DNA from: Limnohabitans lacus
GTDB taxonomy: Bacteria; Pseudomonadota; Gammaproteobacteria; Burkholderiales; Burkholderiaceae_C
Reading direction: 5' to 3'
Assembly (NCBI RefSeq): GCF_030053395.1
Contig: NZ_JASGBH010000001.1
Location: 372,001-436,000, forward strand
Length of the DNA: 64,000 bases
Part shown: piece by piece, positions 1-64,000 of the stretch
Layout of the letters: each line of letters starts with the position of its first letter
How positions within the stretch are numbered: position 1 is the first letter of the stretch
The notes under the pieces: model-generated
The model's database searches: none
Seen by the model: the letters and a program-made list of their open reading frames with translations, nothing else
Told to the model about the DNA's origin: nothing
Position numbers and translations under genes: made by a program

Positions 1-339
1 ATGGACCTGGGCGCGGCGCGTTGCCGCTATGGCAAGTTCCTGCGCGTGGCCGTCAATGGCCGTGCGCCCGACATTGCGCGTTTGGTCAGAGAGTTCCCGG
101 CGCAACGCGAGCAAACCGAGCAGGGCGATCTGGTCCGCGGCTTGCCGGTGCGCCTGAAGCTCGAGCGTCGCGACGGCGAAGTCGGCGCCCGTGCCGAACT
201 GGCGCTGGGCGAGCAAGCCCGTTTCTTCCCGTCCGATGCGGCACTGGCCAGCTGGATGGCGCAGGCCGATCAGGGGCAAGCGGTCATTGTGTACGAGGAC
301 AACAACCCCATACTGACGCTGCGGACAGTGTCGCAGTAA
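1..339 (+). CDS. C-terminal part of an unidentified protein (partial)
   Basis: An open frame of 112 codons runs from the first base of the window to a TAA at 337. The ATG at base 1 is probably internal, because no upstream sequence or ribosome binding site is available. I do not recognise the family. The visible part is arginine- and glutamate-rich early on, followed by a more hydrophobic stretch ending near VIVYEDNNPILTL, and has no signal peptide or membrane segment. It is convergent with tolA, 72 bases apart, with two hairpins between them. High GC at third codon positions supports real coding. The function is unknown. Confidence 0.55.
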   Translation: MDLGAARCRYGKFLRVAVNGRAPDIARLVREFPAQREQTEQGDLVRGLPVRLKLERRDGEVGARAELALGEQARFFPSDAALASWMAQADQGQAVIVYEDNNPILTLRTVSQ

Positions 340-365
340 GGCTTTTGGGAATCCTCTACCGAGGG

Positions 366-401
366 GCCCTGAGGCATCAGGGCGTGGGGCTTTCGAAGCC
401 C
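366..401. terminator. Paired hairpins between convergent genes
   Basis: Two stem-loops lie back to back: GCCCTGA/TCAGGGC with loop GGCA (366-383) and GGGCTT/AAGCCC with a 3-base loop (387-401). They sit between the partial gene on the plus strand and the end of tolA on the minus strand. Neither is followed by a clear T-run, so intrinsic termination is only suggested. The segment GCGTGGGGCTTTC recurs at about 2588-2600 beside another GC-rich hairpin. Confidence 0.4.
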
Positions 402-411
402 TGTGCGTGGG

Positions 412-1371
412 TCAGTCCTGCGGCCTGAAACCCAACACAATGACGGACGGCACGCGGCCATCGGTGTCTTTGGGGAACACTTCAGTCTTGTCGATCGCGC
501 GCAGCACGGCGTCGTCCCAGGCGCGGTTGCCGCTGGACTGCACGATGCGTCGGCTGAGGATGGTGCCGTCGGGGCTGACTTTGACTTCGACTTCGGCCCG
601 TGGATTGCCCACCACATCGCCGGGGTAGGTGATGTTGGGTTTGATGCGGCCCACCAAGCGACCCGCATAACTGGACGAGGGGCCCGCTGACTTGAGGGCG
701 CTGCCCGTGGCGTTTTCGCCGCCCGAAGCCCCGGCCAGGCCTTGCATGCGTTTGAGGTTTTCACTGCGCAGTGCGTCCATGCGGGCAGCATCGGCTTTGG
801 CCTCTGCCGCTTTTTTGGCTTCTGCTTTTTCGGCGGCCTTTTTCTTTTCAAGCTCTTTGTCGGCCTTTTCTTTGGCCAGCTTGTCCTTCTCGGCTTTTTC
901 CTTGGCGGCTTTTTCTTCTTTCTCGCGCTCTTTGCGCTTGAGCTCGGCCTTGTCTTTTTCGGCTCTCTCTTTTTCGAGCTTCTCGGCTTCTTTTTTCTTC
1001 TCGAGCTGCTTTTTCTTTTCCAGCGCAATTTGCGCATCGCGCTGCTCGATCCGTGGATCGGGGGCAGGGGGCGCGGGCTTGGCTTTGGGTTCTGGCTTGG
1101 GCTCGGGTTTTGGAGGTTCAGGTTCGGGCTGAGGTGCAGGTGGCGGCTCTTGCAGGCGGGGCGCAGCGGCCTGCGGTGTGGCGGACCATAACTCGGCTTC
1201 GGCCTGCACGGTCTGAGGCTGGGTGCGCCACTGGGTGGCCAGCGTCAACGCCAAGAACAACACCGCATGCGCCACGATGGCGATCAGCAAGGAGCCTTGC
1301 CGTCCCTCGGGTGCGGGCGGCGCAAACTCCAGATGCGGTGCGGGGCGTGGACTCACAGCCGAATTCCTCAT
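412..1371 (-). CDS. tolA: TolA, cell envelope integrity protein
   Basis: TolA links the TolQR proton-driven motor in the inner membrane to TolB/Pal at the outer membrane and helps outer-membrane constriction during division. The 319-residue protein has the expected three parts. There is one N-terminal membrane anchor (about residues 28-45), a long Pro- then Lys/Glu/Ala-rich helical arm (about 70-215), and a C-terminal globular TonB/TolA-like domain (about 230-319, with the segment GRIKPNITYPGD). I chose the ATG at 1371 (MRNSAVS), 7 bases after the tolR stop, because upstream codons overlap tolR. It is the last gene of the minus-strand operon. The usual next genes, tolB and pal, do not follow; a convergent gene does. 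Confidence 0.93.
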   Translation of the reverse strand: MRNSAVSPRPAPHLEFAPPAPEGRQGSLLIAIVAHAVLFLALTLATQWRTQPQTVQAEAELWSATPQAAAPRLQEPPPAPQPEPEPPKPEPKPEPKAKPAPPAPDPRIEQRDAQIALEKKKQLEKKKEAEKLEKERAEKDKAELKRKEREKEEKAAKEKAEKDKLAKEKADKELEKKKAAEKAEAKKAAEAKADAARMDALRSENLKRMQGLAGASGGENATGSALKSAGPSSSYAGRLVGRIKPNITYPGDVVGNPRAEVEVKVSPDGTILSRRIVQSSGNRAWDDAVLRAIDKTEVFPKDTDGRVPSVIVLGFRPQD

Positions 1372-1378
1372 GCGGTGC

Positions 1379-1798
1379 TCAGGGCGCCAATTGCACCGAC
1401 AAGCCCACGCGGGCAACACCTGCGCGTTGCAGGCTGTCCATGACCTTGACCACGGTTTCGTATTTCACGGTGCGGTCGGCGCTGATGACCACGGCGGTGT
1501 TGTCGCTCGGGCCGATGGCGGTTTTCACGCTGGCCGCCACATTGGCCAGACTGGCCGTGATGGTCTTGCCCTCGATGACCAACTCCAGCTGTTCGTCTTT
1601 TTGGATCACGACTTGGATGACCTTGTCGGGTTGTTTGGCGGCTTTGCCCACGCTGGGCAAGTCCACCATGCTGGGCGTGATCATGGGGGCGGTGACCATG
1701 AAGATGATCAGCAGCACCAACATCACGTCGATGAAGGGCACCATGTTGATTTCAGCGATGGTGCGGCGACCGCGACCCCGGGATGAAACGGCGGGCAT
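1379..1798 (-). CDS. tolR: TolR, ExbD/TolR-family motor subunit
   Basis: TolR is the small inner-membrane partner of TolQ that couples proton flow to TolA movement. The protein has 139 residues, a short basic cytoplasmic N-terminus (RGRGRR), and one membrane helix starting with EINMVPFIDVMLVLLIIFMV. Asp24 in that helix matches the proton-path aspartate of the family. A periplasmic ExbD/TolR domain follows (about 60-139). The start at 1798 is preceded by GAAGGAAGC, a good ribosome binding site; the frame is open further upstream but that part overlaps tolQ. It lies 10 bases after tolQ and 7 before tolA, so the three are translated from one message. Confidence 0.95.
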   Translation of the reverse strand: MPAVSSRGRGRRTIAEINMVPFIDVMLVLLIIFMVTAPMITPSMVDLPSVGKAAKQPDKVIQVVIQKDEQLELVIEGKTITASLANVAASVKTAIGPSDNTAVVISADRTVKYETVVKVMDSLQRAGVARVGLSVQLAP

Positions 1799-1808
1799 GC
1801 TGCTTCCT

Positions 1809-2513
1809 TCAGTGGCCAGAAGCCGAGTTGCTGCCACCGGCCGAGCCCAGGCTGCGCTGCAGGATGTTGGAGAACTCTTCGATGAACGTTTCCATCTTGA
1901 TGGCGATGCGGTCCACGTCGTGCGAGAAACGGTTGTAAGCCAGCACAGCTGGAATGGCCGCAAACAGGCCAATGGCGGTGGCCACCAAGGCTTCGGCAAT
2001 GCCAGGGGCCACGGTGGCCAGCGTCACTTGCTGCAGGCTGGCCAAGCCGGTGAAGGCGTGCATGATGCCCCACACCGTGCCGAACAAGCCCACATAGGGC
2101 GAGATCGAGCCGACCGAAGCGAGGAAGGCCAACTGGGCTTCGGCCACATCCATCTCACGCTGGAAACTGGCGCGCATGGCGCGGCGTGCGCCGTCGAGCA
2201 AGGTGCCGGCATCGCTGATGCGGCGCTCGCGCAGTTTTTGGTATTCGCGCATGCCGCTGGCAAAAATGCGCTCCATGGGGCCCGACATCTTGGCGTTCTG
2301 CGTGGCGGCGTTGAACAACTCGTTCAGGCTGGTGCCCGACCAGAACACGCGCTCAAATTCTTCGTTGAGGTTCTTGATGCGTTTGATCGCCGAGAGCTTG
2401 CGCACAATGGCCGCCCAGCTGGTGACCGAGATGGCCAGCAAAATGCCGACCACCAGTTGCACCACGAAGCTGGCGTGCAGCAACAAGGAAACGATGGACA
2501 TGTCTTGGTTCAT
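1809..2513 (-). CDS. tolQ: TolQ, MotA/TolQ/ExbB proton channel family
   Basis: TolQ forms the proton-conducting ring of the Tol motor with TolR. The 234-residue protein has three membrane helices: about residues 9-35, 128-155 (within LAFLASVGSISPYVGLFGTV) and 170-193. A large cytoplasmic loop rich in charged residues separates the first two, as expected for MotA/TolQ/ExbB proteins. The start at 2513 (MNQDMSIVS) has GGGAGA upstream; a second ATG four codons later is also possible. It follows ybgC after an 85-base gap that contains a GC-rich hairpin element, so TolQRA expression could be partly uncoupled from the upstream genes. Confidence 0.95.
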   Translation of the reverse strand: MNQDMSIVSLLLHASFVVQLVVGILLAISVTSWAAIVRKLSAIKRIKNLNEEFERVFWSGTSLNELFNAATQNAKMSGPMERIFASGMREYQKLRERRISDAGTLLDGARRAMRASFQREMDVAEAQLAFLASVGSISPYVGLFGTVWGIMHAFTGLASLQQVTLATVAPGIAEALVATAIGLFAAIPAVLAYNRFSHDVDRIAIKMETFIEEFSNILQRSLGSAGGSNSASGH

Positions 2514-2529
2514 TGGAGGTCTCCCGATG

Positions 2530-2600
2530 GGCCGCCCCAAGGGCGACCTGTGCCCCCTCGGGGGGCAGCGATTACACAAAGTGATGAGCGTGGGGCTTTC
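2530..2600. repeat. GC-rich double-hairpin intergenic element
   Basis: Between ybgC and tolQ are two adjacent stem-loops: CGCCC/GGGCG with loop CAA (2533-2545), and TGCCCCC/GGGGGCA with loop TCG (2551-2567). They are followed by a segment ending GCGTGGGGCTTTC that also occurs at 384-394 near tolA. From memory, CCCCCTCGGGGGG-type hairpins are scattered between genes in Comamonadaceae chromosomes. This looks like one copy of such a dispersed, REP-like element. Whether it affects mRNA processing or termination cannot be told from the sequence. Confidence 0.5.
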
Positions 2601-3012
2601 ATTTCAAAGCTTCCAGAACGGTGGCCGGAATGCGGCCCGGTTTCAAAGTTTGGCTGTCCACCCAGCCGATGCGAATGGTGCCTTCGGCCAGCAAACGGTC
2701 GGTTTGGCCGGGGCTGTGCAGGTAAGCGCGTTGGGCAATGGTCAGGCTGACCCGACCGGCCTCTTGCAGCTCGGCGGTCACCCGCAAAGTATCGTCCAAG
2801 CGGGCTGGGGAATGGTACTTGACAGCGGTTTCGCTCACCACGAACATGCCGCCCGATGCGTCGCGCAACACCTGCTGGCCAAAACCCAGGCTGCGCAGCC
2901 ATTCGGTGCGGGCGCGTTCAAAGAACTTCAGGTAGTTGGCATAGAACACGATGCCACCGGCGTCGGTGTCTTCCCAATAAATGCGGATGGGGAATTCAAA
3001 AGGCGTGTTCAT
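2599..3012 (-). CDS. ybgC: YbgC, tol-pal-associated acyl-CoA thioesterase
   Basis: This is a hotdog-fold thioesterase of the 4-hydroxybenzoyl-CoA thioesterase family that commonly heads tol-pal operons and hydrolyses short acyl-CoA or acyl-ACP thioesters. The 137-residue protein opens with IRIYWEDTDAGGIVFYANY. Asp17 in the EDTDxGG motif is the family's catalytic aspartate. The start at 3012 overlaps the preceding aminotransferase stop as ATGA, indicating translational coupling. It lies directly upstream of tolQ, as in many proteobacteria. The link to membrane phospholipid synthesis is known for the family and not visible here. Confidence 0.92.
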   Translation of the reverse strand: MNTPFEFPIRIYWEDTDAGGIVFYANYLKFFERARTEWLRSLGFGQQVLRDASGGMFVVSETAVKYHSPARLDDTLRVTAELQEAGRVSLTIAQRAYLHSPGQTDRLLAEGTIRIGWVDSQTLKPGRIPATVLEALK

Positions 3013-4196
3013 GGGTGCAACCAAGCTTTCAGGCGCGCAATGGCCGTTTGCAATTCGGTCATCGAGTTGGCCGTAGAAAACCGCACGAAGCGCGCAGTCT
3101 GGTCGGTGCCAAAGTCGCGGCCGGGTGTGATGGCCACATGGGCATGTTCCAGCGCGGCAAAGGCAAAGTCCCAACTGTCCTTGAGGCCCAGTTTTTGGCA
3201 GGCGGATGTGCAGTCGGCCCAAGCGTAAAAAGCGCCGTCGGGGGCCACGGGCACCGTCAGGCCCAGCGCGTTCAGGGCAGGGATGAAGTAGTCACGCCGG
3301 GCCTTGAACTCGGTACGGCGGCGCTCGTATTCGGCCAGGCTCGCGGGCTCAAAGCAGGCCAGGGCCGCTTGTTGGGCCACGGTGCTGGCACAAATGAACA
3401 GGTTTTGCGCCAAGCGTTCGAGCACCGGCACCAGTGCCTCTGGCACCACCAACCAGCCCAGACGCCAACCGGTCATGTTGAAGTATTTGCTGAAGCTGTT
3501 GATGCTGACGATGTCTTCGCCCAGCGCCAAAGCGCTGTGACCAAACTGTTCATCGTGGCTCAGGCCCAGGTAAATCTCGTCGATCAGGGTGATGCCACCG
3601 CGTGCCTGCACCACCTCGTGGATGCGGCGCAATTCGGCCGGATCGATGGACGTGCCCGTGGGGTTGGAGGGTGAGGCCAGCAAGACGCCGCGAGTGTGCG
3701 GCCCCCAGGCGGCGGCGACTTTGTCGGCGCTGAGCTGAAAGCGCTCATCGGCCGTGGTGGGGATCAACTTGGCCACGCCTTCTGCTGCACTCACAAAGTG
3801 GCGGTTGCAAGGGTAGCTTGGGTCGGGCATCAGGATTTCATCGCCGCGATCGATCAGGGCAAGGCAGGCCAGTTGCAAAGCGGCCGATGCGCCTGCGGTG
3901 ATGACGATGCGCTTGGCCGGCACTTGAACGCCAAAGCGCGTGCCATACCAGTCGCTGATGGCCTGGAGCAAAGGCTCCAGGCCCAAAGCCGGGGTGTATT
4001 GGGTCTGGCCGGCATCGATGGCCGCTTGCGCCGCCGCCTGAACCAAAGGCGGTGCGGTGAAGTCAGGCTCGCCAATGTTGAGGAACACGACCGGTCGGTC
4101 GGTGTGGGCCACTTCACGGGCTTTTTGCGAGGCGGCCTTGGCCACCTCCATCACGTAAAACGGCTCGATCCGCTCGGCGCGTTGAGAGATGCGCAT
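3009..4196 (-). CDS. PLP-dependent class I/II aminotransferase
   Basis: This is a fold-type I aminotransferase of 395 residues, close in character to aspartate/aromatic or AlaC-like transaminases. Visible hallmarks are SPSNPTG around Asn178, LIDEIY with Asp206, which contacts the PLP ring nitrogen, and SFSKYFNMTGWRLGW with the Schiff-base Lys237. Near the C-terminus is the RFVRFS region that normally binds the substrate carboxylate. The amino donor and acceptor cannot be assigned from sequence. It lies 15 bases after nusB and overlaps ybgC by 4 bases, so it is part of the rib-nusB-tol run, although its function is unrelated to either end. Confidence 0.9.
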   Translation of the reverse strand: MRISQRAERIEPFYVMEVAKAASQKAREVAHTDRPVVFLNIGEPDFTAPPLVQAAAQAAIDAGQTQYTPALGLEPLLQAISDWYGTRFGVQVPAKRIVITAGASAALQLACLALIDRGDEILMPDPSYPCNRHFVSAAEGVAKLIPTTADERFQLSADKVAAAWGPHTRGVLLASPSNPTGTSIDPAELRRIHEVVQARGGITLIDEIYLGLSHDEQFGHSALALGEDIVSINSFSKYFNMTGWRLGWLVVPEALVPVLERLAQNLFICASTVAQQAALACFEPASLAEYERRRTEFKARRDYFIPALNALGLTVPVAPDGAFYAWADCTSACQKLGLKDSWDFAFAALEHAHVAITPGRDFGTDQTARFVRFSTANSMTELQTAIARLKAWLHP

Positions 4197-4211
4197 GTTC
4201 AGCGGGTGGCC

Positions 4212-4715
4212 TTACTTGATGCGACCGGCTTGGCGGTCGGCTTGCACTTCGGCAGCACGCAGCTCGGGGGCCAAGCCGCCCAGCACCGCGTTGACGTATT
4301 TGTGGCCGTCGGTGCCGCCAAAGTCTTTGGCCAACTCGATGCACTCGTTGAGCACCACGCGCCAAGGCACGTCCAGGCAATGCTGCAGCTCGTAAACGCC
4401 GATCCACATCACGGCGTGCTCCACCGGTGAGATCTCGGCAAAGCTGCGGTCCAGTTTGGGGCCGATCAGGGCGTCCAGGGCTTGGGCTTGTTCGGTGCAG
4501 CCGTAGAGCAGGGCGTCGTAGTGGGCCGAGTCGGCTTTGTGAAAGCCCGACAGGTCACGCGTGAACACATCGATGTCAGACGCTTCGTTGCGGCCCACGA
4601 TGTGCTGGTACAGCGCCTGCAGCGCGAATTCACGCGAGCGGCTGCGGGCGGGCTTGGCCGAGGACTTTCGGGTGCCTGCGGCTGCGGGGGTCTGGGGGGC
4701 GGTCTGATCGTTCAT
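4212..4715 (-). CDS. nusB: NusB, transcription antitermination factor
   Basis: NusB pairs with ribosomal protein S10 (NusE) on boxA RNA and promotes antitermination of rRNA operons. The protein has 167 residues: a basic, low-complexity N-terminal extension of about 25 residues and then the helical NusB fold starting at [11 protein letters not shown]. The C-terminal part contains the conserved helices [14 protein letters not shown] and the segment [26 protein letters not shown]. Its ATG overlaps the ribH stop by one base (TGATG). The ribH-nusB pairing is very common in proteobacteria and supports the call. Confidence 0.96.
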
Positions 4716-5212
4716 CAGGCGGTCTCTTCGTCGTCAAGTTCTTCGGCCAAGTCGGCCGAGAGGTCTTCCATCAGGCAAGCCATCTCGACGGCCACGCGGG
4801 CAGCGTCGCGGCCTTTTTCGGTTTGACGGGCCACGGCTTGCTCGAGGTTCTCGGTGGTCAAGATCGCGTTGGCGATCGGCAAGTTGTAGTCCAGTGCGAT
4901 GCGGCTCACGCCTGCGCCCGACTCGTTGGCCACCAATTCAAAGTGGTAGGTCTCGCCACGGATGATGCAGCCCAAGGCAATCAGCGCATCGTATTCGGCA
5001 CGCTCGGCCATGGCTTGCAGGGCAATCGGCACTTCCAGGGCGCCGGGCACCATGACGTGGTCGATGTTGGACACGCCCAGGGCTTCGAGTTCCTGGATGC
5101 AGGCTGCCGCCAAGGCATTGGTGATGTCTTCGTTGAAGCGCGCTTGGACGATGCCAATGTGCAGGAATTGACCGTCGAGTTCTTGTTCTTGACCTTTGTT
5201 CGCGTCGAGCAT
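4715..5212 (-). CDS. ribH: 6,7-dimethyl-8-ribityllumazine synthase
   Basis: This enzyme condenses 3,4-dihydroxy-2-butanone 4-phosphate with 5-amino-6-ribitylaminouracil, the penultimate step of riboflavin synthesis. The protein has 165 residues. Family landmarks are GIVQARFN near the N-terminus, [12 protein letters not shown] in the middle, and [17 protein letters not shown], which carries the catalytic-site histidine. A short acidic tail ([12 protein letters not shown]) extends past the usual end. The start at 5212 (MLDANKG) lies 2 bases after the ribBA stop. Its neighbours ribE, ribBA and nusB form the classic riboflavin operon. Confidence 0.97.
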
Positions 5213-5214
5213 GT

Positions 5215-6342
5215 TTATTCCTTGGGGATGTAGCCGGTGATTTCGAGGCCGTAGCCGGTCATGCTGGGCATGCGGCGGGGTTGGCCCATGAGTTTCATTT
5301 TGTGCACGCCGCATTCACGCAGAATTTGAGCGCCCACGCCGTAGGTGCGCAGGTCCATCTTGCCGCGCTCGGGCGCTTGTGCAGAGCGGGCACGCCCTTC
5401 AAATTGGGCCAGCAACTGGTCGGCCGATTCGCCGCAGTTGAGCAGCACGGCCACGCCACAGCCTTGGGCGTTGAGGTACTGCAAGCTGGTGTCCAGGCTC
5501 CAAGAGTGCATGGACCGGTTGATTTCCAGCGCGTCGAGCACCGACAGGGGCTCGTGCACACGCACAGGCACTTCGGTGGCGGCCGACCACTGGCCTTTGA
5601 CCAGCGCCAGGTGCACGGTTTGGCTGGGTTGGTCGCGAAAGGCGTGGGCCGTGAATTCGCCGTGTGCGGTGTGCAAGGTTCGGCTGCCGATACGCTCGAC
5701 CAGAGATTCGTTGCGGCTGCGGTATTCGATCAGGTCGGCAATGGTGCCGATCTTGAGGCCGTGCTCGGCGGCGAAGATTTGCAAATCGGGCAGACGGGCC
5801 ATGGTGCCGTCGTCTTTCATGATCTCGCAGATCACAGAAGAGGGGGAGCAACCGGCCATGGCGGCCAAATCGCAACCGGCTTCGGTGTGGCCTGCGCGCA
5901 TGAGCACGCCACCGTCCACGGCTTGCAGCGGGAAGATGTGACCTGGCTGCACCAGGTCGGTGGGCTGGCTGGACTTGGCCACCGCCACTTGCACGGTCTT
6001 GGCGCGGTCAGCGGCCGAGATGCCGGTGGTCACGCCTTCAGCGGCTTCAATCGACACGGTAAACGCCGTGCTGTAAACGGTGCCGTTGCGGGCTGCCATG
6101 GGCGGGAGCTTCAGGAACTCGCAACGCTCGCGGGTGAGCGTCAGGCAAATCAGGCCTCGGCCAAAGCGGGCCATGAAGTTGATGGCTTCGGGCGTGACGT
6201 GGTCAGAGGCCAGCACCAGATCGCCTTCGTTTTCGCGGTCTTCTTCGTCAACCAAGATCACGATGCGACCAGCCTTCATTTCGGCCACGATCTCTTCGAC
6301 GGGCGAGATCGCCACGGGTTTCAGTTGCTCTGGGGCGTTCAT
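5215..6342 (-). CDS. ribBA: RibBA/RibBX: 3,4-DHBP synthase with degenerate GTP cyclohydrolase II-like domain
   Basis: The N-terminal half (about residues 10-210) is 3,4-dihydroxy-2-butanone 4-phosphate synthase. It shows [16 protein letters not shown], which binds ribulose 5-phosphate and metal, and [10 protein letters not shown]. The C-terminal half (about 215-375) resembles GTP cyclohydrolase II, but the segment where active enzymes carry three zinc-binding cysteines reads [20 protein letters not shown] and has none. The second activity is therefore probably lost, as in RibBX hybrids described in some proteobacteria. A true ribA would then lie elsewhere. It overlaps ribE by 4 bases and ends 2 bases before ribH. 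Its 375 residues are typical of bifunctional RibBA. Confidence 0.93.
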
Positions 6343-6977
6343 GAAGGGTCTTTCTGGATCAGGCCAGCGCTGAGCATGCGTTCAACGTAGCGGGCGACGG
6401 TGTCGATTTCGAGGTTGACAGGGCAGCCAGCAGACAAGCTGCCCAGCGCCGTGTTGTCCACGGTGTGGGGGATGAGGTTGATGCTGATCTCGCAGCCATC
6501 GGCCAGATCGGTCACGCGGTTGACCGTGAGGCTCACACCATTGACCGTGATCGAGCCTTTGTAAGCCAGGTATTTGGCCAAGGCATGGGGCGCCAGAATG
6601 CGCAACTCCCAGCTTTCGCCGATCTGGGCAAAGTGGCTGATGTGGCCCACGCCATCGACGTGACCGGACACGATGTGCCCACCCAGTCGGTCGTGGGCGC
6701 GCAGCGCTTTTTCGAGGTTGATGGGGCCTTCTTTGTCCAAGCCGCTGGTTTTATCCAACGATTCGGCCGAGATGTCGATCGTGAATTGACGGCTCTCGGG
6801 GCTGAAGGTGGTGACGGTCATGCAAGCGCCGTTGAGGGCGATGCTGTCGCCCAAGCCCACATCGTCAAGGTACCCGGCGGGGGCCTCGATGGTGAGGCGC
6901 TTGCCATGGAGTAAAGAGCGACCCAGGTCGTGAATGGCGACGATTCGCCCCACGCCGGTGATGATTCCGGTAAACAT
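6339..6977 (-). CDS. ribE: Riboflavin synthase, alpha subunit
   Basis: Riboflavin synthase dismutates two molecules of 6,7-dimethyl-8-ribityllumazine into riboflavin and the ribitylaminouracil precursor. The 212-residue protein shows the two tandem lumazine-binding barrels: the first begins [10 protein letters not shown] and contains [13 protein letters not shown], and the second contains [13 protein letters not shown]. The [11 protein letters not shown] segment links them. It is the first gene of the long minus-strand operon, and its promoter should lie in 6978-7150. I looked for an FMN riboswitch core there and did not find one. The gene is also called ribC in Escherichia coli. Confidence 0.97.
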
Positions 6978-7164
6978 TCATCTATTTTCGCAGGGATTGC
7001 GGCTGAATCGGACCGGCAGACAATAAAAACCCCTGAAGAGGCGAAGTGGGCATCGAATCTTCCAGTTTTATCAGGGTAAACAGAGTTCTGAGTGACCCGT
7101 GGGCTGCCTAAAATCTGTTGCAGTGCAGCATGTTTGCTGTTAATTGTGATTTTTGGAATCCTTT
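6978..7164. other. Divergent ribE/phaR intergenic region
   Basis: These 187 bases lie between the divergently read ribE and phaR and must hold both promoters. No sigma-70 consensus pair stands out and no FMN riboswitch core is seen. CCCTGA near 7032 and TCAGGG near 7072 could pair across a loop of about 35 bases, but the stem is short. Nothing here is called with confidence. Confidence 0.4.
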
Positions 7165-7734
7165 GTGCCCAAGTCCACCACTCCCAACGATTCCCCCGAT
7201 GCAACTGCAGACGCATCGGTCGAGGTGCGCACGATCAAGAAGTACCCCAATCGGCGTTTGTACGACACACAAGCGTCGGCCTATGTGACCTTGGCGGAGG
7301 TGAAAAAGCTGGTCATGAACGGCGCTGCCATGGTGGTGCGTGATGCCAAAACCGGCGAAGACCTCACGCGCTCCATCTTGTTGCAAATCATTTTGGAAGA
7401 AGAGTCGGCTGGCGTGCCCATGTTCAGCGAGGCGGTGCTGTCCAACATCATCCGTTTTTATGGCCACACCATGCAGGGTTACATGGGGTCTTATTTGGAG
7501 AACCATGTGCAGTCTTTCATGGACTGGCAATCCAAGTTGGGCGCCAACCCCCAGGCCTTGAGTCCTGAGGTTTGGGCGCAATTCATGCAGTGGCAAAACC
7601 CGCTGATGCAAAACATGTTTTCAGGTTTGGCCAATCCTTCACAGAACGTGATGGCCCAAATGCAGGAGCAAATGCAAAAACAGATCCAGAAAAACGCCGA
7701 GCAGATGCTGGGGGTCCTGGGTTTGAGGACTTGA
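7165..7734 (+). CDS. phaR: PhaR, polyhydroxyalkanoate synthesis repressor
   Basis: PhaR represses phasin and PHA genes and is released when it binds PHA granules. The signature IKKYPNRRLYDTQASAYVTL (the PHB/PHA accumulation regulator DNA-binding domain) is near the N-terminus. A second domain with LSNIIRFYGHTMQGYMG follows, then a Met/Gln-rich C-terminal tail (QMQEQMQKQIQKNAEQM) suited to granule or hydrophobic binding. I prefer the GTG at 7165, because TTGGAATCC gives a GGA 6 bases upstream; a TTG at 7153 in the same frame would add four residues. The protein has 189 residues from GTG. Its presence suggests the organism stores PHA. Confidence 0.93.
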   Translation: MPKSTTPNDSPDATADASVEVRTIKKYPNRRLYDTQASAYVTLAEVKKLVMNGAAMVVRDAKTGEDLTRSILLQIILEEESAGVPMFSEAVLSNIIRFYGHTMQGYMGSYLENHVQSFMDWQSKLGANPQALSPEVWAQFMQWQNPLMQNMFSGLANPSQNVMAQMQEQMQKQIQKNAEQMLGVLGLRT

Positions 7735-7791
7735 TCGAGACAACATGGCCTTTTGTCACAACGCAGACGTTTTTGCGGGGACAATGGGGGC

Positions 7792-9180
7792 ATGAGCGAA
7801 ACGAATTCCAATCCCGCCCCCAAAGTGGGCTTTGTCAGCCTGGGATGCCCCAAGGCCTTGACCGACTCCGAGTTGATCCTCACGCAACTGAGCGCTGAGG
7901 GTTACCAAACCTCCAAAACTTTTGACGGTGCCGATTTGGTCATCGTCAACACCTGCGGCTTCATCGACGATGCCGTCAAGGAAAGCTTGGACACGATTGC
8001 CGAAGCCCTCAATGAAAATGGCAAAGTGATCGTCACCGGCTGCCTGGGCGCCAAGACGGGTGAGGGCGGTGGCAACATGATCCGCGAGATGCACCCCAGC
8101 GTGTTGGCGGTGACCGGTCCCCACGCCACACAAGAAGTGATGGATGCGGTGCACACCCATCTGCCCAAACCGCATGATCCTTTTCTCGATCTGGTGCCAG
8201 GCGGTTTTGGCGAGGCAGGCCTCAAGCTCACGCCCCGCCACTATGCCTATTTGAAAATCAGCGAGGGCTGCAACCACCGCTGCACTTTCTGCATCATCCC
8301 GTCCATGCGGGGTGATCTGGTGTCCCGCCCGATTGGCGATGTGCTCAAAGAGGCCAAAGCCTTGTTTGAAGGCGGTGTCAAAGAGTTGTTGGTCATCAGC
8401 CAGGACACTTCTGCTTATGGTGTTGATGTGAAATACCTCACCGGGTTTTGGGATGGCAAGCCCATCAAGACCCGCATGCTGGAGTTGGTGCGCGCCTTGG
8501 GTGAGATGGCCCGTGAGCACGATGCCTGGGTGCGCTTGCACTATGTTTACCCCTACCCCAGCGTGGACGACATCATCCCCTTGATGGCCGAAGGCTTGGT
8601 GCTGCCTTATCTGGATGTGCCTTTCCAGCACAGTCACCCCGATGTGCTCAAGCGCATGAAGCGCCCAGCCAGTGGCGAGAAAAACCTCGAGCGGATCCAG
8701 CGCTGGCGCGAACTGTGTCCTGAACTCGTCATCCGCAGCACCTTCATCGCGGGCTTCCCCGGTGAGACCGAAGAAGAATTCCAGCATTTGCTCGACTTCC
8801 TGCGCGAAGCGCAAATTGACCGTGCAGGGTGTTTTGCCTACAGCCCAGTGGAAGGCGCGACCGCCAACGACTTGCCCGGCATGTTGCCCGATGCGGTGCG
8901 CGAAGATCGCCGTGCCCGTTTCATGGCGGTGGCCGAAGAGGTGTCGATCGCCCGGTTGCACCAACGCGTGGGCTCGAGCATGCAGGTCTTGGTGGATTCG
9001 GCGCCAGCCATGGGCCGCCGTGGTGGCATCGCCCGCAGTTATGGCGATGCACCCGAGATCGACGGCGTGGTGCGTTTGCTGCCGCCCGAAAAAATCAGCA
9101 AAACATTCAAAGTCGGAGAACTCATCCGTGCCCGCATCGTGGGTGTGGAAGGTCACGACTTGGTGGGGGTTCCGGTTTGA
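7792..9180 (+). CDS. rimO: RimO, ribosomal protein S12 methylthiotransferase
   Basis: RimO is a radical SAM enzyme that adds a methylthio group to an aspartate of ribosomal protein S12. The 462-residue protein has an N-terminal UPF0004/MTTase domain with cysteines in [20 protein letters not shown] and TGCLGAK that bind the auxiliary cluster. The radical SAM core carries CNHRCTFC (CxxxCxxC). The C-terminus is a TRAM RNA/protein-binding domain. The start at 7792 (MSETNSN) follows a GGGGGC stretch. It is 57 bases downstream of phaR and is followed by its own terminator. Confidence 0.97.
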
Positions 9181-9213
9181 TGTTCGGGCCGATGCTGTTC
9201 AGCCGCCAGGCTG

Positions 9214-9231
9214 ACGGCTTGGGCCGTTTTT
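9214..9231 (+). terminator. Intrinsic terminator after rimO
   Basis: A short stem ACGGC/GCCGT with loop TTGG is followed directly by five T residues on the plus strand, 33 bases past the rimO stop. Confidence 0.65.
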
Positions 9232-9253
9232 CGTCGCTTTGTGAATTGGGCAA

Positions 9254-9286
9254 CAAAAAAGCCGTTGATCAGAAATCAACGGCTTT
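9254..9286 (-). terminator. Intrinsic terminator of tRNA-Leu
   Basis: A perfect 12-base stem AAAGCCGTTGAT/ATCAACGGCTTT (9258-9286) has a 5-base loop. On the minus strand it is followed by a run of six T (complement of 9255-9260). It lies 24 bases past the tRNA-Leu 3-prime end and stops its transcription before rimO. Confidence 0.8.
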
Positions 9287-9309
9287 GAATGCATCTTATT
9301 CGATAAGAT

Positions 9310-9394
<85 letters not shown>

Positions 9395-9412
9395 GCCTCA
9401 GGAATAAAAGGA

Positions 9413-11719
9413 TTGTATATCAAAAAAGTAGCTCCAACCAGCGTATTGCTGGAAGAATTTGAAGGCAGTGTCCAAGGGCACCGTGATGGGCACGGGTTTC
9501 TGATCCGTGACAACGGTGAGTCGGACATTTATCTGTCACCCAATGAGATGCGTGCGGTTTTGCACCGTGACCGCGTGAAGGTCCGCATCGTGCGCCAAGA
9601 CCGCAAGGGTCGGCCTGAAGGACGCATTGTCGAGATCGTTGAACGACCCGAGCAGCCCATCATTGGCCGCTTGTTGCAAGAGGGTGGGCTGTGGCTTGTT
9701 GCCCCCGAGGACAAACGCTACGGCCAAGACGTCATGATCCCCAAAGGGGCCACAGGCACGGCCAAAGTGGGTCAGGTGGTGGTGGTCGAATTGACCGAGC
9801 CGCCCGCTTTGTTTGGTCAACCCGTGGGCCGCGTGAAGGAAGTGCTGGGCGAGATCGACGATCCAGGCATGGAGATCGAAATTGCGGTGCGCAAATACAG
9901 TGTGCCCCACGAATTTTCTGCAGGCTGTCTGGACCAGGCCAAGGGCTTGCCGGATAAAGTCCGCGCTCAGGATCGCAAAGACCGCGTGGATTTGCGCGAC
10001 GTGCCTTTGGTCACCATCGATGGTGAGGATGCGCGTGACTTTGACGATGCGGTGTATTGCGAACCGGCCAAAGTCGGTCGCGGTAAAGGCTGGCGTTTGC
10101 TGGTGGCGATTGCCGATGTGAGCCACTATGTGCAAACGGGAAGCGACATCGACATCGATGCCTACGACCGCGCCACCAGCGTGTATTTCCCCCGTCGGGT
10201 GATCCCGATGCTGCCCGAAAAGCTGTCCAATGGCCTGTGCTCGCTCAACCCCGATGTCGATCGCCTTTGCATGGTCTGCGACATGCTGGTCAATGCCAAG
10301 GGTGATGTGCATGCCTACCAGTTTTATCCGGCGGTGATGCACAGCCATGCGCGCTTCACCTACACCGAGGTGGCAGCGATTTTGGCCAACACACGTGGAC
10401 CAGAGGCATTGAAGCGCAAAGCCCGTGTGAACGACCTGATGAACCTGCAAGACGTGTACCGTGCCTTGCTGGCGTCCCGTGCGACGCGCGGGGCGGTGGA
10501 CTTTGAAACCACCGAAACCCAGATCGTGTGCGATGAAAGTGGTCGCATTGAGAAAATCGTGCCGCGCGTGCGCAACGAAGCGCACCGCCTGATTGAAGAG
10601 GCCATGCTGGCGGCCAACGTTTGCAGCGCTGACTTCATCCAACAAGGCCAACACCCGGGTTTGTTCCGTGTGCACGAAGGCCCGACGGCCGAGAAAAAAG
10701 ACATCCTGCGCAATTACCTCAAGGCGTTGGGCTTGGGCATGAGCATCAGCGACGACCCGCACACCAGCGAGTTTCAGAAGATCGCGCAAGCGACCAAGGA
10801 CCGCCCGGATGCGCAGCAAATCCACACCATGCTTTTGCGCTCGATGCAGCAGGCCATTTACACGCCGGTCAACAGTGGTCACTTTGGTTTGGCCTACGAG
10901 GCTTACACCCACTTCACCAGCCCGATCCGCCGCTACCCAGATTTGCTGGTTCACCGGGTCATCAAGTCGATTTTGCTGGGCCGTAAGTACAAATTGCCCA
11001 ATTTGCCGGTGCCCGGTGAAGCCCATGCCAAGCTGACCAAACGCTTGGAAAAGAACAAAGCAGCCAAAGGCGCATCGGATGCCAATGCCCCACGCGTGCG
11101 GATGTCTGCTGCTGATCAGCAAGCCTGGGAGGCCGCGGGCCTGCATTGCAGCGCCAACGAACGCCGTGCCGACGAAGCCAGCCGTGATGTGGAAGCCTGG
11201 CTCAAGTGCAAGTACATGCGCGAGCACCTGGGCGAAGAGTATGGCGGTGTCGTGTCGGCGGCCACGAGCTTCGGTATCTTCGTGACTCTGGATGCCTTGT
11301 ACGTCGAAGGTCTGGTGCACATCACCGAGTTGGGCGGGGAGTATTTCCGCTTTGACGAGTTGCGCCAAGAATTGCGTGGTGAACGCACCGGTATCCGCTA
11401 TGCCATTGGCACACGGGTGCAAGTGCAGGTCAGTCGTGTGGATCTGGACGGTCGCAAGATCGATTTCCGCTTGGTCCATCCCGGTGACGATTTGCTGCCC
11501 CGCGCCATGCGTGACAAAGGCGTGTCTGCTGCCGACGTGCCACAAGCCAAGAAACGGCAAGGTGCCGTCAAGGGCGACCGTGCCGCAGACCGCCGGATGG
11601 CCGATGCCGAACGCAACCGCTCACCGATTCAGGCGCTCAAGGCCTCGGTGAAAAAAGCCTCGACCAAGAAGGTCGCAGGCAAGCCCAAAGGACCACGCTC
11701 AAGTCGTTCTCGCCGCTGA
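9413..11719 (+). CDS. rnr: Ribonuclease R, N-terminally shortened
   Basis: RNase R is a processive 3-prime to 5-prime exoribonuclease that degrades structured RNA. In order the protein has a cold-shock domain (about residues 15-75, EGSVQGHRDGHGFL), a second cold-shock-like domain (to about 180), and the RNB catalytic domain with GEDARDFDDAV carrying Asp206, Asp209, Asp211 and Asp212. An S1 domain (about 600-690) and a Lys/Arg-rich tail follow. The N-terminal winged-helix of about 65 residues seen in other RNase R proteins is missing. The frame has a TAG at 9365 inside the tRNA-Leu gene and no ATG. The only good start is TTG at 9413, with GGA 9 bases upstream. The protein has 768 residues, against about 810 in E. 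coli. Confidence 0.93.
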   Translation: MYIKKVAPTSVLLEEFEGSVQGHRDGHGFLIRDNGESDIYLSPNEMRAVLHRDRVKVRIVRQDRKGRPEGRIVEIVERPEQPIIGRLLQEGGLWLVAPEDKRYGQDVMIPKGATGTAKVGQVVVVELTEPPALFGQPVGRVKEVLGEIDDPGMEIEIAVRKYSVPHEFSAGCLDQAKGLPDKVRAQDRKDRVDLRDVPLVTIDGEDARDFDDAVYCEPAKVGRGKGWRLLVAIADVSHYVQTGSDIDIDAYDRATSVYFPRRVIPMLPEKLSNGLCSLNPDVDRLCMVCDMLVNAKGDVHAYQFYPAVMHSHARFTYTEVAAILANTRGPEALKRKARVNDLMNLQDVYRALLASRATRGAVDFETTETQIVCDESGRIEKIVPRVRNEAHRLIEEAMLAANVCSADFIQQGQHPGLFRVHEGPTAEKKDILRNYLKALGLGMSISDDPHTSEFQKIAQATKDRPDAQQIHTMLLRSMQQAIYTPVNSGHFGLAYEAYTHFTSPIRRYPDLLVHRVIKSILLGRKYKLPNLPVPGEAHAKLTKRLEKNKAAKGASDANAPRVRMSAADQQAWEAAGLHCSANERRADEASRDVEAWLKCKYMREHLGEEYGGVVSAATSFGIFVTLDALYVEGLVHITELGGEYFRFDELRQELRGERTGIRYAIGTRVQVQVSRVDLDGRKIDFRLVHPGDDLLPRAMRDKGVSAADVPQAKKRQGAVKGDRAADRRMADAERNRSPIQALKASVKKASTKKVAGKPKGPRSSRSRR

Positions 11720-11737
11720 AGGGTGTGAGTCCTGTGC

Positions 11738-11767
11738 AGGCCATGCGATGCATCGCATGGCCTTTTT
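11738..11767 (+). terminator. Perfect-palindrome terminator after rnr
   Basis: Two 12-base arms, GGCCATGCGATG and its exact complement, meet without a spacer (11739-11762) and are followed by TTTTT on the plus strand. It ends rnr transcription. It may also act on the convergent nnr gene, although the minus side has no T-run. Confidence 0.75.
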
Positions 11768-11777
11768 CATGGCCGCA

Positions 11778-13247
11778 TCACTGAATTTGCAGGGCCAAGT
11801 GCTGGGCGGTTAAGCCCTTGTCTGCAGGCCATTGGTCAGCGATCAATCCATGTTGATGGACTGCTGTGCATGTGGCATCCCAGGCGTTCATGCCTTGGGC
11901 CATGCGAGCGCCCACCAGCCCTGCCAACACATCGCCGGTGCCACCGGTGGCCAAGCGACCATTGCCGGTGGTGTTGATGACCGGAAGGTGGTCAGGCGCC
12001 GCCACGATAGAGCCTGAGCCTTTGAGCACCACCACGCATGAAAACAGGTCTGCGATGCGTTGCGCAGATTTCAGCCGATCGCTTTGCACCTGGGCTGTGC
12101 TGATGCCTAAAAGGCGTGCCGCTTCGAGCGGATGCGGCGTGAGCACGGTGGGTTTCCCGGCACCTCGCAAACGTAAGAGTGTCTTCAAACCCTCGTCAGC
12201 GGCCAGTGCATTGAGGCCGTCGGCGTCCAAAATCAGATGGGCGCTGCGTTGCAAGATGTCCGGTAAACGCTCGGCGATGGCCTGCCCACCACCGCAGCCC
12301 GCCACCACACTGAGGCGCTCCAGTTCCAACGCGGCTGCGTCTGGTTGCATCACATCCGGTGGCAGCGTGTTGGCGGACCCGCCCAACCAGCTGACCATGA
12401 CACGGCCCGCACCCGCATGCAAGGCCGCAGTGGCTGCCAGCACGGCGGCACCGCCCATGCCCAGTGCACCGCCCACGATCACGACGTCGCCATGGCTGCC
12501 TTTGTGGCTGGCATGGGTTTTGATGTGCCGCGTAGTCGCCACATTGAGCATCGCCTGGGGCGCTGGTTTTTGAAAAGTTCTGTGGGCAGGCAATCCACCT
12601 TCCAGGCGGTCCAGCCAAATTTGCCCGCACACGTCCCGACCATGGTTCATGAAGAGGCCGGGTTTGCCCGCCAAAAAAGTCAGGGTGTGGCTTGCATTTA
12701 CCGCCAGGTTCTCGGGCGGGACCAGCCCTGAATCTGCGTCCAATCCGGTGGGGATGTCGATGGCCAGCACCTGGGCTGGCGAGGTGTTCATCGCGTTCAC
12801 CCAATTTTGCAATTCAGTATTCAGAGGTTTCGTGCCACCGATGCCCAGCAAGGCGTCGATGCACAAGTCCTGCTCGGTCATGCTGGCGAGCCAGGCTGAG
12901 GGTAGTTGGTTTTGAACGGCTACGCCGGCTTGCAGTGCGCGGGCCAAGGCGGCCTTGGCATCGGCTGGGTGTTTGTCCGGGTCGAGCAAAAGGCTGACGA
13001 TGACTTCTTTGCCGGCCAGATGTAAATGCTTGGCGGCCTCCAAACCGTCCCCACCGTTGTTTCCAGGGCCAGCAGCCACCCAGATGCGACGGGCATGGGG
13101 CGCCGTGGCCAGCGCCAGTTGGGCGGCAGCTTGGCCCGCTTGCTCCATCAATGGTTTTGTGCTTCTGGCTTGCAGTTCGCGCTCCAGGGCGCGCAAGCTG
13201 TCTCGTTGGTAGACCGGCCAGTGGCTCAAAGGGCTGAGTTTTTCCAT
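11778..13247 (-). CDS. nnr: Bifunctional NAD(P)HX epimerase/dehydratase
   Basis: This enzyme repairs hydrated NADH and NADPH. An N-terminal YjeF-type epimerase domain (about residues 10-205, with WVAAGPGNNGGDGL and LCIDALLGIG) interconverts R and S forms. A C-terminal ribokinase-like dehydratase domain (about 215-489) carries ILDADGLNAL and the ATP/ADP site NGRLATGGTGDVLAG. The 489-residue length fits the fused bacterial form. The start at 13247 (MEKLSPLS) lies 5 bases after the amidase stop, so the two are probably co-transcribed. A longer frame to 13322 overlaps the amidase and is unlikely. Confidence 0.94.
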   Translation of the reverse strand: MEKLSPLSHWPVYQRDSLRALERELQARSTKPLMEQAGQAAAQLALATAPHARRIWVAAGPGNNGGDGLEAAKHLHLAGKEVIVSLLLDPDKHPADAKAALARALQAGVAVQNQLPSAWLASMTEQDLCIDALLGIGGTKPLNTELQNWVNAMNTSPAQVLAIDIPTGLDADSGLVPPENLAVNASHTLTFLAGKPGLFMNHGRDVCGQIWLDRLEGGLPAHRTFQKPAPQAMLNVATTRHIKTHASHKGSHGDVVIVGGALGMGGAAVLAATAALHAGAGRVMVSWLGGSANTLPPDVMQPDAAALELERLSVVAGCGGGQAIAERLPDILQRSAHLILDADGLNALAADEGLKTLLRLRGAGKPTVLTPHPLEAARLLGISTAQVQSDRLKSAQRIADLFSCVVVLKGSGSIVAAPDHLPVINTTGNGRLATGGTGDVLAGLVGARMAQGMNAWDATCTAVHQHGLIADQWPADKGLTAQHLALQIQ

Positions 13248-13252
13248 GCGGA

Positions 13253-14602
13253 TCAGTTCAGCAGCGGTTCCAGCACCAGCGCCAATTGCAAAATGGTGTC
13301 GTCTTGCATCGCGCCATGCCATGCCATCAAGCCGACGGGAAAATCACCCGCTTGATGGCAAGGCAGGCTGATGCCGCATCCGTCCATCGTGTTGACCACG
13401 CTGGTGTTGCGCAGCATCAGCCCGTTGACCCTGAAAAATTCTGCATCCCGCTCTTTGCCGGGAGCCACATCGCTGAACTTGGGGGCGGTGATGGGGGTGG
13501 TGGGGGATAAAACCGCGTCGAAGTTTTGCAGTGCAAGCGTCATGCGCTCGATCCAATGGGCGCGAGCCTGCAACAAATCGATGTATTCACAGGCCATCAT
13601 GCCTTCGCCGCGCAGGAGGCGTTGCGCCACACGCGGGTCGTAGCGGGCACCGTCTTTCTCCAACAGTTGTCGGTGCCATGCATAGCCTTCGGCGGGGCTA
13701 AAGCCTCCCGTGCTCATCATGGGCGCCAACTCGAGCAGTTCAGGCAGGTCTATGTCGGTGATTTGCGCGCCGGCGCTGCGCAAGGTGGCCAAGCTGCGTT
13801 CAAAGGCGCGGCCCACTTGGGCATCCATTTGGTCTTGCATCAAGGTGTTCACCACAGCCAGGCGGAAGCCAGCCAAGGGGCGGTGGGCGCTGGGCACCGT
13901 GCGGTTGGATAAAATTTCGTGCGCCAAGACCGTGTCGCGCACCGTGCGGGTCAGGGCGCAGACGGTGTCGAGTGTGGTGGACAGGGGCAGGGCGCCCGAG
14001 GTGGGCACCAGCCGTGCAGTGTTTTTGAAACCAACAAGACCATTGAGTGCAGCCGGGATGCGGATGGACCCCCCCGTGTCCGAGCCCAAACCAATGAACG
14101 CAGCCCCGGTGGCCACGGAAACGGCAGCGCCCGAACTGGAGCCGCCGGGTACATGGGCCTGATGTTGCTGGCCTACTGCTTGCTCGGTGCGAGCATCCCA
14201 GGCGGCCGGGGTGCCGTGGTGGGGGTTCACGCCCACGCCAGACAAAGCAAACTCCACCATGTTGGTGCGCCCAATCAGTCCAGCACCTGCCGCTTTCAGC
14301 CTTTTGATGGCGGTGGCGTCGTTTGAGGCGGGGGGGCGGTTTTGCAACACGATCGAGCCCGCTGTCGTGACTTGGCCCTGCACATCAAAAAGATCTTTGA
14401 TCGAGACGGACAGCCCAGCCAGTGGGCTTTCAAAGGGGGCAGCTTGCACGGCGGTCTCGAGCAAGGTTTCGGGTGTCAACTCCAGGAACACATCTTTGCA
14501 GGCCGAGCTTTGGGCTCGGTCCAGACAAGCTTCGGCCACGGCTTGGGGGTGGATTTCGCCATTCAAAATCGATTGTCGGGTGGCAATCAGGTCGGCTTTC
14601 AT
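13253..14602 (-). CDS. Amidase-signature family protein
   Basis: This is an amidase of the GatA/AtzF superfamily with 449 residues. It shows SIKDLFDV with the catalytic lysine, [13 protein letters not shown] with the first serine, and [12 protein letters not shown] with the nucleophilic serine, giving the Ser-cisSer-Lys triad. It is unlikely to be GatA itself: no gatB or gatC is nearby and it is paired with the metabolite-repair gene nnr. The substrate amide is not predictable. I chose the ATG at 14602 because GGAG lies about 9 bases upstream; an ATG at 14617 has no binding site. It is divergent from rpsB. Confidence 0.88.
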
Positions 14603-14636
14603 GTGCAAAGGCTCCATTGAGGCTGAGTCAGGATGC

Positions 14637-14642
14637 TATAAT
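14637..14642 (+). promoter_or_regulatory. Candidate -10 of the rpsB promoter
   Basis: A perfect TATAAT sits in GCTATAATCC, about 165 bases before rpsB, and TTGAGG lies upstream with a short 14-base spacer. The resulting leader of about 155 bases before rpsB is long, as in other bacteria where ribosomal protein S2 represses its own message. Both the promoter and the autoregulation are inference. Confidence 0.5.
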
Positions 14643-14805
14643 CCTAAGGCTTTGTTGCTCTGAGCGTCTGTCATATGCGCTACTTGCGTCCAAGAAACTC
14701 AAAAGCAGCAAGCACATCCGCAAACCAGCCCCTCAAGGTGTTGCGCCGAAACAGATTCGGTGTGATCAGTGGGTTGGATTTAAGAAACAACCTTTGGAGT
14801 ACTTT

Positions 14806-15555
14806 ATGTCCGTTACCATGCGCGAAATGCTGGAAGCCGGTGTCCACTTCGGCCACCAAACCCGCTTCTGGAACCCCAAGATGGCCCCCTTCATCTTCGG
14901 CCACCGCAACAAGATTCACATCATCAACCTGGAAAAATCGCTGCCGATGTTCCAGGATGCGATCAAATTCGCGAAACAACTGTCTGCCAACCGCGGCACC
15001 ATCTTGATGGTGGGTACCAAGCGCCAAGCCCGTGAGCTGGTGGCTGCTGAAGCCCAACGCGCTGGCGTGCCTTTCGTTGACCAACGCTGGTTGGGCGGCA
15101 TGCTGACCAACTTCAAAACCGTCAAGACCTCGATCAAGCGTCTGAAGGACATGAAGGCCCAGCAAGAAGTCGGCCTCGACAGCCTGAGCAAAAAAGAACA
15201 ACTGATGTTCAAGCGCGAGATCGAAAAACTCGAAAAAGACATCGGTGGTATCCAAGATATGGCTACTTTGCCTGACGCGATCTTTGTGATCGACGTGGGC
15301 TACCACAAGATCGCCATCGCCGAAGCCAAGAAGTTGGGCATCCCATTGATCGGTGTGGTCGACTCTAACCACTCGCCCGAAGGCATCGACTACATCATTC
15401 CCGGTAACGATGACTCGGCCAAGGCCGTGGCTTTGTATGCCCGTGGCATCGCTGACGCCATCATCGAAGGCCGTGCCAACGCCGTCAACGATGTGGTCAA
15501 GGCTGTGACCGAAGGCGCTGACGAGTTCGTCGAAGTGGAAGACGCTTCGGCCTGA
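14806..15555 (+). CDS. rpsB: 30S ribosomal protein S2
   Basis: S2 binds the small subunit near the head-body junction and is needed for S1 assembly. The 249-residue protein starts [20 protein letters not shown] and contains [22 protein letters not shown] and the C-terminal [20 protein letters not shown] segment, all diagnostic. The ATG at 14806 has TTTGGAG upstream. It leads the rpsB-tsf-pyrH-frr group, with a terminator-like hairpin between rpsB and tsf. Confidence 0.98.
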
Positions 15556-15572
15556 TTCCCCAAGACTCGGTG

Positions 15573-15599
15573 AAAGGGGCTTTGTGGCCCCTTTTTTTT
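15573..15599 (+). terminator. Terminator or attenuator between rpsB and tsf
   Basis: The stem AAAGGGGC/GCCCCTTT (with slippage) encloses a TTTGTG loop and is followed by eight T residues. It should release part of the transcripts after rpsB, so that S2 is made in excess of EF-Ts. The tsf gene starts only 35 bases further on. Confidence 0.8.
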
Positions 15600-15633
15600 A
15601 ACCTGACTTTTAGATTGAATACGGAGAAATCAA

Positions 15634-16527
15634 ATGGCTGCAATTACCGCAAGCATGGTCGCTGAACTGCGCGCAAAAACCGACGCTCCCATGATGGAGT
15701 GCAAAAAAGCCCTGACCGAGGCCGATGGCGACATGGCCAAAGCTGAAGAGTTGTTGCGCGTCAAGCTCGGCACCAAAGCCGGCAAAGCCGCATCGCGTGT
15801 GACCGCCGAAGGCGTGGTCACCAGCTTCGTTGAAGGCAACACTGGCGCCATGATCGAAGTGAACTGCGAAACTGACTTTGTGACCAAAAACGACAGCTTC
15901 CTGGCCCTGGCCAATGCTGCTGCGCAGTTGGTGGCCAAGCACAACCCCGCCGACGTGGCTGCTCTGGGTGAGCTGCCTTACAGCCAAGACGGTTTTGGCC
16001 CCACTTTGGAAGAAGTTCGCAAAGGCCTGATCGGCAAGATTGGTGAGAACATGAGCTTCCGCCGCTTCAAGCGTGCGGCCGGTGGTGCCCAATTGGCCAC
16101 TTACCTGCACGGCACACGCATTGGCGTCTTGGTTGAATTCGAAGGCCAAGAGCAAGCGGCCAAAGACGTGGCCATGCATGTGGCCGCCATGAAGCCCGTG
16201 GCTTTGACCAGCGCCGATGTGCCAGCTGAGTTGATCGAAAAAGAGCGTTCTGTGGCCACCGCCAAAGCTGCTGAGTCTGGCAAGCCTGCTGACATTGCCG
16301 CCAAAATGATCGACGGTTCGGTTCAGAAGTACCTCAAAGAAGTCTCCTTGTTCAACCAACCTTTCGTGAAAAACGACAAGCAAACCGTTGAACAAATGCT
16401 CAAAGCCAACAGCACTACCGTCAAGGCCTTCACCTTGTTCGTGGTCGGCGAAGGCATTGAAAAGAAAGTGGACGACTTCGCTGCTGAAGTGGCTGCGCAA
16501 GTGGCTGCTGCACAAGCTGCTGCTTGA
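15634..16527 (+). CDS. tsf: Translation elongation factor Ts
   Basis: EF-Ts exchanges GDP for GTP on EF-Tu. The 297-residue protein has the UBA-like N-terminal domain ([20 protein letters not shown] with MECKKAL), the core with VNCETDFV and KNDSF that inserts into EF-Tu, and a second core subdomain after residue 140. It ends in an Ala-rich stretch. A clear binding site, ACGGAGAAATCAA, precedes the ATG at 15634. pyrH follows 53 bases later. Confidence 0.98.
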
Positions 16528-16580
16528 TTTGAATCCATCGCGTCATCCCATCGTTCGTATCCATATTGAAGGAGTCCATC

Positions 16581-17303
16581 ATGTCCGAAGCCAAGCCAGC
16601 CTATAAGCGCATATTGCTCAAGCTGTCCGGCGAGGCCCTGATGGGGGACGACGCTTTTGGTATCAACCGCGCCACCATTGTTCGCATGTCTGAAGAGATC
16701 GCCGAAGTCACTCGACTGGGCGTTCAGGTGGCGGTGGTCATTGGTGGCGGCAATATTTTTCGCGGCGTCGCTGGCGGCTCGGTCGGCATGGACCGCGCCA
16801 CGGCCGACTACATGGGCATGTTGGCCACCGTGATGAACTCACTGGCTTTGGCCGACGCCATGGACAAAGCCGGTTTGACCGCTCGCGTCATGTCGGCCAT
16901 TGGCATTGACCAAGTGGTGGAGCCCTATGTGCGCCCCAAGGCTTTGCAATACCTCGAAGAGGGCAAAGTGGTGGTGTTTGCAGCTGGAACAGGCAACCCG
17001 TTTTTCACCACCGACACGGCAGCCGCATTGCGTGGCGCAGAAATTGGTGCTGAGATGGTGCTCAAGGCCACCAAGGTCGATGGCGTTTACACCGCTGACC
17101 CCAAGAAAGATCCATCGGCCACCCGTTACAGCGAAATCAGCTTCGATGAGGCCATTTCCCGCAACTTGGGCATCATGGACGCGACCGCTTTTGCCTTGTG
17201 CCGTGACCAGAAGCTGCCGATCAAGGTGTTTTCGATCATCAAAAATGGCGCTTTGAAGCGCGTGGTGATGGGCGAAGACGAAGGCACCTTGGTTTATGCT
17301 TGA
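16581..17303 (+). CDS. pyrH: UMP kinase
   Basis: UMP kinase phosphorylates UMP to UDP in pyrimidine nucleotide synthesis and belongs to the amino-acid kinase fold. The 240-residue protein shows [14 protein letters not shown] at the phosphate-binding start, [11 protein letters not shown], and [15 protein letters not shown], typical of bacterial PyrH. The start at 16581 (MSEAKPAY) has GAAGGAGTCC upstream. It lies between tsf and frr, the usual proteobacterial order. Confidence 0.98.
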
Positions 17304-17327
17304 ACGCGTTCTGACGAGGAGAACCCC

Positions 17328-17888
17328 ATGACCATAGCTGACATCAAAAAAACAACCGAGACCAAGATGGAGCAATCCATTGCGGCATTCAAAAACAACC
17401 TGACCAAAATCCGGACAGGACGCGCCAACCCCGCATTGCTCGACACCATCCATGTCGACTATTACGGCTCCATGGTGCCTTTGTCGCAGGTGGCCAACGT
17501 GTCCTTGATGGATGCCCGCACCATCAGCGTGCAGCCTTGGGAAAAAGGCATGGGCGCCAAGATCGAAAAAGCCATTCGTGAAAGCGACTTGGGCTTGAAC
17601 CCCTCATCCATGGGTGAACTGATTCGCGTGCCCATGCCGCCGATGAGCGAAGAGCGCCGCAAAGAGATGACCAAACTCGCGCGCACCGAAGGCGAGAACG
17701 GCAAGATTGCCATCCGCAACTTGCGCCGCGATGCCAACGAATCGGTCAAAAAGCTGGTCAAAGACAAACTGGCATCCGAAGACGATCAAAAGCGCGCAGA
17801 AGCCGATGTGCAAAAATTGACCGACAAGCGCATGACCGAGATTGACCAACTGGTGGCTGCCAAAGAACAAGAGATCATGGCGGTCTGA
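17328..17888 (+). CDS. frr: Ribosome recycling factor
   Basis: RRF splits post-termination ribosomes with EF-G. The 186-residue protein has the three-helix-bundle/beta-sandwich sequence with [31 protein letters not shown] and the C-terminal helix ending in QEIMAV. A GACGAGGAGAACCCC leader gives a strong binding site. It is 24 bases after pyrH. A terminator follows, and the expected uppS gene is not present downstream. Confidence 0.98.
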
Positions 17889-17925
17889 GTTTGCGTACGA
17901 TGCCGTGGCACCCCACGGCCTGAAT

Positions 17926-17950
17926 GGCCGCCCTTTGGCGGCCTTTTTTT
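17926..17950 (+). terminator. Intrinsic terminator between frr and cdsA
   Basis: GGCCGCC and GGCGGCC pair around loop CTTT and are followed by seven T residues. The T-run ends only 11 bases before the cdsA start, so the cdsA binding site CTGGAGAAAG lies immediately beyond it. This suggests that cdsA is transcribed by read-through or by a promoter within frr. Confidence 0.85.
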
Positions 17951-17961
17951 CTGGAGAAAGC

Positions 17962-18810
17962 ATGCTCAAGCAAAGAGTCATCACTGCACTGGTTCTGTTG
18001 GCCCTGATGCTGCCCGCATTGTTTGCGTCCAACCCCATGCCATTCATGGCGTTGACGGTGGTCATGATAGCCGCCGGTGCTTGGGAATGGGGACGCTTGA
18101 ATGTCATGGGCTCGCTGTGGTCGTGGGTGGGCGCGCTCTTGACCTTGGCCTTGTGCGGATTGGCTTGGCGCATGGGTTGGGTGACTTCAACCCCGCCGCA
18201 ATTGTGGTTGTTGGCCGGTGCTGGCTGGGTCTTGCTGGGGGCCTGGATGATCCACCGAGGTGTGGCAGCTTGGGCTTTGTGGCCTCAGGGGCTGCGCTGG
18301 GCGGTCGGGTTGCTGTTGCTGACCATGGCTTGGCTGGCCATGGCTCAAGCCCATCAACGTGGTGTGAATTTTCTGCTGTCTGTTTTGGTTTTGGTCTGGG
18401 CTGCTGACGTGTTTGCTTATTTCTTTGGTCGCGCATTGGGCGGTCGAATGGTGTCTGTCAAATTGGCCGCCAGCATCAGTCCTGGCAAAAGCTGGGAGGG
18501 TGTGTTTGGCGGCATGCTGGGGGTGATGCTGGTTGCTTTGGTGTGGGCTGAAGTGGACAAACACTGGGCTTTGCCAGACTTGAGTTTTTATTCGTTGCTG
18601 TTTGCCAAAGGCGCTTGGGTGGCTTGGCCTGCCTTGCTTTTCATGTGCGCCATGAGTGTGGTGGGTGATTTGGTCGAGTCTTTGGTCAAGCGCAGCGTGG
18701 GCATGAAGGACAGTTCAGGCTTGCTGCCAGGTCACGGCGGTGTGCTCGACCGAGTGGATGCCCTCTTGCCCACATTGCCTTTGGCCATGATGCTCATGAC
18801 CTGGATCTGA
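17962..18810 (+). CDS. cdsA: Phosphatidate cytidylyltransferase
   Basis: CdsA makes CDP-diacylglycerol from phosphatidic acid and CTP at the inner membrane. The 282-residue protein is very hydrophobic, with about seven or eight membrane segments, several rich in Trp. It carries the family signature near the C-terminus: SLVKRSVGMKDSSGLLPGHG followed by GVLDRVD. The start at 17962 (MLKQRVI) has GGAGAAAGC upstream. It directly follows the frr terminator, and dxr begins 10 bases after its stop. UppS, usually between frr and cdsA, is missing. Confidence 0.96.
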   Translation: MLKQRVITALVLLALMLPALFASNPMPFMALTVVMIAAGAWEWGRLNVMGSLWSWVGALLTLALCGLAWRMGWVTSTPPQLWLLAGAGWVLLGAWMIHRGVAAWALWPQGLRWAVGLLLLTMAWLAMAQAHQRGVNFLLSVLVLVWAADVFAYFFGRALGGRMVSVKLAASISPGKSWEGVFGGMLGVMLVALVWAEVDKHWALPDLSFYSLLFAKGAWVAWPALLFMCAMSVVGDLVESLVKRSVGMKDSSGLLPGHGGVLDRVDALLPTLPLAMMLMTWI

Positions 18811-18820
18811 TGGAGCAACG

Positions 18821-20017
18821 ATGAACAAGAAACACCACATTACGATTTTAGGCTCCACGGGTTCCATTGGGACCAGCACTTTGGACGTCTTGTCGCGCCA
18901 CCCTGATCGGTTTGCGGTCTATGCCTTGACTGCATCCAGCCAAGTCGATTTGATGTTGGCGCAATGCGCGCAGTTCAAGCCCCAAGTGGCCGTGATGGCC
19001 CAAGAATTGTCAGGTCGGTTGTTGGCGGACAGAATCAAAGCCGAAGGTTTGCCTGTACAAGTGCGTTGGGGTGCTGAGGCCTTGGATGAAGTCGCCAGCG
19101 CGCCCCCTGTGGATGCCGTCATGGCGGCCATCGTGGGCGCTGCGGGCTTGTCACCCTGTTTGGCGGCCGCCAAAGCCGGTAAGCGCCTTCTCTTGGCCAA
19201 CAAGGAAGCCTTGGTGGTGGGGGGCGATGTGTTTCTGTCTGCTGTTAAACAGGGTGGGGCCGTGTTGCTGCCCATTGACAGTGAGCATTCCGCGATCTTT
19301 CAGTCTCTTCCGGAAGATCCTGCGACCTGGCAAAACCGTGTTCAAAAAATCATTTTGACGGCCTCCGGCGGGCCATTTCGTGGACGTGATCCTGCCACCT
19401 TGAAGGATGTGACACCTGAACAAGCCTGCGCTCACCCCAACTGGGTCATGGGGCGCAAGATCTCGGTGGACTCGGCCACCATGATGAACAAGGCGCTGGA
19501 AGTCATTGAGGCGCGGTACTTATTTGGGATGAAACCCGCTCAATTGGAGGTGGTGATTCATCCCCAAAGCGTCATCCATTCCATGGTCCAGTACCAGGAC
19601 AACTCGGTGGTCGCTCAACTCGGCACGCCGGACATGCGTGTGCCCATTGCCTATGGTTTGAGCTGGCCTGAGCGGATGACATCGGGCGCATCAGCGTTGG
19701 ATTTCCATGCTTTGGCCGCCATGACTTTTGAGGCCATGGATGACCATGGTCACCCTGAACGCTTTCCAGGCTTGAACTTGGCCTGGGAAACATTGAACGG
19801 TGCACCTGGCAGTTGTGCCTTGCTCAACGCGGCCAATGAAATTTCGGTCGAGGCATTCTTGAATCGACACATCAGGTTTGATCAGATCCATGCGGTGAAC
19901 CGCGCGACCTTGGACCGCATCACCAATCCTGCGCCACAAAATCTGGAAGATTTGATGGATCTGGACCGTCGAGGGCGTGAAGCAGCGAAATCCATTGTCA
20001 AAGCGCTGAACATTTGA
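18821..20017 (+). CDS. dxr: 1-deoxy-D-xylulose 5-phosphate reductoisomerase
   Basis: Dxr converts DXP to 2-C-methyl-D-erythritol 4-phosphate, the committed step of the non-mevalonate isoprenoid pathway. The 398-residue protein begins with the NADPH-binding motif ILGSTGSIGTSTLDV. It carries the metal-binding IDSEHSAIFQ and the substrate-binding loop LTASGGPFRG, then the C-terminal helical domain (LNAANEISVEAFL). The ATG at 18821 has a TGGAGC upstream. In relatives rseP follows; here bamA follows after 128 bases. Confidence 0.97.
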   Translation: MNKKHHITILGSTGSIGTSTLDVLSRHPDRFAVYALTASSQVDLMLAQCAQFKPQVAVMAQELSGRLLADRIKAEGLPVQVRWGAEALDEVASAPPVDAVMAAIVGAAGLSPCLAAAKAGKRLLLANKEALVVGGDVFLSAVKQGGAVLLPIDSEHSAIFQSLPEDPATWQNRVQKIILTASGGPFRGRDPATLKDVTPEQACAHPNWVMGRKISVDSATMMNKALEVIEARYLFGMKPAQLEVVIHPQSVIHSMVQYQDNSVVAQLGTPDMRVPIAYGLSWPERMTSGASALDFHALAAMTFEAMDDHGHPERFPGLNLAWETLNGAPGSCALLNAANEISVEAFLNRHIRFDQIHAVNRATLDRITNPAPQNLEDLMDLDRRGREAAKSIVKALNI

Positions 20018-20145
20018 CGGTTTTTTTACCTGAAGTGTGGCCCGCTCAAAGTGGGTATTTCCAGACACCTGAGATATGATCACGATGACCACGGCAGTGG
20101 CCAAGGGTTCATTGCTTAAGCCCTTGCATCTTCACCGGATCACCC
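20018..20145. other. dxr-bamA spacer where rseP would normally lie
   Basis: These 128 bases contain no coding frame. A weak stem CCCGC/GTGGG is at about 20041-20055. TATGAT at 20075-20080 could be the -10 of a separate bamA promoter; no good -35 is seen. No sigma-E-type GGAACTT/GTCTAA pair was found. Confidence 0.4.
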
Positions 20146-22449
20146 ATGAATTTCTCAACCGTTCGCGCGCGCATGAATCCTGCGGCTTTGACCTTGTTGG
20201 CATCGGCCATGGCTTGTTTGCCTTCGTGGGCCGTGGATCCTTTCACTGTCCGCGATATTCGCGTCGAAGGTTTGCAACGGATCGAGCCAGGGACGGTCTT
20301 TGCCTCCTTGCCCTTTCGCGTGGGGGATCAATACACCGATGACAAGGGCGCTTCGGGGATTCGCGCCTTGTTTGCCTTGGGTTTGTTCAAAGATGTGCGT
20401 CTTGAAACTCAGGGCGACGTTTTGGTTGTGGTGGTGGAAGAGCGGCCATCGGTGGCTGCCGTTGAATTTATCGGCCTCAAAGAATTTGACAAGGATGTCC
20501 TGAGCAAGGCGCTCAAGGAAGTGGGCTTGGCAGAAGGCCGCCCGTATGACAAAGCTTTGGCGGACAAGGCCGAGCAAGAACTCAAGCGTCAGTACATCAG
20601 CCGCAGTCTTTATGCCGCTGAAGTGGTGACCACTGCCACACCGATTGATCGCAACCGTGTCAATTTGACTTTCACCATCACTGAAGGTGGTCCGGCCAAA
20701 ATCGCCAAGATCGAATTGGTCGGCAACAAGACTTTTTCAACCGACACGCTGCGCGATCAGTTCAACCTTGACACCGGCGGCTGGATGAGTTGGTATACCA
20801 AGTCCAACCGCTACTCCAGAACCAAGCTCAATGGCGATCTGGAAGCATTGCGTTCCTATTACCTGTCTCGAGGTTTCCTAGAGTTTCGGATTGAGTCCAC
20901 CCAAGTGGCCATGTCCCCTGACAAGCAGGAAATGGCCATCACCATCAACGTGACGGAAGGCGAGCGCTTTGTTGTGTCGGGGGTCAAACTCGAAGGCAAT
21001 TACCTTGACAAAGAAGACGAGTTCAAGTCCTTGGTGAAGATCGTTTCTGGCCAACCGTACAACGCGGAAACGGTGGCAGAAACCACCAAAGCCTTCACTG
21101 ATTATTTCGGGAAATTTGGATTTGCTTTTGCCCGGGTAGACGCCAAGCCCATCATTGACCGTCAAAACAACCGGGTTCAGTTTGTCCTGCAAGCTGAACC
21201 TTCCCGTCGGGCGTATGTGCGCCGCATTTTGGTGGCGGGCAATAACCGCACACGGGACGAAGTCATCCGCCGAGAGTTCCGACAGTTGGAGTCTGCTTGG
21301 TACGACGGTGACAAGATCAACTTGTCACGCGACCGCGTCAATCGCCTGGGTTATTTCACAGATGTGAATGTGGACACGCAGGAAATCTCAGGCGCTCCCG
21401 ATCAGGTGGATTTGTTGTTCAGCGTGACGGAAAAACCAACCGGCAGCATTTCTCTGGGCGCAGGCTTTTCGTCCACTGAAAAAATTGCCCTGACGTTCGG
21501 TATCCAGCAAGAAAATGCTTTTGGATCGGGTAACTACTTGGCACTGCAAGTCAATACCAGCAAGTACAACCGCAATTATGTGGTCAGCACCACCGATCCT
21601 TACTTCACACAGAATGGCATTTCAAGATCGTTCGATCTGTTCCACAGGACGACCAGGCCTTATCTGGGCGATCTGAACTCTTACAGCCTTGTCAATTCGG
21701 GCTTGGGTTTGCGTTTTGGCGTGCCGATCACCGAAACCGACAGGGTCTTTGTGGGGGCTAATTTGGAGCAGACGCAGATCGTTGCGGGCACGAATTTGCC
21801 AACAGAATATGCCAACTACGCCCTGAAATTCGGCAGCAAGAGCACGGCGATTCCTTTGACCTTGGGGTGGGCCCACGACGCGCGAGACAGTGCTTTGGTT
21901 CCGACCAAAGGGTCTTTGCAAAGCTTCACCGCTGACGTCAGTGTGGCAGGTGATGTGCGTTACGCCCGAACGAACTACAAGTATCAGCAGTACATTCCCC
22001 TCAGCAAGAAATACACGTTTGCTTTCAACACGGATCTCGGATGGGGGCAGGGCTTGAATGGGCAGGACTATCCGTTGTTCAAGAACTTCTATGTGGGCGG
22101 CTTGGGCAGTGTGCGAGGATTTGAACAATCCACCCTCGGCCCCAAATCGTCCACAACAGGCATTTACTTAGGTGGCCCCAAGAAAGTGGTGTTCAACGCA
22201 GAATTCATCACACCGTTTCCAGGGGCGGGCAATGACAAGACACTCCGCATGTTCGCTTTCACCGATGTGGGCAAAGCATTCGGTCAGGACGAAAAGGTTT
22301 CCTTTGGTGAGCTTCGCGCCTCAGCCGGTATCGGTTTGAGCTGGATTTCGCCGATGGGCCCCTTGCGCTTTTCATATGGTGTCCCTATTCGCCAGCAGAC
22401 TGGCGATAGAATCCAAAAACTTCAATTCCAAATCGGAACTTCCTTCTAA
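20146..22449 (+). CDS. bamA: BamA, outer membrane protein assembly factor
   Basis: BamA is the central subunit of the BAM complex that folds beta-barrel proteins into the outer membrane. The 767-residue precursor has a signal peptide (about residues 1-29, cut after PSWA). Five POTRA repeats follow (about 30-430; POTRA1 starts FTVRDIRVEGLQRI), then an Omp85 beta-barrel. The lid-lock motif VRGFEQ is present and the protein ends with a phenylalanine-terminated barrel strand (FQIGTSF). An internal ATG ten codons later (MNPAAL) is an alternative start. It overlaps skp by one base (TAATG). Confidence 0.97.
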   Translation: MNFSTVRARMNPAALTLLASAMACLPSWAVDPFTVRDIRVEGLQRIEPGTVFASLPFRVGDQYTDDKGASGIRALFALGLFKDVRLETQGDVLVVVVEERPSVAAVEFIGLKEFDKDVLSKALKEVGLAEGRPYDKALADKAEQELKRQYISRSLYAAEVVTTATPIDRNRVNLTFTITEGGPAKIAKIELVGNKTFSTDTLRDQFNLDTGGWMSWYTKSNRYSRTKLNGDLEALRSYYLSRGFLEFRIESTQVAMSPDKQEMAITINVTEGERFVVSGVKLEGNYLDKEDEFKSLVKIVSGQPYNAETVAETTKAFTDYFGKFGFAFARVDAKPIIDRQNNRVQFVLQAEPSRRAYVRRILVAGNNRTRDEVIRREFRQLESAWYDGDKINLSRDRVNRLGYFTDVNVDTQEISGAPDQVDLLFSVTEKPTGSISLGAGFSSTEKIALTFGIQQENAFGSGNYLALQVNTSKYNRNYVVSTTDPYFTQNGISRSFDLFHRTTRPYLGDLNSYSLVNSGLGLRFGVPITETDRVFVGANLEQTQIVAGTNLPTEYANYALKFGSKSTAIPLTLGWAHDARDSALVPTKGSLQSFTADVSVAGDVRYARTNYKYQQYIPLSKKYTFAFNTDLGWGQGLNGQDYPLFKNFYVGGLGSVRGFEQSTLGPKSSTTGIYLGGPKKVVFNAEFITPFPGAGNDKTLRMFAFTDVGKAFGQDEKVSFGELRASAGIGLSWISPMGPLRFSYGVPIRQQTGDRIQKLQFQIGTSF

Positions 22450-22967
22450 TGAAACCGTTTCGCTCCACCATCGCCCTGGCGTTGCTTGCTGCAACCGCCA
22501 CTTTCAGTTCTTTGGCGCAAGCCCAGGAATTCAAGCTGGGGTTCGTCAACACCGAACGCATTTTCCGCGAGGCGGCGACAGCCAAGCAGGCTCAAGCCAA
22601 GCTTGAGCAAGAATTTTCCCGCCGCGAAAAAGAACTCGTGGATGCTGGTAACGCCTTGAAACTGGCTTCTGAAAAGTTCGAACGCGAAGCTCCCACCTTG
22701 GCAGAGTCACAACGCACAGCTCGTCAAAAGCAGTTGCTGGAGCAAGACCGTGAGTTCCAGCGCAAGCGCCGTGAATTCCAAGAAGATTTGAATGCCCGTA
22801 AAAACGAAGAGCAGCAAATCGTGGTCGAGCGCGCCAACCGTGCAGTCAAACAGGTGGCTGAGTCTGAGAAATACGATGTCGTTTTCCAGGAAGCCGTCTA
22901 CATCAACCCCAAGCACGACATCACCGAAAAAGTCATCAAGGCGCTCAACGCCACAGCGGGTAAGTAA
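22449..22967 (+). CDS. skp: Skp/OmpH-family periplasmic chaperone
   Basis: Skp is a trimeric jellyfish-shaped chaperone that holds unfolded outer-membrane proteins for BamA. The 172-residue precursor has a clear signal peptide (cut after SLAQAQ, about residue 26) and a short beta start KLGFVNTERIF. A long charged coiled-coil (about 45-150) forms the tentacle. Start and stop overlap bamA as TAATG, so the two are translationally coupled. The bamA-skp-lpxD order is the usual one. Confidence 0.95.
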   Translation: MKPFRSTIALALLAATATFSSLAQAQEFKLGFVNTERIFREAATAKQAQAKLEQEFSRREKELVDAGNALKLASEKFEREAPTLAESQRTARQKQLLEQDREFQRKRREFQEDLNARKNEEQQIVVERANRAVKQVAESEKYDVVFQEAVYINPKHDITEKVIKALNATAGK

Positions 22968-22996
22968 CAGGCTTTGGCCTGTTCAAGAGGTAGCGC

Positions 22997-23977
22997 GTGA
23001 AGCTGGCTTCGATCGTTGAGGTGCTGGGTGGTCGATTGCTGGGGGATGCGCAGTTGGACATTGTGGGTCTTGCACCATTGCAGTCGGCTCAATCCAATCA
23101 GATCAGCTTTCTCAGTCATCCTCGCTACCAAAGTCAATTGGCCGAAAGTTTGGCAGCGTGCGTCATCGTCGCGCCTGCGTTTGAAAATTTGGTAGCCGCG
23201 CGACCTGCCGCCATCGTGACGGATGATCCCTATCTGTACTTTGCGCGCTTGACCCGTTTGTGGAAACAAACGCACCAAAAGCCCCAGCGTTCGCGCATCC
23301 ACCCCAGCGCAGTGATCGACGAAGACGCCTTCGTCGCCCATGATGCCGTCATCGGCCCCCTGTGCGTCATTGAGCGGGGTGCCCGTGTGGGCGCAGGAAC
23401 CGTTTTGAAATCCCGCGTCACCGTGGGTGAAGATTGCCATCTTGGTGCCCGTTGCATGGTGCATTCTGGGGTGGTGATCGGGGCCGATGGTTTTGGCTTT
23501 GCACTGCACCAAGGGCAATGGGAAAAAATCGAACAGTTGGGGGCTGTGCGCATCGGTGACGATGTGGAAATTGGCGCCAACACCTGCATCGACCGCGGTG
23601 CACTGGATGACACAGTCATTGAAGATGGCGTCAAACTCGACAACCTGATTCAAATTGGCCACAACGTGCACATCGGCAAGCACACGGCGATGGCCGGTTG
23701 TGTCGGGGTAGCAGGCAGTGCTCGCATCGGTGCGCATTGCACCGTTGGCGGTGGTGCGGTGGTCTTGGGACACCTGACCCTGGCCGATCATGTGCACATT
23801 TCTGCAGCCTCGGTGGTCACACGTTCCATATTGCAAGCGGGTCAGTACACCGGCATGTTTCCCTTGGACAGCAATGCCAACTGGGAAAAGAACGCTGCCA
23901 GCCTCAAACAACTTTCACGATTGCGAGAACGCATCAAAGCGCTTGAATCCGAGATTCAAAATAACAAGGAAAATTGA
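22997..23977 (+). CDS. lpxD: UDP-3-O-(3-hydroxyacyl)glucosamine N-acyltransferase
   Basis: LpxD adds the N-linked hydroxyacyl chain in the third step of lipid A synthesis. The 326-residue protein has an N-terminal uridine-binding domain (about 1-95), then a left-handed beta-helix of hexapeptide repeats (about 100-290) with the catalytic histidine in [12 protein letters not shown]-terminal helix ([12 protein letters not shown]) follows. The start is GTG at 22997 with AAGAGGTAG upstream. Its TGA is close to the fabZ start, and the two are probably co-translated. Confidence 0.96.
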
Positions 23978-23979
23978 CC

Positions 23980-24426
23980 ATGATGGACATCCACCAAATT
24001 CTCAAGCAACTCCCGCACCGCTATCCCATTTTGTTGGTGGACCGTGTGTTGGAGTTGGAAAAGGGCGTACGGATCAAGGCGCTCAAAAACGTGTCCATCA
24101 ATGAGCCGCATTTCCTGGGTCATTTCCCGCATCGCCCCGTCATGCCGGGTGTCTTGATGCTCGAAGCCCTGGCACAAGCTGCGGCCTTGTTGGCTTTTGA
24201 CACGCTGGGTGAAACGCCTGACGATCAAACGGTGTATTACTTTGCGGGCATCGATGGTGCGCGCTTCAAGCGCCCTGTGGAGCCTGGTGACCAGCTCATC
24301 CTTGAGGTGGAACTCGACCGCATGAAAGCTGGTATTTTCAAGTTCAAGGCTCGAGCCAAAGTGGGTGATGACATCGCGACCGAGGCCGAGTTGATGTGTA
24401 CCATGCGGAAAATTCCTCAGGCCTGA
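23980..24426 (+). CDS. fabZ: 3-hydroxyacyl-ACP dehydratase FabZ
   Basis: FabZ dehydrates 3-hydroxyacyl-ACP in fatty acid elongation and competes with LpxA/LpxD for 3-hydroxyacyl-ACP. The 148-residue hotdog protein carries [20 protein letters not shown], which contains the catalytic histidine and glutamate. I chose ATG 23980 with AAGGAAAA 8 bases upstream; a TTG at 23974 and an ATG at 23983 share the frame. It is located between lpxD and lpxA, as in most Gram-negatives. Confidence 0.97.
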
Positions 24427-24431
24427 ACACC

Positions 24432-25226
24432 ATGAGCAAGATCCATCCCACGGCCATCATCAGCCCAGGCGCGCAGCTCGACAGCTCCGTGACGGTTGGG
24501 CCCTACAGCGTGATCGGCCCTCACGTTCGCATCGATGCGGGCACCACGGTGGCCAGTCACTGCGTGATCGAAGGCCACACCACCATTGGTCGAGATAACC
24601 GGATTTTCCAGTTCAGCTCTTTGGGGGCTGTGCCACAAGACAAAAAGTACACCAACGAACCGTGCGAGCTCACCATTGGAGACCGCAACACGATCCGTGA
24701 ATTTTGCACATTCAACATCGGCTCGCCAGGCGACCGCGCTGTGACCTCGGTGGGCAATGACAATTGGATCATGGCCTATGTGCATTTGGCACATGACTGT
24801 GCCGTGGGCAACCACACGATCTTTGCCAACAACACCCAATTGGCCGGCCATGTGGTGGTGGACGATTGGGTGATTTTGGGTGGCTTCACGGTGGTCCATC
24901 AGTTTTGCCGCATTGGTGCCCACAGTTTCACGGCGATGAACTCTTTGCTGTTTGGCGATTTGCCACCGTTTGTGATGGCTCAAGGTCAGCCCGCACAGGC
25001 GCGATCGATGAACTTCGAAGGCCTGCGCCGTCGTGGGTTCTCTGCTGAGCGCATTGCTGCGGTCAAAGCCATGCACAAGGCGCTTTACCGCGATGGCTTA
25101 TCACTGGCGGATGCCATGGCCCGTATTGCAAGCTTGACGGAAAAGACGCCAGAGGCCACCCCTGACGTGAAAATGATGCTCGACTTTTTATCAACCACAT
25201 CACCTCAGCGCGGCATTGTGCGTTGA
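24432..25226 (+). CDS. lpxA: UDP-N-acetylglucosamine O-acyltransferase
   Basis: LpxA transfers a 3-hydroxyacyl chain to UDP-GlcNAc, the first step of lipid A synthesis. The 264-residue protein is a left-handed beta-helix of hexapeptide repeats (from [14 protein letters not shown] to about residue 190), with the catalytic histidine in [14 protein letters not shown]-terminal helical bundle ends in RGIVR. The ATG at 24432 is 5 bases after the fabZ stop, and lpxB begins 6 bases after its own stop. Confidence 0.97.
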
Positions 25227-25232
25227 ACCTGA

Positions 25233-26408
25233 ATGGCTGACTTGGACACACAAGCACCACAGGCCCCTTCGGGGGCTTTGTCCTTTGGCATGGTCGCAGG
25301 CGAAGCGTCTGGCGATTTGTTGGCCGGGCTTTTGATCGCGGGCTTGCACAAGCGTTGGCCGCAAGCGCAGGGGCGTGGTATTGGTGGCCCCCGAATGGCC
25401 GCCTTGGGGTTTGATGCTTGGTGGCCCCACGAGCGATTGGCCGTGCGTGGCTATGTGGAGGTCCTGCGCCATTACCGAGGCATTGTGGCCATTCGTGAGC
25501 AGCTCAAGCAGCGCCTTTTGGCCGTGCCGCCCGACGTCTTCATCGGCGTGGATGCGCCTGATTTCAATCTCGATTTGGAAGCAAGCCTCAAAAACGCAGG
25601 CATTCCCACGGTGCATTTTGTGTGCCCCTCTGTTTGGGCGTGGCGGCCGGAACGCATAGAAAAAATTCACCGCAGTGTGGATCACATGTTGTGCATTTTC
25701 CCTTTTGAAACGCCTTTGCTCGCCAAAGCTGGAATCGATGCCACGTATGTGGGGCACCCGCTGGCTTCAACCATCGCGATGACACCTGATCGGGCTGCTG
25801 CGCGCGAGGTGTTGGGCTTGGATCAATGCCGTCCCGTGGTGGCTTTGTTGCCCGGCAGTCGCCGCTCTGAGATCGAACACTTGGTGCCCCGCTTCATTCA
25901 AGCGGCACAAGTGATGCAGCAAAAGCAGCCGGGTTTGCAGTTTGTGTTGCCAGCCATTCCCAGTCTTGTGACGGCTGTGCAGGAGCTGGTCGACGCTCAA
26001 GGTGCAGTCAATGGCTTGAAGGTGCTCAATGGCCAGTCGCACCCAGCATTGGCCGCCTGTGATGTGACGATGATCGCCAGTGGTACGGCCACTTTGGAAG
26101 CCGCCTTGTTCAAGCGCCCCATGGTCATTGGCTACCACATGAATTGGGTCAGCTGGCAAATCATGAAGCGCAAGAAGCTGCAGCCTTGGGTGGGTTTGCC
26201 CAACATCTTGTGTCAAGATTTTGTGGTGCCAGAGCTCATCCAAGATGCGTGCACCCCAGAAGCCTTGGCAGCATCAACGCTGGCATGGTTGAGCCATCCG
26301 GATCGCGTCGATGCATTGCAAATCCGTTTTCAACAGCTGCACCAGACCTTGCAGCGTGACACCGCAACTTTGGCAACCCATGCCCTCGAAAAAGTCTTGG
26401 GTGCTTGA
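25233..26408 (+). CDS. lpxB: Lipid A disaccharide synthase
   Basis: LpxB joins UDP-2,3-diacylglucosamine and lipid X into the lipid A disaccharide. The 391-residue GT19 glycosyltransferase shows [14 protein letters not shown] at the N-terminus, [36 protein letters not shown] in the donor-binding half, and [12 protein letters not shown] near the C-terminal domain. A short Ala/Pro-rich extension precedes the core. Its end overlaps the predicted rnhB start by 29 bases. Confidence 0.97.
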
Positions 26409-26997
26409 GCAAGCTGCGCTCAATTTTGATGTCCCTGGCCTCATGGCCGGGGTGGACGAAGCCGGCCGTGGCCCATTGGCAGGGCCTGTGGTGGCGGCTG
26501 CTGTGATTTTGGACGATCAGCATCCGATTGCCGGCTTGAACGATTCCAAAAAACTGAGCGCCAAGCGACGCGAGAAGTTGTTCGATGAAATCAAGGCCAA
26601 GGCATTGTGTTTCTCGATTGCCGAGGCTTCGGTGCAAGAAATTGACGAGATCAACATCTTGCAAGCGACGCTGCTGGCCATGAAACGCGCGGTGGAAGGC
26701 TTGCGGCTCAAACCCGTCAAAGTGCTGGTGGATGGCAACCGATTGCCTGCGCTGGACATCCGTGCTGAAGCCATTGTTCAAGGCGACGCATTGGTGCCAG
26801 CGATTTCGGCGGCCTCGATTTTGGCCAAAGTGCATCGCGATCGTTTGTGCGAAGAGATGCATGCCCGATACCCGCAGTATGGCTTTGACCAGCACAAGGG
26901 CTATGGCACAGCGGTCCATTTGGCTGCCTTGCAAGCCCATGGTCCAGCCGATTGCCACAGATTGACTTTTGCCCCGGTGGCCAGGAGTGTTCGATGA
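26380..26997 (+). CDS. rnhB: Ribonuclease HII
   Basis: RNase HII cuts RNA at single ribonucleotides and RNA:DNA hybrids. The 205-residue protein has the diagnostic [19 protein letters not shown] with the first two acidic catalytic residues. [15 protein letters not shown] and [14 protein letters not shown] carry the following ones, and HKGYGT is near the end. The ATG at 26380 overlaps lpxB by 29 bases; a GTG at 26400 would reduce this to 9, so the start is uncertain. It ends in an ATGA overlap with the following methyltransferase. Confidence 0.94.
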
Positions 26998-27761
26998 ATT
27001 TGATCACCTCGCGTGACAACCCCCAGGTCAAAGCCATTCGTCGCTTGGCACAGGACAACACCGCTTACCGCAAAGCGGGTCAGTTCTGGTTGGAAGGCGA
27101 TCATTTGTGTAAAGCTGCACTGGACCGGGGTGTTCGCCCGCAACAGATGGTGCTGACGGAGTCTTTTTGGAACGAGCAAGGGCCGCAGTGGGCATCGATG
27201 TGTGATCAGGTGCTGGTCATGCCCGATGCTTTGTTCGCGACCCTGAGCGGATTGGAGTCACCCGCTCGCATGGGTTTTGTGGTGGCCTGGTCTGACCCCG
27301 CTCGGGTCATGAACGACGTCGCCACGGTCATATTGGACCGCCTGCAAGACGCAGGGAATGTTGGGGCCATCTTGCGGTGTGCTTCAGCGTTTGGTTATCG
27401 CCAAGTTTTGGCCATCAAAGGCACGGCAGCTTTGTGGTCGCCCAAAGTCCTGCGAGCTGGCATGGGCGCGCATTTTGGGCTCCATTTGGTGGAATCCGCA
27501 TCGCTTGACGACGTCGCCACTTTGAAGGTGCCGATCCTGACCACGAGCTCGCATGAGGGTGATTTTTTGCACGAGCTTTTGAAAAGCGGTCGCTTGCAGC
27601 CCCAATGTGCGTGGCTTTTGGGGCATGAAGGGCAGGGCGTCAGCCATGATTTGATGGTTCTGGCCGGCCAAAAAGTTCGCATTGCCCAGCCCGGCGGCGA
27701 GGAGTCGCTGAACGTGGCCACTGCCGCTGCGATATGCCTGCATGCCAGCGCTACGGCTTAA
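26994..27761 (+). CDS. TrmH/SpoU-family RNA 2-O-methyltransferase
   Basis: This is a SPOUT-class methyltransferase of 255 residues. An N-terminal substrate-binding segment ([17 protein letters not shown], with [13 protein letters not shown]) is followed by the knotted SpoU domain, with [28 protein letters not shown] and [15 protein letters not shown] forming the three SPOUT motifs. It is similar in layout to the RlmB/TsnR type of 23S rRNA methyltransferases. The exact target nucleotide is not predictable. The ATG overlaps the rnhB stop by 4 bases. Confidence 0.92.
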
Positions 27762-27834
27762 AAAGAGTTCTTTTGTACATATTTGACCTCAGGGCTTGTG
27801 GCACTGAGTCAGGGTTTTCGCGGTGGTCCTCGGC

Positions 27835-27840
27835 TATAAT
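27835..27840 (+). promoter_or_regulatory. Candidate -10 of the carAB promoter
   Basis: A perfect TATAAT in CGGCTATAATGAG lies 127 bases before carA; the -35 is weak. The leader contains a small hairpin AGAGA/TCTCT (about 27912-27926). CarAB is usually controlled by pyrimidines and arginine, but I see no recognisable operator. Confidence 0.5.
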
Positions 27841-27967
27841 GAGAGGCTTTCCCGCATCAACCCGTACGCCACAGTCCATCCCAGGCCCATTCCTCGAACA
27901 AGCAGCCAAAAAGAGACTCGTTCTCTGATGCGCGCTGAGGCGTACCCGAACTATTCCGGAGAACCCA

Positions 27968-29131
27968 GTGCTTTTGTCTCTTCAGGGAACCTTCCCGCCC
28001 GCCATCCTGGCGCTCGCAGACGGCACGGTCTTTATCGGCAACTCGATCGGAGCCACCGGCTCCACAGTCGGCGAAGTGGTGTTCAACACCTCGCTCACCG
28101 GCTACCAAGAAATCCTCACCGACCCCAGCTACTGCCAGCAGATCGTCACCTTGACGTATCCGCACATTGGTAACTACGGCGTCAACACGGAGGATATCGA
28201 GGCTGACCAAGTCCATGCCGCTGGCTTGATCATCAAAGACCTGCCCTTGATTGCGAGCAACTTCCGCTCCAGCCAAACCTTGTCGTCTTACTTGGCCGAT
28301 GCCGGCACCGTCGCCATTGCCAACATTGACACCCGTCAACTCACCCGCATCTTGCGCACCAAAGGCGCCCAAAACGGTGCGATCGTGGGTTTGGCCAAAG
28401 GCCAAGAAGTCACACAAGCCGTGATCGACCAAGCCGTGGCGGCAGCCAAAGCGGCGCCCCACATGGCTGGCCTCGATTTGGCGCAAAAAGTCACCGTGTC
28501 CAAGTCGTATGAGTGGACACAATGCGAGTGGAAGCTGGGCGAAGGCTACGGCAACTTGTCCGCGGCCAAGTTCCATGTGGTCGCGTATGACTTCGGCGTC
28601 AAGAAAAACATCTTGCGCATGTTGGCCGAGCGCGGCTGCAAAGTGACCGTTGTGCCCGCCAAGACGCCTGCTGCTGAGGTGCTCAAGCACAAGCCCGATG
28701 GCATCTTCTTGTCCAACGGCCCTGGCGATCCAGAGCCTTGCGATTACGCGATCACAGCTGCGGCTGAGCTGATCGAAACCGGCATTCCGACCTTCGGCAT
28801 TTGCTTGGGTCACCAAATCATGGCTTTGGCCAGTGGCGCTAAAACTTTCAAGATGAAGTTTGGCCACCACGGCGCCAACCACCCCGTGAAAGACCTCGAT
28901 TCCGGCCGTGTGTCCATCACCAGCCAGAACCATGGTTTTGCGGTGGATGAAAAGTCCTTGCCTGCCAATCTCCGCGCCACGCATGTGTCCTTGTTTGATG
29001 GCACCCTGCAAGGCTTGGCCCGCACCGACAAGCCCGCGTTTTGCTTCCAGGGTCACCCTGAAGCATCGCCTGGCCCACACGACATTGCTTACCTCTTTGA
29101 CCGCTTCATCAAACTGATGGAGGCGAAATAA
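27968..29131 (+). CDS. carA: Carbamoyl-phosphate synthase, small (glutaminase) subunit
   Basis: CarA releases ammonia from glutamine for CarB, feeding arginine and pyrimidine synthesis. The 387-residue protein has the N-terminal CPSase small-chain domain ([35 protein letters not shown]). The C-terminal class I glutamine amidotransferase domain has GICLGHQ with the nucleophilic cysteine and HPEASPGP with the triad His/Glu. The start is GTG at 27968, supported by CCGGAGAACCC. carB begins 2 bases after the stop. Confidence 0.97.
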
Positions 29132-29133
29132 TC

Positions 29134-32100
29134 ATGCCAAAGCGCACCGACCTCAAAAGCATCCTCATCATTGGCGCGGGCCCGATCATCATCGGTCAGG
29201 CTTGCGAGTTCGACTATTCCGGCGTGCAGGCTTGCAAAGCTTTGCGTGAAGAGGGTTACAAGGTCATCTTGATCAACAGCAATCCCGCCACGATCATGAC
29301 CGACCCGGCCACGGCCGATGTGACCTACATCGAGCCCATCACTTGGCAAACGGTTGAGAAGATCATCGCCAAAGAGCGTCCCGACGCCATCTTGCCCACC
29401 ATGGGTGGCCAGACCGCGCTCAACTGCGCTTTGGACCTGTGGCACCACGGTGTGCTCGACAAATACAACGTCGAGCTGATTGGCGCTACGCCCGAAGCGA
29501 TCGACAAAGCCGAAGACCGCCTGAAGTTCAAAGACGCCATGACCAAGATCGGTCTGGGATCGGCCCGTTCGGGCATTGCCCACAGCATGGAAGAAGCTTG
29601 GGATGTGCAAAAGCGCGTGGGATTCCCCACCGTCATTCGCCCCAGTTTCACGCTGGGAGGCACCGGTGGCGGCATTGCCTACAACCCCGAAGAGTTCGAG
29701 ACGATTTGCAAACGCGGCTTGGAGGCGTCGCCCACCAATGAGTTGCTGATTGAAGAATCGCTGCTCGGTTGGAAAGAGTACGAGATGGAAGTGGTGCGCG
29801 ACAAGGCGGACAACTGCATCATCATCTGCTCGATCGAAAACCTGGATCCTATGGGCGTGCACACCGGTGACTCGATCACCGTGGCCCCAGCCCAGACCTT
29901 GACCGACAAGGAATACCAGATCCTGCGCAACGCCTCTTTGGCAGTGCTCCGTGAAATTGGCGTGGACACCGGCGGATCGAACGTTCAGTTCTCGATCAAC
30001 CCCAAAGACGGTCGCATGGTCGTCATCGAGATGAACCCACGCGTGTCGCGTTCTTCCGCCTTGGCATCCAAAGCCACAGGTTTCCCGATCGCCAAAGTGG
30101 CTGCTAAATTGGCTGTTGGCTACACCTTGGATGAGCTGCGCAACGAAATCACCGGTGGCGCTACGCCTGCATCGTTCGAGCCTTCGATCGACTACGTGGT
30201 CACCAAGATCCCACGTTTTGCGTTTGAGAAATTCCCAACAGCCGACAGCCGCTTGACCACCCAAATGAAATCGGTGGGCGAGGTGATGGCGATGGGGCGT
30301 ACCTTCCAAGAGTCCTTTCAGAAAGCCTTGCGCGGCCTGGAAGTGGGCGTGGACGGTATGAACGAAAAAACCCAAGACCGTGAAGTGCTGGAAAAAGAAT
30401 TGGGTGAGCCCGGTCCCGAGCGCATTTGGTACGTGGGCGATGCCTTCGCCATGGGCTTGAGCGTGGACGAGGTGTTTGCCTTGACCAAGATCGACCCTTG
30501 GTTCTTGGTGCAGATCGAAGAGATCGTGAAGATTGAACTGGAGTTGGAAAAAACCAGCCTGGATGCGATCACCGCTGTCGAGTTGCGTGCCCTGAAGAAA
30601 AAAGGCTTTTCGGATCGCCGATTGGGCAAATTGCTCAAGACGACCGAGCACGTGGTTCGCGCGCGCCGCCATGAACTCAACATCCGTCCTGTTTACAAGC
30701 GCGTGGACACCTGCGCTGCCGAATTTTCGACGGACACCGCTTACATGTACTCGTGCTACGAGGGGCATGGCGACGGTGAGTGCGAAGCCGAACCCACCAA
30801 CAACAAAAAAATCATGGTGCTGGGTGGCGGACCGAACCGCATTGGTCAAGGCATCGAGTTTGATTACTGCTGCGTTCATGCTGCGCTCGCCATGCGCGAA
30901 GACGGCTACGAAACCATCATGGTTAACTGCAACCCAGAGACCGTCTCAACCGACTACGACACTTCGGATCGCTTGTACTTTGAGCCATTGACTTTGGAAG
31001 ACGTGCTTGAGATCGTCGCCAAGGAAAAGCCGACCGGCGTGATCGTGCAATATGGCGGTCAAACCCCATTGAAGTTGGCGCTGGGTCTGGAAGCGGCTGG
31101 TGTTCCGATCATCGGTACCAGCCCCGACATGATCGATGCGGCCGAAGACCGTGAGCGTTTCCAAAAACTGCTGCAAGACCTGGGGCTGCGCCAACCGCCC
31201 AATGCCACTGCGCGTACCGAGCCAGAAGCATTGGAAAAAGCAGCCGCTTTGGGCTACCCCTTGGTCGTCCGCCCGAGCTATGTGCTGGGTGGCCGCGCCA
31301 TGGAGATCGTGCACGAGCAACGTGACCTTGAGCGCTACATGCGCGAAGCGGTCAAAGTCTCTAACGACTCACCCGTGCTTTTGGACCGTTTCTTGAACGA
31401 TGCGATCGAGTGCGATGTCGATTGCCTGCGCGACCCCGAAGGCAAGACCTTCATCGGCGGCGTGATGGAACACATCGAGCAAGCCGGTGTGCACAGCGGT
31501 GACTCCGCTTGTTCATTGCCGCCTTATTCCTTGTCGGCCGAAACGGTGGCCGAACTCAAACGCCAATCGGCGGCCATGGCGGGTGCTTTGAACGTGGTAG
31601 GTTTGATGAACGTGCAGTTCGCCATCCAACATGTGGACGGCAAAGATGTGATCTACGTGCTGGAAGTCAATCCCCGTGCTTCACGCACCGTGCCTTATGT
31701 CTCCAAAGCCACGGGTATCCAGTTGGCCAAGGTGGCTGCCCGCTGCATGGCCGGTCAAACCTTGGCGTCGCAAGGCATCACCAAAGAAGTCACACCCCCT
31801 TACTTCAGCGTCAAGGAAGCCGTCTTCCCCTTCGTGAAGTTCCCTGGCGTGGACACCATCCTCGGCCCGGAAATGAAATCCACCGGTGAAGTCATGGGCG
31901 TGGGCAAGACATTTGGCGAGGCCTTTGTGAAGAGCCAACTGGGTGCTGGCACCAAGCTGCCACGTTCGGGCAAAGTTTTCCTCACGGTCAAAAACAACGA
32001 CAAAGCGCGCGCGGTGCAAGTGGCTCGCCAATTGGTCGACCTGGGTTTTGAGTTGTTGGCCACTAAAGGCACGGCTGCGGCGATTGAAGCGGCGCAAGTG

Positions 32101-32370
32101 CCGGTGCAATTGGTCAACAAGGTCACCGAAGGTCGCCCCCACATTGTGGACATGATCAAGAACAACGAAGTGGCCATGGTCATCAACACCGTGGAAGAGC
32201 GTCGCAATGCGATTGCCGATTCGCGCCACATCCGCACTTCGGCTTTGCTCAACCGCGTGACCACCTTCACCACCATCGCTGGTGCTGAAGCGGCCGTGCA
32301 AGGCATGAAGAGCATGGATAACCTGGACGTCATTTCCGTGCAGGAAATGCATGCCCAATTGACCGCATGA
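29134..32370 (+). CDS. carB: Carbamoyl-phosphate synthase, large subunit
   Basis: CarB uses bicarbonate, ammonia and two ATP to make carbamoyl phosphate. The 1078-residue protein has the duplicated ATP-grasp arrangement. The first half starts [24 protein letters not shown], and the second begins near residue 560 with [20 protein letters not shown]. Each has glycine-rich ATP loops ([13 protein letters not shown] and [11 protein letters not shown]). The C-terminal MGS-like domain (about 945-1075) binds allosteric effectors. It is complete and unbroken, 2 bases after carA. Confidence 0.98.
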
Positions 32371-32375
32371 CGCCC

Positions 32376-32401
32376 ATGCCATGCGATGTTTCGCAGGGCA
32401 T
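32376..32401 (+). other. Stem-loop just downstream of carB
   Basis: ATGCC-A-TGCGA pairs with TCGCA-G-GGCAT around loop TGTT, giving 10 base pairs with one A.G mismatch, 5 bases past the carB stop. No T-run follows. A possible -10, CATAAT at 32399-32404, overlaps its 3-prime arm. Confidence 0.45.
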
Positions 32402-32416
32402 AATGGCTAAAAATCA

Positions 32417-32449
32417 CCGCCGAGAGGCAACTCTCGGCGGTTTGCTTTT
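32417..32449 (+). terminator. Strong GNRA-loop hairpin before greA (terminator/attenuator)
   Basis: CCGCCGAGAG and CTCTCGGCGG form a perfect 10-base stem closed by a GCAA tetraloop, followed by TTTGCTTTT. It ends 12 bases before the greA ATG and overlaps the start of the greA ribosome-binding region. It may terminate carAB transcription, attenuate greA, or both. Confidence 0.75.
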
Positions 32450-32461
32450 GGAGAATACCTG

Positions 32462-32938
32462 ATGTCGACCATCCCAATCACCAAACGTGGTGCTGAGAAA
32501 CTCAAGGAAGAGTTGCAACGCTTGAAAAGCGTGGACCGGCCAGCGGTCATTCAAGCCATTGCCGAAGCACGTGCGCAAGGCGACTTGAGTGAAAACGCCG
32601 AATACGACGCCGCCAAGGACCGTCAAGGTTTCATTGAAGGCCGCATTCAGGAAATCGAAGGCAAGTTGTCAGCCGCACAAATCATCGACCCGGCCACGGT
32701 CGATGCCGGTGGCCGTGTGGTGTTTGGAACCACCGTTGAACTCGAAGACGAAAGCACCGGGGACCCCGTGACTTACCAGATCGTGGGTGAAGACGAAGCC
32801 GACTTGAAGCTGGGCTTGATCAACATCAGCAGCCCCATCGCCCGTGCCTTGATCGGCAAGGAAGAGGGCGATGTGGCCGAAGTTCAGGCACCCGGTGGTG
32901 TTCGCCGTTACGAGATCGTGGGCGTTTCTTACATTTGA
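32462..32938 (+). CDS. greA: Transcription elongation factor GreA
   Basis: GreA stimulates cleavage of backtracked RNA by RNA polymerase. The 158-residue protein has the N-terminal coiled coil with the tip acidic pair in [14 protein letters not shown] (residues about 40-53). The C-terminal FKBP-like domain has GTTVELEDE and [15 protein letters not shown]. The ATG at 32462 has TTTGGAGAATACCTG upstream. It is separated from carB by two hairpins, which hint at leader-based control like that described for E. coli greA. Confidence 0.97.
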
Positions 32939-32945
32939 GACCCAT

Positions 32946-32980
32946 AAAAAAGCCTGGTGAGGCTGTGGCATCACCAGGCT
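32946..32980 (-). terminator. Intrinsic terminator of the CRM-domain gene
   Basis: AGCCTGGTGA (32951-32960) pairs perfectly with TCACCAGGCT (32971-32980). On the minus strand the stem is followed by six T. It terminates the convergent yhbY-like gene and probably also stops read-through from greA. Confidence 0.8.
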
Positions 32981-33019
32981 CTAAGTTGCAATCAAGCTTT
33001 CAGGCTTGACGGGTTGTCA

Positions 33020-33493
33020 TCAGTCGAGACGGCCTTTTTTGACCGACTTTTGTTTGGGCTTGGCGCGCTTGATCTGGCCGCCAGCAGTTAGCCGTTGGTT
33101 GCCCAGAACGCGCAGTGTTTTGACTTCAGGGCGCTGACCACCGCGTTTGCTGTATTTCAAAACCTTGAAGTCGCGTGGGCCTGCTTTGCGGTCCTCGTCG
33201 ATTTCTTTGATCTTCTCGGGCTGTGGCCTCCACAGCACCAGCAGCTTGCCGATGTGTTGTATGGGGGCTGCATTGAGTTGATCGGCCAACTGTACAAACA
33301 TGGCTTCGCGGGCGGCGCGGTCGTCGCCCAAAACGCGGATTTTGATCAGGCCGTGGGCATTGAGCGCCGCTTCGGTTTCCTTGATCACGGCGGCTGACAA
33401 GCCATCGCCGCCGATCATGACGACAGGATCAAGGTGGTGTGCATCGGCGCGGAAAACTTTGCGCTCTGCGGGAGTGAGTTGTATTTGAGGCAT
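33020..33493 (-). CDS. yhbY: YhbY-family CRM-domain RNA-binding protein
   Basis: YhbY proteins bind RNA and associate with pre-50S ribosomal particles. The 157-residue protein has a CRM domain in residues 3-98 ([20 protein letters not shown], then [11 protein letters not shown] with the GxxG RNA-binding loop). A Lys/Arg-rich tail (about 100-157) is absent from the short E. coli form. The start at 33493 (MPQIQLT) is preferred; the longer frame would add an unlikely hydrophobic leader that overlaps rlmE. It is divergent from rlmE with 31 bases between starts, a common pairing next to ftsH. Confidence 0.92.
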
Positions 33494-33524
33494 GGCGCTA
33501 TTATCCTCGCAAGGACGGACAGGT

Positions 33525-34190
33525 ATGAAAGTAAAAACACAAAGTAAAAAAGTCAACAAGGCTTGGCTGAACGACCATGTCAACGATCCTTACGTCAAGT
33601 TGGCGCATAAAGAGGGCTACCGTGCGCGCGCAGCCTACAAGCTCAAAGAAATTGACGAGACCTTGGGTTTGATCCGGCCTGGGCATTTGGTGGTGGATTT
33701 GGGCTCAGCCCCTGGTGCGTGGAGTCAATACCTGCGCCGCCGTTTGTCACCTTCGGGGGCGGCTGTAGGAGAACTCAATGGAACCATTGTGGCACTGGAC
33801 CTTTTGCCGATGGAGCCCATCGAAGGCGTGCAATTCATTCAGGGTGATTTTCGCGAAGACGAGGTCCTGGCCCAATTGGAAGCGGCGGTTGCCGGTCGGC
33901 AAGCCGATGTGGTGGTCTCGGACATGGCGCCCAATTTGTCGGGCATCGAGTCCACCGATGCTGCCCGCATTGCCCACCTGATCGAGCTGGCCCTCGACTT
34001 CTCTCAAAACCACCTCAAGCCGCAAGGCGCTTTGGTGGTCAAGTTGTTCCATGGCAGCGGCTACAGCCAGTTGGTCAAGTTGTTCAAGGCCACTTTCAAG
34101 GTGGTCAAACCGATCAAACCCAAATCCTCACGGGACAAGTCTTCGGAGACGTTTTTGGTGGGTATTGGCTTGATTTCGCCCCCCGCATGA
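33525..34190 (+). CDS. rlmE: RlmE, 23S rRNA U2552 2-O-methyltransferase
   Basis: RlmE (RrmJ/FtsJ) methylates the ribose of U2552 in the ribosomal A-loop, late in 50S maturation. The 221-residue Rossmann protein shows [14 protein letters not shown], the SAM-binding [15 protein letters not shown], the catalytic [22 protein letters not shown] and the final SSETFLVG, giving the Lys-Asp-Lys-Glu set. The ATG at 33525 follows AAGGACGGACAGG. It is upstream of ftsH, the usual proteobacterial order. Confidence 0.96.
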
Positions 34191-34292
34191 GCAAATCCCG
34201 CGTTTTACAGGGCCAAAACACCTCTGGACGCAAGGAAGATCAGCTGCACAGGCCTAAAATGATGACAGTTTTATTTCCTATTGGAGCCTCGC

Positions 34293-36209
34293 TTGAATAA
34301 CCCCTGGTTTTCCAAAATCGCCGTATGGGTGGTGATCGCCATGGTGCTGTTCACTGTTTTCAAACAGTTTGACAGCCGTGGTGCCACCGGTGCGAATGCG
34401 ATTGGCTATTCGGACTTCCTCGAAGAAGTGCGCGGCAACCGCATCAAAACCGCGACCATTCAGGAAAGCCCTGGCGGCACCGAAATCGTTGCGACCACCA
34501 ACGATGACCGCCGCATCAAGACCACTGCGACCTATTTGGACCGTGGTTTGGTGGGCGATCTGATCAACAGCGGCGTCAAGTTCGACGTCAAGCCGCGTGA
34601 AGAGGGCTCATTGCTGATGAGCTTGCTGGTCAGCTGGGGTCCGATGTTGCTCTTGATCGGCGTTTGGGTTTACTTCATGCGCCAGATGCAAGGCGGTGGC
34701 AAGGGCGGTGCTTTCAGCTTTGGCAAATCCAAGGCTCGCATGCTCGATGAAAACAACAACCAGGTCACGTTTGCCGACGTGGCCGGTTGTGATGAAGCCA
34801 AAGAAGAAGTCAAAGAGGTGGTCGACTTCTTGAAAGACCCTCAAAAATTCCAGAAGCTTGGCGGCCGCATCCCGCGTGGTCTATTGCTGGTCGGTCCTCC
34901 CGGCACCGGTAAAACCTTGCTGGCCAAAGGCATCGCCGGCGAAGCGAAAGTCCCGTTTTTCAGCATCTCCGGTTCGGACTTCGTTGAAATGTTTGTCGGC
35001 GTGGGTGCTGCCCGCGTGCGCGACATGTTCGAGAACGCCAAGAAAAACGCACCTTGCATCATCTTCATTGACGAAATCGATGCGGTCGGTCGCCAGCGTG
35101 GTGCCGGTTTGGGCGGTGGCAACGACGAACGCGAGCAAACCCTCAACCAGATGTTGGTTGAAATGGATGGTTTTGAAACCAACCTGGGCGTCATCGTGGT
35201 GGCTGCCACCAACCGCCCTGATATTTTGGATGCCGCTTTGCTGCGCCCTGGTCGCTTTGACCGTCAGGTCTATGTGACCTTGCCCGACATCCGTGGCCGT
35301 GAACAGATCCTGAATGTGCACATGCGCAAGGTGCCGATCGGCCAAGACGTCAAAGCCGATGTGATCGCCCGTGGTACCCCCGGCATGAGCGGTGCCGATC
35401 TGGCGAACTTGTGCAACGAGGCTGCATTGATGGCTGCCCGCCGCAATGCCCGCGTGGTCGAGATGCAGGACTTTGAAAAGGCCAAAGACAAGATCTTGAT
35501 GGGCCCTGAGCGTAAGAGCATGGTCATGCCTGAGCATGAGCGTCGCAACACGGCGTACCACGAAGCTGGACACGCCTTGATCGGCAAGCTCTTGCCCAAG
35601 TGCGACCCAGTGCACAAAGTCACCATCATTCCTCGGGGCCGTGCCTTGGGGGTGACGATGAGCTTGCCCGAGCAAGACCGTTACAGCTACGACAAAGAGT
35701 TCATGCTGAACCAGATCAGCATGTTGTTCGGTGGTCGCATTGCCGAAGAAGTCTTCATGAATCAGATGACCACCGGCGCCAGCAATGATTTTGAACGGGC
35801 CACGTCAATTGCCCGAGACATGGTGATGCGTTATGGCATGACCGATGCCTTGGGCCCCATGGTGTATGCCGAGAACGAGGGTGAAGTGTTCCTCGGACGC
35901 TCGGTGACCAAGACCACCAACATGAGCGAATCCACCATGCAAAAGGTGGATGCTGAAGTGCGTCGCATCATCGACGAGCAGTACAAGCTGGCGCGTCGAT
36001 TGATCGAAGAGCACAGCGTGCAAATGCACGCCATGGCCAAAGCCTTGCTCGAATGGGAAACCATCGACAAGGACCAATTGGACGACATCATGGCGGGGCG
36101 TGATCCGCTGCCCCCCAAAGATTGGACACCACGCAACCCACCATCTGGCGGTGGATCAAGCGGTGGCACGCCAGCTGTTCAGGCCGAACCGGCCACCACG
36201 GCTGCTTGA
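34293..36209 (+). CDS. ftsH: ATP-dependent zinc metalloprotease FtsH
   Basis: FtsH is a membrane-bound AAA+ protease that degrades LpxC, sigma-32 and misassembled membrane proteins. The 638-residue protein has two membrane helices (about residues 8-24 and 108-125) flanking a periplasmic domain. The AAA module contains Walker A GPPGTGKT and Walker [12 protein letters not shown], and the M41 protease domain has HEAGH at 423-427. I chose TTG at 34293 (read [10 protein letters not shown]) because TTGGAGCCTCGC places GGAG 6-7 bases upstream; a TTG at 34281 lies before that site. Confidence 0.96.
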
Positions 36210-36230
36210 GACGCTCGATCAGCCAATTGA

Positions 36231-36256
36231 ACGGGGCCTTGTGCCCCGTTTTGCTT
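36231..36256 (+). terminator. Intrinsic terminator after ftsH
   Basis: ACGGGGC pairs with GCCCCGT around a 5-base loop, followed by TTTGCTTTT, 21 bases past the ftsH stop. folP starts 27 bases further on, so some read-through or a local promoter is needed. Confidence 0.75.
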
Positions 36257-36283
36257 TTGTACCCCTGATGCAGGAGTTGTTGG

Positions 36284-37129
36284 ATGCCTTGGCAAACCAC
36301 ACGTTTTGATCTTGATCTTTCCCGGCCGCTGGTGATGGGCATCGTCAATGCCACGCCCGATTCTTTTTCGGATGGTGGACGATACGACGATGCCAAGGCC
36401 GCGATTGCGCATGCCGAGCGTTTGGTCAGCGCCGGAGCTGACATCTTGGATGTGGGGGGAGAATCCACCCGGCCTGGCGCGCAAGTGGTGCCCGCAGAAC
36501 AAGAGTTGTCGCGACTGGTGCCTGTGCTGCAAGAGTTGCTCCGCTGGCAAATACCCATCTCGGTCGACACTTACAAGCCAGAAGTGATGCATGCTGTGCT
36601 CGATTTGGGCATTGACATCGTGAACGACATTTGGGCTTTGCGTCAGCCTGGTGCCTTGGCTGCAGTGGCACCGCATCCGCGCTGCGGCGTGTGCTTGATG
36701 CACATGCACCGTGACCCCCAGACCATGCAATTACATCCCATGCAGGGGAATGTGGTGGCGGCTGTGATCGACTTTTTGCAAGAACGCGTCACTGCCTTGG
36801 AGGATGTGGGAATTGCAAGCAGCCGCCTGGTGCTCGACCCCGGCATTGGCTTTGGCAAGACGGTGCAGCAAAATTTCCAATTGTTGGCGGGTCAAGACCA
36901 ATTGTTGAGCCTCGATTTGCCCATTCTCGCGGGGTGGTCCCGCAAATCTTCTTTGGGCGCTGTATTGGCCCAAGCGGGGCAAACGCCTGCTGCCGATCAA
37001 CGCCAATTCGCCAGTGTGGCCGCGGCGTTGCTCGCTGTAGAGCGGGGCGCAGCCATCGTCCGTGTGCACGATGTGAAAGAAACCGTGGATGCTTTGAAGG
37101 TCTGGCAAGCGGTACGCGACAGCAGCTGA
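36284..37129 (+). CDS. folP: Dihydropteroate synthase
   Basis: DHPS joins p-aminobenzoate to dihydropterin pyrophosphate in folate synthesis and is the sulfonamide target. The 281-residue TIM-barrel protein shows MGIVNATPDSFSDGG, ILDVGGESTRPGA, VDTYKPEVM, NDIWAL, LDPGIGFGKT and WSRKSSLG, all family motifs. The ATG at 36284 follows CAGGAGTTGTTGG. glmM begins 97 bases later; the ftsH-folP-glmM order is classic. Confidence 0.97.
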   Translation: MPWQTTRFDLDLSRPLVMGIVNATPDSFSDGGRYDDAKAAIAHAERLVSAGADILDVGGESTRPGAQVVPAEQELSRLVPVLQELLRWQIPISVDTYKPEVMHAVLDLGIDIVNDIWALRQPGALAAVAPHPRCGVCLMHMHRDPQTMQLHPMQGNVVAAVIDFLQERVTALEDVGIASSRLVLDPGIGFGKTVQQNFQLLAGQDQLLSLDLPILAGWSRKSSLGAVLAQAGQTPAADQRQFASVAAALLAVERGAAIVRVHDVKETVDALKVWQAVRDSS

Positions 37130-37226
37130 GCCAGTGTTTGAGCTCACACAGGGATGGCATGGGATCTGTTTGGCCCCTGTGCAGACATAAAATCAGTGAT
37201 CAAGTATAAAAAACAGGACGGTTGGC

Positions 37227-38558
37227 ATGGCTCGGCAATATTTCGGCACAGACGGCATTCGCGGCACGGTGGGGCAAAAGCCCATCACGCCTGATTTCAT
37301 ATTGCGTTTGGCGCATGCTGTGGGGCGTGTGCTGAAGTCCCAAGAAGCCCACCCCACCGTCTTGATCGGCAAAGACACGCGGATTTCGGGCTACATGCTG
37401 GAAAGCGCATTGGAGTCGGGTTTCAATTCGGCGGGTGTGGATGTGGTGTTGCTCGGTCCGGTGCCCACACCGGCGGTGGCTTATTTGACCCGTGCGCAAA
37501 GAGCATCGTTGGGTGTGGTCATCAGTGCCAGTCACAACCCTTTTGCCGACAATGGCATCAAATTTTTCAGCGCCCAGGGGACCAAGTTGTCGGACGCTTG
37601 GGAAGAAGCAGTTGAGGCAGCACTGTTGGAGGACCCTGTTTGGGTCGAGTCAGCTTCTTTGGGCAAGACCCGTCGCTTGGCCGATGCAGCTGGGCGTTAC
37701 ATCGAATTTTGTAAGAGTACTTTCTCCAATGACTTGACCCTCAAGGGGCTGAAGATCGTGGTGGATGCTGCCCACGGCGCGGCTTATCAAATTGCCCCCA
37801 AAGTGTTTCATGAATTGGGCGCTGAAGTCATCTCGATGGGGTGCTCCCCTGATGGTCTGAACATCAACAAAGGTGTCGGTGCGACGCATCCCGAAGCCTT
37901 GGTGCAACTGGTCAAAGACCAGCAAGCCGACTATGGCGTGGCGCTGGATGGCGATGCCGATCGCTTGCAGTTGGTGGATGCTTCCGGGCGCTTGTTCAAC
38001 GGTGACGAATTGCTTTACTTGATGGTGGCAGACCGTTTGGCGCGGGATGAATCCGTGCCTGGCGCTGTAGGGACTTTGATGACCAATATGGCTGTCGAAG
38101 TGGCGCTCAAGCAAAAGGGCGTGGCTTTTGTGCGTGCCAAAGTGGGCGACCGTTATGTGCTCGAGGTCTTGCACGACAAAGGCTGGCTCCTCGGCGGTGA
38201 GGGCTCGGGCCATTTGTTGGCATTGGACAAGCACACCACAGGCGATGGCTTGGTCAGTGCCTTGCAGGTGCTGCAAGCTTGCGTGGGCAGTGGCAAGACC
38301 ATGGCGCAGTTGCTGCAAGGCATCGATTTGTTTCCTCAGACCTTGATCAATGTTCGATTGACCCCCGGCTTCGATTGGCAAGGTCACCAAGCCTTGTGGG
38401 ATGCGACCAAGGCTTGCGAGCTGGCCTTGGGGGATTCTGGTCGCGTGTTGATTCGAGCCAGTGGCACCGAACCTTTGGTTCGGGTCATGGTGGAAGCGCG
38501 TGATCCTGAGATGGCACGGCTGTGCGCTGAGCAAATAGCCGCTACATTGACACCCTGA
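37227..38558 (+). CDS. glmM: Phosphoglucosamine mutase
   Basis: GlmM converts glucosamine 6-phosphate to glucosamine 1-phosphate for peptidoglycan and lipopolysaccharide precursors. The 443-residue phosphohexomutase has YFGTDGIRG at the N-terminus and the phosphoserine loop [12 protein letters not shown] (Ser102). The Mg-binding [10 protein letters not shown], the sugar-binding [11 protein letters not shown], and the phosphate-binding [14 protein letters not shown] are also present. A GGACGG site precedes the ATG. It is convergent with ppsR. Confidence 0.97.
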
Positions 38559-38583
38559 TCGGATCAAGGCGGGTGAGGGCGCC

Positions 38584-39405
38584 TCAATAGATGAGACGTT
38601 CGGGCCGAATTTCTTGCAGGATGGTGGTGGCGATTTCTTCGATCGATTTGGTGGTCGTGGACAACCACCGAATGCCCGAGCGGCGCATCATGGCTTCGGC
38701 TTCGGAGACTTCCATTCGGCAGTTTTCAATGCTGGCATAACGCGAGTCGGGGCGCCGCTCCGCGCGGATTTCGGCCAAACGGTCGGGGTGGATGCTCAGG
38801 CCGAAGATCTTTTTGCGGTGCGGCACCAGGGCGGGGGGCAACTGGCGGCGGTCGAAATCTTCTGGAATCAAGGGGTAGTTGGCGGCCTTCAAGCCATGCT
38901 GCATGGCCAGGTACAGGCTGGTCGGTGTTTTGCCACTGCGGCTGACGCCCACCAAAATGACGTCGGCAGACTCCAAATCCCGGTTGGATTGGCCGTCATC
39001 GTGCGCCAAAGAGAAATTGATGGCCTCGATCCGATCGTGGTACTCCTTGCTTTTGCTGACATCCGAAAAGCGTCCCACGCGGTGGTGTGATTTGATGCCG
39101 AGTTCGTCTTCCAGCGGATGAACAAATGTGCCGAACATGTCCAGCAGCATGCCTTGGCAGTGCTCTTGCAAGACCTTGAGCACCTCCATATTGACCAAGG
39201 TGGTGAACACGATGGGCTTGGTGCCCTCGGTTTCCGCGGTGTGGTTGATCTGGCGTACCGCTTGGTGTGCTTTGTCGATCGTGTCGGTGAAAGGCAGTCG
39301 GATGTGCCGAGTTTTCATCTCGAACTGCGCGAGGATCGCATTGCCAAAAGTTTCAGCCGTGATGCCGGTGCCGTCGGACACAAAGAAAACAGTGCGTTTG
39401 GACAT
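38584..39405 (-). CDS. ppsR: PEP synthase regulatory kinase/pyrophosphorylase
   Basis: PpsR (DUF299) switches phosphoenolpyruvate synthase off and on by ADP-dependent phosphorylation and Pi-dependent dephosphorylation of a threonine near the catalytic histidine. The 273-residue protein starts [19 protein letters not shown] and has the P-loop-like [17 protein letters not shown] near residue 160. The frame upstream to 39426 adds seven unlikely residues, so 39405 is chosen. It is divergent from its target ppsA, as in many proteobacteria, and its leader carries a hairpin. Confidence 0.96.
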
Positions 39406-39431
39406 GGGGTACCCAAAAAATTTCAAAGCTC

Positions 39432-39449
39432 AGGGGCTGCTGAGCCCCT
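39432..39449 (-). other. Stem-loop in the ppsR leader
   Basis: AGGGGCT and AGCCCCT pair perfectly around a 4-base loop. Read on the minus strand the stem is followed by GAGCTTTGAAATTTTTTGG and then the ppsR start 27 bases away. The T-rich run is interrupted, so this could be a weak attenuator or an mRNA structure. Confidence 0.4.
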
Positions 39450-39554
39450 AAAATGATTTGATTATCCATGGCCCATAGGCTTTCGGTCCCATAACCAGAA
39501 CAACAATGACGCCGCCTGTGGCATGGAGCCCGGTTTTTAACTTTGGAGCTTCTC

Positions 39555-41945
39555 ATGTCTGTATTGTTTGATCAGGCCGCTTTGGTCGTGCCTTTCGAAA
39601 AGTTGCGCATGACCGACGTGGAGTCGGTAGGCGGTAAGAACGCCAGTCTGGGAGAAATGATTTCCCAGTTGCCGCAAGGGGTTCGGGTGCCCACGGGTTT
39701 TGCCACCACCGCCCACGCCTTTCGTGAGTTTCTGAAATTCGATGGCCTGACCGACCGCATCAATGCGCGTTTGGATGCCTTGGACACCGACGATGTCCGT
39801 GCCTTGGCGGCAGCCGGTGCGGAAATCCGCGCCATGGTCGAGGCGCAGCCTTTTCCGACTGACTTGGCGCAAGCCATTCGCGAAGAATTCATTCGACTGC
39901 AAGCAGGCAACCCCGAAGCCTCATTCGCTGTGCGTTCATCGGCTACTGCAGAAGATTTACCAGACGCTTCATTCGCGGGTCAGCAAGAAACCTTCCTCAA
40001 CGTGGTGGGCATCGAAGATGTGCTCCACAAGATGAAAGAAGTGTTCGCCTCCTTGTACAACGACCGCGCCATCAGCTACCGCGTGCACAAGGGCTTTGCC
40101 CATGCCGATGTCGCCTTGTCGGCTGGCGTTCAACGCATGGTGCGATCAGACTTGGGCGCAGCCGGTGTGATGTTCACGATCGACACCGAATCCGGTTTCG
40201 AGGATGTGGTGTTCATCACCTCAAGCTACGGCTTGGGGGAGACGGTGGTACAGGGTGCTGTGAATCCGGATGAGTTTTATGTGCACAAACCCATGTTGGC
40301 GTCAGGTAACCGCGCCGTTATCCGACGTAATTTGGGCTCCAAACTCATCGAAATGGTGTTTGCCACGCCTGAGGAAAAAGCCACATCTGGCAAATTGGTC
40401 AAAACCATTGATGTGCCCACCGAATTGCGCAACCGCTACAGCCTGACCGATGCCGAGATTGAGCAGTTGGCCCAATACGCGGTCATCATCGAGCAACATT
40501 ACGGCCGTCCCATGGACATTGAATGGGGCAAGGACGGCACCGATGGTCAGCTTTACATCTTGCAAGCCCGACCTGAAACGGTCAAAAGCCAGGCCAAAGG
40601 CACACCAGAGTTGCGCTACAAGCTCAAGGGCAAGAGCACCGTTTTGGCCGAAGGCCGGGCCATTGGTCAAAAGATTGGCACAGGCCCTGTGCGCTTGGTG
40701 CACAACATCAGCGAGATGGACCGCGTTCAGCCCGGCGACGTGCTGGTGACAGACATGACCGACCCCAACTGGGAGCCGGTCATGAAGCGTGCCAGTGCCA
40801 TCGTGACCAACCGTGGTGGCCGCACATGCCACGCCGCCATCATTGCGCGTGAGTTGGGCATTCCAGCGGTGGTGGGTTGCGGGCAGGCCACTGAGCAACT
40901 CAAAGAAGGCACATTGGTCACTGTGAGCTGCGCAGAGGGCGATACAGGCCACATCTACGACGGTTTGCTGGAAACTGAAATCAGCGAAGTCCAGCGTGGC
41001 GTCCTGCCCGAGATCAAGACCAAGATCATGATGAACGTCGGCAACCCTCAGCTGGCGTTTGACTTTGCCCAGTTGCCCAATTCGGGCGTGGGTTTGGCCC
41101 GCCTCGAATTCATCATCAACAACAACATTGGTGTGCACCCCAAGGCGATCTTGGACTATCCCGCCATCGATGCCGATCTGAAAAAAGCGGTGGAGTCTGT
41201 GGCCCGTGGCCATGCCTCGCCCCGTGCTTTTTACGTGGACAAAGTGGCCGAAGGCGTGGCCAGCATCGCAGCAGCTTTTTGGCCCAAGCCCGTGATCGTG
41301 CGTTTGTCCGACTTCAAAAGCAATGAATATCGGAAATTGATCGGTGGCAGCCGTTACGAGCCAGAAGAAGAAAACCCGATGCTGGGCTTTCGCGGTGCGG
41401 CCCGTTACATCAGCGAAGACTTTGGCGAAGCTTTTGCCATGGAGTGTGAAGCCCTCAAGCGCGTTCGCGGCGAGATGGGTTTGACCAACGTGCAAATCAT
41501 GGTGCCATTTGTGCGTACTTTGGGCCAGGCTGAGAAAGTCACTCAGCTGCTGGCCAGCCAAGGTTTGCGCCGTGGCGTGGACGATTTGAAGCTCATCATG
41601 ATGTGCGAGGTGCCCAGCAATGCCATCTTGGCCGAGCGTTTCCTCGAGTTCTTCGATGGCTTTTCGATCGGGTCCAACGATCTGACGCAATTGACCTTGG
41701 GGCTGGACCGCGATTCGGGCATGGAGTTGCTGGCCGTCGATTTTGACGAGCGCGATCCGGCTGTGACCGCCTTGATCGAGCAGGCCATCAAAGCTTGTTT
41801 GGCCCAAGGTAAGTACATCGGCATCTGCGGCCAAGGCCCCAGCGACCATCCGGACTTCGCCCATTGGTTGATGGACCGGGGCATCAGCTCCATCTCTTTG
41901 AATCCGGACACGGTCATCGAGACTTGGACGGCTTTGGGTTCCTGA
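39555..41945 (+). CDS. ppsA: Phosphoenolpyruvate synthase
   Basis: PpsA converts pyruvate and ATP to PEP, AMP and phosphate, allowing gluconeogenic growth on lactate or pyruvate. The 796-residue protein has an N-terminal ATP-grasp domain ([29 protein letters not shown]). The central phosphohistidine domain has [15 protein letters not shown] (His426), and the C-terminal PEP-binding barrel has [10 protein letters not shown] and the CGQGPSD cysteine near the end. The start at 39555 has TTTGGAGCTTCTC upstream. A sodium:solute symporter follows 16 bases later, possibly supplying an organic acid. Confidence 0.97.
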
Positions 41946-41961
41946 CCCTCTGAAGGGCAAG

Positions 41962-44082
41962 ATGGCGATGAACAAGTCAGCGCAAGCAGGCATTTCATCT
42001 GCGTACCGCTGGCGCATTCATCGCAATGTGCTCATCTACATCGGGGTTCTGGTCGCTCTGATGGGCGTCATGGCCTGGGCTGAGCAATGGGGTTTGTCAC
42101 GCAATTTGATTGGCCCCATTTTCTTGTTCAGCACGGTCATGATTTATGCCTTGATTGGTATATCAGGGCGCACTTCCGATCAAGAAGAATATTTCGTGGC
42201 AGGGCGGCGCATACCGGCCCTCTACAACGGCATGGCAACCGCCGCTGACTGGATGAGCGCCGCCTCCTTCATCAGCTTGGCGGGCGCCCTGTATTTGCAA
42301 GGTTTCTCGGGCAGTGGGCAGCAGCCTGGAGGCTTGGCTTATGTGATGGGGTGGACCGGCGGCTTTTGTTTGGTGGCCTTTCTGATTGCGCCGCAATTGC
42401 GGGCCATGAAGCTCTACACCTTGCCCGATTATTTCGACCAACGCTTTGGCGGTCGATGGCCCCGAGTGATTGCCGCCTTGTCGTCTGTTTTGTGCTCTTT
42501 CACCTATGTCGTGGCGCAAATTTACGGCATTGGCCTCATTGCCTCGCGTTTGACCGGGGTTCAATTCGAGATTGGCATTTTGCTTGGTTTGGGCGGGGTG
42601 CTGCTGTGTTCTTTCTTGGGCGGCATGCGTGCCATCACCTGGACGCAGGTGGCGCAATACATCATGCTCCTTTTGGCCTTCTTGATTCCGGTGTCTTGGT
42701 TGGCCTACCAGCAAATGGGCTCGCCTTTGGCCCCGCTGGCCTATGGCACCCAGTTGGCCCGCATCGAAGTCATTGAACAAAAGTTGATCCATGATCCAGC
42801 CGAGATCGAGGTTCGGCAAGAGTACGCAAGGCGTGCGCGGGTGTTCGAGGCCCGTTTGGTGGATGTGGACAAATCCATGGTGGAATTGCGGCAATCGCTG
42901 GAAGAAGAAATCCGCCATCTCAAGACGCAAGGCGCCGATTTTGCCTCGATCGCCAAAGTTCGGCGAGAGTTGCTGGCTGTCCCCAAGGACCCAGCTGCAG
43001 CCAAAGAGCAGTGGACGCGTGCCATGCTTGAAAACCGTGAACGATCGTTGCCTTTAGGAGGCATGCCGCAGCACGCCAAACCATTCCAAGGCGATCCCAC
43101 GGGCAGCCCTCAAGAGGTGGCTCAATACAACGATTCGCGGCTGAACTTTCTGGCTTTGATCTTTTGTCTGATGGTCGGCACGGCGGGCTTGCCCCATTTG
43201 TTGACCCGTTTTTACACCTTGCCATCGGTGGCTGAAACCCGAACGTCTGTGGCTTGGTCTGTTTTTTTCATCGCGCTTTTGTACCTGAGCGTTCCTGCCT
43301 TGGCCGTACTCGTCAAATTTGAAGTCCTCAACAACTTGGTGGGCACCCCGATAGACGATTTGCCAACCTGGATGACGCAGTGGTCTCGACTGGATTCGGG
43401 TTTGCTCGAAATCTCGGATGTCAATGGTGACCGGATTTTGCAATTGGGCGAATTGAAGCTGGGGGCTGACATGATCATGTTGGCCACCCCAGAGCTGGGC
43501 GGTATGCCTTTTGTGGTGTCCGGCCTGGTGGCAGCGGGCGGCTTGGCGGCAGCTTTGTCCACCGCCGATGGTTTGCTTTTGACCATCAGCAATGCCTTGG
43601 TGCACGACATGGGGCCGGGCAGGGCGCGCAAGCCCAAATCTGCAGAAGGCCGGGTCATATTGTCCAAGTTCGCGCTATTGTCGGTGGCCATGTTGGCTGC
43701 CGTGGTCGCGGCCTTCAAACCCGCTCAGATTCTTTCATTGGTCTCAGCGTCTTTTTCTCTGGCTGCTGCAGCTTTCTTCCCGGGCATGGTCCTGGGCATG
43801 GCATGGAAAAAGGTACATCGTCATGCTGTGGTGGTGGGGATGTTGGCTGGTTTGTCTGTGACGATTTATTACCTGGTCTCCAATGCGCCGGGCTTTCGTC
43901 ATGCCCTGGACCTTGATCCCGTGGGCGGGTTGTGGTTTGGGATTCAACCCTTGTCATCAGGCGTTTTTGGGGTTCCTGTGGGCTTTGTGGCCATGATCTT
44001 GGCCACTTGGTGCTTGCCAGCGCCCCAGGGCGAATCGGCAGTCAAACCCTCCCTCGAGGGTGAGCGCTATCCGGGATTGTGA
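41962..44082 (+). CDS. VC_2705-type sodium:solute symporter with large soluble insert
   Basis: This is an SSS-family (ActP/PutP-like) transporter of 706 residues. About 13 hydrophobic segments are visible, with the family features EEYFVAGRRIPALYNGMATAADWMS cut in two by the membrane and GGLAAALSTADGLLLTISNAL. Between about residues 270 and 385 a charged, helical soluble region interrupts the core. Near 486-497 there is an EF-hand-like loop, DVNGDRILQLGE. This layout matches the VC_2705 subfamily as I recall it. No small DUF4212 partner gene is adjacent. The substrate is unknown; co-location with ppsA suggests acetate, pyruvate or another carboxylate. Confidence 0.9.
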   Translation: MAMNKSAQAGISSAYRWRIHRNVLIYIGVLVALMGVMAWAEQWGLSRNLIGPIFLFSTVMIYALIGISGRTSDQEEYFVAGRRIPALYNGMATAADWMSAASFISLAGALYLQGFSGSGQQPGGLAYVMGWTGGFCLVAFLIAPQLRAMKLYTLPDYFDQRFGGRWPRVIAALSSVLCSFTYVVAQIYGIGLIASRLTGVQFEIGILLGLGGVLLCSFLGGMRAITWTQVAQYIMLLLAFLIPVSWLAYQQMGSPLAPLAYGTQLARIEVIEQKLIHDPAEIEVRQEYARRARVFEARLVDVDKSMVELRQSLEEEIRHLKTQGADFASIAKVRRELLAVPKDPAAAKEQWTRAMLENRERSLPLGGMPQHAKPFQGDPTGSPQEVAQYNDSRLNFLALIFCLMVGTAGLPHLLTRFYTLPSVAETRTSVAWSVFFIALLYLSVPALAVLVKFEVLNNLVGTPIDDLPTWMTQWSRLDSGLLEISDVNGDRILQLGELKLGADMIMLATPELGGMPFVVSGLVAAGGLAAALSTADGLLLTISNALVHDMGPGRARKPKSAEGRVILSKFALLSVAMLAAVVAAFKPAQILSLVSASFSLAAAAFFPGMVLGMAWKKVHRHAVVVGMLAGLSVTIYYLVSNAPGFRHALDLDPVGGLWFGIQPLSSGVFGVPVGFVAMILATWCLPAPQGESAVKPSLEGERYPGL

Positions 44083-44090
44083 TTTCAGGC

Positions 44091-44096
44091 TATAAT
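44091..44096 (+). promoter_or_regulatory. Candidate -10 of the rpsF operon promoter
   Basis: TATAAT occurs in CAGGCTATAATCTCTGGC, 81 bases before rpsF; the -35 is not evident. The same CTATAAT motif marks the putative rpsB and carA promoters. Confidence 0.5.
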
Positions 44097-44176
44097 CTCT
44101 GGCTTCGCCTTGCTGCACCCCGACAGACGCTGGGGGCAGCTTTTCCAACCTTTTGGGTTAACCGCAAGGAGTCTCA

Positions 44177-44542
44177 ATGCGTCATTACGAAATCATTTTG
44201 CTGATCCATCCCGATCAGTCCGAACAAGTTCCAGCCATGCTGGAGCGTTACAAAGGCATGATCACTGCCGGCGGTGGCAACATCCACCGTGTTGAAGACT
44301 GGGGCCGCCGTCAGTTGGCATACCAGATCAACAAGCTGGGCAAAGCCCACTACCTGTGCGTGAACATCGAAGCCGATCAGGCTGTGATGGCTGAACTGGA
44401 GCACGCATTCAAGTTCAACGATGCCGTTTTGCGTCACCTGACTGTGCAAAAGAAAAAGGCTGACACCGCTCCTTCGTCGATGATGAAGACTGTTGAGCGC
44501 GAAGAAGCCCGCAAGTCACAACAAGCCGAATTCGCCGCTTGA
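44177..44542 (+). CDS. rpsF: 30S ribosomal protein S6
   Basis: S6 pairs with S18 on the platform of the small subunit. The 121-residue protein begins [20 protein letters not shown] and contains [20 protein letters not shown] and HYLCVNIEA, typical of bacterial S6, with a charged C-terminal extension (about residues 95-121). CGCAAGGAGTCTCA gives a strong binding site. It is first in the rpsF-priB-rpsR-rplI operon. Confidence 0.98.
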
Positions 44543-44559
44543 CACTTGCCTGTTGAGGA

Positions 44560-44847
44560 GTGAACCGAACCGAACTGACCGCTTGTATTGCTGAGCAAGC
44601 CGCTTTGCGATACACCCCCGCTGGTTTACCTGCTCTGGACGTGATCCTTGAGCACGCCTCTGAAATTCAAGAGGCAGGGCTAAACCGCAAAGTCCAGTTG
44701 AAAATCCGTGCTTTGGCCATCGGTGCCATCGCCGAAAGACTGGTTAAGCAGGCAGTGGGCAGTGTTTGGACGTTCAGAGGCTTTTTGGCCACCCCTCGAC
44801 AAGGCAAAAGTGTCGTGTTGCACATTCAAGAGTTTCAGCAAGATTAA
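44560..44847 (+). CDS. priB: Primosomal replication protein N (PriB)
   Basis: PriB is a small OB-fold protein that stabilises PriA on forked DNA during replication restart. The 95-residue protein starts [21 protein letters not shown] and contains LDVILEH and the beta-strand VLHIQEF near the C-terminus. Its place between rpsF and rpsR is diagnostic. The start is GTG at 44560, within TTGAGGAGTG. The purine-rich site abuts the start codon unusually closely, so translation may depend on coupling to rpsF, 17 bases upstream. Confidence 0.93.
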
Positions 44848-44861
44848 TTTCAGGAGGCCCT

Positions 44862-45143
44862 ATGGCCACGTTCAAAAAATTCAACAAAGACAAGCGCCCA
44901 AAGCGCAACACCCAGTCGCTGCTGTTCAAGCGCAAGCGTTTCTGCCGCTTCACCGTCACTGGCGTCGAAGAAATCGACTACAAAGATGTGGACACATTGC
45001 GTGACTTCATCGCCGAAAATGGCAAGATCATTCCTGCACGCTTGACTGGCACCCGTGCCATTTTCCAGCGTCAGCTCAACACCGCCATCAAGCGCGCACG
45101 CTTTTTGGCCATGTTGCCCTACACCGACCAGCACAAAGTCTAA
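44862..45143 (+). CDS. rpsR: 30S ribosomal protein S18
   Basis: S18 forms a heterodimer with S6 on the 30S platform. The 93-residue basic protein contains [39 protein letters not shown] and [18 protein letters not shown], characteristic of S18. A near-perfect Shine-Dalgarno, CAGGAGGCCCT, precedes the ATG at 44862. rplI follows after 11 bases. Confidence 0.98.
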
Positions 45144-45154
45144 GGAGAACAACC

Positions 45155-45607
45155 ATGCAAATCATTCTGCTCGAAAAGGTTGTGAACCTGGGTAACTTGG
45201 GCGAGATCGTCAAAGTCAAAGACGGTTACGCACGCAACTTCCTGATCCCTTCGGGTCGCGCACGCCGCGCCACAGAAGCCAACAAGGCCGAGTTCGAAGC
45301 TCGCCGCGTTGAATTGGAAAAAGCCGCTGCAGCTAAATTGGCCGAAGCCCAAGCCCAAGGCGAGAAACTCGCTGGTCTGGTGGTCAAATTGACCCAAAAA
45401 GCCGGTGTTGATGGCCGTTTGTTTGGTTCTGTGACCAACCATGACATCGCTGAAGAACTCAACAAGCAAGGTTACGCCTTGGTGAAGTCTCAGATCCGCA
45501 TGCCTCACGGCCCCATCAAGGTTGTGAGCGATTCCACCGTGTCCGTTGCATTGCACACTGACGTGGTGGTCGATGTGACCGTGACGGTTTACGGCGAATC
45601 TGCCTGA
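45155..45607 (+). CDS. rplI: 50S ribosomal protein L9
   Basis: L9 extends from the L1 stalk base and influences reading-frame fidelity. The 150-residue protein has the N-terminal rRNA-binding domain ([36 protein letters not shown]), a long connecting helix (about 41-75), and the C-terminal domain ending in [21 protein letters not shown] precedes the ATG. An intrinsic terminator follows within 25 bases. Confidence 0.98.
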
Positions 45608-45629
45608 TCCTTCGGTTCATCCCGACAAG

Positions 45630-45659
45630 AGCCGCCGGCGCAAGCTTGGCGGCTTTTTT
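45630..45659 (+). terminator. Intrinsic terminator of the rpsF operon
   Basis: AGCCGCC (45630-45636) pairs with GGCGGCT (45648-45654), with a partly self-paired inner loop, followed by TTTTT. It lies 22 bases past rplI. Confidence 0.85.
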
Positions 45660-45726
45660 ATTGTGCTTGCAGTCCATTGGTACTCATGTGTTGCTTGTCC
45701 CGCATTGATCACTGGATTCCCCCTGC

Positions 45727-45735
45727 TTATCCACA
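45727..45735 (+). promoter_or_regulatory. DnaA box upstream of dnaB
   Basis: A perfect TTATCCACA is present 61 bases before the dnaB start, followed 3 bases later by a half-similar CTTATCCCG. It matches the consensus high-affinity DnaA box and could let DnaA regulate dnaB. A lone box in this place does not make an origin. Confidence 0.6.
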
Positions 45736-45795
45736 GACTTATCCCGTGACGGGTGAACTTTGGCCGAGTACGATGCCCTTTTAAGTTGTGTCCTG

Positions 45796-47220
45796 ATGTC
45801 CGCTGTTTTTTCGAACCACCTGAATGAGTTTCCCACCGATCTGTCCTCTGACAGCCAAGTGGCCAAACTGCGTGTACCCCCACATTCGATCGAGGCCGAA
45901 TCCAGTGTGCTCGGCGGTCTGTTGCTCGACAACGGCGCGTGGGACCGTGTGGGTGACCTCTTGGTGGACCATGATTTTTACCGCCACGAACACAAGTTGA
46001 TCTACAGTGCCATCGGTGCCTTGATTAACGCCTCCAAGCCTGCTGATGTGATCACCGTCAGCGAGCAGCTTCAAAACCAGGGCAAGGCCGAAGAGATGGG
46101 CGGCTTGGCTTACCTGAACTCTTTGGCGCAATATGTGCCCAGTGCCAGCAACATCCGGCGTTATGCCGAGATCGTTCGTGAACGTTCCATCCTGCGCAAA
46201 CTGGTCTCTGCCAGTGACGAGATCGCCACCAATGCCTTCAACCCTCAGGGCAAAGCGATTGACCGCATTCTGGATGAGGCCGAGCAAAAAATCTTCAACA
46301 TCGGTGAAGAAGGCTCACGCATGAAGCAAGGTTTCCAGTCCATGGATACCTTGGTGGTGGAGTTGCTTGACCGTGTTCAGGAGATGGCCGACAACCCCAA
46401 CGACATCACCGGCGTGCCCACCGGGTTCTATGACTTGGACCGCATGACTTCTGGTTTGCAGCCCGGCGACATGGTGGTGTTGGCCGCGCGTCCTTCGATG
46501 GGCAAAACCGCCTTTGCGATCAACATTGCGGAGCACGTGGCGCTCAACGAAGGTTTGCCTGTGGCCGTGTTCTCCATGGAAATGGGGGCATCCCAGTTGG
46601 CTGTTCGTGTGGTCGGCTCGATTGGCCGTGTGGACCAAGGCCATTTGCGAACAGGCAAATTGACCGATGAAGAATGGCCACGCCTCACGGAGGCCATCGA
46701 GAAACTGCGCACAGTGTCCTTGCACATCGATGAAACGCCTGGTTTGACCCCTTCGGAGTTGCGCGCCAACGCCCGCCGCTTGGCGCGTCAGTGCGGCAAG
46801 CTGGGCTTGATCGTGGTCGACTACTTGCAGCTGATGAGTGGCTCCGGCGGCTCTGGCGGGGACAACCGCGCCACCGAGCTCGGTGAGATTTCGCGGGGTT
46901 TGAAGATGCTGGCCAAAGAGTTACAGTGCCCAGTGATTGCCTTGTCGCAGCTCAACCGCAGTGTGGAGCAGCGCACCGACAAACGCCCCATGATGAGTGA
47001 CTTGCGTGAATCGGGCGCCATCGAGCAGGATGCCGACATCATCATGTTCATTTACCGCGACGACTACTACAACAAGGATTCCAAGGATCCAGGTGTTGCC
47101 GAGATCATCATCGGCAAACAACGAAACGGCCCCACTGGGACCGTTCGTTTGGCTTTCTTGAAGAACCTGACGCGCTTTGAGAGCTTGGCCTCTGGCGGTC
47201 TGGGCAGCGACGACTACTGA
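45796..47220 (+). CDS. dnaB: Replicative DNA helicase DnaB
   Basis: DnaB is the hexameric helicase that unwinds the replication fork and recruits primase. The 474-residue protein has the N-terminal helical domain (PPHSIEAESSVLGGLLLDN) and the RecA-like C-terminal domain with Walker A ARPSMGKTAFAINIA. FSMEMGASQLAVR, VVDYLQLM (Walker B) and SDLRESGAIEQDADIIMFIYR follow. ATG 45796 (MSAVFSN) is preferred over a TTG twelve codons upstream. It follows the ribosomal protein operon, as in other Burkholderiales. Confidence 0.97.
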   Translation: MSAVFSNHLNEFPTDLSSDSQVAKLRVPPHSIEAESSVLGGLLLDNGAWDRVGDLLVDHDFYRHEHKLIYSAIGALINASKPADVITVSEQLQNQGKAEEMGGLAYLNSLAQYVPSASNIRRYAEIVRERSILRKLVSASDEIATNAFNPQGKAIDRILDEAEQKIFNIGEEGSRMKQGFQSMDTLVVELLDRVQEMADNPNDITGVPTGFYDLDRMTSGLQPGDMVVLAARPSMGKTAFAINIAEHVALNEGLPVAVFSMEMGASQLAVRVVGSIGRVDQGHLRTGKLTDEEWPRLTEAIEKLRTVSLHIDETPGLTPSELRANARRLARQCGKLGLIVVDYLQLMSGSGGSGGDNRATELGEISRGLKMLAKELQCPVIALSQLNRSVEQRTDKRPMMSDLRESGAIEQDADIIMFIYRDDYYNKDSKDPGVAEIIIGKQRNGPTGTVRLAFLKNLTRFESLASGGLGSDDY

Positions 47221-47235
47221 TCGCCGCCACCGGAC

Positions 47236-48885
47236 TTAGAGTGTCTCGCTGGCGAAGTCGGCCAAGCGAGAGCGCTCACCTCGGGCCAGCGTGATATGAC
47301 CACCATGGGCCCATCCCTTGAATCGGTCCACGGCGTAGGTCAAGCCTGAAGATCCTTCGGTCAGGTAAGGCGTATCGATTTGGGCCAGATTGCCCATGCA
47401 GATGATCTTGGTGCCCGGGCCTGCTCGGGTGATCAAGGTTTTCATCTGCTTGGGCGTCAAGTTTTGGGCCTCATCAATGATCACGTATTTGTTCATGAAG
47501 GTGCGGCCCCGCATGAAGTTCATGCTCTTGATCTTGATGCGGCTCTTGATCAACTCGTTGGTGGCAGCGCGCCCCCATTCCCCTGCATTGCCACCATCGC
47601 CTTTGGCCAGGAATTCGAGGTTGTCGTCCAAGGCGCCCATCCAGGGGCCCATTTTCTCTTCTTCGGTGCCCGGCAGAAAACCGATGTCCTCGCCCACGCT
47701 GACGGTGGCACGGGTCATGATGATTTCAGTGTAACGGCGATCGTCCAGTACCTGGGTCAGGCCTGCAGCCAATGCCATCAAGGTCTTACCCGTGCCCGCC
47801 GTACCTGCCAAGGTTACGAAATCCACATCCGGGTCGGTCAGCAGATTCATGGCGAAGTTCTGCTCGCGGTTGCGGGTGGTCACGCCCCAGACAGCGTTCT
47901 TTTGAGAGGTGAAGTCCTTGAGTGTTCGCAGCACAGCGGTTTTGCCACGGATTTCTGTTACGCGTGCATACAGGCTTGGCTCGCCGGGGGCTTCAAAAAA
48001 CACAAACTGGTTCATGAACAAGCTGGGCACCACCGGGCCGGTGATCCGGTAATAGGTGTGTGTGCCTTGTTGCCAGCTTTCCACCGACTTGCCGTGCTTG
48101 GTCCAGAAGTCGGCAGGCAAGGCGAAAGAGCCGGGGTAAAGCAGGTCACCGTCTTCCAGGGTTTTGTCGTTCTGGTAGTCCTCTGCTTGCAGGCCGAGGG
48201 CGCGGGCTTTGACCCGCATGTTGATGTCCTTGGAGACCAGGACCACATCTCGTGGCTGGTGCAGCTCACCGAGCGCCTTCACCACGCCCAGAATCTGGTT
48301 GTCGGCTTTGCCCTGGGGCAGTGCCAATGGCAAGCTCAGGTCCAGCGCCTGTGTTTGGAAAAACAATTGCCCCAGGGCATCGGTGTAGCCCGTGGTGTTC
48401 AGGGGCGAGCCTTTGCCCAAATCAGCGCCTTGCGCCGAAGCCAATGCGTCCAGTGAACGGCTGGCTTGACGCGCATTGCGGGCCACTTCGGTCATGCCTT
48501 TTTTGTGCCCATCGAGCTCTTCCAGCACGATCATGGGCAAGAAAACATCGTGCTCTTCAAACCGAAACAAGCTCATCGGATCGTGCATCAGCACGTTGGT
48601 GTCCAGCACGAACAGTTTGGTCGGACCACTTCCACGCTTGATGCGAACGGGTTTGGTTTTGCTCAGGGACTTCTGGCTCGGTTGTGGCGCCGGGGCTGGG
48701 GCGGCAGGGACAATTTCAGGCTTGGCCTGCGCGGCCTTGAAACTGCGTTTGGAGGGTGAGGGTTCGACTGTGGCGGGTAAGGCCTGTTGCTCAGGGGCAG
48801 CACTGTCGAGGTCAGCGAGCTGATCGTCAAATGCCTTGTGGGTCAGACGGCTGGCGCGTTGGGTGGGGGCGGGTGGCAGTGGCAT
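47236..48885 (-). CDS. PIN-PhoH fusion ATPase/ribonuclease
   Basis: This 549-residue protein joins a PIN nuclease domain to a PhoH ATPase, the PhoH2/YlaK layout. An Ala/Pro-rich variable N-terminus (1-85) precedes PIN motifs FVLDTNVLMHDP and VLEELDGHKKG and a downstream VLVSKDINMRVKA. The PhoH part has Walker A LAGTAGTGKTLMALA, GEDIGFLPGTEEEKMGPW and Walker B YVIIDEAQNLTPKQMKTLIT. Homologues act as RNA helicase/ribonucleases; the cellular target is unknown. It is convergent with dnaB, with only 15 bases between stops. Confidence 0.9.
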   Translation of the reverse strand: MPLPPAPTQRASRLTHKAFDDQLADLDSAAPEQQALPATVEPSPSKRSFKAAQAKPEIVPAAPAPAPQPSQKSLSKTKPVRIKRGSGPTKLFVLDTNVLMHDPMSLFRFEEHDVFLPMIVLEELDGHKKGMTEVARNARQASRSLDALASAQGADLGKGSPLNTTGYTDALGQLFFQTQALDLSLPLALPQGKADNQILGVVKALGELHQPRDVVLVSKDINMRVKARALGLQAEDYQNDKTLEDGDLLYPGSFALPADFWTKHGKSVESWQQGTHTYYRITGPVVPSLFMNQFVFFEAPGEPSLYARVTEIRGKTAVLRTLKDFTSQKNAVWGVTTRNREQNFAMNLLTDPDVDFVTLAGTAGTGKTLMALAAGLTQVLDDRRYTEIIMTRATVSVGEDIGFLPGTEEEKMGPWMGALDDNLEFLAKGDGGNAGEWGRAATNELIKSRIKIKSMNFMRGRTFMNKYVIIDEAQNLTPKQMKTLITRAGPGTKIICMGNLAQIDTPYLTEGSSGLTYAVDRFKGWAHGGHITLARGERSRLADFASETL

Positions 48886-48925
48886 GGTCGAAGGCCTCTT
48901 GAAAAGTGGAAAAAATACCGACTAA

Positions 48926-48962
48926 AAAAGAAAAAGCCGCCTGGAGGCCAAGGCGGCTTTTT
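48926..48962 (-). terminator. Bidirectional-looking terminator downstream of bcp
   Basis: AAAAAGCCGCC and GGCGGCTTTTT pair around a 10-base loop. The minus strand continues with TTTTTCTTTTTT, so it terminates bcp transcription ahead of the PIN-PhoH gene. The plus strand also shows a T-run. Confidence 0.8.
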
Positions 48963-49045
48963 CGTGGAGTAAAGGGCTGATTTTCAGCGGCATGAATTCA
49001 TTATGCACGAGCCCTGTGACAAGACCTGTTGAAGGTCTTGAAAAA

Positions 49046-49522
49046 TCATTTGGCTTTTTTCAGGTCTTTGACTGCCTTGAGGACTTCTTCCACATGACCG
49101 GGTACTTTGAGGCCGCGCCATTCTTGTTTCAAGGTGCCGTCTGGGCCGATCAAAAAGGTGCTGCGCTCAATCCCCTTGACCTTCTTGCCGTACATGATTT
49201 TGTTTTTGACCACGCCGAACATGTGACACATTTTTTCTTCTGTGTCGGCAATCAATTCAAAAGGCAACTCAAGTTTGGTCTTGAAATCGTCGTGTGACTT
49301 CATGTTGTCACGCGAGACGCCAAACACTGCTGCGCCGGCTTTCGCGAAGTCTTTGTACTTGTCGCGAAATTGCATGGCTTCGGTGGTGCACCCAGGGGTG
49401 TTGTCCTTGGGGTAGAAATACAACACAACGGTTTGGCCGTTGTGGGATACGTTCGAAACTTTCAGACCGCCGGTGGCGTTCGCTTCAAATTCGGGAAGGG
49501 GTTTGTTCAGAACGATCGCCAT
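49046..49522 (-). CDS. bcp: Bcp/PrxQ-type peroxiredoxin
   Basis: This is a thiol peroxidase of the AhpC/TSA fold that reduces hydrogen peroxide and lipid peroxides with thioredoxin. The 158-residue protein has the peroxidatic centre YFYPKDNTPGCTTEAMQF. Position +5 after the active cysteine is Met, where E. coli Bcp has its resolving cysteine. The only other cysteine is in EKMCHMFGV, so it is probably a one-cysteine or atypical enzyme. FLIGPDGTLKQEW is near the end. A terminator lies downstream, and the gene probably stands alone. Confidence 0.93.
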   Translation of the reverse strand: MAIVLNKPLPEFEANATGGLKVSNVSHNGQTVVLYFYPKDNTPGCTTEAMQFRDKYKDFAKAGAAVFGVSRDNMKSHDDFKTKLELPFELIADTEEKMCHMFGVVKNKIMYGKKVKGIERSTFLIGPDGTLKQEWRGLKVPGHVEEVLKAVKDLKKAK

Positions 49523-49681
49523 AAAACTTTGAACTCGCTAGACTGGTTGAGCTTTTGCCGCCATCGGTGGCGTCAGCTTCGCTAAAGGCTGCGTGCCTTG
49601 ACAACCTTCTATTTTACTCTGAAAGAATAGTGCGCTGATACCGGTTAACCATGACGGTCAACCCAGCGCGAAATGCATTCT

Positions 49682-50059
49682 TTAGGATTCGATCAGCAGG
49701 GCGGCAAACACTTTGCGTCCTTCGCTGGCCAAGATGTTGTAAGTGCGGCATGCGGCCAAGGTGTCCATGCTTTCCAGGCCGATGCCTTTGCTGATCAAGG
49801 GCCTCAACAATGAAGCGGGTGGAAATTGCAGCTTCTTGCCACAACCCAAAAGCACCAGTTCCACGCCATCTTGAGCCAGCTCTTCAAAGGCTTGGGCGCT
49901 GAGTTCGTTGAAGTGCTTGGGCGTCCAGGTCCATGAGGCCACACCATCGAGGCTGCTGACCACCACCGATTGCGTGTGCTTTTCGCCGTTGACTTCGATC
50001 CAGCCCGGCCCATGGGCATTGATGGTCGGTGCATTGGACTTGTCGGGTTGGAGTTTCAT
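49682..50059 (-). CDS. Mth938-like (DUF498) domain protein
   Basis: A 125-residue protein of the Mth938-like family, whose members have an NDUFAF3-type fold and no established bacterial function. Conserved-looking parts are GWIEVNGEKHTQSVVV, ELVLLGCGKKLQFPP and ESMDTLAACRTYNILASEGR. There is no signal peptide or membrane helix. I prefer the start at 50059 (MKLQPDK), where GGACAGTTC-type sequence gives only a weak binding site; the frame could extend eight codons. It is divergent from alaA with 108 bases between starts. Confidence 0.85.
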   Translation of the reverse strand: MKLQPDKSNAPTINAHGPGWIEVNGEKHTQSVVVSSLDGVASWTWTPKHFNELSAQAFEELAQDGVELVLLGCGKKLQFPPASLLRPLISKGIGLESMDTLAACRTYNILASEGRKVFAALLIES

Positions 50060-50167
50060 GGACAGTTCTAAAACGAGCGTCACGGCTCGGGTGTGGACGG
50101 CGGGAATGGGCCTGAAATTGTGGTCAAATTATAGGTTTTCCCTTACAGCCAAGCCTTTGGAGGCCCA

Positions 50168-51409
50168 TTGAAGCCCATTCAGAAATCCGCCAAGCTCGCC
50201 AACGTCTGCTATGACATCCGCGGCCCGATCATGGACCGTGCACGTCAGATGGAAGAGGACGGCCACAAGATCATCAAACTGAACATCGGAAACCTGGCGG
50301 TTTTTGGCTTTGATGCGCCGGAAGAAATCCAGCAGGACATGATCCGCAACCTGCCCAATTCGGCGGGTTACTCGGACAGCAAAGGCATCTTTGCGGCGCG
50401 CAAAGCGGTCATGCACGAGACCCAAAAGCAGGGCATCTTGGGCGTCACCCTGGATGACATTTACCTGGGCAACGGCGCCAGCGAATTGATCGTCATGGCC
50501 ACCAACGGCTTGCTTGACGATGGCGATGAGTTGCTCCTGCCTTCCCCCGATTACCCTTTGTGGACGGCTGCTGCCAGTTTGTCTGGCGGCACACCCGTGC
50601 ATTACCGCTGCGACGAAGCCAATGGCTGGATGCCCGATTTGGCCGACATCCGCGCGAAAGTCACGCCCCGCACCAAGGGCATCGTGGTCATCAACCCGAA
50701 CAACCCCACTGGGGCGCTTTATTCGGACGATTTGTTGATGGGCATTGTGGCCATTGCGCGTGAACATGGCTTGGTGATTTTTGCCGACGAGGTTTACGAC
50801 AAGGTCCTGTACGACGGTGTGAAGCACACCCCTTTGGGCAGTTTGTCGCAAGATGTGTTGACCTTGACTTTCAACTCCCTGTCCAAAAGTTACCGCTCCT
50901 GCGGTTACCGGGCAGGGTGGATGGTGATTTCGGGGGACAAGAAGCCCGCCAAGGACTACATCGAGGGCTTGAACATGCTTTCGAACATGCGCTTGTGTGC
51001 CAACGTGCCAGGCCAGTGGGCCATTCAGACGGCGCTGGGCGGTCACCAAAGCATCAACGAGTTGGTGGGCGAGGGCGGTCGCCTGCGCAAGCAGCGCGAC
51101 ATGGCTCACGAGCTCATCACGGCGATCCCGGGGGTCAGCTGTGTGAAGCCACGGGCTGCCCTGTACATGTTCCCCAAACTCGACCCCAAGATTTACCCCA
51201 TCCAGGATGATCAGGATTTCTTCTTGCATTTGCTGGAAGAAACCAAGGTCATGCTGGTCCAAGGCACGGGCTTCAACTGGCCCGACCCGGACCATTTCCG
51301 AATCGTGTTCTTGCCGCATGTGGATGATTTGCGCGAAGCGATTGGCCGCGTGGCCCGCTTCCTGGAAGGTGCACGCAAGCGTTTTGGCACCGACCATTTG
51401 GTGGCCTGA
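50168..51409 (+). CDS. alaA: AlaA-type alanine/glutamate-pyruvate aminotransferase
   Basis: A fold-type I PLP aminotransferase of 413 residues, of the AlaA kind that makes alanine from pyruvate and glutamate. It shows NIGNLAVFGFDAPEEIQQDM, GYSDSKGIFAARKAV, LPSPDYPLWTA, INPNNPTGALY, IFADEVYDKVLYD and NSLSKSYRSCGYRAGW with the Schiff-base lysine. The start is TTG at 50168, preceded by TTTGGAGGCCCA, an excellent binding site 6 bases away, and no ATG alternative exists. hom follows 54 bases later with a hairpin between. Confidence 0.92.
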   Translation: MKPIQKSAKLANVCYDIRGPIMDRARQMEEDGHKIIKLNIGNLAVFGFDAPEEIQQDMIRNLPNSAGYSDSKGIFAARKAVMHETQKQGILGVTLDDIYLGNGASELIVMATNGLLDDGDELLLPSPDYPLWTAAASLSGGTPVHYRCDEANGWMPDLADIRAKVTPRTKGIVVINPNNPTGALYSDDLLMGIVAIAREHGLVIFADEVYDKVLYDGVKHTPLGSLSQDVLTLTFNSLSKSYRSCGYRAGWMVISGDKKPAKDYIEGLNMLSNMRLCANVPGQWAIQTALGGHQSINELVGEGGRLRKQRDMAHELITAIPGVSCVKPRAALYMFPKLDPKIYPIQDDQDFFLHLLEETKVMLVQGTGFNWPDPDHFRIVFLPHVDDLREAIGRVARFLEGARKRFGTDHLVA

Positions 51410-51424
51410 AATTTTTTGAATCAA

Positions 51425-51443
51425 GACCCGGAAAGTCCGGGTC
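51425..51443 (+). other. Stem-loop between alaA and hom
   Basis: GACCCGG and CCGGGTC form a perfect 7-base stem with loop AAAGT, 21 bases before the hom start. No T-run follows, so it is not an obvious terminator. It may affect message stability or translation of hom. Confidence 0.45.
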
Positions 51444-51463
51444 CAACTGTAGAAGAGAAGTCG

Positions 51464-52786
51464 ATGAATCCGATCAAAGTGGGCCTGTTGGGCATTGGTA
51501 CCGTAGGCAGTGGCACCTTCAATGTGCTCAAGCGCAACCAGGAAGAAATCCAGCGCCGTGCAGGCCGTGGCATTGAAATCGCCATGGTGGCCGATCTGAA
51601 TGTGGCACGTGCCCAAGAGGTGGTGGGCGCTGGCGTGAAGGTGGTGTCCGATGCCCGCGAGGTGATTGCCAATCCAGAAATCGACATCGTGATCGAGTTG
51701 ATCGGTGGTTACGGCATCGCCAAGGCCTTGGTGCTCGAAGCCATTGCCGCAGGCAAGCACGTCGTCACGGCCAACAAGGCTTTGCTGGCTGTGCATGGTA
51801 CCGAAATTTTCGCGGCGGCCCAAGCCAAAGGCGTGATGGTGGCTTTTGAAGCCGCTGTGGCGGGTGGCATCCCGATCATCAAGGCGCTGCGTGAAGGCCT
51901 GACGGCCAACAGCATTCAGTGGGTGGCCGGCATCATCAACGGCACCACCAACTTCATCTTGTCCGAAATGCGCGACAAAGGCCTGGACTTTGGTGTGGTG
52001 CTCAAGGAAGCGCAACGCCTGGGTTATGCCGAAGCCGATCCAACTTTTGACATTGAAGGCGTGGACGCAGCCCACAAAGTGACCTTGATGAGCGCGATTG
52101 CTTTTGGCATTCCCGTTCAGTTTGACAAGGCCTATGTCGAAGGCATCACGAAGTTGGGCGCTGCCGACATCAAGTACGCCGAGCAATTGGGCTACCGCAT
52201 CAAGCTCTTGGGTATCACCAAGCGCACCGCGCATGGCGTAGAGCTGCGTGTGCACCCCAGCTTGGTGCCGACACAGCGTTTGATCGCCAACGTCGAAGGC
52301 GCCATGAACGCGGTGATGGTGCAAGGCGATGCTGTGGGCACCACCTTGTACTACGGCAAGGGTGCAGGCTCTGAACCCACGGCCAGCGCCGTCATTGCCG
52401 ACTTGGTGGACATCACCCGCTTGCACACGGCTGACCCTCTGAACCGTGTGCCTCATCTGGCTTTCCAGCCCGGCGCCATGAGCGACCTGAGGGTCTTGCC
52501 CATGTCCGAGGTGGTGACCAGCTATTACCTGCGTTTGCGCGTGGCCGATCAGGCCGGTGTGCTGGCCAAGTTGACCGGTTTGCTGGCCGATGCGGGCATC
52601 AGCATTGACGCCGTTTTGCAGCGCGAGGCCGATCAGGTCAGCCAAGCCGATGAAAACCAGACCGATGTGATCATCTTGACCCACGACACGCGCGAAGGCA
52701 CTTTGAACGATGTGTTGGCTCAGATGCAATCTTTGCCCACCGTGATGGCACCGATCGTCCGCATTCGCAAAGAAGAGTTGAACTGA
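51464..52786 (+). CDS. hom: Homoserine dehydrogenase
   Basis: Homoserine dehydrogenase reduces aspartate semialdehyde to homoserine at the branch to threonine and methionine. The 440-residue protein has the NAD(P)-binding VGLLGIGTVGSGTFNVL, the catalytic region HVVTANKALLA and GGIPIIKALREGLTANSI with GIINGTTNFILSEM. A C-terminal ACT domain (about 350-430, YYLRLRVADQAGVLAKLTGL) gives threonine feedback inhibition. The ATG at 51464 follows AGAAGAGAAG. Its stop overlaps the thrC start as TGATG. Confidence 0.97.
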   Translation: MNPIKVGLLGIGTVGSGTFNVLKRNQEEIQRRAGRGIEIAMVADLNVARAQEVVGAGVKVVSDAREVIANPEIDIVIELIGGYGIAKALVLEAIAAGKHVVTANKALLAVHGTEIFAAAQAKGVMVAFEAAVAGGIPIIKALREGLTANSIQWVAGIINGTTNFILSEMRDKGLDFGVVLKEAQRLGYAEADPTFDIEGVDAAHKVTLMSAIAFGIPVQFDKAYVEGITKLGAADIKYAEQLGYRIKLLGITKRTAHGVELRVHPSLVPTQRLIANVEGAMNAVMVQGDAVGTTLYYGKGAGSEPTASAVIADLVDITRLHTADPLNRVPHLAFQPGAMSDLRVLPMSEVVTSYYLRLRVADQAGVLAKLTGLLADAGISIDAVLQREADQVSQADENQTDVIILTHDTREGTLNDVLAQMQSLPTVMAPIVRIRKEELN

Positions 52787-54231
52787 TGCGTTACCTGTCT
52801 ACCCGTGGTCATGCGGACCGCAAACGCTTTTGCGAAATCTTGCTCGAAGGCCTGGCACCCGATGGCGGTTTGTACCTGCCCGAGTCCTACCCCAAGGTGG
52901 ATGCCGCTGCATTGACCCGCTTGCGTCAAGTTTGGCAAAACCAGGGCTATACCGCGCTGGCGTTTGAAATTTTGTCGCTCTACATCGACGACATTCCCGC
53001 GCAGGACCTCAAAGCCTTGTGCGACAAGACCTACACAGAAAAAGTGTTTGGCACTGCGCAGATCGTTCCGCTCAAGCCTTTGCAAAGCGCAGGCAGCGCC
53101 AAGCCAGAGCTTTACCTTGAAGCCTTGTCCAATGGCCCGACATTGGCCTTCAAAGACATGGCCATGCAGTTGCTGGGCAACTTGTTCGAATACGAGTTGG
53201 CCCGCCGTGGCGAAGAGCTCAACATCTTTGGCGCAACTTCGGGTGATACCGGTAGTGCTGCCGAATACGCCATGCGCGGCAAGAAGGGCGTGCGTGTCTT
53301 CATGACCAGCCCCCATGGCCGCATGAGTCCATTTCAGCAGGCCCAAATGTTCAGTCTGCTGGATGAAAACATCCACAACATCGCCATCGAAGGCGTGTTT
53401 GACGACTGTCAGGACCTGGTCAAGGCGGTGTCCAACGATCTGGATTTCAAGCGCCAGTACAAAATCGGCACGGTCAACTCGATCAACTGGGCCCGCTTGT
53501 TGGCCCAGGTCGTCTACTACTTTGCCGGTTACTTTCAGGCCACCCAAGGCAACGACCAGACCGTGAGCTTCACAGTACCCAGTGGCAATTTCGGCAACGT
53601 GTGTGCCGGCCATGTGGCCCGCATGATGGGTTTGCCCATCCACCGACTGGTGGTCGCCACCAACGAAAACGACGTCCTCGATGAGTTCTTTCGCACTGGC
53701 GTTTACCGAGTGCGCGGCACGTCAGACACGCACGAAACATCGAGCCCCTCGATGGACATTTCCAAGGCCAGCAATTTTGAGCGCTTTGTGTGCGATCTGC
53801 TCGAACGCGACACCGCGCAGGTCAATGCTATTTTCGGCGAGGGCTTGAGCCGTCAAGGTTTCTTCGATTTGTCCGCTGACCCACGCTTTGCCAAGGCGGC
53901 AGATTTTTATGGCTTCCAAAGCGGCAAGAGCACGCACGCCGATCGCCTGAAAACCATCCAGCAAGTGTTCGCCAAGTACGGTGTGATGATCGACACCCAC
54001 ACCGCTGACGGTGTGAAAGTGGCGCAAGAGCATCTGGACCCCAGGGTGCCGATGATCGTGCTCGAAACCGCTTTGCCGATCAAGTTTGCAGCCACCTTGG
54101 TGGAAGCGCTGGGTCGTCAACCCGATCGCCCACCGCAGTTCGAAGGCATTGAAAGCTTGCCCAAACGCGTGACGGTCATGAAAGCGGATCTGGCCGATAT
54201 CAAGGCCTACATCTCCAAACACTGCGATTGA
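52786..54231 (+). CDS. thrC: Threonine synthase
   Basis: ThrC converts O-phosphohomoserine to threonine with PLP. The 481-residue protein starts MRYLSTRGHADRKRFCEILL, typical of the proteobacterial/fungal type. It has NGPTLAFKDMAMQLL with the PLP lysine Lys123, FGATSGDTGSAAEYAM and VPSGNFGNVCAGHVA. It is translationally coupled to hom (TGATG). With alaA and hom upstream it forms an amino-acid operon; moeA begins 8 bases after its stop. Confidence 0.97.
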   Translation: MRYLSTRGHADRKRFCEILLEGLAPDGGLYLPESYPKVDAAALTRLRQVWQNQGYTALAFEILSLYIDDIPAQDLKALCDKTYTEKVFGTAQIVPLKPLQSAGSAKPELYLEALSNGPTLAFKDMAMQLLGNLFEYELARRGEELNIFGATSGDTGSAAEYAMRGKKGVRVFMTSPHGRMSPFQQAQMFSLLDENIHNIAIEGVFDDCQDLVKAVSNDLDFKRQYKIGTVNSINWARLLAQVVYYFAGYFQATQGNDQTVSFTVPSGNFGNVCAGHVARMMGLPIHRLVVATNENDVLDEFFRTGVYRVRGTSDTHETSSPSMDISKASNFERFVCDLLERDTAQVNAIFGEGLSRQGFFDLSADPRFAKAADFYGFQSGKSTHADRLKTIQQVFAKYGVMIDTHTADGVKVAQEHLDPRVPMIVLETALPIKFAATLVEALGRQPDRPPQFEGIESLPKRVTVMKADLADIKAYISKHCD

Positions 54232-54239
54232 GGCCAGAC

Positions 54240-55493
54240 ATGTTCAGCGGCAAAAGATCCCCCTTGATGCCTCTGGACGAGGCGCTGTCTTCACTGCTGT
54301 CGCACATCAGCCCATTGACCAGCTCCGAGCTGGTGGCGACCTTCGATGCCGATGGCCGGATCCTGGCCGAGGACGTGGTGTCTTTGCTGCAAGTGCCTGC
54401 CTTTGACAACTCGTCCATGGACGGCTATGCCGTCAGGCGTGCCGACCTGCTGACTGGTGAGGCTTTGCAGGTCACGCAGCGGATTGCGGCAGGTCATGTG
54501 GGGCAGCCCTTGCAAGCAGGACAGGTGGCCCGCATTTTCACGGGGGCTCCCGTCCCGCCTGGGGCTGATGCGATCGTTATGCAAGAACAAGCCGAGGTTG
54601 TGGAGCCCGGCGATGTGCCCAAGGTTCGCTTCACCCACCAAGCGGCTGAAGGCGAGTGGATTCGCCGCAGCGGAGAAGACATCCGGAAAGGGCAAACCGC
54701 GCTTCGACGCGGCCAAAAACTGGGCCCGGCCGAGTTGGGCTTGGCAGCCAGTTTGGGCTTGGCGCAACTTCGGGTGGTCGCGCGCCCTCGGGTGGCTTTG
54801 TTTTCCACGGGGGATGAGTTGGTCATGCCCGGGGATGTGTCGCCGCAAGACATGCCTGCAGGTGCGATTTACAACTCCAACCGCTTTTTCTTGCGTGCAT
54901 TGCTGCATCGCCTGGGCTGCGAAGTCAGCGATCTGGGCATCGTGCCAGACAAGCGCGAGGCCACCTTGGCGGCCTTGAAAACAGCAGCAGATCACCACGA
55001 TTTGATCTTGACCAGCGGCGGCGTATCGGTCGGTGAAGAAGACCATGTGAAACCTGCCGTGCAAGCTTTGGGCGCCTTGTCTTTGTGGCAAATCGCCATG
55101 AAGCCCGGCAAACCCTTCGCCTATGGTCATGTGCAACGTGAATCGGTCGGTGGTGCGGCCCATTTTGTGGGCTTGCCCGGCAATCCGGTGTCCAGCTTCA
55201 TGACCTTCTTGCTCTTGGTTCGGCCTTTGATTTTGCAGTTGCAAGGCGCCGATCCTTCCATGCCCGCACCTGTGCACTTGCCCGCTCATTTTGCGGTACC
55301 CAAAGCCGATAAGCGCCGTGAATTTTTGCGTGTTCGCCGCAATGCACAAGGTGGGCTGGATCTCTTTTCCAACCAAAGCTCTGGCGTTTTGACATCGGTG
55401 GTTTGGGGTGATGGGGTGATCGATAACCCCGCAGGTCAAACGATTGCCCAAGGCGATGTCGTTCCATTTTGGCCTTTTGCAGGATGGCTGTGA
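54240..55493 (+). CDS. moeA: Molybdopterin molybdenumtransferase MoeA
   Basis: MoeA inserts molybdate into adenylylated molybdopterin. The 417-residue protein has domain I/II features AFDNSSMDGYAVR and GQVARIFTGAPVPPGADAIV, the central MoCF-binding domain (RVALFSTGDELV, GAIYNSNRFFL, LILTSGGVSVGEEDHV, MKPGKPFAYG, GLPGNPVSSFMTF), and a C-terminal barrel. The ATG at 54240 has GAGG 7 bases upstream. Its TGA overlaps the moaD ATG. Confidence 0.96.
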   Translation: MFSGKRSPLMPLDEALSSLLSHISPLTSSELVATFDADGRILAEDVVSLLQVPAFDNSSMDGYAVRRADLLTGEALQVTQRIAAGHVGQPLQAGQVARIFTGAPVPPGADAIVMQEQAEVVEPGDVPKVRFTHQAAEGEWIRRSGEDIRKGQTALRRGQKLGPAELGLAASLGLAQLRVVARPRVALFSTGDELVMPGDVSPQDMPAGAIYNSNRFFLRALLHRLGCEVSDLGIVPDKREATLAALKTAADHHDLILTSGGVSVGEEDHVKPAVQALGALSLWQIAMKPGKPFAYGHVQRESVGGAAHFVGLPGNPVSSFMTFLLLVRPLILQLQGADPSMPAPVHLPAHFAVPKADKRREFLRVRRNAQGGLDLFSNQSSGVLTSVVWGDGVIDNPAGQTIAQGDVVPFWPFAGWL

Positions 55494-55744
55494 TGAAAGT
55501 TGAAATCCGTTACTTCGCCTCCTTGCGCGAGACCTTGGGCCTGTCCAATGAAACGGTGGAAACCCAGGCCGCTGATGTGGCCAGTTTGCGCCGCGAATTG
55601 ATCGCCAAAGGTGGCGCGCATGCGCAAGTCTTGGCGCCGGGTCGGGCGGTGCGGGTGGCCGTCAATCAGGTCATGGCCAACGACGCGACCGCCCTCATGG
55701 ACGGATGTGAGGTGGGCTTTTTCCCGCCGGTGACCGGAGGCTGA
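55493..55744 (+). CDS. moaD: Molybdopterin synthase sulfur carrier subunit
   Basis: MoaD is the ubiquitin-like sulfur donor of molybdopterin synthase. The 83-residue protein starts MKVEIRYFASLRETLG and ends VGFFPPVTGG, with the required terminal Gly-Gly that becomes a thiocarboxylate. The ATG overlaps the moeA stop (TGATG) and moaE starts 4 bases after the stop. Confidence 0.96.
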   Translation: MKVEIRYFASLRETLGLSNETVETQAADVASLRRELIAKGGAHAQVLAPGRAVRVAVNQVMANDATALMDGCEVGFFPPVTGG

Positions 55745-55748
55745 TCGC

Positions 55749-56237
55749 ATGACACAACGCGTCGCCATTCAGGCCGCAGACTTCGATGTGGCTGCCGAAA
55801 TTCAAACCTTGCGGGCTGAGGATTTGCGTGTGGGGGCCGTGTGCAGTTTTGTCGGCACCGTGCGCGATACACGCGCACTGACAGGGCAAGCTCAGGACGA
55901 AGTGCAAGCCATGGAGCTGGAGCACTATCCGGGCATGACTGAAAAATCGATCGAAGCCATGATCGATGAAGCCCATCAACGGTTTGATTTTTATGGGGCC
56001 CGCGTGGTACACCGCGTTGGGCGTCTCTTGCCCGCCGATCAAATTGTGCTGGTGGTGGTGACTTCGGCCCATCGGGGCGAGAGCTTCAAAGCCTGCGAGT
56101 TCTTGATGGACTACCTCAAGACGCAAGCGCCATTCTGGAAGAAAGAGCAAACACCCCAAGGCGCCCAATGGGTGGATGCGCGGGTGTCGGATGATGCGGC
56201 GCTGGCGCGCTGGGGCATCACGGCCACCAACAGCTGA
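55749..56237 (+). CDS. moaE: Molybdopterin synthase catalytic subunit
   Basis: MoaE transfers sulfur from MoaD to precursor Z (cPMP) to build the dithiolene. The 162-residue protein has GAVCSFVGTVRD, AMELEHYPGMTEKSI, VVHRVGRLLPADQIVLVVV, SAHRGESFKACEFLMDYLK and the active-site PFWKKEQ, all conserved. It is the last gene of the hom-thrC-moeADE run. The next gene is convergent, 10 bases away. Confidence 0.96.
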   Translation: MTQRVAIQAADFDVAAEIQTLRAEDLRVGAVCSFVGTVRDTRALTGQAQDEVQAMELEHYPGMTEKSIEAMIDEAHQRFDFYGARVVHRVGRLLPADQIVLVVVTSAHRGESFKACEFLMDYLKTQAPFWKKEQTPQGAQWVDARVSDDAALARWGITATNS

Positions 56238-56247
56238 AGACCGGCGC

Positions 56248-56805
56248 TCAGTGGGTGTAGCGCGGGGCAGGGTCTTTCGGCACTTCAGCTGGCTCCACAA
56301 TGGCCGCTGTTTTGGCCGCTGTGGTGAAGCCCCATTCGGCCTTGGCCAGGGCCTGCTGGATCAAGTGCACCAAACCATGCACCAAGCTGGCCTGCAGGTT
56401 CAGCTGGCATGACTTGATGGGGGCATCAACGGTTTTTTCTTGGAACGTGACCAACAAACCGCCGCCTGTTTGCAAACTCAATTGGGCGTCGGTGATCAGC
56501 ATGGGCTCTTCGCCCAAGGGTCGCTGCTCAGATGACGCTTCGAACGGTGATGAAAAGTCGGCTTTTTGCAAAAATGCCTCGCGCTTGATCTCGGTCAGCA
56601 TTTTTTGTGACGTAGGGTCTGGCACAGCCACGCCAGGCTGGCTCGCCTCCAGACGCACCACCGACTGGTCAATCGCAGGCATGAGGCGCAAACACATGCG
56701 GCGTGTGAGCCAGAAACGGAATTCCTGCTTGTCAAGTGTGTTCAGGCGCAACAAGATGCGGTCTTGGCGCTCTTCATAACTGACCGAAAGCTGATGAATG
56801 TTCAT
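56248..56805 (-). CDS. Conserved-looking hypothetical protein
   Basis: A 185-residue protein that I do not recognise. It starts MNIHQLSVSYEERQDRILLRL with a beta-rich, charged N-terminus. A segment KQEFRFWLTRRMCLRLMPAI follows, then a middle region rich in Glu and Gln, and a later stretch LHLIQQALAKAEW-like in character (HGLVHLIQQALAKAEWG). No signal peptide or membrane helix is visible. Codon use matches the neighbours, and the start is 87 bases from clpB in the opposite direction. In character it resembles lineage-restricted Burkholderiales proteins, but no function can be given. Confidence 0.8.
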   Translation of the reverse strand: MNIHQLSVSYEERQDRILLRLNTLDKQEFRFWLTRRMCLRLMPAIDQSVVRLEASQPGVAVPDPTSQKMLTEIKREAFLQKADFSSPFEASSEQRPLGEEPMLITDAQLSLQTGGGLLVTFQEKTVDAPIKSCQLNLQASLVHGLVHLIQQALAKAEWGFTTAAKTAAIVEPAEVPKDPAPRYTH

Positions 56806-56843
56806 GATTTGATTTTAGGCAAATTCCCGAAGGCTGCCTGCGC

Positions 56844-56870
56844 TTGAAAATGCAAGTTGCGGCCCAAGTT
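56844..56870 (+). promoter_or_regulatory. Sigma-32-type heat-shock promoter of clpB
   Basis: CTTGAAA (56844-56850), preceded by GCG, is followed after 12 bases by GCCCAAGT (56863-56870), close to the RpoH consensus CTTGAAA / CCCCATNT. The predicted start is about 15 bases before the clpB ATG, leaving room for the TTGGAGAACC binding site. Confidence 0.65.
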
Positions 56871-56892
56871 AGGAAGCATTGGAGAACCATTC

Positions 56893-59499
56893 ATGCGCAT
56901 AGACAAGTTAACCACCAAATTCCAGGAAGCCTTGGCAGACGCCCAGTCCCTGGCCCTGAGCCGAGACCACGCCTACATCGAGCCCGTCCACGTGCTGGTG
57001 ACCATGCTCAAGCAAGACGAAGGGCCAAAAGCCTTGTTGCAACGTGCAGGCGTTCAGGTGCAAGCTCTCTTGCAAGCCGCCGAAGCGGCCGTTTCACGTT
57101 TGCCCCAAGTCACCGGACAAGACCAGGTACAAGTCGGCCCTGAGCTCGTGAAGTTGTTGCAAGCGGCTGAAAAAGAGGCCATGAAAAAAGGCGATGCTTT
57201 CGTGGCGAGCGAACTGTTCTTGCTGGCCTTGGCCGACAGCAAGGCCGAAGCAGGGCGCTTGTGCAAGGAAAGCGGCCTGTCGCGAAAAAGTCTCGAGTCG
57301 GCTGTGGATGCCGTGCGTGGTGGCCAGACCGTGGGCAGTGCCGATGCCGAAGGTCAGCGCGAAGCCCTGAAAAAATACTGCATCGACCTGACCGAGCGCG
57401 CCCGCATGGGCAAGCTCGATCCGGTGATCGGCCGTGACGATGAAATCCGCCGGGCCATTCAAGTGTTGCAACGCCGCACCAAGAACAACCCGGTGCTCAT
57501 TGGTGAGCCGGGGGTTGGCAAAACCGCCATCGTTGAGGGCCTGGCCCAGCGCATCGTGGCTGGAGAAGTGCCTGATTCGCTGCGGGGCAAACGTGTCTTG
57601 TCCCTGGACATGGCCGCTTTGCTGGCCGGTGCCAAGTTCCGCGGTGAGTTTGAAGAGCGGCTCAAAACCGTGCTCAGTGAACTGGCCAAAGACGAGGGCC
57701 AGACGATTGTGTTCATCGACGAGCTGCACACCATGGTGGGTGCAGGCAAAGCCGAAGGGGCCATGGATGCGGGCAACATGCTCAAACCCGCATTGGCCCG
57801 TGGGGAGCTGCATTGCGTGGGCGCCACGACTTTAGACGAGTACCGCAAATACATTGAAAAAGATGCCGCTTTGGAGCGCCGTTTTCAGAAAATCTTGGTC
57901 AGTGAACCCTCAGTCGAAGCCACCATCGCCATCCTGCGGGGCTTGCAGGAAAAATACGAAATTCACCACGGGGTGGACATCACCGATCCGGCCATTGTGG
58001 CGGCGGCGGAGCTCAGCCACCGTTACATCACCGATCGGTTTTTGCCCGACAAGGCCATTGACCTGATTGACGAGGCGGCGGCCAAAATCAAGATCGAGAT
58101 CGACTCCAAGCCTGAAGTCATGGACAAGCTCGATCGCCGTTTGATCCAACTGCAAATTGAGCGTGAAGCGGTGCGCAGAGAAAAAGACGAAGCTTCCCAA
58201 AAGCGCTTGACTTTGATCGAAGAAGAAATCATCAAGCTCAAGAAAGAGGCTGCCGATCTCGAGGAAATTTGGCAGGCCGAAAAAGCGCAAGCCCAGGGGG
58301 GGCAGCAAATTCGTGAGCAAATAGACCAACTGCGCCAACAAATCGAAGAGCTCACCCGTGCAGGCGATTTCAACAAAGTGGCCGAATTGCAGTATGGCCA
58401 GTTGCCAGCGCTCGAAAAAACACTCAAGGACGTGCAGGCCAAAGAAGCCGTCCCGGGCGAAAAGCCCGTGCACCGCTTGCTGCGCACCCAAGTGGGCGCC
58501 GAAGAGATCGCGGAAGTGGTCTCGCGAGCGACGGGTATTCCTGTGTCCAAGATGATGCAAGGCGAGCGCGAGAAATTGCTTCAAATGGAGGGGAAACTTC
58601 ACCAGCGCGTGGTGGGCCAAGACGAGGCCATCGCAGCTGTGGCCAATGCCATTCGGCGTTCACGCTCGGGTCTGTCTGATCCCAACCGCCCAACCGGCTC
58701 TTTCTTGTTTTTGGGCCCTACCGGCGTGGGCAAAACCGAGTTGTGCAAAGCTTTGGCGGGCTTTTTGTTTGACAGCGAGGACCACTTGATCCGCGTGGAC
58801 ATGAGCGAGTTCATGGAAAAACACTCGGTGGCCCGTTTGATCGGTGCGCCTCCCGGCTATGTGGGCTATGAGGAGGGGGGCTACCTCACCGAAGCGGTGC
58901 GCCGCAAACCCTACAGCGTGTTGTTGTTGGACGAAGTGGAAAAAGCCCACCCAGATGTCTTCAACATCTTGCTGCAGGTGCTCGATGATGGACGTTTGAC
59001 GGACGGTCAGGGCCGAACGGTGGACTTCAAGAACACGGTGATCGTGATGACCTCCAATTTGGGCTCACACCTCATTCAGGCCATGGTGGGGCAGCCCGCC
59101 GAAGACATCAAGGATGCGGTGTGGGACGAGTTGAAGGCCCATTTCAGGCCCGAGTTCCTCAACCGCATTGACGAGACCGTGGTCTTCCATGGTTTGGATG
59201 CGCAACACATTGCCTCCATTGCCAGCATCCAGTTGCAGGCTTTGCGCGATCGCCTGGCCCGCATGGATTTGAGCCTCGATGTCAGCCCAGCGGCCTTGTC
59301 GGAATTGGCCAAAGTGGGCTTTGATCCGGTTTTCGGTGCGCGACCTTTGAAGCGAGCCATCCAGCAGCGGCTTGAAAATCCCTTGTCGCGTCTCTTGCTT
59401 GAAGGGCGCTTTTCACCCAAAAGCCGCATTGAAGTGTCTGTGGACCCAGTGCAAAACCCGGGGCACTTCGATTTCAAGGTGATTGAAACTGCGGCTTGA
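56893..59499 (+). CDS. clpB: ClpB, ATP-dependent disaggregase
   Basis: ClpB resolubilises aggregated proteins with DnaK. The 868-residue Hsp100 protein has the N-terminal Clp repeats ([20 protein letters not shown]), NBD1 with Walker A GEPGVGKT and Walker [10 protein letters not shown], and the coiled-coil middle domain (about 410-525). NBD2 has [28 protein letters not shown] and [13 protein letters not shown] chose ATG 56893 with TTGGAGAACC upstream; the frame extends 12 codons before the binding site. A heat-shock-type promoter precedes it and a strong terminator follows. Confidence 0.97.
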
Positions 59500-59527
59500 C
59501 CTATTGGGTTGACCCGCTGGCTTGGTC

Positions 59528-59559
59528 GGGGCATGGTGGCGACACCGTGCCCCTTTTTT
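59528..59559 (+). terminator. Intrinsic terminator of clpB
   Basis: GGGGCATGGTG (59528-59538) and CACCGTGCCCC (59543-59553) pair with one T.G wobble around loop GCGA, followed by six T. It lies 29 bases past the clpB stop. Confidence 0.9.
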
Positions 59560-59643
59560 CATGGCTAAACTGCCAGTTTTGCAGCGCGACTGAAACTTCA
59601 GATCCTTGAATCCGTTCGCTGCAAGCCTGAAAGAGTTATCCCT

Positions 59644-60867
59644 ATGCCATCGGCTTCTTCCGACGCAGCGCCCCTCGTCCCTTTGTCTTCCGACGCCAAG
59701 GTGATGGGTTTGGTGGGGTTGGCACATGCCAGCTCCCATTTTTCCCACCTCTTGTTGCCCTTGCTGTTTCCGATTTTGATCCGGGACTTTGGCTGGTCCT
59801 ATGCTGAATTGGGTTTGCTCAGCACCTTGTTCTTTGTGGTCTCGGGCGTGGGGCAAGCCTCGGCCGGTTTTGTGGTTGACCGATTTGGTGCGCGGCCTGT
59901 TTTGTTTGCCTCCATGGTCTTGTTCACCTTGGCCTGCCTCTTGGCTTCGGTCGCGCAAGGTTATGCCGCACTCATGGGCGTGGCCGTTTTGGCGGGCCTT
60001 GGCAATGCGCCATTTCATCCGGTGGATTTCACGATCTTGAATCAACGGGTCTCAACGCCCAGACTCGGCTATGCCTTCAGTGCCCATGGTTTGAGCGGCA
60101 ATCTGGGGTGGGCTGTCGCACCCGTCTTTTTCACCGGGTTGGGGGCGCTGTGGGGGTGGCGTGAGGCCTTTGTGGCGGCCGCCGTGATGTATGCGGCCTT
60201 GTTGCTGCTTTTGTGGGTCTACAGGGATGACTTGCACACTGATGCGTCAGCACGCCCTCAGGCTGGGCAGGTCGCTTCTCAAGATTTGAACTTCGTGCGC
60301 TTGCCAGTGGTTTGGTGGTGCTTTGCTTTCTTTTTGTTGTCGACGGTCACCTTGGCGGTGGTTCAGAATTTCTCAGTCCCCATCCTCAAAGCTCTGCATG
60401 GGGTGAGTTTGGAAGTGGCATCCATGACCTTGACGGCTTACATGCTCTGCGGTGCATTGGGCATGTTGGCGGGTGGCTTCGTGGCGGCCCGTTGGCCTCG
60501 CTTGAGCGACCGTGTGGTGGCGATCTGTATGACTTGTGCGGCTTTGCTGATGGCTGTTTGCGCCAGTGGCTTTTTCGGTCAAACCGGCACCCTGTGGGTG
60601 CTGGCGGCAACGGGTTTTGCCGTGGGTGTAGGGGGGCCTAGCCGTGATTTGATGATCAAGAAAGCCACGCCCAAGGGCGCAACCGGCCGTGTTTATGGCT
60701 TGGTTTATTCTGGGCTGGATGTGGGCTTTGCCTTGTCGCCCATTTTCTTCGGCGCCCTGATGGATCACGGTCACTACCAGGCCACCTTGCTGGGGGCGGC
60801 CTTGGTCCTTTTGCTCAGTGTCGTGGCCGCTTTGGGCGTGGGCAAGAGAACGCTCGCACAGGCTTGA
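59644..60867 (+). CDS. Major facilitator superfamily transporter
   Basis: A 407-residue MFS protein with about 12 membrane helices. The segment VVDRFGARPV between helices 2 and 3 matches the MFS loop motif, and GNAPFHPVDFTILNQRVS is a conserved-looking loop before helix 5. A central cytoplasmic loop (RDDLHTDASARPQAGQ, about residues 195-215) separates the two halves. The substrate cannot be assigned. The next gene, 54 bases downstream in the same direction, is a broken ThDP-dependent 2-oxoacid-type enzyme, so a carboxylate or nitrate/sulfonate-like substrate is conceivable but unproven. Confidence 0.88.
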   Translation: MPSASSDAAPLVPLSSDAKVMGLVGLAHASSHFSHLLLPLLFPILIRDFGWSYAELGLLSTLFFVVSGVGQASAGFVVDRFGARPVLFASMVLFTLACLLASVAQGYAALMGVAVLAGLGNAPFHPVDFTILNQRVSTPRLGYAFSAHGLSGNLGWAVAPVFFTGLGALWGWREAFVAAAVMYAALLLLLWVYRDDLHTDASARPQAGQVASQDLNFVRLPVVWWCFAFFLLSTVTLAVVQNFSVPILKALHGVSLEVASMTLTAYMLCGALGMLAGGFVAARWPRLSDRVVAICMTCAALLMAVCASGFFGQTGTLWVLAATGFAVGVGGPSRDLMIKKATPKGATGRVYGLVYSGLDVGFALSPIFFGALMDHGHYQATLLGAALVLLLSVVAALGVGKRTLAQA

Positions 60868-60921
60868 GGACCGTTTACCTGGGCGACAGCCCAGCATCTG
60901 CCTCATGGGCAAAATCGGCGC

Positions 60922-62631
60922 ATGAATTCAAAAATTGCCGGCCATCTGCTCGTTGAATGCCTCCTGGCCCAAGGTGTGACCCATGCTTTCGGTGTGCCCG
61001 GTGAGAGTTACCTCGCTGTTCTTGACGGTTTCCATCTGCACCGCGACCAGATCCGATTTGTGATCTGCCGCCAAGAAGGGGGAGCGGCCTACATGGCCGA
61101 AGCACAAGGCAAGCTCACCGGCCGGCCCGGCGTTTGCTTTGTGACCCGGGGACCAGGCGCCACCAACGCCTCGATTGGCGTGCACACGGCTTTTCAGGAC
61201 TCCACGCCCATGGTCTTGTTTGTGGGCGATGTGGCCAGTGACACGCGTGACCGTGAAGCTTTTCAAGAGATGGACTACACCCATTTCTTTGGGCCATCGA
61301 CCAAGGGCATGGCCAAGCGTGTGGAGCGCGTGGATGACCCAGAACGTTTGCCCGAGTATGTGGCCCGTGCTTTTGCCACCGCCATGAACGGCCGACCAGG
61401 CCCTGTGGTGCTGGTCCTGCCCGAAGACATGCTCACGCAAACCATCGTCCATGCGCAGCCCTTGCCCCGCGTGGAGCCTGTGCAGGCCTGGAGTGATCCG
61501 GGTGCATTGCGCAGCTTGCGCGATTTGCTCTTGCAGGCCACCAAGCCATTGGTGATCTGCGGTGGCGGGGGCTGGACTGTGCAGTCGGCCCAAGCCTTGG
61601 AGCGGTTCGCAGAAAACTGGCAATTGCCGGTGGCCAACGCGTTTCGATTCCAAGACACCTTTGACAACCACCATCCCCAGTACGCGGGTGATGTGGGCAT
61701 CGGCATCAACCCCGCATTGGCTGCGCTGGTGCGTGACTCGGATTTGATTGTGGCCATCGGTCCGCGTTTGGGAGAAATGACCACCGGCGGATACACACTG
61801 CTCAAAGCCCCGAAAACATCACAAAAGCTGGTCCACATCCACGGCAGCGCTGAAGAGTTGAACCGGGTCTACCAAGCCGATCTGGCCATTCTTTCGACCA
61901 TGAACGCGGCAGCCCGAAGCCTGGAAGTGCTGACAGCGCCGCCAACGCTTCCATGGGCAAACTGGACCGCAGCGGCCAATGCGGCTTACCTCGATAACTT
62001 GAGGCCGCAAACCCTGCCAGGGGACATCGACATGCCGGCCATCGTGGCGACTTTGAAGAAGCATCTGCCCGCCGACGCGGTCTTGACCAATGGCGCAGGC
62101 AACTTCGCCAGCTGGATGCACCGTTTTTTCAAGCACCACGGACTTGTCAAGGGGCTCAAGACACAGTTGGCCCCTACCGTAGGGGCCATGGGCTATGGTG
62201 TGCCGGCTGGCATTGCGGCTAATTTGCTCACCGGTCGCTTGGCCTTCACCATTGCAGGCGATGGCGACTTTTTGATGAACGGTCAAGAATTGGCCACGGC
62301 TGTCCAGCACGGTGGCAAGAGCATCATCTTGTTGCTCAACAATGGCATGTACGGCACGATCCGCATGCACCAAGAGCGCTAATACCCCACTCATGTCACC
62401 GGCTCACAACTGAGCAACCCTGATTTTGTGATGCTGGCCAAGGCCTATGGCTACGCTGCCACGCGCATTCACAATACACAAGAGTTTGAGGCGGCTCTGC
62501 TGGCCGCTTTGCAATGCGAGCAGGGCACTTTGATTGAAGTGATGCTGGACCCCGAAGTGATCACCACCCGAGGCACCTTAAGCGCCATCACCCAATCGGC
62601 CTTGGCCAAGCAAAAGACCGGAAACAGCTGA
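60922..62631 (+). pseudogene. ThDP-dependent acetolactate synthase-like enzyme, interrupted by a stop codon
   Basis: The frame encodes a thiamine-diphosphate enzyme of the acetolactate synthase/benzoylformate decarboxylase family. The N-terminal pyrimidine domain has VICRQEGGAAYMAEA with the catalytic Glu52, a central domain follows, and the pyrophosphate domain has GDGDFLMNGQEL...LLLNN. After MHQER a TAA at 62380-62382 stops it at 486 residues. The same frame then continues without shift (YPTHVTGSQLSNPDF) for 82 codons to a TGA at 62629, completing the usual C-terminus. One base change, such as GAA to TAA, explains this. The lost part completes the ThDP-binding domain, so the product is probably inactive. 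A sequencing error or suppression is possible. Confidence 0.85.
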
Positions 62632-62645
62632 TCGCCAACAGGCAA

Positions 62646-62672
62646 CAAAAAACCCGCCGAAGCGGGTTTTTT
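62646..62672. terminator. Bidirectional terminator
   Basis: ACCCGC and GCGGGT pair around loop CGAA, with A-runs before and T-runs after, extending the pairing. It lies between the ThDP gene on the plus strand and the SWIB gene on the minus strand and can serve both. Confidence 0.85.
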
Positions 62673-62688
62673 GTGGGCAGTCACCGAA

Positions 62689-63090
62689 TCACTTCAGGTG
62701 CTTGCCGATCAAGCCAGCCATTTCAAACATGGTCACTTGAGCCTTGCCGAACACAGCCTTGAGTTTGTCGTCGGCGTTGATCGCACGGCGATTGGTGGCA
62801 TCTTGCAAGTTGTGTTTCTTGATGTAAACCCACATCTTGCTCACGACTTCGGTGCGTGGCAGGGGAGTGGCGCCCACCACGGCAGCCAAGGCGGCGCTGG
62901 GGGTCAGAGCTTTCATGAACGCAGCGTTGGGGGTGCGCTTTTTAGCTGGAGCTGCTTTTTTAGCAGGGGCTTTGGCCGCTACTTTTTTTGCAGGTGCTGC
63001 AGCTTTTTTAGCTGGAGCGGCTTTCTTGGCCGGTGCTGCTTTTTTAGCGGGAGCAGCTTTTTTGGCCGGGGTTTTTTTCGCAGTTGCCAT
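62689..63090 (-). CDS. Histone H1-like tail fused to a SWIB/MDM2 domain
   Basis: The 133-residue protein has a Lys/Ala/Pro tail of about 52 residues built from repeats of the type PAKKAA, like bacterial histone H1-like proteins. It is followed by a SWIB/MDM2 domain (about residues 56-133, LTPSAALAAVVGATPLPRTE, SKMWVYIKKHNLQD, INADDKLKAVFG, MFEMAGLIGKHL). It is likely a nucleoid-associated protein; in eukaryotes SWIB domains belong to chromatin remodellers, and chlamydiae fuse them to topoisomerase or keep them alone. The start at 63090 has AAAGGAAC upstream; the longer frame to 63183 lacks a site. It is divergent from rraA. Confidence 0.9.
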   Translation of the reverse strand: MATAKKTPAKKAAPAKKAAPAKKAAPAKKAAAPAKKVAAKAPAKKAAPAKKRTPNAAFMKALTPSAALAAVVGATPLPRTEVVSKMWVYIKKHNLQDATNRRAINADDKLKAVFGKAQVTMFEMAGLIGKHLK

Positions 63091-63323
63091 GGTTAAGTTC
63101 CTTTGATCGGAAGTTGGTTCGCCGCTGAGAAACAATGCGTTTTCAGCTGAATGCATGCTACTGGAGAAAAGGGCAGTTTCCAAGAGGAAAAATCAGTTTT
63201 TGCTAGGGGTTGTTGCGTATTTGTGAGGCCTCATGAGCATTTTTATGGCTTTTGCCCTGTCGTGGTGCGTATGGCCTGCGTAAGAGGCGTGTTTTCCACT
63301 CGCTCATTTTTAAGGAAACGCGC
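63091..63323. other. Divergent SWIB/rraA intergenic region
   Basis: These 233 bases hold the promoters of both genes. A 10-base palindrome TGAGGCCTCA (63224-63233) overlaps a second one, CTCATGAG (63231-63238), about 90 bases before rraA. They could be an operator but match no site I know. No clear -10/-35 pair is called. Confidence 0.4.
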
Positions 63324-63842
63324 ATGAGCTCTCTGCCCCATTTGGATTTTTCGACCTGTGACTTGTGTGATGAGTACAAAGCCGATGAAAGCGGCACTTT
63401 TCGATACGTGCCCACCGTTTTCCAAAACTACGGTGCCCGCGAGAAGTTTGCAGGCCCTGTTTTGACCATCAAGTGCTGCGAAGACAACAGCCACGTCAAA
63501 CAAGCGGTGGAGTCCGAAGGCCATGGCCGTGTGTTGGTGGTCGATGGTGGTGCGTCCATGCGCAAGGCGCTCTTGGGCGGCAACTTGGCTGCAGCGGCAC
63601 AGCGCAATGGCTGGGCAGGCGTTGTGATTGACGGTTGCGCGCGCGATGCTGCTGAGTTGGCGGTTTTGGACTTGGGCATTCGCGCCTTGGCCTTGAACCC
63701 CATGCCCACGCAACGCGCATTACAAGGTCAAACCGGATTGCCTGTTTTCATTCAGGGTGTTCGGGTCCAAACGGGCGATTGGCTCTATGCAGACGCCGAT
63801 GGCATGGTCATCAGCAGCCAAGCCTTGCACCGAGTTTCATGA
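63324..63842 (+). CDS. rraA: RraA family protein (RNase E inhibitor / HMG-CHA aldolase fold)
   Basis: RraA binds RNase E and dampens RNA decay in E. coli; the same fold includes 4-hydroxy-4-methyl-2-oxoglutarate/4-carboxy-4-hydroxy-2-oxoadipate aldolases. The 172-residue protein has LDFSTCDLCDEYKADESGTF, GRVLVVDGGASMRKALLGGN and VIDGCARDAAELAVLDLGI. The Arg-Asp pair in GCARDAAEL is the metal/substrate signature of the aldolases and is changed in E. coli RraA (VRQVDD). Either role is possible. The ATG at 63324 has TAAGGAAACGCGC upstream. Confidence 0.92.
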   Translation: MSSLPHLDFSTCDLCDEYKADESGTFRYVPTVFQNYGAREKFAGPVLTIKCCEDNSHVKQAVESEGHGRVLVVDGGASMRKALLGGNLAAAAQRNGWAGVVIDGCARDAAELAVLDLGIRALALNPMPTQRALQGQTGLPVFIQGVRVQTGDWLYADADGMVISSQALHRVS

Positions 63843-64000
63843 TGCGCACTCATGTTTTCATAATTTGAAATATTGATGTGTTGCAGTGCATCAAATTTTC
63901 TCAATATGGGAAATGACGTTTTGTATTGAGAAAAATATTTCGTAAGGCATTGATTTTAAACAAATAAAAATAAGTCTTGTATAAGACATAAGAATGAAAA
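63843..64000. promoter_or_regulatory. AT-rich intergenic end with inverted repeats
   Basis: The last 158 bases are far richer in A+T than the rest of the window and hold no gene. They contain TTGATG/CATCAA (63873-63894), a perfect 11-base inverted repeat TTTTCTCAATA/TATTGAGAAAA (63896-63934, 17-base spacer), and a near-palindrome GTCTTGTATAAGAC (63974-63987). The first could be a weak rraA terminator. The others look like operator or promoter elements for a gene beyond the window. Confidence 0.5.

Follow-up and report, generated by a model that had tools for sequence, protein, structure and literature searches.

The window analysed here, a 64 000-nucleotide stretch of Limnohabitans lacus DNA (contig NZ_JASGBH010000001.1, positions 372,001–436,000), encodes near one end a 133-residue protein in which a Lys/Ala/Pro tail precedes a SWIB/MDM2 domain. 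The gene was identified from the list of open reading frames and by profile match. Its parts and neighbours, numbered from the first letter of the window, are as follows.

62689–63090, minus strand: SWIB gene, coding sequence for 133 aa (Lys/Ala/Pro tail plus SWIB domain)
62695–62910, minus strand: SWIB/MDM2 domain, residues 61–132
62911–62937, minus strand: linker R-T-P-N-A-A-F-M-K, residues 52–60
62935–63090, minus strand: N-terminal tail, residues 1–52
62998–63069, minus strand: 18/36 bp repeat in the coding DNA of the tail
63098–63104, minus strand: Shine–Dalgarno-like AAAGGAA, seven bases before the ATG of the SWIB gene
62645–62674, no strand: perfect 13 bp hairpin with A/T ends
60922–62631, plus strand: gene for a TPP-dependent enzyme, convergent with the SWIB gene (PRK08199, 702 bits over the first 486 aa)
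63324–63842, plus strand: RraA-family gene (family match), divergent from the SWIB gene

The upstream AAAGGAA speaks for the start of the SWIB gene, as does the recurrence of that start across the genus. With a pattern that required an MA-x start, the protein was found in 51 of 52 genus sources (L182 was missed), and all 51 rows begin with MATAK and carry AGGA in the preceding 20 bases; L062/L171 and L063/L190 are probably the same contigs, which leaves about 49 independent rows. This rules out a mis-started gene, and a chance low-complexity frame is excluded by the strong Pfam match and by purifying selection on the gene.

None of 200 shuffles folds as well as the 62645–62674 hairpin on either strand. 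Being symmetrical and placed between two convergent genes, the hairpin is not the property of the SWIB gene alone; it is probably a two-way terminator common to the SWIB gene and the TPP-enzyme gene. Across the genus, a terminator-like hairpin follows within 80 nt of the stop codon in 49 of the 51 rows, compared with 28 of 1020 random stretches from the same loci. The gene is thus free-standing and followed by a terminator, as the preliminary description had it, with the addition that the terminator here faces a convergent neighbour. Scans of positions 62000–64000 returned no promoter (mean of 0.8 in shuffles) and six terminator sites (mean of 3.4 in shuffles); the 62645–62674 hairpin was not among the latter, probably because its A/T ends were counted as stem.

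The TPP-enzyme gene is broken by an in-frame TAA (62380–62382), at which 64 of 67 alignments (some contigs being counted twice) have a codon for an acidic residue, the other three being copies of the same locus. The TAA reflects either a nonsense mutation or a fault in the assembly. No conserved operon partner of the SWIB gene was found, the largest neighbour clusters reaching 18 of 77 named loci (ORFs in all frames, some of which may be antisense shadows).

The assignment of the C-terminal part to the SWIB/MDM2 family is borne out by PF02201 (E = 3.1e-27, 94.6 bits against a cut-off of 25) and by the predicted fold. In an AlphaFold2 model built on a 54-sequence alignment, block means of pLDDT lie between 90 and 94 from residue 61 on, and the C-terminal part is predicted to adopt a SWIB fold (a model, not a solved structure), which goes against the refuting case of a different fold named in the preliminary description. 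With this model as the query, the best 50 rows of both Foldseek and VIA-align are SWIB, SWI/SNF or RSC subunit, MDM2 and MDMX chains. Foldseek gives the SWIB/MDM2 domain 1v31 (E = 1.5e-6, TMt = 0.75), and VIA-align the BAF subunit chain 9rmc_P (Z = 13.1, r.m.s.d. of 1.5 over 77 residues). The best relative in the PDB by sequence is yeast UAF30 (7z0o), followed by plant and animal SWIB domains; 7z0o does not appear in the best 50 rows of either structural search, and an open-access literature search on UAF30 found no paper. Proteins, not DNA, are the best-known ligands of the SWIB/MDM2 fold, and the MDM2 matches in the fold searches hold peptides and inhibitors.

Purifying selection on the SWIB part is strong: dN/dS has a median of 0.044 and a maximum of 0.10 in 49 comparisons of the window gene with genus rows. 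From the linker onward, 50 of the 51 genus rows have the same length (79 aa) and are 84–100% identical to the window protein. The linker is mostly kept whether the tail is long or short: Phe58 is invariant in the 54 sequences and Arg52, Pro54, Asn55, Ala56, Ala57, Met59 and Lys60 are each conserved in at least 90% of them, with exceptions seen among distant rows.

The tail consists of 17 Lys, 23 Ala, seven Pro and one Arg, with no Asp or Glu, and is predicted to be disordered (pLDDT block means of 47–60 over residues 1–50). Composition and low pLDDT thus give a Lys/Ala/Pro-rich, acid-poor, disordered tail at the N-terminus, joined to a C-terminal SWIB domain as had been described. Its 47 Lys, Ala and Pro residues in a 52-residue stretch compare with a best value of 33 among the 253 other stop-to-stop frames of at least 100 aa in the window. 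The resemblance to eukaryotic histone H1 is a low-complexity likeness rather than kinship, and it carries no information on descent. The repetition noted in the protein is also present in the DNA, at periods of 18 bp (3.9 copies, 75% matches) and 36 bp (2.0 copies, 88% matches), and the first repeat units differ by synonymous changes. A search for the motif PAKKA mostly matched unrelated words.

The variation in tail length that the preliminary description expected between strains is seen here between species. The genus has 35 versions of the tail, with lengths of 40–74 aa (51 rows, two of them probably repeated contigs). In a survey of 80 loci of at least 92 relatives, varied tails occur in Limnohabitans, Acidovorax, Variovorax, Rhodoferax, Polaromonas, Hydrogenophaga, Roseateles, Janthinobacterium and Collimonas, and short tails of 13–25 aa in Comamonas, Bordetella and Achromobacter. 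A set of 124 free-standing SWIB proteins (the remainder of 134 after omission of L142–L153 and of sequences lacking the linker pattern, with starts chosen by pattern) has tails of 7–100 aa. Acidic residues are absent from 113 of these tails, net charge rises with length (r = 0.88) and three quarters carry a net charge of +12 or more. In 23 of the 124 the tail has 25 residues or fewer, in some cases with just two to four lysines. A long H1-like tail is therefore no hallmark of the family, whose general function cannot be condensation by the tail; the conserved function probably resides in the SWIB part. The tail is a variable charge carrier on a well kept domain, and a minority of lineages are nearly without it.

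The preliminary description named eukaryotic chromatin remodellers and chlamydiae as the best-known settings of the domain; within its own lineage the protein is commonplace. SWIB matches occur in all 60 sampled genomes of the genus (two or more matches in 48), in 73 of 200 of the order and in 41 of 397 of the phylum; 14 well known control genomes gave none. Contamination or a solitary recent import is ruled out by the presence of SWIB in 60 of 60 genus genomes and of the TPP neighbour in 34 of 36 genus loci. The presence of SWIB in Proteobacteria is not new, since it had been counted in 11% of them in 2019 (PMC6426960), a share similar to the 41 of 397 in our phylum sample; SWIB was called rare in prokaryotes except Chlamydia in 2025 (PMC12445093). 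A `SWIB/MDM2 domain protein' of Collimonas is listed in an omics table (PMC12542777). Searching the open literature by title and the start of the abstract (most subscription journals lie outside it), we found no study of a proteobacterial SWIB protein.

The second SWIB domain of the host genome forms the C-terminal end of a topoisomerase III, where it follows a Lys/Ala-rich stretch. This gene, and a further basic protein gene of the same genome, are located as follows.

G000:C12:284222-287149 (L159:5723-8650), minus strand: topoisomerase III, 975 aa from the chosen start, ending in a Lys/Ala-rich stretch and a SWIB domain (PRK14724, 1960 bits)
G000:C24:49382-49903 (L163:1168-1689), minus strand: 173 aa Lys/Ala/Pro protein without SWIB (NF038053, 71.6 bits in one search and 88.8 in another, cut-off 80)

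Residues 5–132 of the window protein match the end of PRK14724 (NCBIfam NF011313; positions 862–987/988) with 117.6 bits. The cut-off of that family is 1088, and the window protein, which has no topoisomerase part, falls outside it. In the genus, order and phylum samples, SWIB in open frames of about 1000 aa is confined to the host's own family; the longest SWIB frame outside it has 354 aa (order sample). The 17 fused loci gave 13 rows after identical domains and those shorter than 65 aa were dropped (L001, L030 and L131 were omitted), and in a midpoint-rooted tree of 74 columns, with bootstrap not settled, these 13 form one fork (97/91) within a set of 55 rows (98/91) that come mainly from the host's family; the 100% bootstrap figure at the fused fork was obtained against 12 distant rows only. 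This fits a single copying of the Lys-rich-plus-SWIB module onto topoisomerase III. The donor and direction are unsure, because the row nearest to the fused fork is L135, a long-branched Bacteriovoracaceae (Bdellovibrionota) sequence (99/72), because Hydrogenophaga rows, also of the Comamonadaceae, fall outside the 55-row set, and because of the 74 columns and midpoint root. The topoisomerase III gene adjoins two genes read as a putative two-partner secretion pair.

With the 173 aa protein, the genome encodes an H1-like protein that is separate from the SWIB protein; its gene adjoins one read as a putative ribonucleotide reductase beta. NF038053 (Burkholderiales histone H1-like DNA-binding protein) shares the Lys/Ala/Pro repeat composition of the window protein, which differs by its SWIB domain. 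Matches to NF038053 at E up to 0.001 occur in 87 of 200 order genomes, 17 of them over the cut-off, and some of the weak ones are the tails of free-standing SWIB proteins. Membership of the window protein in NF038053 or HC2 (PF07382) is ruled out, neither giving a match at E up to 1.

The SWIB part has a codon adaptation of 0.795 and the tail one of 0.60, against 0.69–0.84 for 12 ribosomal and EF-Tu reference frames recognized by eye in the same genome and a median of 0.59 (95th percentile of 0.76) for 48 window frames, which include spurious ones and the SWIB gene's own longer frame. Topoisomerase III is not expected to be abundant. Since it also scores 0.766, codon adaptation does not set the SWIB gene apart and is weak evidence for the abundance proposed earlier. 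The window frames 270–1037 (minus strand), which starts very rich in Lys, Arg and Ser, and 1053–2750 (plus strand) are long with a codon adaptation of 0.36, and are possibly shadows of another gene.

The domain, the type of tail and the topoisomerase fusion are already in public family libraries, and an H1 motif with SWIB has been described in plants. The closest described architecture, likened by description, is that of plant plastid SWIB-4 (Melonek 2012), which according to a review (PMC4154389) binds DNA, compacts nucleoids and complements E. coli lacking H-NS. SWIB-4 is, like the window protein, small and basic with SWIB beside a histone H1 motif; unlike it, SWIB-4 is an organelle-targeted plant protein. 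Chlamydial Wcw_0377/CT460 is likewise a small SWIB protein in a genome with a SWIB-ended topoisomerase, but it is described as consisting of the SWIB domain alone (PMC6426960), and the topoisomerase is I, whereas here it is III. Wcw_0377 of Waddlia gave 1920 ChIP peaks over the genome, by direct or indirect binding, and the chlamydial free-standing SWIB is also found in the host nucleus (PMC6426960). C. trachomatis TopA complemented about tenfold better under induction than its SWIB-less form; the latter still complements E. coli, less well (PMC12445093), so that SWIB is an accessory part in chlamydial TopA.

We regard the window protein as probably, though by no means assuredly, a small protein associated with the chromosome, in which the tail would bind by charge and the SWIB part would dock, a module paralleled in topoisomerase III. 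The disordered polycationic tail would bind DNA by charge, without sequence preference, and its length would set the strength of binding. The folded SWIB domain would do the specific work by docking onto a protein partner or amphipathic peptide, possibly through an MDM2-type groove as the predicted fold would suggest, and so would place the tail on the chromosome or bridge DNA to the partner. Because topoisomerase III ends in a comparable module (SWIB after a Lys/Ala-rich stretch), the control of DNA topology may share that partner or site. DNA binding, partner docking, compaction and the link to topoisomerase III are all steps that we infer. The earlier proposal of a nucleoid protein remains the best reading by analogy with SWIB-4, Wcw_0377 and topoisomerase III, but an H1-like tail is no proof of packaging by itself, as Lys/Ala/Pro tails are also known on granule proteins.

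Those proteins, AlgP and PhaF of Pseudomonas, suggest by analogy that the tail may hold polyphosphate or PHA granules to the chromosome while SWIB binds a granule protein. Both have Lys/Ala/Pro repeat tails of the kind likened to H1: AlgP, whose tail is of the KPAA kind, is located on polyphosphate granules, the spacing of which requires its C-terminus, and the comparable tail of PhaF has been proposed to tether PHA granules (PMC9239181). AlgP, however, differs from the window protein in having another N-terminal domain, its tail at the C-terminus and a granule role (PMC9239181). A tether also sits poorly with the SWIB domain on a topoisomerase of the same genome and with its retention in short-tailed relatives, and we consider it improbable. 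Neighbours were compared as clusters, so that a granule gene may still lie close by. An association with RNA or ribosomes fares similarly against the topoisomerase fusion. Polycations bind RNA as well as DNA, and the divergent neighbour here is of the RraA family, which takes its name from an RNase E regulator, but RraA lies near the SWIB gene in just seven of 36 genus loci, and the cluster represented by the frame read as RraA-like reaches 18 of 77 named loci, so that most loci examined lack it; this explanation seems to us quite improbable.

A further reading gives the SWIB domain the entire function, as an adaptor for topoisomerase, RNA polymerase or some other DNA enzyme, and leaves the tail as a drifting charge tag of weak non-specific affinity. 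It agrees with the near-constant SWIB domain and RTPNAAFMK linker beside a tail that changes in length and falls to 7–25 aa in 23 of 124 proteins. The acid-free composition of 113 of these tails and the net charge of three quarters of them nevertheless point to selection on charge, and we judge this reading rather unlikely. A wider form of the chromosome-associated reading would make the two SWIB proteins a two-part chromatin system of the Comamonadaceae, with Lys-rich-plus-SWIB serving both as an architectural protein and as a targeting end of topoisomerase III, a common partner for the two, and a free-standing/topoisomerase pair that arose twice; this is tentative, and we hold it to be unlikely but worth keeping in mind.

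What is added here to the known families is where SWIB sits: each of the 60 genus genomes sampled has it, it carries a Lys-rich tail, and it also ends a topoisomerase of a second kind. The natural range of tails from 7 to 100 aa on a well conserved domain is a ready series for asking what an H1-like tail adds, and the lineage provides a non-chlamydial system for finding the binding partners of a bacterial SWIB domain and the reason why topoisomerases carry it. If the two-part reading were true, DNA packaging and strand passage would take place at the same sites, and the pairing would have arisen with topoisomerase I in the Chlamydiae and with topoisomerase III here.
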